A DNA stretch of 36,849 nucleotides from positions 1 to 36,849 of the forward strand of contig JAAYAQ010000087.1 of assembly GCA_012719295.1 (NCBI GenBank). The letters run 5' to 3'. A program made the translations under genes and the position numbers. The stretch comes from Candidatus Hydrogenedentota bacterium. GTDB lineage: Bacteria; Hydrogenedentota; Hydrogenedentia; Hydrogenedentales; SLHB01. Positions 1-36,849 of this stretch are shown here, one piece after another; the first letter of the stretch is position 1, and each line of letters begins with the position of its first letter. The notes beneath the pieces were generated by a model. That model searched no databases. It was not told the origin of the DNA and worked only from the letters and a program-made list of their open reading frames with translations.

Positions 1-710
1 ATGGACGCAACCGCCACGCGCACCAGCCCCGTGACAAGCAGCGGATCACCCGTCAGATCGTTGGCCAGCCGCAGGTTGGCCGCCACCCACGTCAGCGCCT
101 CTTCCGTATTCCCCTGTTCCGCTTCCCACACCGCTTTGTACGCGAGGTTGCGCGCCAGACTGCGCACCACCGCCAGATCGGGCAACACGGCGGCAGGGCT
201 CGCCGCGGCGCCCGACAGCGACGCGTAGTTCCCGAACTCGCACCCGGGCATCGTCCGGGCGTCCAGCACCCGGGCCAGTTCGGGTGCCATGGCCCGCATC
301 TCGCCCGCGATCGCCTGCTTTTCGGCTTCGGTAAGCAGCGAGTAATCGTGGTCGTCGTCCTGTGCGTGCCGCGGGCACGTGGTCGCGTTGACGAGGCGCT
401 CGCGCAGATCGGCTTCTCTCGCCCCCGACAGCACGGCCTCTGTATTTTTCCCGGCAGCGCGGTAGAGAGGCGCGGCGTTCTCCGCGGGCGGCAGGTTGCC
501 CACCCCCAACTCCGCGAACGTGGCTGGGCGGCCCGCCGCGCGCAACCGGTCCAGTTGCACCGCGAGCCGCTTCATCAACACCTGGTCCACCGCCGCATAG
601 ACCGCCGCCAGGCCGACGAGTCCCGCCACGGCCCACCGCCAATGACGAAACGGCGACGTGATGATCCTGCGGAGTCTTCCCGGTCTGACCGAGTCTGCGT
701 CTGTCGGCAT
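1..710 (-). CDS. Membrane-anchored hypothetical protein, C-terminus cut by window edge
   Basis: I do not recognise a named family. The minus-strand frame opens at an ATG at 710 and stays open to position 1 (236 residues visible), so the C-terminus lies outside the window. A basic N-terminus (RPGRLRR) is followed by one hydrophobic segment at about residues 26-42, suggesting a single membrane anchor with the rest outside the cytoplasm. The body is Ala/Leu/Glu-rich and probably helical, and contains an LPPAENAAPLYRAA stretch near residue 73. A GGAAGG ribosome-binding site sits about 8 bases before the ATG. It starts 20 bp after the M50-like protease gene and looks like the third gene of that operon. 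Reading frame and start are convincing; function is unknown. Confidence 0.7.
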   Translation of the reverse strand, partial: MPTDADSVRPGRLRRIITSPFRHWRWAVAGLVGLAAVYAAVDQVLMKRLAVQLDRLRAAGRPATFAELGVGNLPPAENAAPLYRAAGKNTEAVLSGAREADLRERLVNATTCPRHAQDDDHDYSLLTEAEKQAIAGEMRAMAPELARVLDARTMPGCEFGNYASLSGAAASPAAVLPDLAVVRSLARNLAYKAVWEAEQGNTEEALTWVAANLRLANDLTGDPLLVTGLVRVAVAS

Positions 711-730
711 TCGTGATTCCTTCCGTCGTG

Positions 731-1639
731 TTAGCGGTGACTGGTTCGCGGCCGTTTGGCTCTGCGATGGGGGGTGAGTTTCAGGCGCTGCTCCTGCGGG
801 TGAATATCCTGCCAGATCTGTTTAACGTGGTTGTGTTTTGCCCGTTCCATGGAGAAGGCGTTTCGCGCGCCTTTCCGGCAAGTATAGCGTACCAGCCACA
901 CCAACACCCCCGCCTGAACCATGAGAATGCCGAGGCCGATCAGAAACGTGGGAATCCCCGTCACTTCGGCCAACTGGACAATGTCGCTGGTGGTGCGAAC
1001 GTCCATGACATCGGGCGCGCCGCCCGACGACACGATGCTTCCCAGAACCTCGAATGGCGCGTACAGACAGCAGGCCGACCCCACGAGTTGCACGAAGAAC
1101 AGCCGGACGGGATCCGGCGCCATGGCCACCAGCGTGAGCACGAGAATGGTGACAAACCCGAAGACCTGCGTGAACCCGTTGAGCCAGCCGAACATCGCTG
1201 ACGAAACCAGCACCAGTTCGAGCGCGATGACACACGCGAGCGGGCGCCAGTGCACGCTCACGTAATACAGCCACACGCCCCAGAGACAACTTCCGATGTA
1301 CCCGGCGAGCAGGATTACGAGCCGGCTGCCGCCTACCCCCAGGGTCACCCCCGACCCGCCCGGCGCAATGGCAAACCCGAACACACTCGCCCCGGTCAGC
1401 ATCCCCGCGAGCGCATGGGAAAACTCGTGAAACGTTACCGCCAGCAGCTTGACCGGGTTGGGAATGGGGACGAGCCAGAGCACGAACACCACGGCATACG
1501 CGACGATCTGCAGACGCAGCATGCGGCTCCAGTGCGCTTCCAGGCGTTCATGGCTCCGGACAGAACCATGGCTGTGGCGCCGCGACGAATGCGGAACGCC
1601 ACCTGGTGCGCTGGCGTGCGATTTCGCCGTACCGCTCAC
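731..1639 (-). CDS. M50B-like membrane zinc metalloprotease
   Basis: Predicted 302-residue integral membrane protein of the peptidase M50B-like group, distantly related to site-2 proteases, which cut substrates within or near the membrane. The zinc motif HEFSH lies at residues 71-75 in a hydrophobic helix. It is followed by a glycine-rich GGSGVTLGVGGSR segment and an LVILLAGYIGS helix, the order usual for this group, and about six hydrophobic segments are visible. The late TSDIVQLAEVTGIP segment also looks family-like. The start is GTG at 1639, preceded by GAGGA with about 5 bases of spacing. It lies 22 bp after the DUF2330-like gene and 20 bp before the membrane-anchored unknown, so the three are probably co-transcribed. 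The substrate cannot be told; the secreted neighbour is one possibility. Confidence 0.8.
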   Translation of the reverse strand: MSGTAKSHASAPGGVPHSSRRHSHGSVRSHERLEAHWSRMLRLQIVAYAVVFVLWLVPIPNPVKLLAVTFHEFSHALAGMLTGASVFGFAIAPGGSGVTLGVGGSRLVILLAGYIGSCLWGVWLYYVSVHWRPLACVIALELVLVSSAMFGWLNGFTQVFGFVTILVLTLVAMAPDPVRLFFVQLVGSACCLYAPFEVLGSIVSSGGAPDVMDVRTTSDIVQLAEVTGIPTFLIGLGILMVQAGVLVWLVRYTCRKGARNAFSMERAKHNHVKQIWQDIHPQEQRLKLTPHRRAKRPRTSHR

Positions 1640-1661
1640 AGGTTCCTCGCTCTACCGGGCC

Positions 1662-2633
1662 TTAACGTACCAGCAAATCGGTCGTCATGTGTTCCAGTTT
1701 ACCGCGGATACGGACCTGCTGGAGCACGAACGGGACGCCGTTCATGAAGGCCGCCCATTCTTCCGAGATCGGGCGGATCTCGTCCGGAGTAGCCGCAAAC
1801 TGCTCATGGCGCTTCAGAGAAGCCTTCCGGATCTCCGGGAACGCGCCCAGCGGTCTCGGCGACACCAGAAGCAGATTGATGTTGGTTTTCCCCTTCTCCA
1901 GGGTCGAGATTTCGAGCGGGTAATACAGCGCCGGGCTCTCGAACCGGTATTGGATCGGCTGGCGGCTCTTTACGGTGTCCCCGGTCTCGATCACGTCGAA
2001 CGAAAACCACTCGAATCCCCGATCCACATAGTTCTGGATGATCTGCGCGAAGTCGGGCCGCACCTGGGGATTCTCCGCGCCCAAGCCCACCAGGTACGTC
2101 GTGACCCACTGCACGAAATGCCGCTTGTCCAGCACCTGGACCACAGCCACGTCGTGCGCGCCCATCCGTTCGTGGAAGGTGATGCGGGCGGCGTTCTTCG
2201 GCGCCTTCACGTCCGCCACCCCGCCGCCGGACGCCACGCTCCACAATGTTTTTCGGACCACCAGGTCCTGCATCTTCTCGAAGGTCTCGAATTCGCCCAG
2301 GGTGACCACGGGTTCCGCCGGCAAGGGGACTACCTCGAGAACGGAGATGGCCTGCGCGGTCCGCAATTCCGTCGACAGCAGCAGGATCTCCTCACGGCCG
2401 TTCCAGAGGATGATGGCCCGCTGGCCGGGCTCGTATACCACCACCTCCAACGGGTCCAGGCGTACCTCCGGCTTGGCCAGCAGCCCCTCGCTCACCACCG
2501 AGATCGAATCGCGGGCCCTGATCGGCGAGAAGAACGGGATCGAACCGCAGTCCGCCCACGCGGCCGCCGACAGCGTCACGGCAACAGCCAGGACAAGCAT
2601 AACTGTTTTGCACATAAGCAGTTGCGAACGCAT
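1662..2633 (-). CDS. Secreted DUF2330-like protein
   Basis: A 323-residue exported protein. A signal peptide (hydrophobic core VMLVLAVAVTLSAAAWA) is followed at once by DCGSIPF, a Cys near the predicted cleavage site. The sequence that follows (EPGQRAIILWNGREEILLLST, then LEVVPLPAEPVV) resembles DUF2330-type secreted proteins, whose function is unknown; this assignment is by pattern only. I placed the start at 2633, not at the longer open frame to 2723, because a near-perfect GGAAAGGAGG site precedes this ATG by 6 bases and the signal peptide begins here. First gene of the operon with the M50B-like protease and the membrane-anchored unknown. Linkage to an intramembrane-type protease makes a processing or envelope-stress link possible, but that is inference. 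Confidence 0.65.
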   Translation of the reverse strand: MRSQLLMCKTVMLVLAVAVTLSAAAWADCGSIPFFSPIRARDSISVVSEGLLAKPEVRLDPLEVVVYEPGQRAIILWNGREEILLLSTELRTAQAISVLEVVPLPAEPVVTLGEFETFEKMQDLVVRKTLWSVASGGGVADVKAPKNAARITFHERMGAHDVAVVQVLDKRHFVQWVTTYLVGLGAENPQVRPDFAQIIQNYVDRGFEWFSFDVIETGDTVKSRQPIQYRFESPALYYPLEISTLEKGKTNINLLLVSPRPLGAFPEIRKASLKRHEQFAATPDEIRPISEEWAAFMNGVPFVLQQVRIRGKLEHMTTDLLVR

Positions 2634-2801
2634 GACCAGCCTCCTTTCCGGCGCTGATGCCGGGCCCCCCGCTCCTGGGCCTTCGCCACGCCGCCTACAA
2701 CCCAAGTACACCCGCTCAGACACAGTATTCGCCCACCTACCAATGACCCGCCCTGTAGCCGGGCGATCACGCGCAGTGAGATACCGGCCCGGGGCGCGGG
2801 G

Positions 2802-3857
2802 TTACTCCCCGTTCCCGGCAAAGGCCTTTTTCATCGCGGCGATGTTGCGGGCGTTGCCGGAATTGTCCTCCGGGGGCAGGGTGGATTCGGGATCGGGTTT
2901 GGCGAAACCGTACATGCCGGCGTCCGCGAACGCCGGGTCGGCGAGCACGGCGGCCGCGTCATGCGCATCGCCCCAGCCGCAGATGCACTGGATGAGCCGG
3001 GTGTTCGGCCCGACGGCATCCTTCACCGCCTGGAGCTTGGAGGCGTCGGAATGTTCGTTCATAAGCCAGTCGACCTCGCGCAGCATGGCCGAACCGGCCA
3101 CCTGCGGGTGCTGCAGGTCGAAACACGTCAGCCAGATGATGCAATCGGGTTTCGCGGACTTGGCGGCGGTCCGGATGCGTTTCCAGCAGCGCTCCAGGGC
3201 GCGGCGGTTGAACTCGGTGATGGCGGCCTCGTCCATGGCCTCATCACCGGGAAAGGGTGCGTCGAACAGTTCCTGGTACATCTGCTTTTCGCAGTCCAGC
3301 CAGGTGTACGGTTTATCGGGGTAGAAATGCGACGCGTTGTACACCCAGTCGATCATGAACCCGTCGATAGAAGTTTTGGTCAACACCTCCCGGATGACGC
3401 GGTCCAGGTAATCGAGATAACGGGTCGTGAACGGAATCGCGATGGCGTTCGGGAGATCATGCACTTCGTCCGGATGCGTTTCGCTCCAGTGGGCATTGGC
3501 GCCGATACAGAAGTAGCCCATGACGCGCATCCCGCCCTCGTGACCGAGCCGCGTCAATTCCGCCAGAAAATCGCCCTCCATGCCGGGCTGAACGGGGGCA
3601 ACCTCGCTGCGGTACCACGCATACCCCGGACAACTCACGCAGAACGTCTGGATGGTGTTGACGCCCAGGTCGCGGTACCATTCGAAATGCGCTTTGGGCG
3701 AGGCCCGGGTGTACATCCCCGGCGGCGCGAACCCGTCCGGACCCCAGTTGAAATCAATGCAGAACGCCTTGATGCGTTCCGGCGGCGCGGACGTCTCGCC
3801 CGCCACCGCGCCCAGGGCCATGTTGACCAGAAGAACGCTTGCCGCAACTCCGCGCAT
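2802..3857 (-). CDS. Secreted TIM-barrel glycoside hydrolase-like protein (alpha-L-fucosidase-like)
   Basis: A 351-residue exported protein with a signal peptide (residues 1 to about 20, ending GAVAG) and a single (beta/alpha)8-type domain. Barrel-like strands include IKAFCIDFNWG (29-39), DLGVNTIQTFCVSCPG (63-78), MRVMGYFCIGAN (110-121), IDGFMIDWVYN (164-174), IIWLTCF (240-246) and DWLMNEHSD (263-271). FMIDW, with D170, resembles the nucleophile strand of GH29 fucosidases and their relatives; E268 is a possible second acid, but no family can be fixed by eye. The ATG at 3857 follows a G-run ribosome-binding site (GGGGGGGAG). The 134-bp upstream gap carries an operator-like palindrome overlapping a promoter, so expression is probably controlled. 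GH89-like gene lies upstream on the same strand. Substrate unknown. Confidence 0.6.
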   Translation of the reverse strand: MRGVAASVLLVNMALGAVAGETSAPPERIKAFCIDFNWGPDGFAPPGMYTRASPKAHFEWYRDLGVNTIQTFCVSCPGYAWYRSEVAPVQPGMEGDFLAELTRLGHEGGMRVMGYFCIGANAHWSETHPDEVHDLPNAIAIPFTTRYLDYLDRVIREVLTKTSIDGFMIDWVYNASHFYPDKPYTWLDCEKQMYQELFDAPFPGDEAMDEAAITEFNRRALERCWKRIRTAAKSAKPDCIIWLTCFDLQHPQVAGSAMLREVDWLMNEHSDASKLQAVKDAVGPNTRLIQCICGWGDAHDAAAVLADPAFADAGMYGFAKPDPESTLPPEDNSGNARNIAAMKKAFAGNGE

Positions 3858-3890
3858 CAGACTCCCCCCCCTGGTTACACACGCTGCGAT

Positions 3891-3938
3891 TTACTCAATA
3901 CCCTGAGTAATTCTACTCAATGTAGTGAGATAATTGAA
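3891..3938 (-). promoter_or_regulatory. Promoter with overlapping TGAGTA palindromic operator
   Basis: An AT-rich island in GC-rich DNA upstream of the glycosidase-like gene. On the minus strand a TAGAAT -10 box (3910-3915) lies 17 bases from a weak TTCAAT -35 (3933-3938). The -10 is embedded in the perfect inverted repeat TGAGTAGAATTACTCA (3904-3919). A third half-site gives a second inverted repeat, TTACTCA-N6-TGAGTAA (3891-3910). Three TGAGTA half-sites straddling the -10 fit a repressor operator. The regulator is not in the window. Confidence 0.5.
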
Positions 3939-3991
3939 TCACAGCGGCCAATGAACAGGGATACCACACGCGGCCAAAGTCCATAAATGCC

Positions 3992-6427
3992 TTATTTTAA
4001 ACGGCTTGGCTCGACCTGCTCCCGCAGCGCCCCCACGAGCGCAGCCAGCCCGCGCAGGGCGTCTGCGAGTTCGGCGGGACCGCGCGTGGCCTGCGGGGCC
4101 ATCTGGGCAAGCGGCGTGGCGTAGAACTCGTCTTCGATCGCCTTCGCCTGCGCGGCGAGCTCGGACGGGAACGGCCATTCGGCGCGGTCTCCCGCCTCCA
4201 CCCGGGCCAGGATGTCGTCCCAGAAGGCGGCGGTCTCCTTGCGATACACGTAAGCGGCCAGTTCGTAATGATGGCTGCGGCAATACTCGTTCTCGGCGTT
4301 GCCCTTGAGGGTCAATTCGGTGTGGGGATTGAGCGCGGGCGCAACGCCGCCCAGGGGCGCGGCCTCCTCGAGCCGCCGCAGGCTTGCGGCCATCGAGAAT
4401 TCGTCGGACTGGGCCAGCAGCCCGCACAACGCGTCGAGCAGGTCGCGATTGAGCTGCGCGAGCCGCCGGATGGTCTCGGGCGCGGCCTGCTCCTCGCGCC
4501 AGGCCTGGATTTGCAGCCCGGCGCGCAGTACCGTGGCGGTCAGCGCGCGGTTCGCGGTGGTGCGGGCCATGTCCAGCGCATCGCGCCGCCACTGCGCATC
4601 GTCGTACGCCGCCGGAACCAGGTCCGCCAGGACGCTCAGCATGTCCGGGGCCGGCTGCAGCGAGGTGATGATGCGCTCGTATCCGGCGAGGACCGGGTCC
4701 CGCCGTTTGGACGACAGGTTGGCCCACATCCGGTTCGAGAGCATATGAAACTGCGGCGACGAGAAAGTCACGTTTCGCGCCGGGTTGGCCATGGACCAGT
4801 TCTCGCTCTGCGAGATGACCAGCATGTTGGTCCAGACGGGCGCCATCCGGGCGGCCAGGTCCTCCCGGTACCGGGTGCGGCAGAAGCGGGCGGTCGCGTC
4901 CGCTGCCGTCAGGCGTGCCGGCTGCCAGCTGTTGTCCGCGAGGTATTCGAGCATGAAGGTGTCGTTGTGCGATATTTCCGACCACAGCACGCAGCCCTGG
5001 CACATCGGGTCGTCCGCCGCGGTGCGGAGCCGCTCGGCCAGGAGGGCGTAATTGCCGTGGATGTCGCTGTTCCAGGCGTATCCGTGCAGCATGCCGAAAA
5101 TCCAGGGGAACCGTCCCAGCACGTTCCAGTCGCGGTAACTGACCTTTTCGGCGTCGTCCGCGGTGTAGTCGAGAAGAAGGGTGCGTTCGGGGTCGAATTC
5201 GTCGAGCGCCACGCGCACTTCCTCGTCGATCCATTTGTTGCCGAAGTCCCAGCTGGCAATGAGCAGCGGCGCGTCGGGGTAATGTTCCCGGAGCTTCTGT
5301 TGAATTTTCCGGTAGGCATAGCGTTTCTTCTGAAACCCGTCGCGCCGGGTTTCGCCAAAGCTCCGCTCGGCCATGCCGATGGTGTGAAACAGGCGCGGCT
5401 GCCCGCCGCCGAATTCCCGGATATGCGTCTGCGTCAGGTTCCAGTACGCGTCCCACGCCCGTTCGTACTCGATGTCCCAGATGGCCGCGGTGGGAAGTCC
5501 GTATCCGGTCTTCTGGTCCCGGGTCACCGGGAAATCGGGGAAACTGCGGTAAAACGAGCTGGGCGTGTGCGAATACCAGTGGGTGATGGTGCCCGTATCC
5601 TCCGGATGCAGCAATCCCCGGTCGCGGGCGTACTGGAGCACCGCTTTCCGCAGTTCGCCGCGGTACTGCAATGGCCAGAACGACGTGCGATCGTCATAAG
5701 ACCGGTCTTTCGCGTCGGGATCCTGCGCATCGGCGGGCGGATAGGGCACATCGCCGGGAAACGCCCGCTGAAACAGGTCGTCGTGGCCGGTGCGCAGCAT
5801 GAACAGATTGAAGCGTTTCTTGAGCAGCCAGTCGATCTCGCGTTTCCAGTCCTCGAGGGTCCAGTGCTCGGCCTGGAACCGGTGCAGACCGCGATGGGCG
5901 AAATAGCGCAGGCCCCGGTAGGCAAAGCGGGGCGACTCGGCAATATCCACGCCGGCGATGCCCAGGCCGGGTACCCGGGGCGCCACGTCGCCGTCCCAGA
6001 AATACTCGACACCCGCCTGGCGGCGGAAGAAATCGTAGACGGCGTAGAGCGTCGACCGCCCGCTTCCGCCCGCAACGATGAGGTAACGGCAGGGCGGCGC
6101 GTCCACCGACAAGACGCGGTAGCCGTCCGAGCCGTATTGCAGCCCCAGCGACTCCAGTACCCCGCGGCGAATGAGGTCGTGCACCACGGGATTCACGGCG
6201 TCCGAGCCGATCAGCACCACGTCGCCCGACACGGGCGCCTGGTCCGCGCTTACAAGCGCGGGAGCGCGGCTCGTGACCGAGGTCCAGAGTTCGACGAAAT
6301 TCGCGGCGGCGATGGAATACGCCGGTTCACCGGCGCCTGGCGCGACGACGGTAAGGATTTCCTGGGCGGCCGGAGCGCCGGCGAGCGCAGACAGCAAAAC
6401 GGCAAACACAAGAAGACGTCGCATCAT
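3992..6427 (-). CDS. Secreted GH89-like alpha-N-acetylglucosaminidase
   Basis: An 811-residue exported protein resembling family GH89 (NAGLU-type), which removes terminal alpha-linked N-acetylglucosamine, for example from heparan sulphate or mucin glycans. After a signal peptide (1 to about 21) come an N-terminal alpha/beta domain (about 25-165), a TIM barrel from about 168, marked by FAYRGLRYFAHRG and DWKREIDWLLKKRFNLF, and an alpha-helical C-terminal domain (about 500-811), as in GH89. E354 in GMAERSF and E484 in LWSEISHND fall at places corresponding to the general acid and nucleophile of characterised GH89 enzymes, judged by hand alignment. PWIFGMLHGY (441-450) matches the conserved barrel segment. 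The start is the first of two ATGs (6427/6424) after AGGGGGG. It has its own likely promoter and ends 134 bp before the glycosidase-like gene. Exact substrate is uncertain. Confidence 0.75.
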   Translation of the reverse strand: MMRRLLVFAVLLSALAGAPAAQEILTVVAPGAGEPAYSIAAANFVELWTSVTSRAPALVSADQAPVSGDVVLIGSDAVNPVVHDLIRRGVLESLGLQYGSDGYRVLSVDAPPCRYLIVAGGSGRSTLYAVYDFFRRQAGVEYFWDGDVAPRVPGLGIAGVDIAESPRFAYRGLRYFAHRGLHRFQAEHWTLEDWKREIDWLLKKRFNLFMLRTGHDDLFQRAFPGDVPYPPADAQDPDAKDRSYDDRTSFWPLQYRGELRKAVLQYARDRGLLHPEDTGTITHWYSHTPSSFYRSFPDFPVTRDQKTGYGLPTAAIWDIEYERAWDAYWNLTQTHIREFGGGQPRLFHTIGMAERSFGETRRDGFQKKRYAYRKIQQKLREHYPDAPLLIASWDFGNKWIDEEVRVALDEFDPERTLLLDYTADDAEKVSYRDWNVLGRFPWIFGMLHGYAWNSDIHGNYALLAERLRTAADDPMCQGCVLWSEISHNDTFMLEYLADNSWQPARLTAADATARFCRTRYREDLAARMAPVWTNMLVISQSENWSMANPARNVTFSSPQFHMLSNRMWANLSSKRRDPVLAGYERIITSLQPAPDMLSVLADLVPAAYDDAQWRRDALDMARTTANRALTATVLRAGLQIQAWREEQAAPETIRRLAQLNRDLLDALCGLLAQSDEFSMAASLRRLEEAAPLGGVAPALNPHTELTLKGNAENEYCRSHHYELAAYVYRKETAAFWDDILARVEAGDRAEWPFPSELAAQAKAIEDEFYATPLAQMAPQATRGPAELADALRGLAALVGALREQVEPSRLK

Positions 6428-6456
6428 CTTCCCCCCTCGATGGCTTGTATGCGGCA

Positions 6457-6484
6457 AACATACCACGAACCGCGCGATTGTCCA
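6457..6484 (-). promoter_or_regulatory. Sigma70-type promoter for the GH89-like gene
   Basis: Minus strand: TGGACA (6479-6484), a 16-base spacer, then TATGTT (6457-6462), ending 29 bp before the start codon at 6427. The boxes fit the consensus at 5/6 and 4/6. Confidence 0.45.
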
Positions 6485-6558
6485 AGGGAACGCGCGCAGC
6501 GGAAGGGCAGCGGCGCCGTCCTGTCGCCAGACACAGGCGCCGGGTTCTTTGCGACGGC

Positions 6559-7890
6559 TCAGCCGGTGACTTTTTCCTGTAACGCGCGATAGCCGTAGTA
6601 CATGGTCAGCTGGTCGAGCAGGATGATGGCCATGAACGCCTCGGCCACCGGCCACACGCGCGCGACGATGGTCGGGTCGCGGCGCGTCACGGCGGACAGC
6701 GTGGCGTTTTCCATCGAGACCTTGTCGATCGTCACCTGGTCCTTCGCGATGGTCGGCGTGGGCTTGACCGCGAGCCGGACCACGATGTCCTGGCCCGTGG
6801 TGAGGCCGCCGGTGATGCCGCCCGCGTTGTTGCTGTCGAACACGGCCGTGCCGTTCTTCACGCGCATCTGGTCGTTGCACTCCGAGCCGCGCATGTCCTT
6901 GACCTGCATGCCTGCGCCGATCTCGACCGCCTTGATGGTGCCGATGCTCATCATGCGGCCCAGTTCGCCGTCGAGCTTGCTGAACACGGGTTCGCCCACG
7001 CCCGCGGGCAGGCCCGTCGCCACGACTTCGCAGACCCCGCCGCTCGAATCGCCTTCGTCGCGGATCTCGACGATCCGTTTGTACATGGCCCGGGCGGCGT
7101 CGACGTCCGGGCAGTTCAACAGGGGATGCACGCCCGCGTCCCGGCAGACGGCGTCCATGTCGATGGGCTGGGCGCTGTTGCGAATCTCGATGAGGTTCGC
7201 TTCGAGTTCCGCGAGCACGGCCATCTTCTCGAGAAACCGCATGTCGTCGTGAAAGCGTTGCGCGCCGAACACCCAGTCGTAGATGACGTCATATTGGCGG
7301 CGCACGTCACGAAACGCCTCGACCTTCGCGCGGGCCTCGTCGCGGGGCACATCCGCGCCCCGCACACCCGCGGCTTCCTTCACGTAACCGAACACGTCGA
7401 TGCCATGGTCCCTGAGCACCCGTTTGGCCACCGCGCCCGCGGCGACAAGCGTCGAGGTGTAGCGCCCGCTGAAAAACCCCGCGCCGATGGAGTCGTCGTT
7501 CTCGCCGTATTTCTGGTACGACGCGTACGAGGCGTGGCCGGGACGCGGCGTGCGGTTGGTCACCTGGTACTGTTCGATGTGTTCAAAATGGCGGTCGAGG
7601 TTGGGGATCAGCACCACCAGGGGCGTGCCGTTGGTTTTGCCCCGGTTTGTGAACCCCGGCATGGTGTCCGCCGCGTTCAGGCCGCTGTAGATCACAGGCA
7701 CGTCGGGCTCGCGCCGGGGCGACGTCAATTCGCCCTGGCCGGGCTTGCGCAGCAGCAGGTCGCGATAGATCATCTCCTCGGTGATGCGGAGCCCCGTGGG
7801 CACACCCTGAAGATGCACCGTCAACCCTTCCTGATACGAACCGCCCGCCACCGTGGTCTTGAAAACGTTGCCGTAGGTGCAGCCAAGCAT
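6559..7890 (-). CDS. aroC: Chorismate synthase, divergent (active-site His replaced, large insertion)
   Basis: Chorismate synthase converts 5-enolpyruvylshikimate-3-phosphate to chorismate with reduced FMN, the last shikimate step. Family features are clear: TSPRREPD (56-63), RPGHA (116-120), SGRYTSTLVAAGAVAK (141-156), the EGDSSGG turn (279-285), KLDGELGRMMSIGTIKAVEIG (305-325), GSECND (335-340), NNAGGITGG (354-362) and RRDP (403-406). Two things are odd. The N-terminal FGESHG signature, with its active-site His, reads AGGSYQEG (15-22), putting Tyr19 in place of that His and adding a residue; the second active-site His (H119) is kept. An insertion of about 55-60 residues (near 183-243) raises the length to 443, against the usual 350-390. 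The ATG at 7890 follows GGAGGAGAGGG. Lies 71 bp after aroA and probably shares its promoter. Confidence 0.88.
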   Translation of the reverse strand: MLGCTYGNVFKTTVAGGSYQEGLTVHLQGVPTGLRITEEMIYRDLLLRKPGQGELTSPRREPDVPVIYSGLNAADTMPGFTNRGKTNGTPLVVLIPNLDRHFEHIEQYQVTNRTPRPGHASYASYQKYGENDDSIGAGFFSGRYTSTLVAAGAVAKRVLRDHGIDVFGYVKEAAGVRGADVPRDEARAKVEAFRDVRRQYDVIYDWVFGAQRFHDDMRFLEKMAVLAELEANLIEIRNSAQPIDMDAVCRDAGVHPLLNCPDVDAARAMYKRIVEIRDEGDSSGGVCEVVATGLPAGVGEPVFSKLDGELGRMMSIGTIKAVEIGAGMQVKDMRGSECNDQMRVKNGTAVFDSNNAGGITGGLTTGQDIVVRLAVKPTPTIAKDQVTIDKVSMENATLSAVTRRDPTIVARVWPVAEAFMAIILLDQLTMYYGYRALQEKVTG

Positions 7891-7961
7891 GGATTCCCTC
7901 TCCTCCAGTTCCTCATCGTTGAGACTATCGCTTCGCGGTCCGGCTGGCGCGCTGCCCTTCG

Positions 7962-9236
7962 CTACTCGGCGATGCGCGCCGCGCCGCCCAACCGCATCAG
8001 TTCCTCGGCAAATCCGGGATACGTGACGGCGGCCGCCTCGTAGCCCCGGATGCGAACCGGTTCCGAAATGCGGGTCGCGCCCACGGCCAGCGCCATCACC
8101 ACGCGGTGATCGTCCTGCCCGTCGACCTCGCCGCCGTGCAACCGGCTCTGATGAACGACCAAACCGTCGGCGAGTTCCTCGATCTGCGCGCCGAGCTTCG
8201 TGAGTTCCTGGCGCATCACCGCGATGCGGTCGGTCTCCTTCAGGCGCGCCTGGGGGACGTTCACCAGGCGCGTCGTGCCTTCCGCGAAACAGCCCAGCAC
8301 GGCCATCATGGGCAACGCGTCCGGCGTGGCGTTCAGGTCCAGCTCGGTCCCTTTCAGCGCCTTCGCCCGCACGCGTACGCCCTCGTCTTCTTCCGAGATC
8401 TCGGCCCCCATCGCGCGGAGGTAGTCAAGCACGGCCTTGTCGCCCTGCACATCGGTCAGATCGAGCCCGCGCGACAGCACATTGTTCCCTTCGAGCGCCC
8501 CCGCGGCCAGGAAAAAGGTCGCCGACGAGAAATCGCCGGGGATGCGCCGGTCAAAGGCCGGATAGCGCTGGCCGCCGGGCACGCGGAACCACTGGAGCCC
8601 GTCGCGTTCGAGGACAATGCCTTCCCGTTCGAGCCAATCGAGCGTCATCACCACATACGGCGCCTCATTCAGCAGGGTGACCTCGATCTCCGTGTCGCCG
8701 TCGGCCAGGGGCGCGGCCAGCAGCAGACTCGACAGGTATTGGCTGGTCGCGGCCTCGATGGCGGTCCGTCCTCCGCGCAACCGGCCCTCGACGACAAACG
8801 GCGCGCAGCCGTTGCCGCGTGTCGAGCGCACGCGCGCGCCAAGTTCGGTCAACGCGCCGGCCAGCGGACCGCCGGGCCGCCGCCGGATCTGCTGGTCGCC
8901 CGTGAGCACCGCCATACCCGACCGCAACAGGGCCGCCGACCCCATGGCAATACGGAGACTGGTGCCGGAATTGCCGACGTCAATGACGTTTTCGGGCGTG
9001 CGCGGTTCCCCGTGCAGCCCCTGAACACGCCAGACGTCCGGCGTGAGCTCGAGGTCCGCGCCAAACGCGCGGTAGACCGCCACACAGGCTGCCGCGTCCC
9101 GGGATTCCAGCGGCTGCCGGATCACACTTTCGCCCCCGGCCAGCGCGGCCACCGCCACCGCGCGGATGGTGTGCGACTTCGAACCGGGGATGTTCACCGC
9201 CCCCCGGAGCGTGCTTTTCTCGCAGATCAGATCCAT
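7962..9236 (-). CDS. aroA: 3-phosphoshikimate 1-carboxyvinyltransferase (EPSP synthase)
   Basis: Transfers enolpyruvate from PEP to shikimate-3-phosphate, the sixth shikimate step. The 424-residue length is normal. Conserved pieces are present: PGSKSHTIR (17-25, with the substrate-binding Lys, Ser and Arg), the PEP-binding GNSGTSLR (88-95), RRRP (118-121), SQYLSSLLLAAPLA (165-178), TPDALP (304-309, catalytic Asp306), RLKETDRI (331-338, catalytic Glu334) and DDHRVVMALAVGA (375-387). The last active-site loop has AAAVTYPGF where the E. coli enzyme has a lysine before TFPDY; I recall similar loops in Gram-positive enzymes, so this need not impair activity. GNSGTS differs from the GNAGTA of the E. 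coli-type enzyme. The ribosome-binding site before the ATG is weak. First gene of the aroA-aroC pair. Confidence 0.95.
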   Translation of the reverse strand: MDLICEKSTLRGAVNIPGSKSHTIRAVAVAALAGGESVIRQPLESRDAAACVAVYRAFGADLELTPDVWRVQGLHGEPRTPENVIDVGNSGTSLRIAMGSAALLRSGMAVLTGDQQIRRRPGGPLAGALTELGARVRSTRGNGCAPFVVEGRLRGGRTAIEAATSQYLSSLLLAAPLADGDTEIEVTLLNEAPYVVMTLDWLEREGIVLERDGLQWFRVPGGQRYPAFDRRIPGDFSSATFFLAAGALEGNNVLSRGLDLTDVQGDKAVLDYLRAMGAEISEEDEGVRVRAKALKGTELDLNATPDALPMMAVLGCFAEGTTRLVNVPQARLKETDRIAVMRQELTKLGAQIEELADGLVVHQSRLHGGEVDGQDDHRVVMALAVGATRISEPVRIRGYEAAAVTYPGFAEELMRLGGAARIAE

Positions 9237-9295
9237 GGGTACACCGGGCGCTCCGCATCACCAGCCGCCACCCCCTCCGGCGGCGGCAGGCCGCG

Positions 9296-9325
9296 ATGAT
9301 AACCTGCCCGGCAAAGGGCCGTCAA
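9296..9325 (-). promoter_or_regulatory. Promoter for aroA-aroC
   Basis: Minus strand: TTGACG (9320-9325), an 18-base spacer, then TATCAT (9296-9301). Transcription would begin near 9289, giving a leader of about 50 bases before aroA. Both boxes match the sigma70 consensus at 5/6. Confidence 0.5.
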
Positions 9326-9353
9326 CGCGTCGAAACCCGCGCCGTCCACGCGC

Positions 9354-11369
9354 TTAGAGGTCCACGTCGAGGTTGAGGGTGAAACCGACGCCCCACGCGC
9401 GTTCCATGCCGTGCAGCGCGACGACATGGACTTCGAGCGGATCGAACTGCAGCTCGAGGTTCCGGCGGTCGGGCAGGGGCCATTCCTCCCCGGTAGCCAC
9501 ATCGAGCGCTTTCCGGGCCTTTTGGGGCAGGCTGAACGCCGCCACGTGTTTCTCGGGCGCGTTGTTGACGGCGATGAGATAGACGGTTCCTTCGTGTTTT
9601 TTGACGGTCCAATTGAGCCAGGGCTCGTCGCTGGTTCGGATGGCGGGAACCTCTTCGACCGACAGCAGGACCGGTGTCAGGGCGGCAATTCCCGCGGCGA
9701 CCTGCTTGACCCGGGCCCACTGGTCGTCAAAGGGCGTGGCGGCATCCTTGTGCAGGTCGAACCAGCTGTAGAACACCAGGCCATTCGCGCCTTCGGCGAT
9801 GCACTGCCACGCCATGGACCGCATTTCGTCAAGGGTCGGGGCGCGGTGCTGGGCCTTTTCCTCAGGCGTCTTCTTGTAGTTCGCCCAGTTGAACACCTGC
9901 GGCACCATCCACACGGGGCGCGCGCCGCACACGCCGTCCACGGTCTTGCGGGTCCACTGCCCCGCCAACGCCACCGGCCGGGCGGGAATGGGATAGGGAT
10001 CGGTTCCAATGGCATGAAAACTGGGCAGGTACTGCCGCACCTCGTCCACCTGGTACAGCACCACCCACGTGGGATGTCCGGGATCGAGCTCTTCGAGCAG
10101 TTCGCGCCGCGCAGCAAGCCGGTCGAGCATGCTCAGCGGCAATTCGTCGTTGAGGTACCACGCGAGCAGCGCGGGATGCTCCCGGAACGCTTCGACTTTC
10201 CCGCGGATGAACGGCGTCTCGTCGTCGCGGCTCGTGATGAAGTCCGGGCAATACGTCGTGTCGTGGTAGATGTCCTTGACCGAATAGATCACCTTGAGGC
10301 CCCTGGCCTGGGCCATGTCCATCTGTTCTTGCGTGGGCATGCCGTACGGCATCAGGCAGTTGAACGCGCTGTCGGCATACAGGTCGAGCTGTTCCTGGCT
10401 GATGCCCGACCAGTACATGCCCAGCGGGAAGAACGGCCGGCCGTCGACCACCAGGCGGTTGTGTTCGTCGATGTCCACCGTACGCGTGGCACGTTCAGCA
10501 AGCCGCGTAACGCGGAGGGTCTCGGCCGCGAGGGTTTCGCCGGTGCTTTTCTCGACCAGGGCCACCTCGATGCGATTGGCGCCTTCGTCGAACTTCCGTC
10601 CGCGCAGGGAGATGTCGAAGGACGGCGTGCGGATGGCATCCATCTGTTCGCTCAGCACCGGCTGGTCCGCGCCCTCGGGATATGCGGCATAGCGCAGGGC
10701 CACGTCATCGAGTTCCAGGCCGTAATCCCGCAGATTCAGTTCGACGAAAACAACCACGTCCCGGGGACCGTCCCGGGTGATTTCATTCCGGTAATTGGGC
10801 GATTTCAGGACGGTTGAAAGCGGATCTTCACGAAACCGGCGGACGGACACATCGTCCCACCAGGCGGTGCCGGTCATGCCCTGGCGCACATAGCACGCGA
10901 GCGAACACGGGCCGGTCTTCTCCTCCGGGATGCGCTGGGTGACGCCCTGCACGAGGGTCCAGTCGCGCGTGCCGGTTATGCCCGCGGGATAGGCGCCCCC
11001 GAGGTATTGGCCCTCCTGGTTCCGGTATTCGATGCACAGCGTGGCCCCGCTCTCGTTGCCCTCGATGTTCTCGGTCTTGACCCAGGCGGAGATCTCGTAC
11101 CGCGCGCCGGCTTCGAGCTCGATCGGCTGACCGCACAGGACGTAACGGCCCGCATCGGCATTCTGGAATTTCAGCGACGCCTCGCCAGACCGGGCCACGG
11201 TGGCGTCCCGGCTGTACACGTTTGTGTCGCCGCTCCATTGGGCGGGAAGAGTGCTTTCGGCCGCTGCCGCCTCGAATCCGGGATTCGCGGCGAGATTCGG
11301 CATCTCCCCGGCCGAAGCCAGGGCCGCCGCCAGTATTGCGCTGCTGATGCACACCATACGGAATCTCAT
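9354..11369 (-). CDS. Secreted carbohydrate-binding / TIM-barrel glycosidase-like protein
   Basis: A 671-residue exported protein. A signal peptide (1 to about 20) precedes a CBM4/9-like jelly-roll (about 24-175) that begins NLAANPGFEAAA and has the usual SGEASLKF and YEISAWVKT strands. A second beta-sandwich follows (about 185-300), then a TIM-barrel domain introduced by VVDGRPFFPLGMYWSG, the entry motif of GH2/GH42-like barrels. Barrel landmarks include AWYLNDELPLS, with an E that could be the general acid, and GANGLVFYSWFDLH near the end; a small beta domain closes the protein. I placed the start at 11369, where AAAGGGG lies 7 bases upstream, not at the longer frame to 11399. It starts 54 bp after the tandem-hydrolase gene, probably in one transcript. 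The substrate is unknown and loss of activity cannot be excluded. Confidence 0.65.
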   Translation of the reverse strand: MRFRMVCISSAILAAALASAGEMPNLAANPGFEAAAAESTLPAQWSGDTNVYSRDATVARSGEASLKFQNADAGRYVLCGQPIELEAGARYEISAWVKTENIEGNESGATLCIEYRNQEGQYLGGAYPAGITGTRDWTLVQGVTQRIPEEKTGPCSLACYVRQGMTGTAWWDDVSVRRFREDPLSTVLKSPNYRNEITRDGPRDVVVFVELNLRDYGLELDDVALRYAAYPEGADQPVLSEQMDAIRTPSFDISLRGRKFDEGANRIEVALVEKSTGETLAAETLRVTRLAERATRTVDIDEHNRLVVDGRPFFPLGMYWSGISQEQLDLYADSAFNCLMPYGMPTQEQMDMAQARGLKVIYSVKDIYHDTTYCPDFITSRDDETPFIRGKVEAFREHPALLAWYLNDELPLSMLDRLAARRELLEELDPGHPTWVVLYQVDEVRQYLPSFHAIGTDPYPIPARPVALAGQWTRKTVDGVCGARPVWMVPQVFNWANYKKTPEEKAQHRAPTLDEMRSMAWQCIAEGANGLVFYSWFDLHKDAATPFDDQWARVKQVAAGIAALTPVLLSVEEVPAIRTSDEPWLNWTVKKHEGTVYLIAVNNAPEKHVAAFSLPQKARKALDVATGEEWPLPDRRNLELQFDPLEVHVVALHGMERAWGVGFTLNLDVDL

Positions 11370-11423
11370 ATCATGCCCCTTTCCACGTCCCGGCGCCACG
11401 GGCGGGCCGGGTTATCCCACCTG

Positions 11424-13715
11424 CTACTCTCCCGGCCCGGGCCAGTCGAGTTTGTCGTGCAGAAACGCGAACGTGCCCACGCCATGGATGGCGTGCGGCC
11501 CGTTGAAATACTCGATTTCGGTGCTGTCGCCGCGCCCGAGCGCGTCGTAGAGGCGCTGCGTGCGCGCGTATTCAAAGGCAACCCACTCGTCGATGGACAC
11601 GCCGTCGCCGTGGCCCCGCTCGACCATAAAGGGACGCGGGAAGATCAGCCAGCTCATTTCGGCGTAGTTGAACGTGTCGCCGAGGTCAAATTCGGGCATC
11701 TCATACTCGCCGGTATACAGATAGGTGAAGGGATACGCAATCGAGACGTTCTTCCAGATCCACTCGTTGTAGTCCGCGGAACAGATCGACAGGCGGTATT
11801 GCGGGAGCAACGCGGGAACGCGCATGGCCGTCTTCCCGCCGTACGAAATGCCGTAGAACCCGATGCGGCCGGGGTCCACAAAGGGCTGGCTGGCCAGCCA
11901 CTCCAGGCTGCGTTCGTGCTGGCGCACAATGAACGAAAACAGCGACAGCTTCAACGGATTGGCCTTGCGCTGCAGCACGCGGAACGCGTCGCCGCCGATG
12001 TAGGGATTCTGGGGCGCGTAGACCACAAACCCGCGCTCAGCGAGCCGGCACCCGTACTGGTTGTAGGCGGCTTCCTGCACGGTGGGATCAGCGCACTTGT
12101 GCGGCGTTCCTTCGAGGCCATGCTGGCAGACCACCACGGGCCGCCGCTCGCCTTCCTTCACATCCCTGGGCACGAGCAGCAGTCCATAGGCGAATACGTC
12201 GGGATAGACATCGAGTTTGACTTCATATCCGCGGTACTCGGGTTCATCGAAGACAAGCCTTGTGCGGGGATTCGCCGGAAGCGTGGCGGGCGGCAACGCG
12301 CCGATGACCTCGTCCCGGAAGTAGTCGCGATACCGCGCCGTGCTCTGCTGCCACGCCTCCGGGGAAGTCCTGTCGGCCTTCGCCCAGAATGCTTCGCGCC
12401 CGAACGGCGCGTCGCCCATTACGCGCTGGGTATGCCCGGCCAACTGGTCGAATACGCGCTTCATCCGGGCGTCCCGGTCCGGCAGGGCGCCGGACACAAC
12501 GGGCGGCTCGCCGCCAGGCGTACGATCGGCATCCGGAGCAAGCGCGGCCAGCAGCGCCGTCAAGGTTTCGCCGCTTCCCGCGGGGCCCTCCATGGCATTC
12601 ACAAAAGCGATACCGGCCGGCGGCGTGAGCCCGGCAAGCAGCGCGCGGGCCCGGGCAACTTCCCGTTCCACGCCGTCCGGGTCCGGCGTGCGGATGCGGC
12701 CCGGGGCGGCGTCGTTGCGCATGCCGGAAAGCGGAGGCGGCGGACCGTCCACCTCGACACACGGAGCGGCCTCCACGATCAGCGTGCGCGGCGCAATCAA
12801 CGTGGCGATTTCCGCGTCCCCGAACTCGTGGAGCAGGGCCCAGACGTTGCGGTCGATGGGCTCTTCCCACACGCGTTCGCGGGGACCAAAGTAACCCGAC
12901 ACCGCGGCCGCGCTGATCCGCGTATCCACCGCGGCGGCATAGAGGGCAAGCAACCCGCCCTCGCCCGCGCCGATCACGCCGGCGGGCGCATCGTGTGACA
13001 CGCGAAACCAGTCCACGGCGGCCAGAATCGTATGCACGTCGTAGCCGATCATGTGCCGTCCCATTTCGTATGCGGCGCGGTAAACAAACTCGCGATGAGG
13101 CAGGTTGGTCTTGCGCACGCGGGACGCGCCCGTCCAGGTGCATTGCCGGTCCAGAATCGCCGGCGCCACGACCATGCAGCCGCTCTCGGCCAGGCGGCGG
13201 GCGTATTGCGCCTCCGGGGGCAGGCCGCCGGTCAGACCCGCGAGCATTTCGGGCGTCCACGCGCAATCGCCCAGGGCCACCACGAACGCCTTGGGCGCGC
13301 CATCCGGGCGCAACAGCAGCCCTTCGCCATAGACGCCCTCGAGCACGGCCCAGCGAACCGCATGCACTTCGTACGCGGCCCCGCGCCCGAGCAGCGACGG
13401 GCGTTCCGGCGACGCGATGAATTCCATCGCGGGCGCGACGCGGGGGTCTTTCAATCCGATGATTCGGGCAAACCGGTCCCGGTTGGGCGCGATTGACGCT
13501 GCGTACGCGGCATGCGACGCGACATCGCGTTGCCACAGGGCCGGCCGCGCATCGACCGACGCCTCGAGGGCGCGGTCCAGCCACTGATCAATCCCCGCCA
13601 CCATCGCCGCCGCGAAGTCCACGGATTCCTCGAGCGGCGCGGTACCGGGCAGGGCCTGCACCGGACCCGCTTCCGCCGCCCCCAGCATCCAGACCGCAAA
13701 CACGATGCTCTGCAT
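11424..13715 (-). CDS. Secreted tandem alpha/beta-hydrolase (one inactive, one active half)
   Basis: A 763-residue exported protein built of two alpha/beta-hydrolase units of the acetyl-xylan-esterase / dienelactone-hydrolase-like kind. The halves align: YGEGLLLRPDGAPKAFVVALGD (129-150) with FAYGLLLVPRDVKEGERRPVVV (508-529), and YARRLAESGCMVVAP (171-185) with YGCRLAERGFVVYAP (554-568). The C-terminal half has an intact nucleophile elbow, GISYG (622-626, Ser624), with D704 in RGHGDGVSIDEW and H741/H744 in GPHAIHG as the likely rest of the triad. The N-terminal elbow reads GAGEG (249-253), so its serine is lost. A signal peptide covers about residues 1-16. The ATG at 13715 follows AGGGG at 8 bases. 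Probably a carbohydrate or aromatic ester hydrolase (inference), upstream of the CBM/TIM-barrel gene and likely co-transcribed with it. Confidence 0.7.
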   Translation of the reverse strand: MQSIVFAVWMLGAAEAGPVQALPGTAPLEESVDFAAAMVAGIDQWLDRALEASVDARPALWQRDVASHAAYAASIAPNRDRFARIIGLKDPRVAPAMEFIASPERPSLLGRGAAYEVHAVRWAVLEGVYGEGLLLRPDGAPKAFVVALGDCAWTPEMLAGLTGGLPPEAQYARRLAESGCMVVAPAILDRQCTWTGASRVRKTNLPHREFVYRAAYEMGRHMIGYDVHTILAAVDWFRVSHDAPAGVIGAGEGGLLALYAAAVDTRISAAAVSGYFGPRERVWEEPIDRNVWALLHEFGDAEIATLIAPRTLIVEAAPCVEVDGPPPPLSGMRNDAAPGRIRTPDPDGVEREVARARALLAGLTPPAGIAFVNAMEGPAGSGETLTALLAALAPDADRTPGGEPPVVSGALPDRDARMKRVFDQLAGHTQRVMGDAPFGREAFWAKADRTSPEAWQQSTARYRDYFRDEVIGALPPATLPANPRTRLVFDEPEYRGYEVKLDVYPDVFAYGLLLVPRDVKEGERRPVVVCQHGLEGTPHKCADPTVQEAAYNQYGCRLAERGFVVYAPQNPYIGGDAFRVLQRKANPLKLSLFSFIVRQHERSLEWLASQPFVDPGRIGFYGISYGGKTAMRVPALLPQYRLSICSADYNEWIWKNVSIAYPFTYLYTGEYEMPEFDLGDTFNYAEMSWLIFPRPFMVERGHGDGVSIDEWVAFEYARTQRLYDALGRGDSTEIEYFNGPHAIHGVGTFAFLHDKLDWPGPGE

Positions 13716-13750
13716 GGCATGTACCCCTGGATTCTCACCGGATTTCCTAC

Positions 13751-13779
13751 ACAGTACGATGCGCAGACGACGGAGTCAA
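13751..13779 (-). promoter_or_regulatory. Putative promoter for the tandem-hydrolase gene
   Basis: Minus strand: TTGACT (13774-13779), a 17-base spacer, then TACTGT (13751-13756). It lies 36 bp before the start codon. The -35 is good (5/6) and the -10 weak (3/6). Confidence 0.4.
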
Positions 13780-13848
13780 TGCAACGCCCGGCGGGTGGAC
13801 GTCGTGCAGTCTCCGAGCGCGTCCAGGCGGGCGGCGGCGCGTTCCGTC

Positions 13849-15759
13849 CTATTCCGGCAGCGTGAAGCTGTAGACGTGCGAACCGCTGCCGAAATAGATG
13901 CGGCCCTCGAGATACGTCCCGCCCGGGCCGATGGGCACCGGCGATTCCCCGATCAGGGTGAGCGCATGCGTCGCGCAGTCGACTTGCACAATCCCTTTGA
14001 CAAACAGCATGTACAGCGCCTGGTCCGGGCCCGCGACAAAAACGCGCGACTGTTGCTGGCCCGCCGTGCTGCCGAGCGTCGCCCGAAGGTCTTGCTCATG
14101 CACGACCTGACGTTTCACGGGGTCAAACACGAAGAAGCGGATACTGTCCGCCACGCCGTAGACCAGCCCGTTGGGGGCGAGAATCATGTCGGGATAATTC
14201 TGCACCCCCGGCAACACGGCCCCCTGCCAGTCAATCGTCCGGGTCGCGAGATCCAGGATATAGAGCACCGCCTCCGTGGCCTTGACCTCGCCGCCGGTGC
14301 CTGCCATCGTTGTCGTGCCGCCCAGGAGCTTGCCGCCGGGCAGGGCCACGAGGCTGGTGGTCGAATGCTCGGGAATGAGCGCCGTGTGCTCAACGAGCGT
14401 CGCGCTCCGCGTTTCGCGGTCCCAGAAGAGCAGCCCGCCGCCCGTGTACCCATAGCCAGGCGTCCCCGCGAGCACGATCGTCTTCCCGTCCGGATGCGCG
14501 AGAAGATCGTGCGGGCGGTGAATGGCCGGCGTGCACTCGGTGAGGTATCGCGGATTGCATTCCGGATTCCCCTTCACCGTAGGAACCCACGGCGCGCCGG
14601 GATCCCACTCGAGCAGAACCCCGCCGCCGTAAGCGCCCACGAAGAACGTGTCGCCCTGGGTCACGACCGCATTCCACTGGCCGTATGCGTCGCGGTGAAT
14701 CCATTCGCCGGTCGTGGGGTTGTAGCTGAAAAACCGCATCGGAAACGCGGTGCCGCCGCAGATGGTGCCGTCCGAGGCCGCCGCCATGCCCATGATGTGC
14801 GCGCCCTCGCTGGTATAGTCGAAACGAAACCGCGCCACCTGGCCGGTCGCCGGATCGCTGACCTCGAGAATCCGCTCGGTCAGATCGCAGGTCTGGAGAA
14901 CCTTGCCGTCGGGGAAAGCCGTGTGGAACAAGCCCTGGCTGCTGGTGATGATGGGTTTGGGCGTGATCGCGGGCTTTTCGATCGCCCTGGCCTGGCCCTG
15001 GTACAGCTCGTACCACAGGTCGCCCGACTGGCCGTACACCTTGCCGTTGACATCGCGCTGCACCGCTCCGGTTCCGATGATGCGCTTGTCTTCCGGCACG
15101 ACGGGCGTGGCCGTGCCTGTCGCGGGGTCGAACACGATGATCTGGCTGGCCGTGTTGCCCACGCCGAAATAGACCCACCCGGCATCGTCCGCCGCGACAG
15201 AGCGCTGGTACTGGGCCCAGTTCTGCGCATACACGTGACCGTAATCCTTGAACTCGCGTGTCTCGGGATTGAACGACACCACGCCGCTGTTGGGATACGT
15301 CACCGACCAGATTACGCCGCTGTCGTCCTCGGTCATGCCCATGGCCATCTGCGGCGCGGTGGGGCTGAAGAACGCGAATTCCCCCTTGACGGGGTCATAT
15401 TCGGTGAAATGGCTGTTGAAATGCGTGTAGAACTTGTTCTTGGTGGACAGAATCGATGCGAACGGGCAATCGCCGCCCGGCGGAAACGGCACGGGAATCT
15501 CCCGGGCCGCGCCCGTCGCCGCCTGAATCTCGAGCAACGCATAGCCGCCGCGGTGGTCGTACAGCCACACCAGCACGACGTTGTTCCCGTTGCCGTCCAC
15601 CGTCGCGACCGTCCCGCGATGGTTGCTCACCGGCGTGGCGACGCCGTGATGGCGGAATCCGTTGCCCGGATCGTCGTTCGCCGCCCAGGCCATCCCCGCC
15701 GCCGGCGCGAGCAGCCCCGCGATCAGCAGCGCCATTCCAGACCACGCCCCGTGCGCCAT
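13849..15759 (-). CDS. Secreted beta-propeller protein
   Basis: A 636-residue exported protein with a signal peptide (1 to about 27, ending GMAWA). The mature part consists of repeated four-strand units of about 45-55 residues typical of beta-propellers. Recurrent phrases are VWLYDHRGGYALLEI, IIVFDPATGTATPV, FFSYNPTTGEWIH, LLFWDRETRSATLV, LYILDLATRTIDW and FFVFDPVKRQVV, each a hydrophobic strand followed by D-x-x-T/R and a turn. There are about ten such units, which would suit a double propeller. No catalytic motif is evident, so it may bind a ligand or act as a lyase- or SMP-30-like enzyme. The ATG at 15759 follows a strong GGAAGGAGAGG at 5 bases; the open frame to 15846 lacks such a site. 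Divergent from the Gfo/Idh gene. Confidence 0.7.
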   Translation of the reverse strand: MAHGAWSGMALLIAGLLAPAAGMAWAANDDPGNGFRHHGVATPVSNHRGTVATVDGNGNNVVLVWLYDHRGGYALLEIQAATGAAREIPVPFPPGGDCPFASILSTKNKFYTHFNSHFTEYDPVKGEFAFFSPTAPQMAMGMTEDDSGVIWSVTYPNSGVVSFNPETREFKDYGHVYAQNWAQYQRSVAADDAGWVYFGVGNTASQIIVFDPATGTATPVVPEDKRIIGTGAVQRDVNGKVYGQSGDLWYELYQGQARAIEKPAITPKPIITSSQGLFHTAFPDGKVLQTCDLTERILEVSDPATGQVARFRFDYTSEGAHIMGMAAASDGTICGGTAFPMRFFSYNPTTGEWIHRDAYGQWNAVVTQGDTFFVGAYGGGVLLEWDPGAPWVPTVKGNPECNPRYLTECTPAIHRPHDLLAHPDGKTIVLAGTPGYGYTGGGLLFWDRETRSATLVEHTALIPEHSTTSLVALPGGKLLGGTTTMAGTGGEVKATEAVLYILDLATRTIDWQGAVLPGVQNYPDMILAPNGLVYGVADSIRFFVFDPVKRQVVHEQDLRATLGSTAGQQQSRVFVAGPDQALYMLFVKGIVQVDCATHALTLIGESPVPIGPGGTYLEGRIYFGSGSHVYSFTLPE

Positions 15760-15974
15760 GTAACCTCTCCTTCCGGCCGTGCGCCGTGTCGGCGCGCTCC
15801 TGCGTTGCCCCCCTGCTATCTTCGCACGCACCGCACGGCGGTGCAAGGCGCACGGAATCCCGCGGCCGGGAGAGCTGGGGAAACCCCGTTCACCGGACGA
15901 ACAGGACTCGGGGGACCCCGGAGGGGGTCAAGAGAGGATTGGCCACAGAAATCGCAGAGCTTGAACACGCCGGA

Positions 15975-16030
15975 CAAGAACGGGGACATGTTCCAAGCGC
16001 CGTCCGCGGCGCGACTACGTGTCCCCGTTC
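15975..16030 (+). repeat. 56-bp dispersed repeat, copy 1 (REP/REPIN-like)
   Basis: Identical to 19332-19387 except at 16027 (G here, A there). It opens CAAGAACGGGGACATG and closes with ACTACGTGTCCCC. The outer GGGGACA and TGTCCCC segments are complementary, as are the inner GCGCC and GGCGC, so the element can fold into an imperfect two-part hairpin of the kind found in REP elements mobilised by Y1 transposases. No such transposase is in the window. It lies upstream of the oxidoreductase gene. Confidence 0.75.
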
Positions 16031-16077
16031 GGTTCCCCAGCCCGGGGTCGCGCGACGCGGGGACGGTGTGGTATGGT

Positions 16078-16106
16078 TTGACATTGACTGTCGAGGCCGT
16101 TGATAG
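16078..16106 (+). promoter_or_regulatory. Possible promoter for the Gfo/Idh gene
   Basis: A perfect TTGACA (16078-16083) with a 17-base spacer to TGATAG (16101-16106), a poor -10. It would give a leader of about 65 bases. Weakly supported. Confidence 0.3.
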
Positions 16107-16179
16107 CGGATTCCGGATCGTGGTGGGATCCGGTTCACCCGATGGGGATACGCACCAGGACCGATTAGGAGAGCATCTT

Positions 16180-17463
16180 ATGAACGAGACATCGAAACGC
16201 AATGTCACGCGGCGGGATTTCGCCAAGGTTACGGCGGCGGGCACCTTCGCCATTCTGGGCGCGAAAGGCGCGTCCGCGGCGGGCAAGACGCTCAAAGTGG
16301 GGTTGCTGGGCTGCGGCGGCCGCGGCACGCAGGACGCCATGAACCTGCTGGCGGGCAACGAGGGCGTCGAACTCGTCGCCATGGCCGACCTCTTCGAAGA
16401 CCACCTCGAGGATCGCCGCAAACAACTGGTCGAGCACAACGATCCCAACATCAGCAGCAAGGTCAAGGTAGACGACGCGAAGTGTTTCGTGGGATGGGAC
16501 GCCTACCGGAAGATCCTCGACACGGACATCGACATTATCATGGAGACCAGCACCCCCTTCATCCGGCCCAGGCATCTCGAAGCGGCCGTCGAAGCGGGCA
16601 AACACATCTTCGCCGAGAAACCCGTAGCGACCGACACCCACGGACTGCAGGTGTTCCGCAAGGCCATGGCCGCCCATAAGGCCAAAGGCCTCTCGATGGT
16701 CGCCGGCACCCAGTTCCGCCACGACCAGGTCCGCATTCAGACCATGGAGAAGATTCACGCCGGCGCCATCGGCGATGTCGTGGCCATGCAGTGCTACTAC
16801 TGCGGCGGCCTGCCGTTCTCGGTCAAACGCAACGAGGGCTGGAGCGACCTCGAATATCAGTTGCGCAACTGGTACAACTACCGCTGGACCTGCGGCGACA
16901 ACATCGTCGAGCAGGCCATCCACGGTATCGATCTGTGCAACTGGGCCTTCAACGGGCCGCCCAAGTCCGTGTTCTCGTCCGGCGGGCGCGCCTGGAAACC
17001 GAAAAGCGAGTTGTACGGCGACATGTACGACCATTTCTCCTGCGACTATATCTACGTGAACAGCAAGGGCCAGGAGGCCCATGTCGCCCATTACAGCCGG
17101 CACTGGGACAACGTGGACGGCCGCGGCGGCATCAATATCGTCGGCACCAACGGGTTCAGCAACGGCCTCGACATGGGCGAACAGGGCGTCAACGATTCCA
17201 TCCAGGAGCAGATCGACCTCGTCAACAGCATCCGCGAGACCGGGCCGTACTGGCACGACGGCGAACGCATCGCCGACACCACGCTCACCTCGATGATGGG
17301 CCGCGATTCCGCCTATACCGGCAAGGCCATCTCGTGGGAAGACGCACTGGCCATGGACGAGAAGTGGGTGCCCGACAATCTGAGTTGGGAGACCGACCTG
17401 CCCGTCCCGATGGACACCCCGGTGCCCGTGACCAATCCCAACCCGCCGCTCGAGACGCGATAA
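16180..17463 (+). CDS. Tat-exported Gfo/Idh/MocA-family oxidoreductase
   Basis: A 427-residue NAD(P)-dependent oxidoreductase acting on sugars or related polyols. The N-terminus carries a twin-arginine signal (TRRDFAK, 10-16, then AAGTFAILGAKGASA), so the protein is probably folded with cofactor and exported. The Rossmann motif is GLLGCGGRG (41-49). EKPVATD (146-152) holds the conserved catalytic-site Lys147, and VEQAIHGIDLCNW holds the His/Asp pair usual in this family. The C-terminal domain continues to the end with SGGRAWKPKSELYGDMYDHF. The ATG at 16180 follows AGGAGAG at 7 bases; the same frame is open far upstream but that part lies opposite the beta-propeller gene. A strong terminator follows, so it is transcribed separately from the symporter next door. 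Substrate not predictable. Confidence 0.88.
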   Translation: MNETSKRNVTRRDFAKVTAAGTFAILGAKGASAAGKTLKVGLLGCGGRGTQDAMNLLAGNEGVELVAMADLFEDHLEDRRKQLVEHNDPNISSKVKVDDAKCFVGWDAYRKILDTDIDIIMETSTPFIRPRHLEAAVEAGKHIFAEKPVATDTHGLQVFRKAMAAHKAKGLSMVAGTQFRHDQVRIQTMEKIHAGAIGDVVAMQCYYCGGLPFSVKRNEGWSDLEYQLRNWYNYRWTCGDNIVEQAIHGIDLCNWAFNGPPKSVFSSGGRAWKPKSELYGDMYDHFSCDYIYVNSKGQEAHVAHYSRHWDNVDGRGGINIVGTNGFSNGLDMGEQGVNDSIQEQIDLVNSIRETGPYWHDGERIADTTLTSMMGRDSAYTGKAISWEDALAMDEKWVPDNLSWETDLPVPMDTPVPVTNPNPPLETR

Positions 17464-17485
17464 TCCTACAGAAACCGTCCGCACA

Positions 17486-17520
17486 GACGGCGCGATCCTC
17501 CGATCGCGCCGTCGTTTTTT
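17486..17520 (+). terminator. Rho-independent terminator after the Gfo/Idh gene
   Basis: A perfect 12-bp stem, GACGGCGCGATC / GATCGCGCCGTC, with a CTCC loop, followed directly by GTTTTTT. It starts 22 bp after the stop codon. Confidence 0.92.
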
Positions 17521-17552
17521 CGGTCCTGCGACTTCCGTGCGCTGCCCGTGAA

Positions 17553-17582
17553 TTCGCCCCGGCCGGTCTCGACAGGTATAAT
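17553..17582 (+). promoter_or_regulatory. Putative promoter for the sodium:solute symporter gene
   Basis: A perfect TATAAT (17577-17582) lies 41 bp before the start codon. The -35 candidate, TTCGCC (17553-17558, 18-base spacing), is weak. A strong terminator upstream makes a promoter here likely. Confidence 0.45.
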
Positions 17583-17623
17583 CGCCCGGCACGCTTGGGG
17601 GAAGACAACGAAAGGCTGGTTCC

Positions 17624-19315
17624 ATGCCTGATACAAAACGACGCGCCCTGGTTACCTGCATCCTCTGTCTCCTCGCCGCCGCCGCCGGCGCCCAGGAATC
17701 GAGTCCGGAGCTGCCCCCCGAACTCACGGGCGGGCTGAATGTCCTGGACTGGGGAGTCATCGCCGTCTACGCCGCCGCCATGCTGGGGATCGGGGCGTAC
17801 TACGCGCGGAAAATCGAGACCTCGGAAGACTTCTATCTGGGCGGGCGCCAGATGCGCCCCTCGATGGTGGGCCTGTCGCTGTTTGCGGCCATGATCAGCA
17901 CGATCTCCTATCTCGCGGAACCCGGGGAAGTGATGTCGCACGGTCCGATCGCGTACCTTATGTACCTGGCCTCGCTGCCGATCATCTACCTGATTGTCGG
18001 GTTTTTGCTGATCCCCCATATCATGAAGCTGCCCATTACCAGCGCCTACGAGCTGCTCGAAAAACGCCTCGGTATGCCCTCGCGCCTGCTGGGCTCGGGC
18101 ATCTTCCTGTTGATTCGATTCGTCTGGATGGGACTCGTGGTGTATACGGCGTCGCGCGCGGTCGTGACCGCCATGGGCCTGCCGCTCGGTGCGCTTGCGC
18201 CGACCATCATGATCATGGGGACCATCACGGTGGTGTATTCATCCATGGGCGGCCTGCAGGCGGTGGTGTTAACTGACGCGATTCAAAGCCTGCTGCTGAT
18301 CGTCGCTGCCATTGTCTGCGTTATCATCATTACGGTAAAGATGGGCGGGGTGGGCTGGTTCCCGACGCAATGGTCCGAAACCTGGGACACCCAGCCCGTG
18401 TTCAGTCTCGATCCCACCGTGCGTGTCACCATGATCGGAAGCCTCATCGCGACGACGGTATGGTGGGTCTGCACGGCCGGGTCCGACCAGATGGCCATCC
18501 AGCGCTACCTCGCCACCCGCGACGTCAAGTCGGCCCGCAAGGCGTTCCTGATCAACAACATCGCCGACGTGTGCGTCAATGTCACCCTCATCTCCCTGGG
18601 CTTTGCCCTGTTGGGGTTCTTTCGCGAGCACTACCCCGAACTGCTCCGTGCAACCCTGGCAGACGAAAAGAAAGGCGACTACCTCTTCCCGCTCTTTGTG
18701 GTCAATTTCATGAAATTCGGCACGGCCGGGCTAGTCATTGCGGGCATGCTGGCCGCGGCCATGTCGTCGCTCTCCTCCGGGCTCAACTCGGCGGCCACCG
18801 TCCTCAACACCGATTTCCTGCCGTTGCTTCTCCGCAAACCCCTGGACGAAAAAACCAAAGTGCGGCACGGAATGGCGGTCTCCGCGGTGATCGGCGTCAT
18901 CATCATCCTCCTGGCCCTCGTCATCGAAAACGTCCGGGGCAACCTGTTTGAAGTCACGCAGAAGACCAGCAACCTGCTCGTCTCGCCCCTCTTCAGCCTG
19001 TTCTTTCTGGCCCTGTTCGTGAAACGGGCCAACACGTTCTGCGCCATGTTTGCCGCCGCGTACGGATTCGTGGTCGCGATCGTCATCGCGTTCTGGGACC
19101 TCACCGGCGCCACGCCCATCAGTTTTCAATGGATCGGCATCACCTCGCTGCTGGCGAGCGTGGGCGCGGGCGTCGCGCTGAGTTTCCTGCCCTGGGACCG
19201 CATGACCCGCAACAGCCGGGTCCTCGTGGGTATCGCCGCGGCCATCCCCCTTGTGATGCTCGCGGGACTCTTCATCGCCGGCATCGCGTCGAGGTCGGCC
19301 GCCGCCGGCGGCTGA
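17624..19315 (+). CDS. Sodium:solute symporter (SSS family)
   Basis: A 563-residue transporter of the sodium:solute symporter family (LeuT fold), which couples sodium entry to uptake of sugars, sialic acid, amino acids or similar. About 13 hydrophobic helices are visible after a short N-terminal signal-like segment (CILCLLAAAAGAQ). YARKIETSEDFYLGGRQM (65-82) is the usual loop between the first helices; MAAAMSSLSSGLNSAATVLNTDF is the family's TM8 sodium-site region with paired serines. The internal LLEKRLGMPSRLLGSG also matches SSS members. The ATG at 17624 follows AAAGG at 8 bases. It sits after the oxidoreductase gene and its terminator; a paired role in uptake and oxidation of one substrate is likely but not proven. 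Repeat copy 2 begins 17 bp after its stop. Confidence 0.9.
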   Translation: MPDTKRRALVTCILCLLAAAAGAQESSPELPPELTGGLNVLDWGVIAVYAAAMLGIGAYYARKIETSEDFYLGGRQMRPSMVGLSLFAAMISTISYLAEPGEVMSHGPIAYLMYLASLPIIYLIVGFLLIPHIMKLPITSAYELLEKRLGMPSRLLGSGIFLLIRFVWMGLVVYTASRAVVTAMGLPLGALAPTIMIMGTITVVYSSMGGLQAVVLTDAIQSLLLIVAAIVCVIIITVKMGGVGWFPTQWSETWDTQPVFSLDPTVRVTMIGSLIATTVWWVCTAGSDQMAIQRYLATRDVKSARKAFLINNIADVCVNVTLISLGFALLGFFREHYPELLRATLADEKKGDYLFPLFVVNFMKFGTAGLVIAGMLAAAMSSLSSGLNSAATVLNTDFLPLLLRKPLDEKTKVRHGMAVSAVIGVIIILLALVIENVRGNLFEVTQKTSNLLVSPLFSLFFLALFVKRANTFCAMFAAAYGFVVAIVIAFWDLTGATPISFQWIGITSLLASVGAGVALSFLPWDRMTRNSRVLVGIAAAIPLVMLAGLFIAGIASRSAAAGG

Positions 19316-19331
19316 TCGCTCGCCAACAACC

Positions 19332-19387
19332 CAAGAACGGGGACATGTTCCAAGCGCCGTCCGCGGCGCGACTACGTGTCCCCATTC
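19332..19387 (+). repeat. 56-bp dispersed repeat, copy 2 (REP/REPIN-like)
   Basis: Second copy, in direct orientation, of the element at 15975-16030, differing only at 19384. It starts 17 bp after the symporter stop, where its hairpin could also act as a transcription end or RNA stabiliser. The sequences flanking the two copies are unrelated. Confidence 0.75.
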
Positions 19388-19483
19388 GAACGCGGGAGTC
19401 TGGAGACAGGCGCATCAGGAGTGCCGAGCCGGGCTCCGCCCCTTTCTGTAAGCCGCCGCCCGGTACGCGGTGAGGGGGCGCTT

Positions 19484-19510
19484 TTGACCCGCCGATTGAC
19501 ATGCTATCAT
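19484..19510 (+). promoter_or_regulatory. Possible promoter for the ABC transporter genes
   Basis: TTGACC (19484-19489), 15 bases, then TATCAT (19505-19510) preceded by an extended -10 TGC. A separate TTGACA at 19496-19501 overlaps this region. Spacing is short, so the assignment is tentative. Confidence 0.3.
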
Positions 19511-19547
19511 GGCCGGGTCGAATACAGGGGGCCTGACAGGGGTAGGT

Positions 19548-20315
19548 ATGTCCATGGAATACGCGATCGAAACCCGCCAGATGACCCGGGACTTCGCGGC
19601 CCTGCGCGCCGTCGACGCGCTCGACCTCAAGGTGCCGCGGGGGTGCTTCTACGGTTTCCTCGGTCCCAACGGAGCGGGAAAATCCACCACCATCAGGATG
19701 CTGACCGGCCTGATGGCGCCCACCGCCGGGGCCGCCACGGTGCTCGGCGAAGACATGGCGACGGGCGGCCTGGCCGCCAAGGCCCGCATCGGAGTCGTCC
19801 CCGAGGATCTCTGCCTGTTCGACAACCTGACCGCGCGGGAATACCTGATCTTTATCGGGCGCATGTACCGGGTCGAGAAACCGGTGATCGCCCAGCGCGC
19901 CGGGGAACTGTTCGCCCTGCTCGGCCTGGAAGACGCGGAAAAGACGCTGGTCGCCGATTTTTCCCACGGCATGAAGAAAAAACTGTCGCTGGCGGCCGCG
20001 CTGATTCACGACCCGGAACTGCTCTTCCTGGACGAACCCTTCGAGGGCATCGACGCGATCACCTCGCGCACTATCCGCGGCGTGCTGGACCGGTTCGTCG
20101 AACGGGAATCCACCATCTTCCTCACGTCGCACATTCTTGAGATTGTGGAGAAGCTCTGCACGCATGTCGGCATCATCAACCAGGGCCGCCTGGTGGCCGA
20201 CGGCACTCTCGCCGATTTCGCCCGGGGCGGTTCCCTCGAAGAGGCCTTTGTACAGGCCGTAGGGCGCGTCGAACAGACGCCGCCCACCTTGTCGTGGCTC
20301 AACGGGGCACGCTGA
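19548..20315 (+). CDS. ABC transporter ATP-binding protein
   Basis: A 255-residue nucleotide-binding subunit of an ABC transporter that powers the membrane partner encoded next. Walker A is GPNGAGKST (39-47), the Q-loop position reads VPED (84-87), the signature is the variant FSHGMKKKL (138-146), Walker B is LLFLDEP (158-164), the D-loop region is GIDA, and the switch His is in TSH (193-195). A short C-terminal tail follows. FSHGM signatures are common in ABC-2-type exporters of the CcmA/NatA group. I chose the ATG at 19548, with an upstream GGGG; the ATG at 19554 is also possible. The stop overlaps the permease start by one base (TGATG), implying translational coupling. Substrate unknown; export, for example of lipids, drugs or polysaccharides, is the likely direction. 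Confidence 0.92.
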   Translation: MSMEYAIETRQMTRDFAALRAVDALDLKVPRGCFYGFLGPNGAGKSTTIRMLTGLMAPTAGAATVLGEDMATGGLAAKARIGVVPEDLCLFDNLTAREYLIFIGRMYRVEKPVIAQRAGELFALLGLEDAEKTLVADFSHGMKKKLSLAAALIHDPELLFLDEPFEGIDAITSRTIRGVLDRFVERESTIFLTSHILEIVEKLCTHVGIINQGRLVADGTLADFARGGSLEEAFVQAVGRVEQTPPTLSWLNGAR

Positions 20316-22006
20316 TGTTCGAGCATCTCGCCACGATACTCTGGCTGAAATCGCGGTTCGTGCGCCACAGCATGACCAAGGCCACGGGGATCCTGTCGGT
20401 CATTCTGATCGCGTGTGTCGTGACCGGGGTCTGCTTTGTGGCGGTTGGCTTTTCACTAGGCCTCTTTTTTCTGGGCGTGTTCGGCGACCTCGGAGAACAG
20501 GATGCCCTGCCGGTGCTGGCGATCAGCGACGGCCTCGTCTTCTTTTTCTGCGTCATCTGGCTGGTTTCGATCCTGGCCGAGGTGCAGCGATCCGACCTGA
20601 TCGACATGCGCAAGCTGATGTATCTGCCCGTCTCGCTCAAGAGCGTGTTCGGCATCAATTTCGCCTTTTCGCTCCTTACCCCCGCCGGACTCCTCTTCGT
20701 CTTCCCGGGCATGGCCTTCGCCACGGGGCTCGCCGTGCGGCACGGGCCCCTCGTGCTCCTGGGCATCCCGGCCGTGGCCGTTTTTTACCTGTGCCTCGCC
20801 GGATGGACGTACTACGTCCGCGGGTGGCTGGCCGTGCTCATGGAAAACCGGCGGCGCAGACGGATGCTGCTCATGATGTTGCCGATGGCGTTCATCGCCA
20901 TCGGCTATGGTCCGCAACTCCTCATCCACCTCGGACCGCGCAAGCTCCCGGCAGATCCCCGGACGTTGCTGGCGGCGGTCAACGTGTTTCTCCCCCCGGG
21001 CTGGCTGCCGCTGGCGCTGCAAAGCCTTGTACGGGGCGATGCACTCACGGCGCTGGCCTGCACAGCCGGGCTGGCGGGCCTGGCCGTGCTTCCATTGAGC
21101 ATGGGTTACCGCGCCACGCGAAACCACTACCTCGGCCTCCAGTCCCGGCGCGAACGGAAACGCAAACCTGAAGCAGCGCTGTCGCCCAAACACCCCATCG
21201 AAGACGCCTTCCTGGCCCGAGACCTCCCCGGGTTGGACGAGGAAACCAGCGCGATGGCCCTGGCCAGTTTCACGATGTTGTCCCGCCATCCCGTGGTGCG
21301 CATGCAACTGATCGCGCCCTTCCTGGTAGCGGCGATTCTTTTCACGCTGTACGTTGTCCGCACCGACGGGTTTCCGAACCTTCCTGCCATCGTCCGCAAC
21401 GCGATTCCCACCGCCGCACTGGCCTGGCCCCTGCTCAATGGCTCCGTTTTTTTCGCCAACATCTTCGGCGCCGACGGGAATGGCTTCCGGTCCCTGATTC
21501 TCCTCCCCACGCCACGGCGAAAATACCTCCTCGGAAAAAACATCGCGCACGCCGCGCTGTTTGGCGCGCCGACGGTGCTTTTTGCGATTCTCGCGTTTGC
21601 CGTCGTCCGCCCGGAACCGCTCGCGCTGCTCATCGCCCTGATCAACGCCGTTTATGCGCTGCTGCTCATCAGCGCGTGCGGCAACCTGATCTCTCTTTAC
21701 ATGCCGTTCAAGATATCGTCCGATTCCATGCGCGGCGCGGGCAACAATCCCAAAGCGGTGCTGGGAGCGTTTCTGTTCTTGTTTCTGCTCCCTCTCGTCC
21801 TTGGACCTCCGCTCCTCTGCGCCGTCATCGACGGGGGACTCGCGCACCTCTACCCCGGATGGTGGTTCCCCTCGGGCGTACTGCTGGCCGTGGTCTTCGC
21901 GGGACTCGCTCTCCTGACGTACCGGAAGGCGCTTGTCGCGTGCGAACGTCTGCTCGCCGCCCGGGAACCCAAAATCCTGGAAGCCGTCACCAAAGGAAAG
22001 GACTGA
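20315..22006 (+). CDS. ABC transporter permease, ABC-2-like
   Basis: A 563-residue membrane protein with roughly 12 hydrophobic segments in two groups, separated by a charged cytoplasmic loop (ATRNHYLGLQSRRERKRK, near residues 268-285). It has no classical ABC-2 signature by eye, but its coupling to the ATPase gene (TGATG overlap) and its general form fit a large ABC-2-like permease. The SLILLPTPRRKYLLGKN motif, near residue 390, resembles the cytoplasmic loop of gliding/Nat-type permeases, where the ATPase docks. I placed the start at the ATG at 20315, not the GTG at 20294, because of the coupling geometry. It ends 9 bp from the convergent alcohol dehydrogenase gene, leaving no room for a separate terminator. 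Confidence 0.8.
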   Translation: MFEHLATILWLKSRFVRHSMTKATGILSVILIACVVTGVCFVAVGFSLGLFFLGVFGDLGEQDALPVLAISDGLVFFFCVIWLVSILAEVQRSDLIDMRKLMYLPVSLKSVFGINFAFSLLTPAGLLFVFPGMAFATGLAVRHGPLVLLGIPAVAVFYLCLAGWTYYVRGWLAVLMENRRRRRMLLMMLPMAFIAIGYGPQLLIHLGPRKLPADPRTLLAAVNVFLPPGWLPLALQSLVRGDALTALACTAGLAGLAVLPLSMGYRATRNHYLGLQSRRERKRKPEAALSPKHPIEDAFLARDLPGLDEETSAMALASFTMLSRHPVVRMQLIAPFLVAAILFTLYVVRTDGFPNLPAIVRNAIPTAALAWPLLNGSVFFANIFGADGNGFRSLILLPTPRRKYLLGKNIAHAALFGAPTVLFAILAFAVVRPEPLALLIALINAVYALLLISACGNLISLYMPFKISSDSMRGAGNNPKAVLGAFLFLFLLPLVLGPPLLCAVIDGGLAHLYPGWWFPSGVLLAVVFAGLALLTYRKALVACERLLAAREPKILEAVTKGKD

Positions 22007-22015
22007 TCCCCCGCG

Positions 22016-23167
22016 TCAGACGCCCCGCCAGGATTCGCGATAGAAGCGCAGCACGTCGTCCTCCGTCAGCTCGCCCACCTGGTTTTTGAAACGGTACGGG
22101 TCCGAATAGCAGTCCCTCGCGAATTCCGCCAGCAGGCGTTCGTCCACGCCAGCGTCGCGCGCGGCCCGCGAGACCCCGCACGCCGCGAACAACGCGTGCA
22201 GGGCCCGCGTAATGGCGCTGCCCGCCTCGCCCGCCGGACCGCAATGGCCCAGCGCGGAGGCCATCGACGCGACCGTCTCCGGCAGGTGGACCGCATTGTG
22301 TCGAAACACCGGCGCGAGCAGCAGCCCGTTCGCCAGGCCGTGCTGGAGGCCGCAGTGCAGCGTGTAGTAATAGCCCATGCCGTGCACCAGCGTGGTTCCG
22401 CTCTGGGCAATGACGCCTCCCGACAGCATCGCCGCCAGCAGCATGCCGCCGCGGGCTTCGAGATCATCGGGAACACTCACCGCGCGCGGCAGCCACTGCC
22501 GGACCAGTCGGCATGCCTCCAGCGCCAGGATGTCGCCTACCGCGGTGCGCTTCCTGGAGACGAGGCCTTCCATGGCCTGGCTGAGCGCGTCGAGTCCCGT
22601 GTACGCCGTCACATCAGGCGGAAGCGATGCCGTCAATTCCGGATCGAGCAGCGCGACCCGTGGAAACAGGGCGCGACCCTTGATGGTCCGCTTCTGGTTC
22701 TCCGAGGTGTCCACCAATACCGAATAGGGGGTCACTTCACTGCCCGTGCCTGCGGTCGTGGGCACCGCGATGATCGGCAACGCGCCTTCGGTGAACCGGT
22801 CGGACCCGATGAATTCCGCGCACGCGCCCTCGTTGAGGGCCAGGCCGGCCACCGCCTTCGCCACATCCATCGGGCTCCCTCCGCCAATGGCAATGACGAT
22901 ATCGCACCGCGACTCCCGGCAGACCCGCGCCGCCGCGTCGCACTGGCCGGTCGTCGGGTTTTCCCCGGCCCTGTCGTACACCACGGCGCCGGGCAGTTGC
23001 GCCACCGCCCGGTCCAGCGCCCCGATCGCCCGCGCGGAATGTCGCCCCGTCACGATGAACGGTTTCCGGCCCAAAGCCCGGCAGCAGGCAGCAAGTCCGT
23101 TGAAACACCCCGCGCCAAACCGGACCTCCGTGGGCAGGAAATACGAGAACTCAGGAAGAGCGGCCAT
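22016..23167 (-). CDS. Iron-type alcohol dehydrogenase
   Basis: A 383-residue NAD(P)-dependent enzyme of the group III (iron-dependent) alcohol dehydrogenase family. The N-terminus FSYFLPTEVRFGAG is typical. The nucleotide-binding loop is GGGSPMDVAK (95-104), followed by PTTAGTGSEVT (136-146). Metal-ligand positions are D193, H262 (VHGMG) and H276 (QHGLANG). The position that is the second ligand His in enzymes such as FucO is Gln197 here (DALSQ), so the metal site has three canonical ligands; some related subfamilies also seem to carry Gln. The substrate may be an aldehyde, alcohol or phosphonate aldehyde. The start overlaps the end of the TPR gene by 17 bp, and no good ribosome-binding site is seen, so translation is probably coupled to it. 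Confidence 0.88.
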   Translation of the reverse strand: MAALPEFSYFLPTEVRFGAGCFNGLAACCRALGRKPFIVTGRHSARAIGALDRAVAQLPGAVVYDRAGENPTTGQCDAAARVCRESRCDIVIAIGGGSPMDVAKAVAGLALNEGACAEFIGSDRFTEGALPIIAVPTTAGTGSEVTPYSVLVDTSENQKRTIKGRALFPRVALLDPELTASLPPDVTAYTGLDALSQAMEGLVSRKRTAVGDILALEACRLVRQWLPRAVSVPDDLEARGGMLLAAMLSGGVIAQSGTTLVHGMGYYYTLHCGLQHGLANGLLLAPVFRHNAVHLPETVASMASALGHCGPAGEAGSAITRALHALFAACGVSRAARDAGVDERLLAEFARDCYSDPYRFKNQVGELTEDDVLRFYRESWRGV

Positions 23168-23636
23168 GTCTCAGCTTGTCGTCCAGGCGGTCCATATACG
23201 CCTTCTTCTTCTTGGCAAGGTGCTGGAGGCTGTGAAGCGCCTTCTCCGCCCCCTCGGAGGCGGGTTCAACCATGGTCGCACGCCGCCAGCTCAGCTCGGC
23301 TTCGTCGGCCCGCCCCTGCCGGTACAAGGCATTGCCGAGATAGGCGTACGCCAGGGCGCAGTTCTCATCCTCGGCCACCGCATCCCGAAACAGCTTCTCG
23401 GCCTGCGTGTCGTTCTTCGAGTTGTACGCCACCCGGCCCTGTTTCACCAGTTTCAGGGCCTCCTTGCGCCGATCGGTCCCGTGCTGATCGCCCACATGCA
23501 CGCGCAGCTTCTTCGCGTCCGACACCACCCCCGACAGGGCATGGCGCACGGACTCGCGCCGGCTCAACACAAACCCCGCGTGTTTGGCGATGTTCTTGGC
23601 GAGGGTCCTGATATCCTGAAACAGACTTCGCGGCAT
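23151..23636 (-). CDS. Small TPR-repeat protein
   Basis: A 161-residue soluble protein with no signal peptide. The N-terminal half is basic and helical. The C-terminal half carries about two tetratricopeptide repeats (about 59-126): EALKLVKQGRVAYNSKNDTQ and AEKLFRDAVAEDENCALAYA, then YLGNALYRQGRADEAELSW. A lysine-rich segment (KKKKAYMDRLDDKLRHG) closes it. TPRs mediate protein binding, so it may be a scaffold or assembly partner of the alcohol dehydrogenase encoded next, whose start overlaps this gene by 17 bp. The ATG at 23636 follows a strong GAAGGAGG at 8 bases. Function beyond this is unknown. Confidence 0.8.
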   Translation of the reverse strand: MPRSLFQDIRTLAKNIAKHAGFVLSRRESVRHALSGVVSDAKKLRVHVGDQHGTDRRKEALKLVKQGRVAYNSKNDTQAEKLFRDAVAEDENCALAYAYLGNALYRQGRADEAELSWRRATMVEPASEGAEKALHSLQHLAKKKKAYMDRLDDKLRHGRSS

Positions 23637-23656
23637 AACGAACGCCTCCTTCGACT

Positions 23657-23686
23657 ATTTTATCATCGAATTGGGGACTTTGACAG
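23657..23686 (-). promoter_or_regulatory. Putative promoter for the TPR / alcohol dehydrogenase pair
   Basis: Minus strand: CTGTCA (23681-23686), an 18-base spacer, then TAAAAT (23657-23662, 5/6). It lies 20 bp before the start at 23636, so the leader would be about a dozen bases, long enough for the ribosome-binding site. Confidence 0.4.
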
Positions 23687-23714
23687 CTCTGACGCCCCTG
23701 GCATCTTGACGGCC

Positions 23715-23840
23715 CAACCCCGGAACGGGGTTGAACAAGCCCTGCGAATCCGTCCGACCCCCTTCGGGGTCGGTGGGAGGGTGGGGCCGCCCCGATCCAC
23801 GGGCTTCGCCCGCGGCTCACATTCGACACCTTCGGTGTCG
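23715..23840. repeat. Cluster of stem-loops with TTC/GAA loops
   Basis: Several perfect hairpins in 126 bp. CAACCCCG-GAA-CGGGGTTG is at 23715-23733. CCGACCCC-CTTC-GGGGTCGG is at 23754-23773. CGGGC-TTC-GCCCG is at 23800-23812. CGACACC-TTC-GGTGTCG is at 23824-23840. A weaker GGGGC/GCCCC pairing lies between them (about 23783-23793). The loops are almost all TTC or its complement. The similar design suggests interspersed structured repeats rather than a single RNA. Confidence 0.7.
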
Positions 23841-23918
23841 GTCAGGAAATACGGCCGATGTCAGCGACGCAGGCGGCGTCCGCGGCGTTGAGTAGAGCAA
23901 GGTCGCGCGGGCAGAGCC

Positions 23919-23945
23919 GTCCACCCCGTCCACTGTCTCCACCAG
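23919..23945. repeat. Three degenerate 9-bp tandem repeats
   Basis: Three adjacent units of the form GTCCACCCC, GTCCACTGT and CTCCACCAG. The core TCCAC is shared by all three. Short and imperfect, it may be a remnant of a longer microsatellite-like array. Confidence 0.4.
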
Positions 23946-24167
23946 AAGACCAGAATGCAGGCGAGACGCCGGCGCGGTCGATAACCGCCTCACACAAAGC
24001 CGCCAAACCACCAGGGAGGCCCATTCCAGACTCGCCCCGGTTTGCAGCATCACGCGGATCGCGGCGCATCCGCGCCGTTGACCGTTTTCCGTTGAACGTG
24101 CGGGCGCGGGCTTCTAAAATGACGCCCGGCGCGGCGGCGGCCGCGCAACAAGGAAGGAGAACGCCCC

Positions 24168-24920
24168 GTGCCGCTGGTGGTCGATTGCCATGCCCATATC
24201 CGGACGCCCGACAACGGCGAGCCCGAGCTGGTTCTCGATGCCGCGGACCGGGCCGGGGTGAACCGGGTGGTCCTGTGCTCCCTGGGCCGGGAATGGGTGC
24301 CCTTTCCAGACGCGGCGGCGCTCGAACAGGCCAACGCCGACATCGCACAGGTGGTCGAGCGCTATCCCGACCGCTTCATGGGCCTGGTGTATCTGAGCGC
24401 GGACGAAGTGCCTCTGGGGCTCGATCACCTGGACCGCTACATCGCCAACGGCCCGTGCCGGGGGGTGAAACTCTGGATTTCGCAGTTCGCTGACGACCCA
24501 CGCATGGATCCCCTCTTTGACCGCATCGTGGAACTCGATGTGCCCGTCCTGCAACACACCTGGATCAAGGCGACAGGCAATCTGGAACGCGAGTCGACCG
24601 TGTGGCACTGCGTCCATCGTATGGAGCGCCACCCCGGCCTGAAGATGTGGCTGGCCCACGCCGGCGGCCGGTGGGAAGAAGCCGCCCGTATCATCGCCCC
24701 CTATCCCAACCTCTGTGCGGACATCTCCGGCGGGGAACCCGAGGCGGGTGTCGTCGAATGTCTGCTGCGGCACATCGGTCCGGACCGCGTCTTTTATGGT
24801 TCCGACATTCCCGGCCGCAGTTTCGTCGTCCAGATGAGCAAGGTGCTTTCCGCCGAAATCCCCGACGACTGGAAACGCATGATCCTCGGCGAAAACATCC
24901 TGCGGTGGCTCCGGCCATGA
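24168..24920 (+). CDS. Amidohydrolase 2-family metal-dependent hydrolase
   Basis: A 250-residue metal-dependent hydrolase or decarboxylase of the amidohydrolase-related (PF04909-type) TIM-barrel fold. Metal ligands are in place: DCHAH at residues 6-10 (H8 and H10), H130 in VLQHTW, H164 in WLAHAGG, and D213 in FYGSDIPG. The family includes decarboxylases and lactonases of aromatic or sugar acids; the substrate cannot be told. The start is GTG at 24168, 9 bases after GGAAGGAG. It ends in a 4-bp ATGA overlap with a second, degenerate amidohydrolase, so the two are coupled and probably partners. A nucleotidyltransferase gene follows, and the three form an operon (24168 to 26899). Confidence 0.88.
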   Translation: MPLVVDCHAHIRTPDNGEPELVLDAADRAGVNRVVLCSLGREWVPFPDAAALEQANADIAQVVERYPDRFMGLVYLSADEVPLGLDHLDRYIANGPCRGVKLWISQFADDPRMDPLFDRIVELDVPVLQHTWIKATGNLERESTVWHCVHRMERHPGLKMWLAHAGGRWEEAARIIAPYPNLCADISGGEPEAGVVECLLRHIGPDRVFYGSDIPGRSFVVQMSKVLSAEIPDDWKRMILGENILRWLRP

Positions 24921-25672
24921 TCGATTTCAATGCAAAACTTGGGCATTTTCCCTACCGGCCGGTCGAGGGCCTCGAAGCGCTGCTGCGCGCCATGGACCGC
25001 CACGGGGTCGAGATGGCGCTGGTCTCTTCGCTCCAGGCCGTGTTTTACCTGAATCCGCAGGACGGCAACGACGAGCTGGCCGCGGCGCTCGCCCCCCACC
25101 GCGACCGGTTCCTTTTGTCCGCGGTGTTGCGGCCCAATTTCACGGGCTGGCAAGACGACCTCCTCCGTTGCGCCGAAGACTACGGCGCCCGGGCCGTGCT
25201 CCTCTATCCGCAATACCACCGCTACGAGCTTCTGTCGCCGGAGACCGGCGAGCTGGTCGCGTTCGCCCACGAACTGGGCCTTCCCGTATGCGTGCAATGC
25301 TGGCTCGAAGACCCGCGGCGGCAGTTTTACCGCGAGATCATTCCGCCGGTGGCGCCGGACACGATGGCGGCGTTCGTCAAAGCCTGGCCCCGGGTCACGA
25401 TCGTGGCCCTGGGACTTCGCTTCGGCGAGCCGGACATGCTCGGCGACCCCCTGCCCCGAAACTGCTGTTTCGACATCTCGAACTACGAGAACATGCGCGA
25501 TCTTGAGCTGGCCATGGAACGCTTCCCCCAGGATCGCCTGCTTTTCGGGACGAATTTCCCGCTCTATAATTACGTGGCCAACGTCGAGAAGCTGGCGCGC
25601 GGCCACCTCACCGAAGCGCAGCGCTCGGCCATCGCCCGCGGGAACGCAAAACGCCTCATGGGCATTCAATAG
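24917..25672 (+). CDS. Amidohydrolase-fold pseudoenzyme, metal ligands lost
   Basis: A 251-residue protein of the same TIM-barrel fold as its upstream neighbour. The pair share length and order of segments, but the metal site is gone. The HxH motif is DFNAK (3-7, N5 and K7 where the His residues would be), the position corresponding to H130 is Q127 (VQCWLED), the H164 position lies within ALGLRFG without His, and the final Asp is N213 (FGTNFPL). The structural segment GNAKRLMG near the C-terminus is retained. The ATG at 24917 overlaps the upstream stop (ATGA). A regulatory or stabilising subunit of a heteromer, or a metal-independent lyase, are options. The pattern of loss is direct observation; the role is inference. 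Confidence 0.75.
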   Translation: MIDFNAKLGHFPYRPVEGLEALLRAMDRHGVEMALVSSLQAVFYLNPQDGNDELAAALAPHRDRFLLSAVLRPNFTGWQDDLLRCAEDYGARAVLLYPQYHRYELLSPETGELVAFAHELGLPVCVQCWLEDPRRQFYREIIPPVAPDTMAAFVKAWPRVTIVALGLRFGEPDMLGDPLPRNCCFDISNYENMRDLELAMERFPQDRLLFGTNFPLYNYVANVEKLARGHLTEAQRSAIARGNAKRLMGIQ

Positions 25673-25699
25673 ACAACGAAGCAAGACGGGAGTGACGCT

Positions 25700-26899
25700 G
25701 TGAAAGCAATCCTCATGGTCGCGGGCAAATCGACCCGCACGTATCCGTTGACGCTCACGCGGCCGAAACCGTTGCTGAAGGTCGTCAACAAACCCATTCT
25801 GGCCTGGCACCTGGATGCGTTGCGCGCGGTCATCGACGAGGCCATCCTCGTCGTCGGGTACCGCGGGGACATGGTCCGCGAGGCGTTCGGCGCCGCGTAC
25901 AACGGCCTGCCCCTGCGCTACGTCGAGCAGACCGAGCAACTCGGCACCGGCCACGCCGTTCTGCTGTGCGAACCGCACATCGACGGACCGTTCATCGCCA
26001 TGAACGGCGACGATCTCTATGCGCCGGGGGATCTGCAGAGGCTGGCGGGCGCGACCCATGCCGCGCTGGCCAAATGCGTCGCCGATCCCCGCCGCTACGG
26101 CGTGTTCGAGCTGGACGCCCGGGGCCGCGTGAAACGGCTCGTCGAAAAGCCCTGCCAACCGGCCTCCGACCTGGCCAGTGTGGGCGCCTATGCGCTCACG
26201 CCCGAGGTGTTCGGCGTGTTGCGTGAAACAGAACCGTCCGAGCGGGGCGAGATCGAGATCACGTCGGCCGTCCACGAACTCGCCGCGCGCGGCGACTTCA
26301 GCGCGCTCGAGATGGAAGGGTATTGGCTGCCCATCGGGTATCCCTGGAACCTCCTCGAGGCCAACGAATACCTCCTGAACGAGATGACCCCCGCCATCGA
26401 GGGCGAGGTGAGCCCCCGCGCGGAATTGAACGGCCCCGTCCACGTCGGCAGAGGATCCGTCATCCGCGGCGGCGTGGTGATTGACGGGCCGGTGTACATC
26501 GGCGAGCGCTGCACCGTCGGCCCCAACTCATGGCTGCGTCCCGGCGCGACCCTGTACAACGAATGCCGGGTGGGCCAGTCCTGCGAGATCAAGAACTCGA
26601 TCCTCTTCGACGGGTGTGCCGTGCCGCACCTGAGCTACGTCGGCGACTCGATCATCGGCGAGCGCACCAACTTCGGCGCGGGCACCATCACCGCCAATGT
26701 CCGGCACGACGGCGGCACGATCAAGTCCATGGTCAAAGGCGAGATGATCGACACGGGCCGGAGAAAGCTCGGCGCCATCGTCGGCGATCACGTGCACACG
26801 GGCATCAAGACCTCTCTGTACCCGGGCCGGAAACTGTGGCCGGGCACGTGCACCCGGCCGGGCGAGGCGGTCGCGCGCGACATCGAGTTGGCGGACTGA
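25700..26899 (+). CDS. Bifunctional sugar-1-phosphate nucleotidyltransferase/acetyltransferase-like protein
   Basis: A 399-residue protein with an N-terminal nucleotidyltransferase domain (about 1-225) and a C-terminal left-handed beta-helix (about 233-390), the layout of GlmU and archaeal ST0452-type enzymes that make UDP-GlcNAc or dTDP-sugars. The N-terminal phosphate loop is VAGKSTRTYPLTLTRPKPLL (8-27), a variant of LAAGxGTRMxP. Metal-site Asp104 lies in MNGDDLY, and LVEKP and VGAYAL are present. The helix contains NFGAGTITANVRHDGGTIK and GAIVGDHVHTGIKTSLYPG, matching the ST0452 C-terminal acetyltransferase segment. The start is GTG at 25700, after GGGAG. It lies 27 bp after the pseudoenzyme gene in one operon and ends 14 bp from the convergent pseudouridine synthase gene. 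The exact sugar is uncertain. Confidence 0.85.
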   Translation: MKAILMVAGKSTRTYPLTLTRPKPLLKVVNKPILAWHLDALRAVIDEAILVVGYRGDMVREAFGAAYNGLPLRYVEQTEQLGTGHAVLLCEPHIDGPFIAMNGDDLYAPGDLQRLAGATHAALAKCVADPRRYGVFELDARGRVKRLVEKPCQPASDLASVGAYALTPEVFGVLRETEPSERGEIEITSAVHELAARGDFSALEMEGYWLPIGYPWNLLEANEYLLNEMTPAIEGEVSPRAELNGPVHVGRGSVIRGGVVIDGPVYIGERCTVGPNSWLRPGATLYNECRVGQSCEIKNSILFDGCAVPHLSYVGDSIIGERTNFGAGTITANVRHDGGTIKSMVKGEMIDTGRRKLGAIVGDHVHTGIKTSLYPGRKLWPGTCTRPGEAVARDIELAD

Positions 26900-26913
26900 G
26901 CGCCGCGTCGGAG

Positions 26914-27882
26914 TCAGGCGGTTTCGGCGCGCAGGGCGTCCAGGGCGGCCTGAAAATCGGCGGGAAGCGGAGCCACAAACCGCATGACCGTGCCGTCGGC
27001 CGGGTGGGCAAACCCGAGCAATTCCGCGTGGAGCGCCTGGCCCTGGAGATTCCGCAGCACCGTCCGGGTCGCCTCTGAAACGGTCCAGCTCTGGAAATCC
27101 ACCACGCCATAGACCGGATCGCCCAGGACCGGATGGCCCGCAAAGCGCAGGTGAACCCGGATCTGGTGGGTGCGGCCGGTTTCGAGCCGCAGCGTGACCA
27201 GGCACGCCGCGCCAAACCGCTCCAGCACCTCGAAATTCGTGATCGCGTCGCGGCTGCGCGCCGCCGTAACGGACATCCGTTTGCGATCGGTCATGCTGCG
27301 GCCCACCGCGGCGTTGATGCGGCCCCGGTCCTGCGGGAACTCGCCCTGCGCCAGGGCCAGATACCGCCGCTCGAACGCATGTTCGCGCGCCTGCCGCCCC
27401 AGCGACAGAAACGCGCGCGGACTCTTGGCCACCACCATCACGCCCGAGGTGTCGCGGTCGAGGCGGTGCACGATGCCCGGCCGGGCGGCGTCTTCGCCGG
27501 GCCGCTGGAAATCGGGGCAATGGAACAACACCGCGTTCACCAGCGTGCCGCCGCTGTGGCCGGGAGCGGGATGCACCACCAGGCCCGAGGGCTTGTTGAC
27601 CACCAGCACGTCGGCGTCTTCGTGCAGGATGTCGAGCGGGATGTCCTCCGGCGTCAGTTCCGTGCTGGGCTGGGGCGGCACCTCGATGTGAATCTCGTCG
27701 CCCAAGGCCACCGTGCGGCTTGGCCGGGTGCAGACGCGGTTGTTGACGGTCACCAGATTGCTTTTGATCGCTCTCTGAATGAACGCCCGGGACGCGTCCT
27801 CGACACACTCGGTGAGGAACACGTCAAGGCGGAGCCCCTGGGACCCCTCCTCGACAATCTCATGATAAGAGGTCTGCGGCAC
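26914..27882 (-). CDS. rluD: RluA-family 23S rRNA pseudouridine synthase (RluD-like)
   Basis: Converts uridine to pseudouridine in RNA; RluD modifies 23S rRNA helix 69. The 322-residue length is normal. An S4 RNA-binding domain (about 14-70) precedes the catalytic domain, whose active-site motif is HRLDRDTSG (139-147, catalytic Asp142). NKPSGLVVHPAPGH (96-109) and LETGRTHQIRVHL near residue 233 are further family signatures. The start is GTG at 27882, after AGGG. It overlaps the xylB end by 23 bp (27860-27882), so the genes are transcribed together, an unexpected pairing for a sugar kinase. RluD is preferred over other RluA members on overall length, motifs and S4 domain. Confidence 0.9.
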   Translation of the reverse strand: MPQTSYHEIVEEGSQGLRLDVFLTECVEDASRAFIQRAIKSNLVTVNNRVCTRPSRTVALGDEIHIEVPPQPSTELTPEDIPLDILHEDADVLVVNKPSGLVVHPAPGHSGGTLVNAVLFHCPDFQRPGEDAARPGIVHRLDRDTSGVMVVAKSPRAFLSLGRQAREHAFERRYLALAQGEFPQDRGRINAAVGRSMTDRKRMSVTAARSRDAITNFEVLERFGAACLVTLRLETGRTHQIRVHLRFAGHPVLGDPVYGVVDFQSWTVSEATRTVLRNLQGQALHAELLGFAHPADGTVMRFVAPLPADFQAALDALRAETA

Positions 27883-29389
27883 GGCGGAACCCTGGAGCTA
27901 AAGCGGTATAGGCGTTCTGATACTCGGCGAACCATGTGTCGTACTGTTTCGTGCGGGCGGCGTCGGGTTCGCAGGTATCGACCACATGGATGATGGCGTC
28001 GCAGGCCTCCTCGACGCTTGCGTAGAGGCCCGTCGCCACGGTGGCCAGAATCGCCGCGCCGTAGGCCGGGCCTTCGTCGACGTTGATGGTGGCCAGGGGC
28101 GCGCCATTGACATCGGCCTGGACCTGGCGCCAGAACGCCGATTTCGCGCCGCCGCCCGAAGCCCGCACCTGCTGGACCGGCACGCCCATCCCGCGGATGA
28201 TGTCGAGACTGTCGCGCATGGCATACGCGACGCCTTCAAGCACCGCCCGGGCAAGATGCGGCTTCCCGTGGCGCAGCGAGAGGCCCACAAAGGCCCCCCT
28301 GGCATACGGGTCCTTGTGCGGCGTGCGCTCCCCGGTAAGGTAGGGCAGGAACAGCAGCCCTTCGGCGCCCGGCGGCACCGTTGCCGCGGCGTCCGTGATG
28401 TATTCGTACGGGTCGCGGCCGGTCTCCGCGGCGCGGGCCTTTTCCTCGGCGCACAGAGCGTCGCGGTACCAGCGCAACGAGCCGCCCGCGCTCAGCACCA
28501 CGCCCATCATGTGCCATTTGCCCGGCACGGAATGGCAGAAGGTGTGCACGCGGCCCTCGGGGTCCAGGCTGACCCTGTCGGCGAACGCGAACACCACGCC
28601 GCTCGTCCCCACGGTCGACGAGAGCACGCCCGTGCGCACGATGCCGCATCCCACGCCGCCCGCGGCCTGGTCGCCGCCGCCCGCCACCACGGGAATCCCT
28701 TCAGGAAGACCGGTAGCGGCCGCGGCCTCTTTCGAGAGCGTGCCCGTGACCTCGGGGCCTTCATAGGCGTTCGGCATGAATTCCGCCGGGATGTCGAGGA
28801 GTTCCATCAGCCCCTTATGCCAACCCCGGTTCTTCACATCGAAAAGCAGCGTGCCCGACGCGTCGGCAACGTCGGTGGCGAATTCGCCGGTCAGTGCGTA
28901 ACGCACATAATCCTTGGGCAGGAGCACCTTGCGTACCCGGTCATAGATTTCCGGCTCGTGGTCGCGCAGCCAGAGGATTTTCGGTGCGGTGAAACCGGTC
29001 AGGGCGGGGTTGCAGACCATCTCGATCAGGTTGCGCGCGCCCACCTTTTCCGTAATGTACTCGCACTGTTTCGCGGTGCGCTGGTCGCACCACAGGATGG
29101 CGTTGCGCAGCACGCGGTGGTCCTGGTCGAGGAATACCGAGCCGTGCATCTGGCCGGTCAGGCCCAGACCCTTAACCTCGGCGGGCTCCACGTTGGGCGA
29201 GTGGGCGAGCTTCGTCAGGGCTTCGAGCGCCGCGCGTTTCCATTCGGCCGGCGGCTGTTCCGCCCACCCCGGTTTTGGCGTCAGGAGCGGGTACTCGACC
29301 AGCGCCGACGCCACCGGCCGGCCCGCTGCGTTGATCGCCACCGCTTTGGTGCCGCTCGTGCCGACGTCCAGACCCAGTACGATGCTCAT
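27860..29389 (-). CDS. xylB: Xylulokinase (FGGY family)
   Basis: Phosphorylates D-xylulose to xylulose-5-phosphate, entry to the pentose phosphate pathway. The 509-residue length is normal for the family. The phosphate loop GLDVGTSGTKAV (6-17) opens domain I, GQMHG (79-83) is the hallmark of xylulokinases, and the catalytic base Asp240 sits in AGGGDQAAGG. The domain II segments VGTSGVVFAF, LPYLTGERTPH and RASGGGAKSAFWRQ follow. Substrate preference within FGGY cannot be settled by eye, but MH in the hinge supports xylulose. The ATG at 29389 follows AAAGGGGGG. It overlaps rluD by 23 bp and lies downstream of the rpsU terminator, so it needs its own promoter, which I could not identify. Confidence 0.9.
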   Translation of the reverse strand: MSIVLGLDVGTSGTKAVAINAAGRPVASALVEYPLLTPKPGWAEQPPAEWKRAALEALTKLAHSPNVEPAEVKGLGLTGQMHGSVFLDQDHRVLRNAILWCDQRTAKQCEYITEKVGARNLIEMVCNPALTGFTAPKILWLRDHEPEIYDRVRKVLLPKDYVRYALTGEFATDVADASGTLLFDVKNRGWHKGLMELLDIPAEFMPNAYEGPEVTGTLSKEAAAATGLPEGIPVVAGGGDQAAGGVGCGIVRTGVLSSTVGTSGVVFAFADRVSLDPEGRVHTFCHSVPGKWHMMGVVLSAGGSLRWYRDALCAEEKARAAETGRDPYEYITDAAATVPPGAEGLLFLPYLTGERTPHKDPYARGAFVGLSLRHGKPHLARAVLEGVAYAMRDSLDIIRGMGVPVQQVRASGGGAKSAFWRQVQADVNGAPLATINVDEGPAYGAAILATVATGLYASVEEACDAIIHVVDTCEPDAARTKQYDTWFAEYQNAYTALAPGFRRAADLLS

Positions 29390-29437
29390 GTTTGCCCCCC
29401 TTTTCCGCGACTACACTACCGGCGCCGGACCGCGCCG

Positions 29438-29476
29438 CAAAACAACGAGGCAGGATCGATGCCTCGATCCTGCCTC
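29438..29476 (-). terminator. Rho-independent terminator of rpsU
   Basis: A perfect 13-bp stem (29447-29459 with 29464-29476, arm sequence GAGGCAGGATCGA) with a 4-base loop. On the minus strand it is followed by GTTGTTTTG. It lies 26 bp after the rpsU stop and separates that gene from xylB. Confidence 0.88.
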
Positions 29477-29502
29477 AAGGGAATACCCATTGTCGAGAAA
29501 GC

Positions 29503-29694
29503 TCAACTACCCGCTTGATCCTGCCGGGCACGCGCAATGGCTTTGGCGAGCTTGCGGCGACGGCGCTCGCTGGGCTTTTCGTAATGCTTCATCTCTTTCA
29601 GCCGCTGCATCAGCCCTTCCTTATTGCACTTTTTCTTGAACCGGCGGAGTGCCTTTTCAAAGGGCTCGTCTGACTTGACGCGCACTTTCGTCAC
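29503..29694 (-). CDS. rpsU: 30S ribosomal protein bS21
   Basis: A 63-residue basic protein matching bS21, which sits near the anti-Shine-Dalgarno end of 16S rRNA and aids initiation. The sequence has the standard pattern: VRVKSDEPFEKALRRFKKKC, then EGLMQRLKEMKHYEKPSERRRRKLAKA. The start is GTG at 29694, about 9 bases after GGGGAGG. It is monocistronic: a strong promoter at 29821-29849 and a terminator at 29438-29476 frame it, with a leader of about 120 bases. Because bS21 tunes initiation, autoregulation through the leader is possible, but no conserved structure was identified. Confidence 0.95.
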   Translation of the reverse strand: MTKVRVKSDEPFEKALRRFKKKCNKEGLMQRLKEMKHYEKPSERRRRKLAKAIARARQDQAGS

Positions 29695-29820
29695 TCGGAA
29701 TCAACCTCCCCTCTCTCGCGCGCCCGTTCCGCAGGCGCCTCTATCGTTGCCCATGGTCCCCTTAACGCCTCGAAAGCCCATCTTTCAAAGGGGTTACGCA
29801 GCCCTGGCAACCGGTCTGTT

Positions 29821-29849
29821 ATCTTATCATTCAGCGCGGGTCCTGTCAA
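29821..29849 (-). promoter_or_regulatory. Strong sigma70 promoter of rpsU, -35 inside an inverted repeat
   Basis: Minus strand: a perfect TTGACA (29844-29849), a 17-base spacer, then TAAGAT (29821-29826). The -35 box lies in an inverted repeat GCGGGT-N8-ACCCGC (29836-29855), which may be an operator or coincidence. It is the best-looking promoter in the window and faces rpsU. Confidence 0.75.
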
Positions 29850-29939
29850 ACCCGCGGGCTCGCCTCCGAATCCCCGTACCATGCCCGCCTCAAAAGACGG
29901 ACGCCCCCCCGCCGCGGAAGCCGGGAAACGGGCTTTCGC

Positions 29940-32900
29940 TCAGTCAACAGGACCCGGGCGGACAATCTCCGGCGCGGTGGCGATGCGCGGGCGCACCGCG
30001 AGCCAGTCGATGCCCTGGAAGTCCGGATCGGGGATCGCGCGCACTTCCTCTTCGCCCTGGTAGGGGCACATGGCATCGACCCAGGCGATGAGCCGCTGAA
30101 GGCTGACGGAATCGACCTCCACCCCGTGATGGTCGCCGCTGGATGCGATCTCGATGAGGCGGCTCTTGTACGACAGCGCGGTCATGGGTTTGGGGGTCTT
30201 GTACGCTTCGGGGTCGGTGGTGCTGTAGGCCTCGACCATGAGCTGACCGGCAATGCCCCAGCCGGGGGGCGGGTTCTCGGGCGGCGCGTACGGCGCGCCC
30301 CACGAAGGCCGGCCGATCAGGGTCAGGTAGGGCTCGGTGAAAACGGGCGTGCTGGGGCGCTCGGTCAAATCGAACACCGCGCGGCCTTTGCCGTCGCCTT
30401 CATGGCAGGGCGCGCAATACCGGTCGAGCACCGGACGCACGTAACGGGGGTAACTCACGGTATCGGGCGTCCACGGCGGCGGCGTGATCGCGCTGGGCGC
30501 GCGGTTCAGTGCCAGGCCGCGGCTCGAAACCTCGGGCGCCTTGCTGTGTAGCTCGTGGCATCCCAGACAGCCCCGCGACTCGCCCGGCATGACGTTGACG
30601 AAACTGCGCATGGTCTGCAGGGCCCGATACCGTTCGTCGAGCAGCTGGAAATGCAGCGCCATGCCGGCGGGGGCAACAAACGACACCGAACCGTCCGCCT
30701 CGACGGGCACCGTCCCGAGAATGCGTTTCACGCCCTCCGACTGCACCGCCGAAACGACCGGGCCGGTTGAGATGTACGGGCGTTTGTGCCAGTAGGTGTA
30801 CGTCTTGGGGTCGATATTGAGGATGCGCAGATACCGCGCCATGCCGCGGAGTTCTGCCGGCGCACCGTGGTACACGTTCGCGCTGTAGATCACGCCCTCC
30901 TGTGGACGGGACTGCGCCATGCGGCCGGGCAGCTCCGTCCGTTCGACGACAACCGGCGGCCGGGGACGCGGCCTCAGGGGAATCGCATGGAATACCTGGT
31001 TCGACCCTTCGTAAATGAGCTCGCGGTTGCCGTACACATCCATGAGATACAACACGAACCGGCCGTCCCGGTCCGCGGAAACGATGAAATCGGTCTCGCT
31101 CAGCGGGTACGGCGAATAGTACCCGCCATAGGCGCCCGAGGAATGGTAATTCGGCGATTCGATGGGGTCGACGGGGCCGTTGCCGCATTCGGGCCACGCG
31201 ACATCGGCCGTGACCTTGGTTAATCCGTGGGGGAAATTGAACCCCCGATCGGGGTCGACGATGCCGACCGAGCCGCTGAACCAGTTGTGATGCGCGCTGC
31301 CCGTGAACATCACGCGGCGGCTGCCGGGAATGGCCCGCGCGTCCTTGAGCAGGTCGGGCCAGACGCTCTGATTGCCCCAGAAGGTATTGGACTGGGTGCC
31401 GTCGGGATTGACGGTCCAGAGACTCTGCGCCCGCCACAGCGGTTTATCGGTGTATTCCCATCGCGTGTAGATGATGCGGCCGTCATGCATCACCGACGGC
31501 AGGTAATCGGGCTCGTTATTGGCCGAGATGAGGTAGATGTTGCGGCCATCGCGGTCGCAGCGCGCCAGCACAAACGCGCTGGTCGGCGGCATGCACCGCA
31601 CATACGTATTGCCGCGGGTCGTGGAAAACACGATGTGCTCTTCATCGGACAGGTAGATGGGATCAAGATCGTCGTACGGGCCGTCGGTCAATTGCGTGAA
31701 TCCGCTGCCGTCAACGCGGATTTCGTACAGGTGAAACGACTTCTCGTTGTGCGGCTTGAAGCAGAAGAGCACTTTCGACGCGTCGTAGGACACGTCCGGC
31801 CGCCAGAACGACCCATGCAGCGGCGCCTGCGGCACGAGTTGGCGGACCTCGCCGCCCGGATGGAGCCCCTCGAGAATGACCAGTTTGCCGCCCGGCACCG
31901 CCATGTAGCCCAGACGGTGGCGTGTCTCGTGGGGCCATTCCGACCCCTGCGGGAACGGCATGTCGACAAACAGCATCGTCGTGAAGTCAATGACGGGATT
32001 CGCAAAGGCGATGGCGCGTTTGGCGTCGCGCACCTCGAAATAGAGCGCCGGCGAAGGGGCCGTCAGCGCCCGGGCTTCGGCCTCCAGCGCGTCCAGGCGG
32101 GCCAGCGGCTCCGCGAGACCCGCCGCGCCCGGATGCGCGGCGGAAATGCGCGCGGCCAGCTCGCGCGCCCACGCAATCTCCGCCAGGATGCGTTCCGGGG
32201 CGGGGATACCCCCGGCCTGATGCAGCCAGTCCTTCTCCAGGGCCTCCCGCGCCTCGCCGGGCGGCCGCGTCCGGGTTTCCGGGGTTGACGGACGGACGTA
32301 GGGGGCCACGGCCTCCTGAACATAGGGCCGGAAATCGATCCGGGATCCCGCCGCCATGATCAGGTCCACCCATTCCCCGGAGAAACGGGCGGCCTCGCCC
32401 CGGGCCTTCAGCGCCTCATAACGTTCCCGCAGACGGTCGGCCTCTTCCCATTTCGTGCGATCTTCGGGCGACTGCCGGCGCCACTGGTCTTCCGTAATGG
32501 GCCGGTACTCCAGGAGGAGTTCCATCAGCCACCCCAGCTTCTCGTCGTGGAACGCGGCGCCGGCCGTGAGCACGTATTCGATAACGGACACGCCGGTCCA
32601 TTCGGCAAACTGCGCGCTCGCCTCCGGAAAATCGTTCTTGAGCCGCGCCGACAAAGCATCCACGCACTCGTCGTCCAGACCGCCGGCCTGATGCGCAAGG
32701 CGTTCGCGCAACGCAGCGCACGTATCGCTAAACGATGCGTTCGCGGGGTAGATGCCGGCCAGGCGCTCATGGACCGCCGCGTACCGCTTCGCCAGGGCAT
32801 CGGCGCCGTCGCGGTGGAGCGCGGCGATCTCATCGGGGGACAGCGCCTCCGGATACACGCGGAGGTCGTCCAGCAGGCCCTGGAAATGTTCGCAGTCTCC

Positions 32901-34229
32901 CCCCGAAGAGCCGATAAACGCAGGCGCGTCGGGCTGCAGGGCAATCGTGCCGGGCCGTTCGAGGCTGCCGGCCTCCTCCCCGTCAAGAAACACTCGCATG
33001 TGCCGCCCGTCGAACGTCGCGGCGCAATGGTGCCACGCACCGTCGAGAACGCGGCCGGCATCGACCGGAGCGTCGCATTCGATGTAACCGCCCACGTCGA
33101 GCCCAAACGACAGCATCGCCCCGTTCTCCTGAAACGAAAACAACAGGCGGTTGGCGGATTCCTGGCGGAAGATCTCGCGGAACCCGCTGAGGCCGTGCGG
33201 ACGCACCCAGGCGGCGAGGGTCAGCGCCGGCAACCGGGACGTGCCGAATCGTTCCAGGCGAAGGGCATGTTCGCCCCGCAAGGCGAGGGCGCTTCCGTAA
33301 ACCCCCTGTGCGCGCACGAGACTGTGGCCGGCAGCAGCGAGCAGGGCGCGATCGCCCGCAAGGTCCCACACGCGGGGGTACGGGCCGGTCTCGTTGAAGG
33401 TCCAGTGTGCGAGCGGGCGCCGATCAAGGCCGGGTTCCCCGGCCGGGGCAGGCGGCGAATCGGGATGGTTCCCGTTCGCGCCGCGCGCGTGCAGCTCCGC
33501 AATCGCCTCGGCGGACAACGCGGCTCCGTAAAGGCGCAGATCGTCCATCGCCCCCTGAAAACATTCCCCCCCGTTCAACGACCCGATGCACGCGGACGCG
33601 GACCCGCCCCAAACCGCCTTGCCGGGACGTTCAACAGCGCCGATCTCGTTTCCGTCGAGGTAAACGCGCGCAAAACGCCCGTCGAAGGTGGCCGCGCAAT
33701 GGTGCCACGCGCCGTCAAGGACGGCCGCGGGCTCGAGCAGCGCATCGCACTCAAAATAGCCGTCGACATGGAGTCCCAGCGAGAGTATGGCGCCGTCGTC
33801 CTGAAACGAAAACAACACACGCTGCTCGCCGTCCTCTTTTCGGAAGAGTTCACGGTAGCCGCCGAGCTCCGTCGGGAGCACCCATACGGCCAGGGTGAGC
33901 TCGGTGGCGCCATCAAAAAGCGCGGGGTTCGAGACCACAAGCCGGTGCGTGCCGGAAAACAACAGCGCCTGGCCGAAAAGCCCGCCCGTACGTGTGACGG
34001 CGCCGTCATCCGTGCGCTGTGGCGCGGCATCGAATCCATTGCCGCTCGCGTCCGGACACGCGCCCCCGAAGCCGGCATCAAACGCCCAATGGGCGAGGAG
34101 GGGCGCGCCGGGGGAAGCCGTTTCGTCCGCAACAACCCCGGCGCACAGCAGCCCCGGCGCCAGCAGAAGAAAACCGAGGCGAACAACACCGCGCACAATT
34201 CCCGACACGTCAGAACAGGCCATCATCAT
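29940..34229 (-). CDS. Giant secreted LamG / beta-propeller / c-type haem protein (hydrazine synthase alpha-like)
   Basis: A 1429-residue exported protein. After a signal peptide (core GVVRLGFLLLAPGLLCAG) come two LamG/concanavalin-like domains (about 42-255 and 275-480), each with the WHHCAATFDGR motif and a DDLR ending. A helical region (about 490-740) follows, then a TolB-like beta-propeller (about 750-1130; SFHLYEIRVDGSGFTQLTDG, RNIYLISANNEPDYLPS) and a C-terminal region with two haem-binding CXXCH motifs, CLGCH (1221-1225) and CAPCH (1272-1276). Propeller and haem parts resemble the hydrazine synthase alpha-subunit-like family, widespread outside anammox bacteria with unknown roles; there is no sign of hydrazine synthesis. 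The start is the first of three ATGs (34229/34226/34223) after AGGAG; 34226 has better spacing. Possibly a surface electron-transfer or polymer-binding protein. Confidence 0.75.
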   Translation of the reverse strand: MMMACSDVSGIVRGVVRLGFLLLAPGLLCAGVVADETASPGAPLLAHWAFDAGFGGACPDASGNGFDAAPQRTDDGAVTRTGGLFGQALLFSGTHRLVVSNPALFDGATELTLAVWVLPTELGGYRELFRKEDGEQRVLFSFQDDGAILSLGLHVDGYFECDALLEPAAVLDGAWHHCAATFDGRFARVYLDGNEIGAVERPGKAVWGGSASACIGSLNGGECFQGAMDDLRLYGAALSAEAIAELHARGANGNHPDSPPAPAGEPGLDRRPLAHWTFNETGPYPRVWDLAGDRALLAAAGHSLVRAQGVYGSALALRGEHALRLERFGTSRLPALTLAAWVRPHGLSGFREIFRQESANRLLFSFQENGAMLSFGLDVGGYIECDAPVDAGRVLDGAWHHCAATFDGRHMRVFLDGEEAGSLERPGTIALQPDAPAFIGSSGGDCEHFQGLLDDLRVYPEALSPDEIAALHRDGADALAKRYAAVHERLAGIYPANASFSDTCAALRERLAHQAGGLDDECVDALSARLKNDFPEASAQFAEWTGVSVIEYVLTAGAAFHDEKLGWLMELLLEYRPITEDQWRRQSPEDRTKWEEADRLRERYEALKARGEAARFSGEWVDLIMAAGSRIDFRPYVQEAVAPYVRPSTPETRTRPPGEAREALEKDWLHQAGGIPAPERILAEIAWARELAARISAAHPGAAGLAEPLARLDALEAEARALTAPSPALYFEVRDAKRAIAFANPVIDFTTMLFVDMPFPQGSEWPHETRHRLGYMAVPGGKLVILEGLHPGGEVRQLVPQAPLHGSFWRPDVSYDASKVLFCFKPHNEKSFHLYEIRVDGSGFTQLTDGPYDDLDPIYLSDEEHIVFSTTRGNTYVRCMPPTSAFVLARCDRDGRNIYLISANNEPDYLPSVMHDGRIIYTRWEYTDKPLWRAQSLWTVNPDGTQSNTFWGNQSVWPDLLKDARAIPGSRRVMFTGSAHHNWFSGSVGIVDPDRGFNFPHGLTKVTADVAWPECGNGPVDPIESPNYHSSGAYGGYYSPYPLSETDFIVSADRDGRFVLYLMDVYGNRELIYEGSNQVFHAIPLRPRPRPPVVVERTELPGRMAQSRPQEGVIYSANVYHGAPAELRGMARYLRILNIDPKTYTYWHKRPYISTGPVVSAVQSEGVKRILGTVPVEADGSVSFVAPAGMALHFQLLDERYRALQTMRSFVNVMPGESRGCLGCHELHSKAPEVSSRGLALNRAPSAITPPPWTPDTVSYPRYVRPVLDRYCAPCHEGDGKGRAVFDLTERPSTPVFTEPYLTLIGRPSWGAPYAPPENPPPGWGIAGQLMVEAYSTTDPEAYKTPKPMTALSYKSRLIEIASSGDHHGVEVDSVSLQRLIAWVDAMCPYQGEEEVRAIPDPDFQGIDWLAVRPRIATAPEIVRPGPVD

Positions 34230-34477
34230 GGTCTCCTGCAGGCACAGCCACTCCGGGTCAATCCCTGCCACGCAGCGGGCCCATCCGCATCCGTCCCCCG
34301 CCCGTACCACCCGGATGATCTACGCCTCAGTATGCCTTGACGATGTCTGATTTACCAACAGCGGCCCCAGTCCGTGCCAGGGGACGGGCGTCAATCGTGC
34401 GTCTCACTCTTCCGTCCGGAAATGCGCGGAAGCGGCGCGACTGCGTGTCTATATTCCCATGCGATTGTCCCTTCGCC

Positions 34478-36849
34478 TCACCGCAACTGGAGGTTGACCA
34501 CGGCCTGCTCGCCGTCTTGCACGGTGATGTGGGTGATCGCGCAGGGCATGGCGACCCGTTCCTCTTCATAATTGCCGAGGGGAATTGTGGAACTTGCGCA
34601 GAGGGTGTAGTCACCCGCGTCGACGCCGCTCATGGCGTACGTGCCGTCTTCCTTCACCCCCACGCCTCTAACCAGAGCTTCCTGGGCGTAGGTGGCCGAC
34701 AGGTTCCAGGGCACGGTCGGCCAAGCGTGGCGGCCTTGCAGAAGGCATACGACTACCTGCATGCCCGCTTGCGCACCCGAGACCATACCGCTGATGGATG
34801 CGGTTCCGGTGAGGTCGACATCGCGCGTCGTTGTCTCTCCGGCCTTCACCGAAACCGTTTCCAAATGGTATCGGGACGGCTCGCCTTCTCTTCCCCCATC
34901 GAAGTGCAACACTGCGTTACCCGGATGCAGTCCTTCGAGGCGGTACCGGCCGTTTTCATCGAGATGGGCACTGGTCTTTCCGCCCCAATGGTCCTGCTGG
35001 TTGCAGAGCCTGACGTACCCGTGCGCGGGTGTCTCGCCATCGAGGGTGACCCGGCCTTCCACGGCTGCGGTACCTTCCGAAAACACGAAATCCACTACGG
35101 TTTCTCTGCCCGGCTCTATGAGAGCACGCTTGTACTCCTTGAAGTGGTTATCTGTACCGTCCGGCGTCTTGAACCAGGCCATGCCGCGGATGAGGACCTC
35201 ACCGGCAGGCAGATTCGCGAGTTCGTAGGTCCCGTCGGGGTTCACGTTCATGCCCGATGTGCCGAACGCGGGCTCGAAGGGGTGCCAAATATCAACGCCC
35301 AGAGAGTAGACCTCTCCGGGCACAGTTGCCACACCCAGCGTGCCTTTCAGGACGCCACCCGGATTCAGGGTGATGGTCACCTGCCGCGTTTCTCCGCCGA
35401 CGGGCGACACCAGGGCGTAGCCGGGCGCGTAGCCCGGCATCAGCGCGGTAATGCATCGTACGCTCTCCTCGACGGTGTCGAGGCGGAAACCTCCCTCCGT
35501 GTTGGTATGGCCCACGTTGCGCTCGTCTCGGTATACGGTGTGGGGCAGGGCGCCCGTGAACAACAAGGCTCCCGGCGCAGGCTTGCCGCCGGGAGTCACC
35601 ACTTCGCCCTCGATGACCGCGCCGCGTTTGAGTTCGATCACGACGCCGGTCAGGGGCTGTTCGTCAGTCGTGATGCTGATGGGGGTCTTTTTCCACGCAT
35701 AGCCATCCGCCCACGTGTAGAGGAAGGTGTCTCGCACAGGAACACGTGTGAGATTGAACCGGCCCTTATCGTCGCGAAACCGCTGCGCAAGCTGCTGCAT
35801 CTGGTCGCTCAGGCGGGAAAGCTCCATGTCGCCCCGTTCGTACATGTTGAAGCTCGTTACGGGCTGTTTCGTGTCGGCGTCGATGACCTTCCCCTGCACC
35901 TCCGTAAGGCCGAGCAGGGTTACGGAGAGGTTGCGCGTGCCCGTCGCAATGCCAAGAACGGTCGCTACGCTATGATCACGGTGCCCGAATAGAATGTCGA
36001 ACTTTCGTTGTGGCAGCCCCGTAAGCTCGAACGTGCCGTTCGCTGAAGTACGTGCTACCGTGTTCAATTGCTGAATGCGGACAGTCGCCCCCTCGATGGG
36101 CTTTCCTGTTTTGTCCACCACCCGTCCCGCAATCACGCCGGTATCGGCAGGATCTGCCTTCGGCCGGAATACGAGCCTAAGACCGTCCAGCGTACCGCCT
36201 GCGGGAACAACAATGTCTTCGTACTTAGTACCGTCGTTGATGTTCATCTCTCTGGGGGTAACGCGGACACTGGTCGGTCCAGGCAGGAGCCCCGCCACCG
36301 AGAATGCGCCGTCTTCGTTAGTGCGCACCCTGTTCCATCCCAACCGCGGCGCATCGTGGTGCGAAACATAGATCTCCGCTTTCGCGAGGGGCCGCCCGGC
36401 TTCATCGGTCGCCGCGCCTTTGATCGCCCCGGCCGGACCCAGTTGAATGGTCAGCGGTGCGTTGCCCTCCAGGCTGATGGTCAGAGGACCGACGGGGGCG
36501 CTGATCTGGCCGTGCTTGCGGGCAATGAGTTCGAGCCCTGTCGTGGGCGGCAATCCCGGCAGCAAGAACCGGCCCGCTTTGTCACACGCCACGTGATTAT
36601 GGTAACTCTGGCCGATGACGCAGTTGACCTTGGCGCGCGGAACCGGGTTTCCGTCCGCGTCGACCACCTTGCCAGTGAGCCGGATGCCGTGGGACAGCGC
36701 GAAATCGACGCCGGACATCGTTTCGCCCGCAACCACGTGGATCTCCTTGGCGTTGATGTTATTGAATGGCTGTGGATACCCGTCGGGCGGCGCCCAGCAC
36801 ACGTTGTAACTGCCCGAGGGCAGGCCCGTAAGAAGGTAGCTGCCGTCGG
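34478..36849 (-). CDS. Repeated carboxypeptidase-regulatory-like surface protein, N-terminus cut
   Basis: The frame is open across the right edge, so the N-terminus lies outside; about 790 residues remain. The protein is a chain of beta-sandwich units of about 75-100 residues (carboxypeptidase regulatory-like / transthyretin fold), each recognised by a G-x-V-x-D-x-x-G-x-P start and an end such as DGSYLLTGLPSGSYNV or NEDGAFSVAGLLPG. At least eight units are seen. The usual role is a spacer or adhesion element in secreted proteins. No catalytic motif is visible. It lies upstream of the LamG/haem gene on the same strand, 248 bp apart, with no clear terminator between. Other parts, such as a signal peptide or TonB-type domain, may lie beyond the window. 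Confidence 0.75.
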   Translation of the reverse strand, partial: DGSYLLTGLPSGSYNVCWAPPDGYPQPFNNINAKEIHVVAGETMSGVDFALSHGIRLTGKVVDADGNPVPRAKVNCVIGQSYHNHVACDKAGRFLLPGLPPTTGLELIARKHGQISAPVGPLTISLEGNAPLTIQLGPAGAIKGAATDEAGRPLAKAEIYVSHHDAPRLGWNRVRTNEDGAFSVAGLLPGPTSVRVTPREMNINDGTKYEDIVVPAGGTLDGLRLVFRPKADPADTGVIAGRVVDKTGKPIEGATVRIQQLNTVARTSANGTFELTGLPQRKFDILFGHRDHSVATVLGIATGTRNLSVTLLGLTEVQGKVIDADTKQPVTSFNMYERGDMELSRLSDQMQQLAQRFRDDKGRFNLTRVPVRDTFLYTWADGYAWKKTPISITTDEQPLTGVVIELKRGAVIEGEVVTPGGKPAPGALLFTGALPHTVYRDERNVGHTNTEGGFRLDTVEESVRCITALMPGYAPGYALVSPVGGETRQVTITLNPGGVLKGTLGVATVPGEVYSLGVDIWHPFEPAFGTSGMNVNPDGTYELANLPAGEVLIRGMAWFKTPDGTDNHFKEYKRALIEPGRETVVDFVFSEGTAAVEGRVTLDGETPAHGYVRLCNQQDHWGGKTSAHLDENGRYRLEGLHPGNAVLHFDGGREGEPSRYHLETVSVKAGETTTRDVDLTGTASISGMVSGAQAGMQVVVCLLQGRHAWPTVPWNLSATYAQEALVRGVGVKEDGTYAMSGVDAGDYTLCASSTIPLGNYEEERVAMPCAITHITVQDGEQAVVNLQLR

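What the first reader, a model, noticed from the sequence alone, without database searches (positions are those of the whole stretch)
6559..7890. Chorismate synthase lacking its N-terminal active-site His and carrying a large insertion
Seen: the FGESHG signature is replaced by AGGSYQEG, placing Tyr19 at the catalytic-type His; the second active-site His (H119, RPGHA) and other family motifs are intact; an extra segment of about 55-60 residues (near 183-243) lies before the CPD segment. Known: this His is treated as an acid close to FMN, and its mutation lowers activity in studied enzymes. Inference: either a divergent but working clade (Tyr as acid), or a neofunctionalised paralogue next to aroA. 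Both shikimate genes stand alone here, so knowing if another aroC exists elsewhere in the genome is key.
Basis: partly seen in the sequence, partly recalled or inferred. Interest (0 to 1): 0.6.

Follow-up and report, generated by a model that had tools for sequence, protein, structure and literature searches.

The report
Third, Tyr-type class of chorismate synthase
The gene encodes a member of a widespread, apparently undescribed class of chorismate synthase, the last enzyme of the shikimate pathway, in which one of two histidines regarded as invariant is always a tyrosine; because many bacteria have only this version, that histidine is probably not essential to the reaction.

Summary
P0001 (443 aa) is a chorismate synthase homologue with Tyr19 where canonical enzymes have His, and a helical insert of about 60-67 residues. 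It is no error: 87 of 87 aligned relatives carry Tyr, against His in 56 of 56 canonical AroCs. The clade is cohesive (100% support) and spans seven phyla. This does not make P0001 a neofunctionalised paralogue. Of 49 genomes examined outside Hydrogenedentota, 31 have only the Tyr form, and nearly all of those tested encode chorismate-consuming enzymes. In Spirochaetota the two forms almost exclude each other. The Tyr form often follows aroA, here the genome's only EPSP synthase gene. EPSP contacts, the FMN-side His (H119) and the Asp base (D405) are kept. Best reading: a functional third class of chorismate synthase using Tyr19 and/or class-specific Arg404 there. Activity and Tyr19 geometry were not tested.

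The parts
6559..7890 (-). Tyr-type ('long') chorismate synthase homologue P0001, 443 aa, ATG start at 7890
   Evidence: PF01264 E 3.1e-94; NCBIfam TIGR00033 312 bits vs cut-off 212
7834..7836 (-). codon of Tyr19, the position of His10 (S. pneumoniae) / His17 (yeast, N. crassa)
7534..7536 (-). codon of His119, equivalent of His110/His106 next to FMN N1; conserved
6679..6681 (-). codon of Arg404 (RRDP), class-specific; His or Ser in canonical AroC
   Evidence: R 87/87 vs H 51 / S 5
6676..6678 (-). codon of Asp405, equivalent of Sp Asp339, the base that primes FMN N5; conserved
7114..7371 (-). segment 174-259 holding the four-helix insert (net about 60-67 extra residues)
7962..9236 (-). aroA (EPSP synthase), 71 nt upstream on the same strand; the only EPSP synthase found in the genome
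   Evidence: the other PF00275 match (C30) reads as MurA next to hisD

Best explanation
P0001 is a working chorismate synthase of a distinct third class. It should convert EPSP to chorismate with reduced FMN like the canonical enzyme. Shown by sequence: the EPSP-contact arginines R48, R116, R143, R403 and R411, Ser18, Ser141, the FMN-side His119 and the Asp405 base are kept. Shown by genomics: it stands in for canonical AroC in many genomes and often follows aroA. Inferred: the step usually given to His17, protonation of the leaving 3-phosphate, is done by Tyr19 and/or by the class-specific Arg404, or needs no dedicated acid because the phosphate leaves as an ion held by arginines. The helical insert is probably peripheral or affects assembly or partner binding; its role is unknown. 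In this genome it coexists with a canonical aroC.
For: Only AroC-family gene in 31 of 49 non-Hydrogenedentota genomes, including three single-contig chromosomes. TrpE/PabB-type genes in 30 of 31 Tyr-form-only genomes tested, at least one PF00275 match in all 31 and two or more in most (this family also covers MurA), prephenate dehydratase in 29 of 32 genomes tested including the window's. Spirochaetota: 14 Tyr form only, 1 both, 117 canonical only, Fisher p about 2e-10 without phylogenetic correction. aroA directly upstream on the same strand within 300 nt in 28 of 64 loci, in Armatimonadota, Bacteroidota, Planctomycetota, Verrucomicrobiota and others; in this genome it is the only aroA. Binding and catalytic residues conserved (with PMC11633415, PMC3509576). 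Purifying selection, dN/dS 0.12 vs the congener, like aroA 0.12 and the canonical copy 0.10. The AF2 model matches only chorismate synthase structures, TMt up to 0.92.
Against: No activity data. The position of Tyr19 relative to EPSP was not measured (no coordinates available). In Hydrogenedentota the form is accessory: 23 of 26 carriers also have canonical aroC. DHQ synthase (PF01761) was not found in the three single-contig chromosomes. Most absences rest on draft MAGs.
Confidence: 0.85

Rival explanations
1. Neofunctionalised paralogue: the canonical copy makes chorismate and the Tyr form acts on another EPSP-like substrate or has a non-chorismate role, at least in genomes that keep both.
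For: Second canonical aroC in the genome, vertically shared with the congener. Coexistence in 23 of 26 Hydrogenedentota carriers. Class-specific changes E->G17, H->Y19, G->Q20, D->S121, H->R404. Long stem of 2.86 changes per column.
Against: 31 of 49 other genomes have only this form, yet nearly all of those tested carry chorismate-using enzymes. EPSP contacts kept. It follows the only aroA of the genome. Near mutual exclusivity in Spirochaetota.
Confidence: 0.08
2. Redundant second chorismate synthase (a sub-case of the best explanation): same reaction as the canonical copy, spread by horizontal transfer, kept here for dosage or for different redox conditions, for example a different flavin reductase partner.
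For: Both copies under purifying selection. High identity across phyla (62-78%) suggests transfer. The canonical copy in this family is of the Gram-positive type, unlike other families of the order.
Against: No evidence for a redox or dosage role was obtained; strict redundancy is usually not stable.
Confidence: 0.4
3. Artefact: sequencing error, frameshift or binning contamination.
For: The genome is a 641-contig MAG with 3.8% contamination.
Against: The same motif occurs in 86 other aligned sequences. The congener G001 has both copies, and the canonical contig is collinear with G001 at 89.7% over 5.8 kb with the same GC.
Confidence: 0.01

Closest known systems
Canonical chorismate synthase AroC, short type (yeast Aro2 1R52, P. 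aeruginosa 5Z9A, A. baumannii 4LJ2)
   Same: Fold; RKPG, RPGH, SxR, GGI.GG, KP.P, RDP motifs; EPSP-binding arginines; FMN-side His; Asp base
   Different: Tyr19 for His17, Gly17 for Glu15, Ser121 for Asp, Arg404 for His; helical insert of about 60-67 residues; separate clade with a long stem
Canonical chorismate synthase AroC, Gram-positive type (S. pneumoniae 1QXO, M. tuberculosis 2O12); the second copy in this genome belongs here
   Same: Fold and catalytic set except the His
   Different: As above; also lacks the GYGRG loop (has RKPGQGEL)
NCBIfam TIGR00033 / NF003793 (aroC, PRK05382)
   Same: Scores 312 bits against a cut-off of 212 for TIGR00033, so automatic annotation would call it chorismate synthase
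   Different: 316 bits, just under the 321 cut-off of NF003793; the name says nothing of the lost His

Membership tests
Chorismate synthase (PF01264) | Significant full-length match to the family profile | tested here: met
   E 3.1e-94, residues 10-428, profile 1-326 of 327
Chorismate synthase (PF01264) | Chorismate synthase fold | tested here: met
   AF2 pLDDT 88.2, pTM 0.91; all 28 PDB matches at E<=0.001 are chorismate synthases
Chorismate synthase (PF01264) | Phosphate-side His (His17 / Sp His10) in GESHG, regarded as invariant | tested here: not met
   Tyr19 in 87/87 of the clade. It is therefore not a canonical AroC by motif; homology and superfamily membership are unaffected
Chorismate synthase (PF01264) | FMN-side His (His106 / Sp His110) | tested here: met
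   H119 invariant
Chorismate synthase (PF01264) | Asp base that primes FMN N5 (Sp Asp339) | tested here: met
   D405 invariant
Chorismate synthase (PF01264) | EPSP-contact arginines (R46, R103, R129, R354, R362 in P. brasiliensis numbering) | tested here: met
   R48, R116, R143, R403, R411 (contacts from PMC11633415)
Chorismate synthase (PF01264) | Conversion of EPSP to chorismate with reduced FMN | not testable with these tools
   Indirect only: sole AroC in many genomes with chorismate-using enzymes
Chorismate synthase (PF01264) | Homotetramer | not tested
   Only a monomer was modelled

The most novel reading that the evidence does not exclude
In lineages that keep both copies, such as this one, the Tyr form has left chorismate synthesis and performs a related 1,4-elimination on another shikimate-type phosphate supplied by the adjacent AroA.
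Probability: 0.06. Interest if true: 0.75.

Novelty: new variant of a known kind. Interest (0 to 1): 0.52.

Why it matters
Chorismate synthase is an antimicrobial and herbicide target, and its mechanism is usually described with two invariant active-site histidines. A natural class that lacks one of them, yet is the only AroC in many bacteria, makes the role of that His directly testable with native enzymes. It also marks a third structural class with a helical insert that automatic annotation does not separate. I found no paper describing it in the open-access library searched; most subscription papers are not held there.

Tried and rejected
My first reading that EPSP-binding basic residues were lost (positions R125->F, K52->E in yeast numbering) was checked against mapped contacts and rejected: the reported EPSP contacts are all kept. 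Contamination as source of the canonical copy was rejected. The idea that missing canonical copies are only assembly gaps was rejected for the family, because 31 of 49 genomes outside Hydrogenedentota lack it, but it cannot be excluded for the three Hydrogenedentota Tyr-only genomes (G009, G014, G017). The genome-contig scan used the pattern AGGSYQ[ED]GL as one of two, so Tyr19 there is partly ascertained; the unbiased protein and profile searches gave Tyr in every hit inspected that covers the site. Literature searches for an earlier description found nothing.

Full report
OBSERVATION. The ORF lies at 6559..7890 on the minus strand and encodes 443 aa. It begins MLGCTYGNVFKTTVAGGSYQEG. Tyr19 falls where canonical enzymes have the His of GESHG, which is S. 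pneumoniae His10 and yeast/N. crassa His17. H119 (RPGHA) is intact. It is a clear PF01264 member (E 3.1e-94) and passes TIGR00033. Compared with solved chorismate synthases, the stretch between the strand ending at residue 173 and CPD at 260 is about 60-67 residues longer, and there is a second insert of about 10 residues near 72-82. AlphaFold2, using 65 relatives, gives pLDDT 88.2 and pTM 0.91 and models the insert as four helices. All 28 PDB matches at E<=0.001 are chorismate synthases.

A SECOND AROC IN THE GENOME. The assembly G000 (4.79 Mb, 641 contigs, 93.8% complete) holds another aroC on contig C287 with a normal GESHG. It is not contamination: C287 is collinear with a contig of the same-genus genome G001 at 89.7% over 5.8 kb, with equal GC, and G001 carries both forms. 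Both copies, and aroA, are under purifying selection against G001 (dN/dS 0.12 Tyr form, 0.10 canonical, 0.12 aroA). The window aroA, 71 nt upstream of the Tyr form, is the only EPSP synthase in the genome; the other PF00275 match reads as MurA.

HOW WIDESPREAD. In Hydrogenedentota 26 of 68 genomes carry the Tyr form. A scan of genome contigs found 305 relatives. The 80 kept span Hydrogenedentota, Armatimonadota (Hebobacteria), Spirochaetota, Verrucomicrobiota, Lentisphaerota, Planctomycetota and Bacteroidota, at 62-78% identity for most. It is rare in Planctomycetota at large (7 of 246 genomes) and in Bacteroidales (only the centre genome among 80). In a tree of 101 sequences the Tyr form is one clade with 100% SH-aLRT support on a stem of 2.86 changes per column. 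The canonical sequences split into a Gram-positive type, which includes the second copy of this genome, and short types (quick method, long branches present). All 87 aligned Tyr-form sequences have Tyr19, Gly17, Gln20, Ser121 and Arg404; all 56 canonical ones have His, Glu, Gly, Asp and His/Ser there. The contig scan used AGGSYQ as one of two patterns, so it is partly biased. The profile search of Planctomycetota is not, and every hit covering the site has Tyr.

IS IT A CHORISMATE SYNTHASE? Four lines say yes. (1) Of 49 non-Hydrogenedentota genomes with the form, 31 have no other AroC-family gene, including three single-contig chromosomes, and 18 have both. Of 31 Tyr-form-only genomes tested, 30 carry TrpE/PabB-type chorismate-binding enzymes; all 31 have at least one PF00275 match and most have two or more (this family covers AroA and MurA); 29 of 32 genomes tested, including the window's, carry prephenate dehydratase. 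(2) In 149 Spirochaetota genomes the two forms nearly exclude each other: 14 Tyr only, 1 both, 117 canonical only, 17 neither; Fisher p about 2e-10, not corrected for relatedness. (3) aroA lies directly upstream on the same strand within 300 nt in 28 of 64 loci, including the three single-contig chromosomes, and shikimate kinase lies within 6 kb in 13. (4) The residues reported to contact EPSP or its analogue in a fungal enzyme (R46, R103, R129, R354, R362, S127; PMC11633415) map to R48, R116, R143, R403, R411 and S141, all kept. The FMN-N1 His (H119) and the Asp that primes FMN N5 (D405) are kept too (roles from PMC3509576). The mapping of fungal numbers onto P0001 was done by hand from the alignments.

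MECHANISM. The literature puts His106/His110 next to FMN (kept here) and His17 next to the EPSP phosphate, as proposed donor to the leaving group (PMC3509576, PMC7144000, PMC2386126). So the class keeps substrate-induced flavin protonation and the Asp/N5 base, and changes the phosphate side. Candidates for the lost role are Tyr19 itself, the class-specific Arg404 next to the Asp base, or no dedicated acid. A recent study also lists arginines as possible donors there (PMC12697075). None of these was tested, and no coordinates were available to measure distances.

LIMITS AND ODDITIES. In Hydrogenedentota the form is accessory: 23 of 26 carriers also have canonical aroC, so a distinct role in this phylum is not excluded. 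The three single-contig chromosomes lack a detectable class-I DHQ synthase although 12 of 12 other genomes tested have it. They may use another DHQ synthase or be affected by frameshifts; this was not resolved. Absences in draft MAGs are individually weak, and the argument rests on their number and on exclusivity.

VERDICT. It is a new variant of a known kind.

Noticed in passing
G070, G107, G116 (genomes of L096, L145, L160): Three single-contig chromosomes whose only AroC is the Tyr form lack a PF01761 DHQ synthase while keeping EPSP synthase next to the Tyr form and TrpE/PabB-type genes; possibly an alternative early shikimate pathway.
   Followed up: no
L068 1997-3601; other families of the order: In other Hydrogenedentota families the canonical AroC reads as the C-terminal part of a protein of about 535-560 aa whose N-terminus looks like shikimate kinase (P-loop GPKGAGKTT), i.e. 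an AroK-AroC fusion.
   Followed up: partly
L066, L068, L138: Canonical and Tyr-form aroC lie about 1 kb apart on the same contig in G058, G059 and G101, divergently in G058 and G059.
   Followed up: partly
L128 and L134 (G095); L090 and L091 (G068): Two Tyr-form copies in one genome and no canonical copy.
   Followed up: no
L001 (G000:C287): The family of this genome carries a Gram-positive-type canonical aroC, unlike the short type in the rest of the order, suggesting replacement by horizontal transfer.
   Followed up: partly
window 3992-6433 (-): Alpha-N-acetylglucosaminidase-like (NAGLU) gene directly downstream of the aroA-aroC pair; other neighbours are a GHL6 hydrolase and an M50B peptidase, unrelated to the shikimate pathway.
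   Followed up: no
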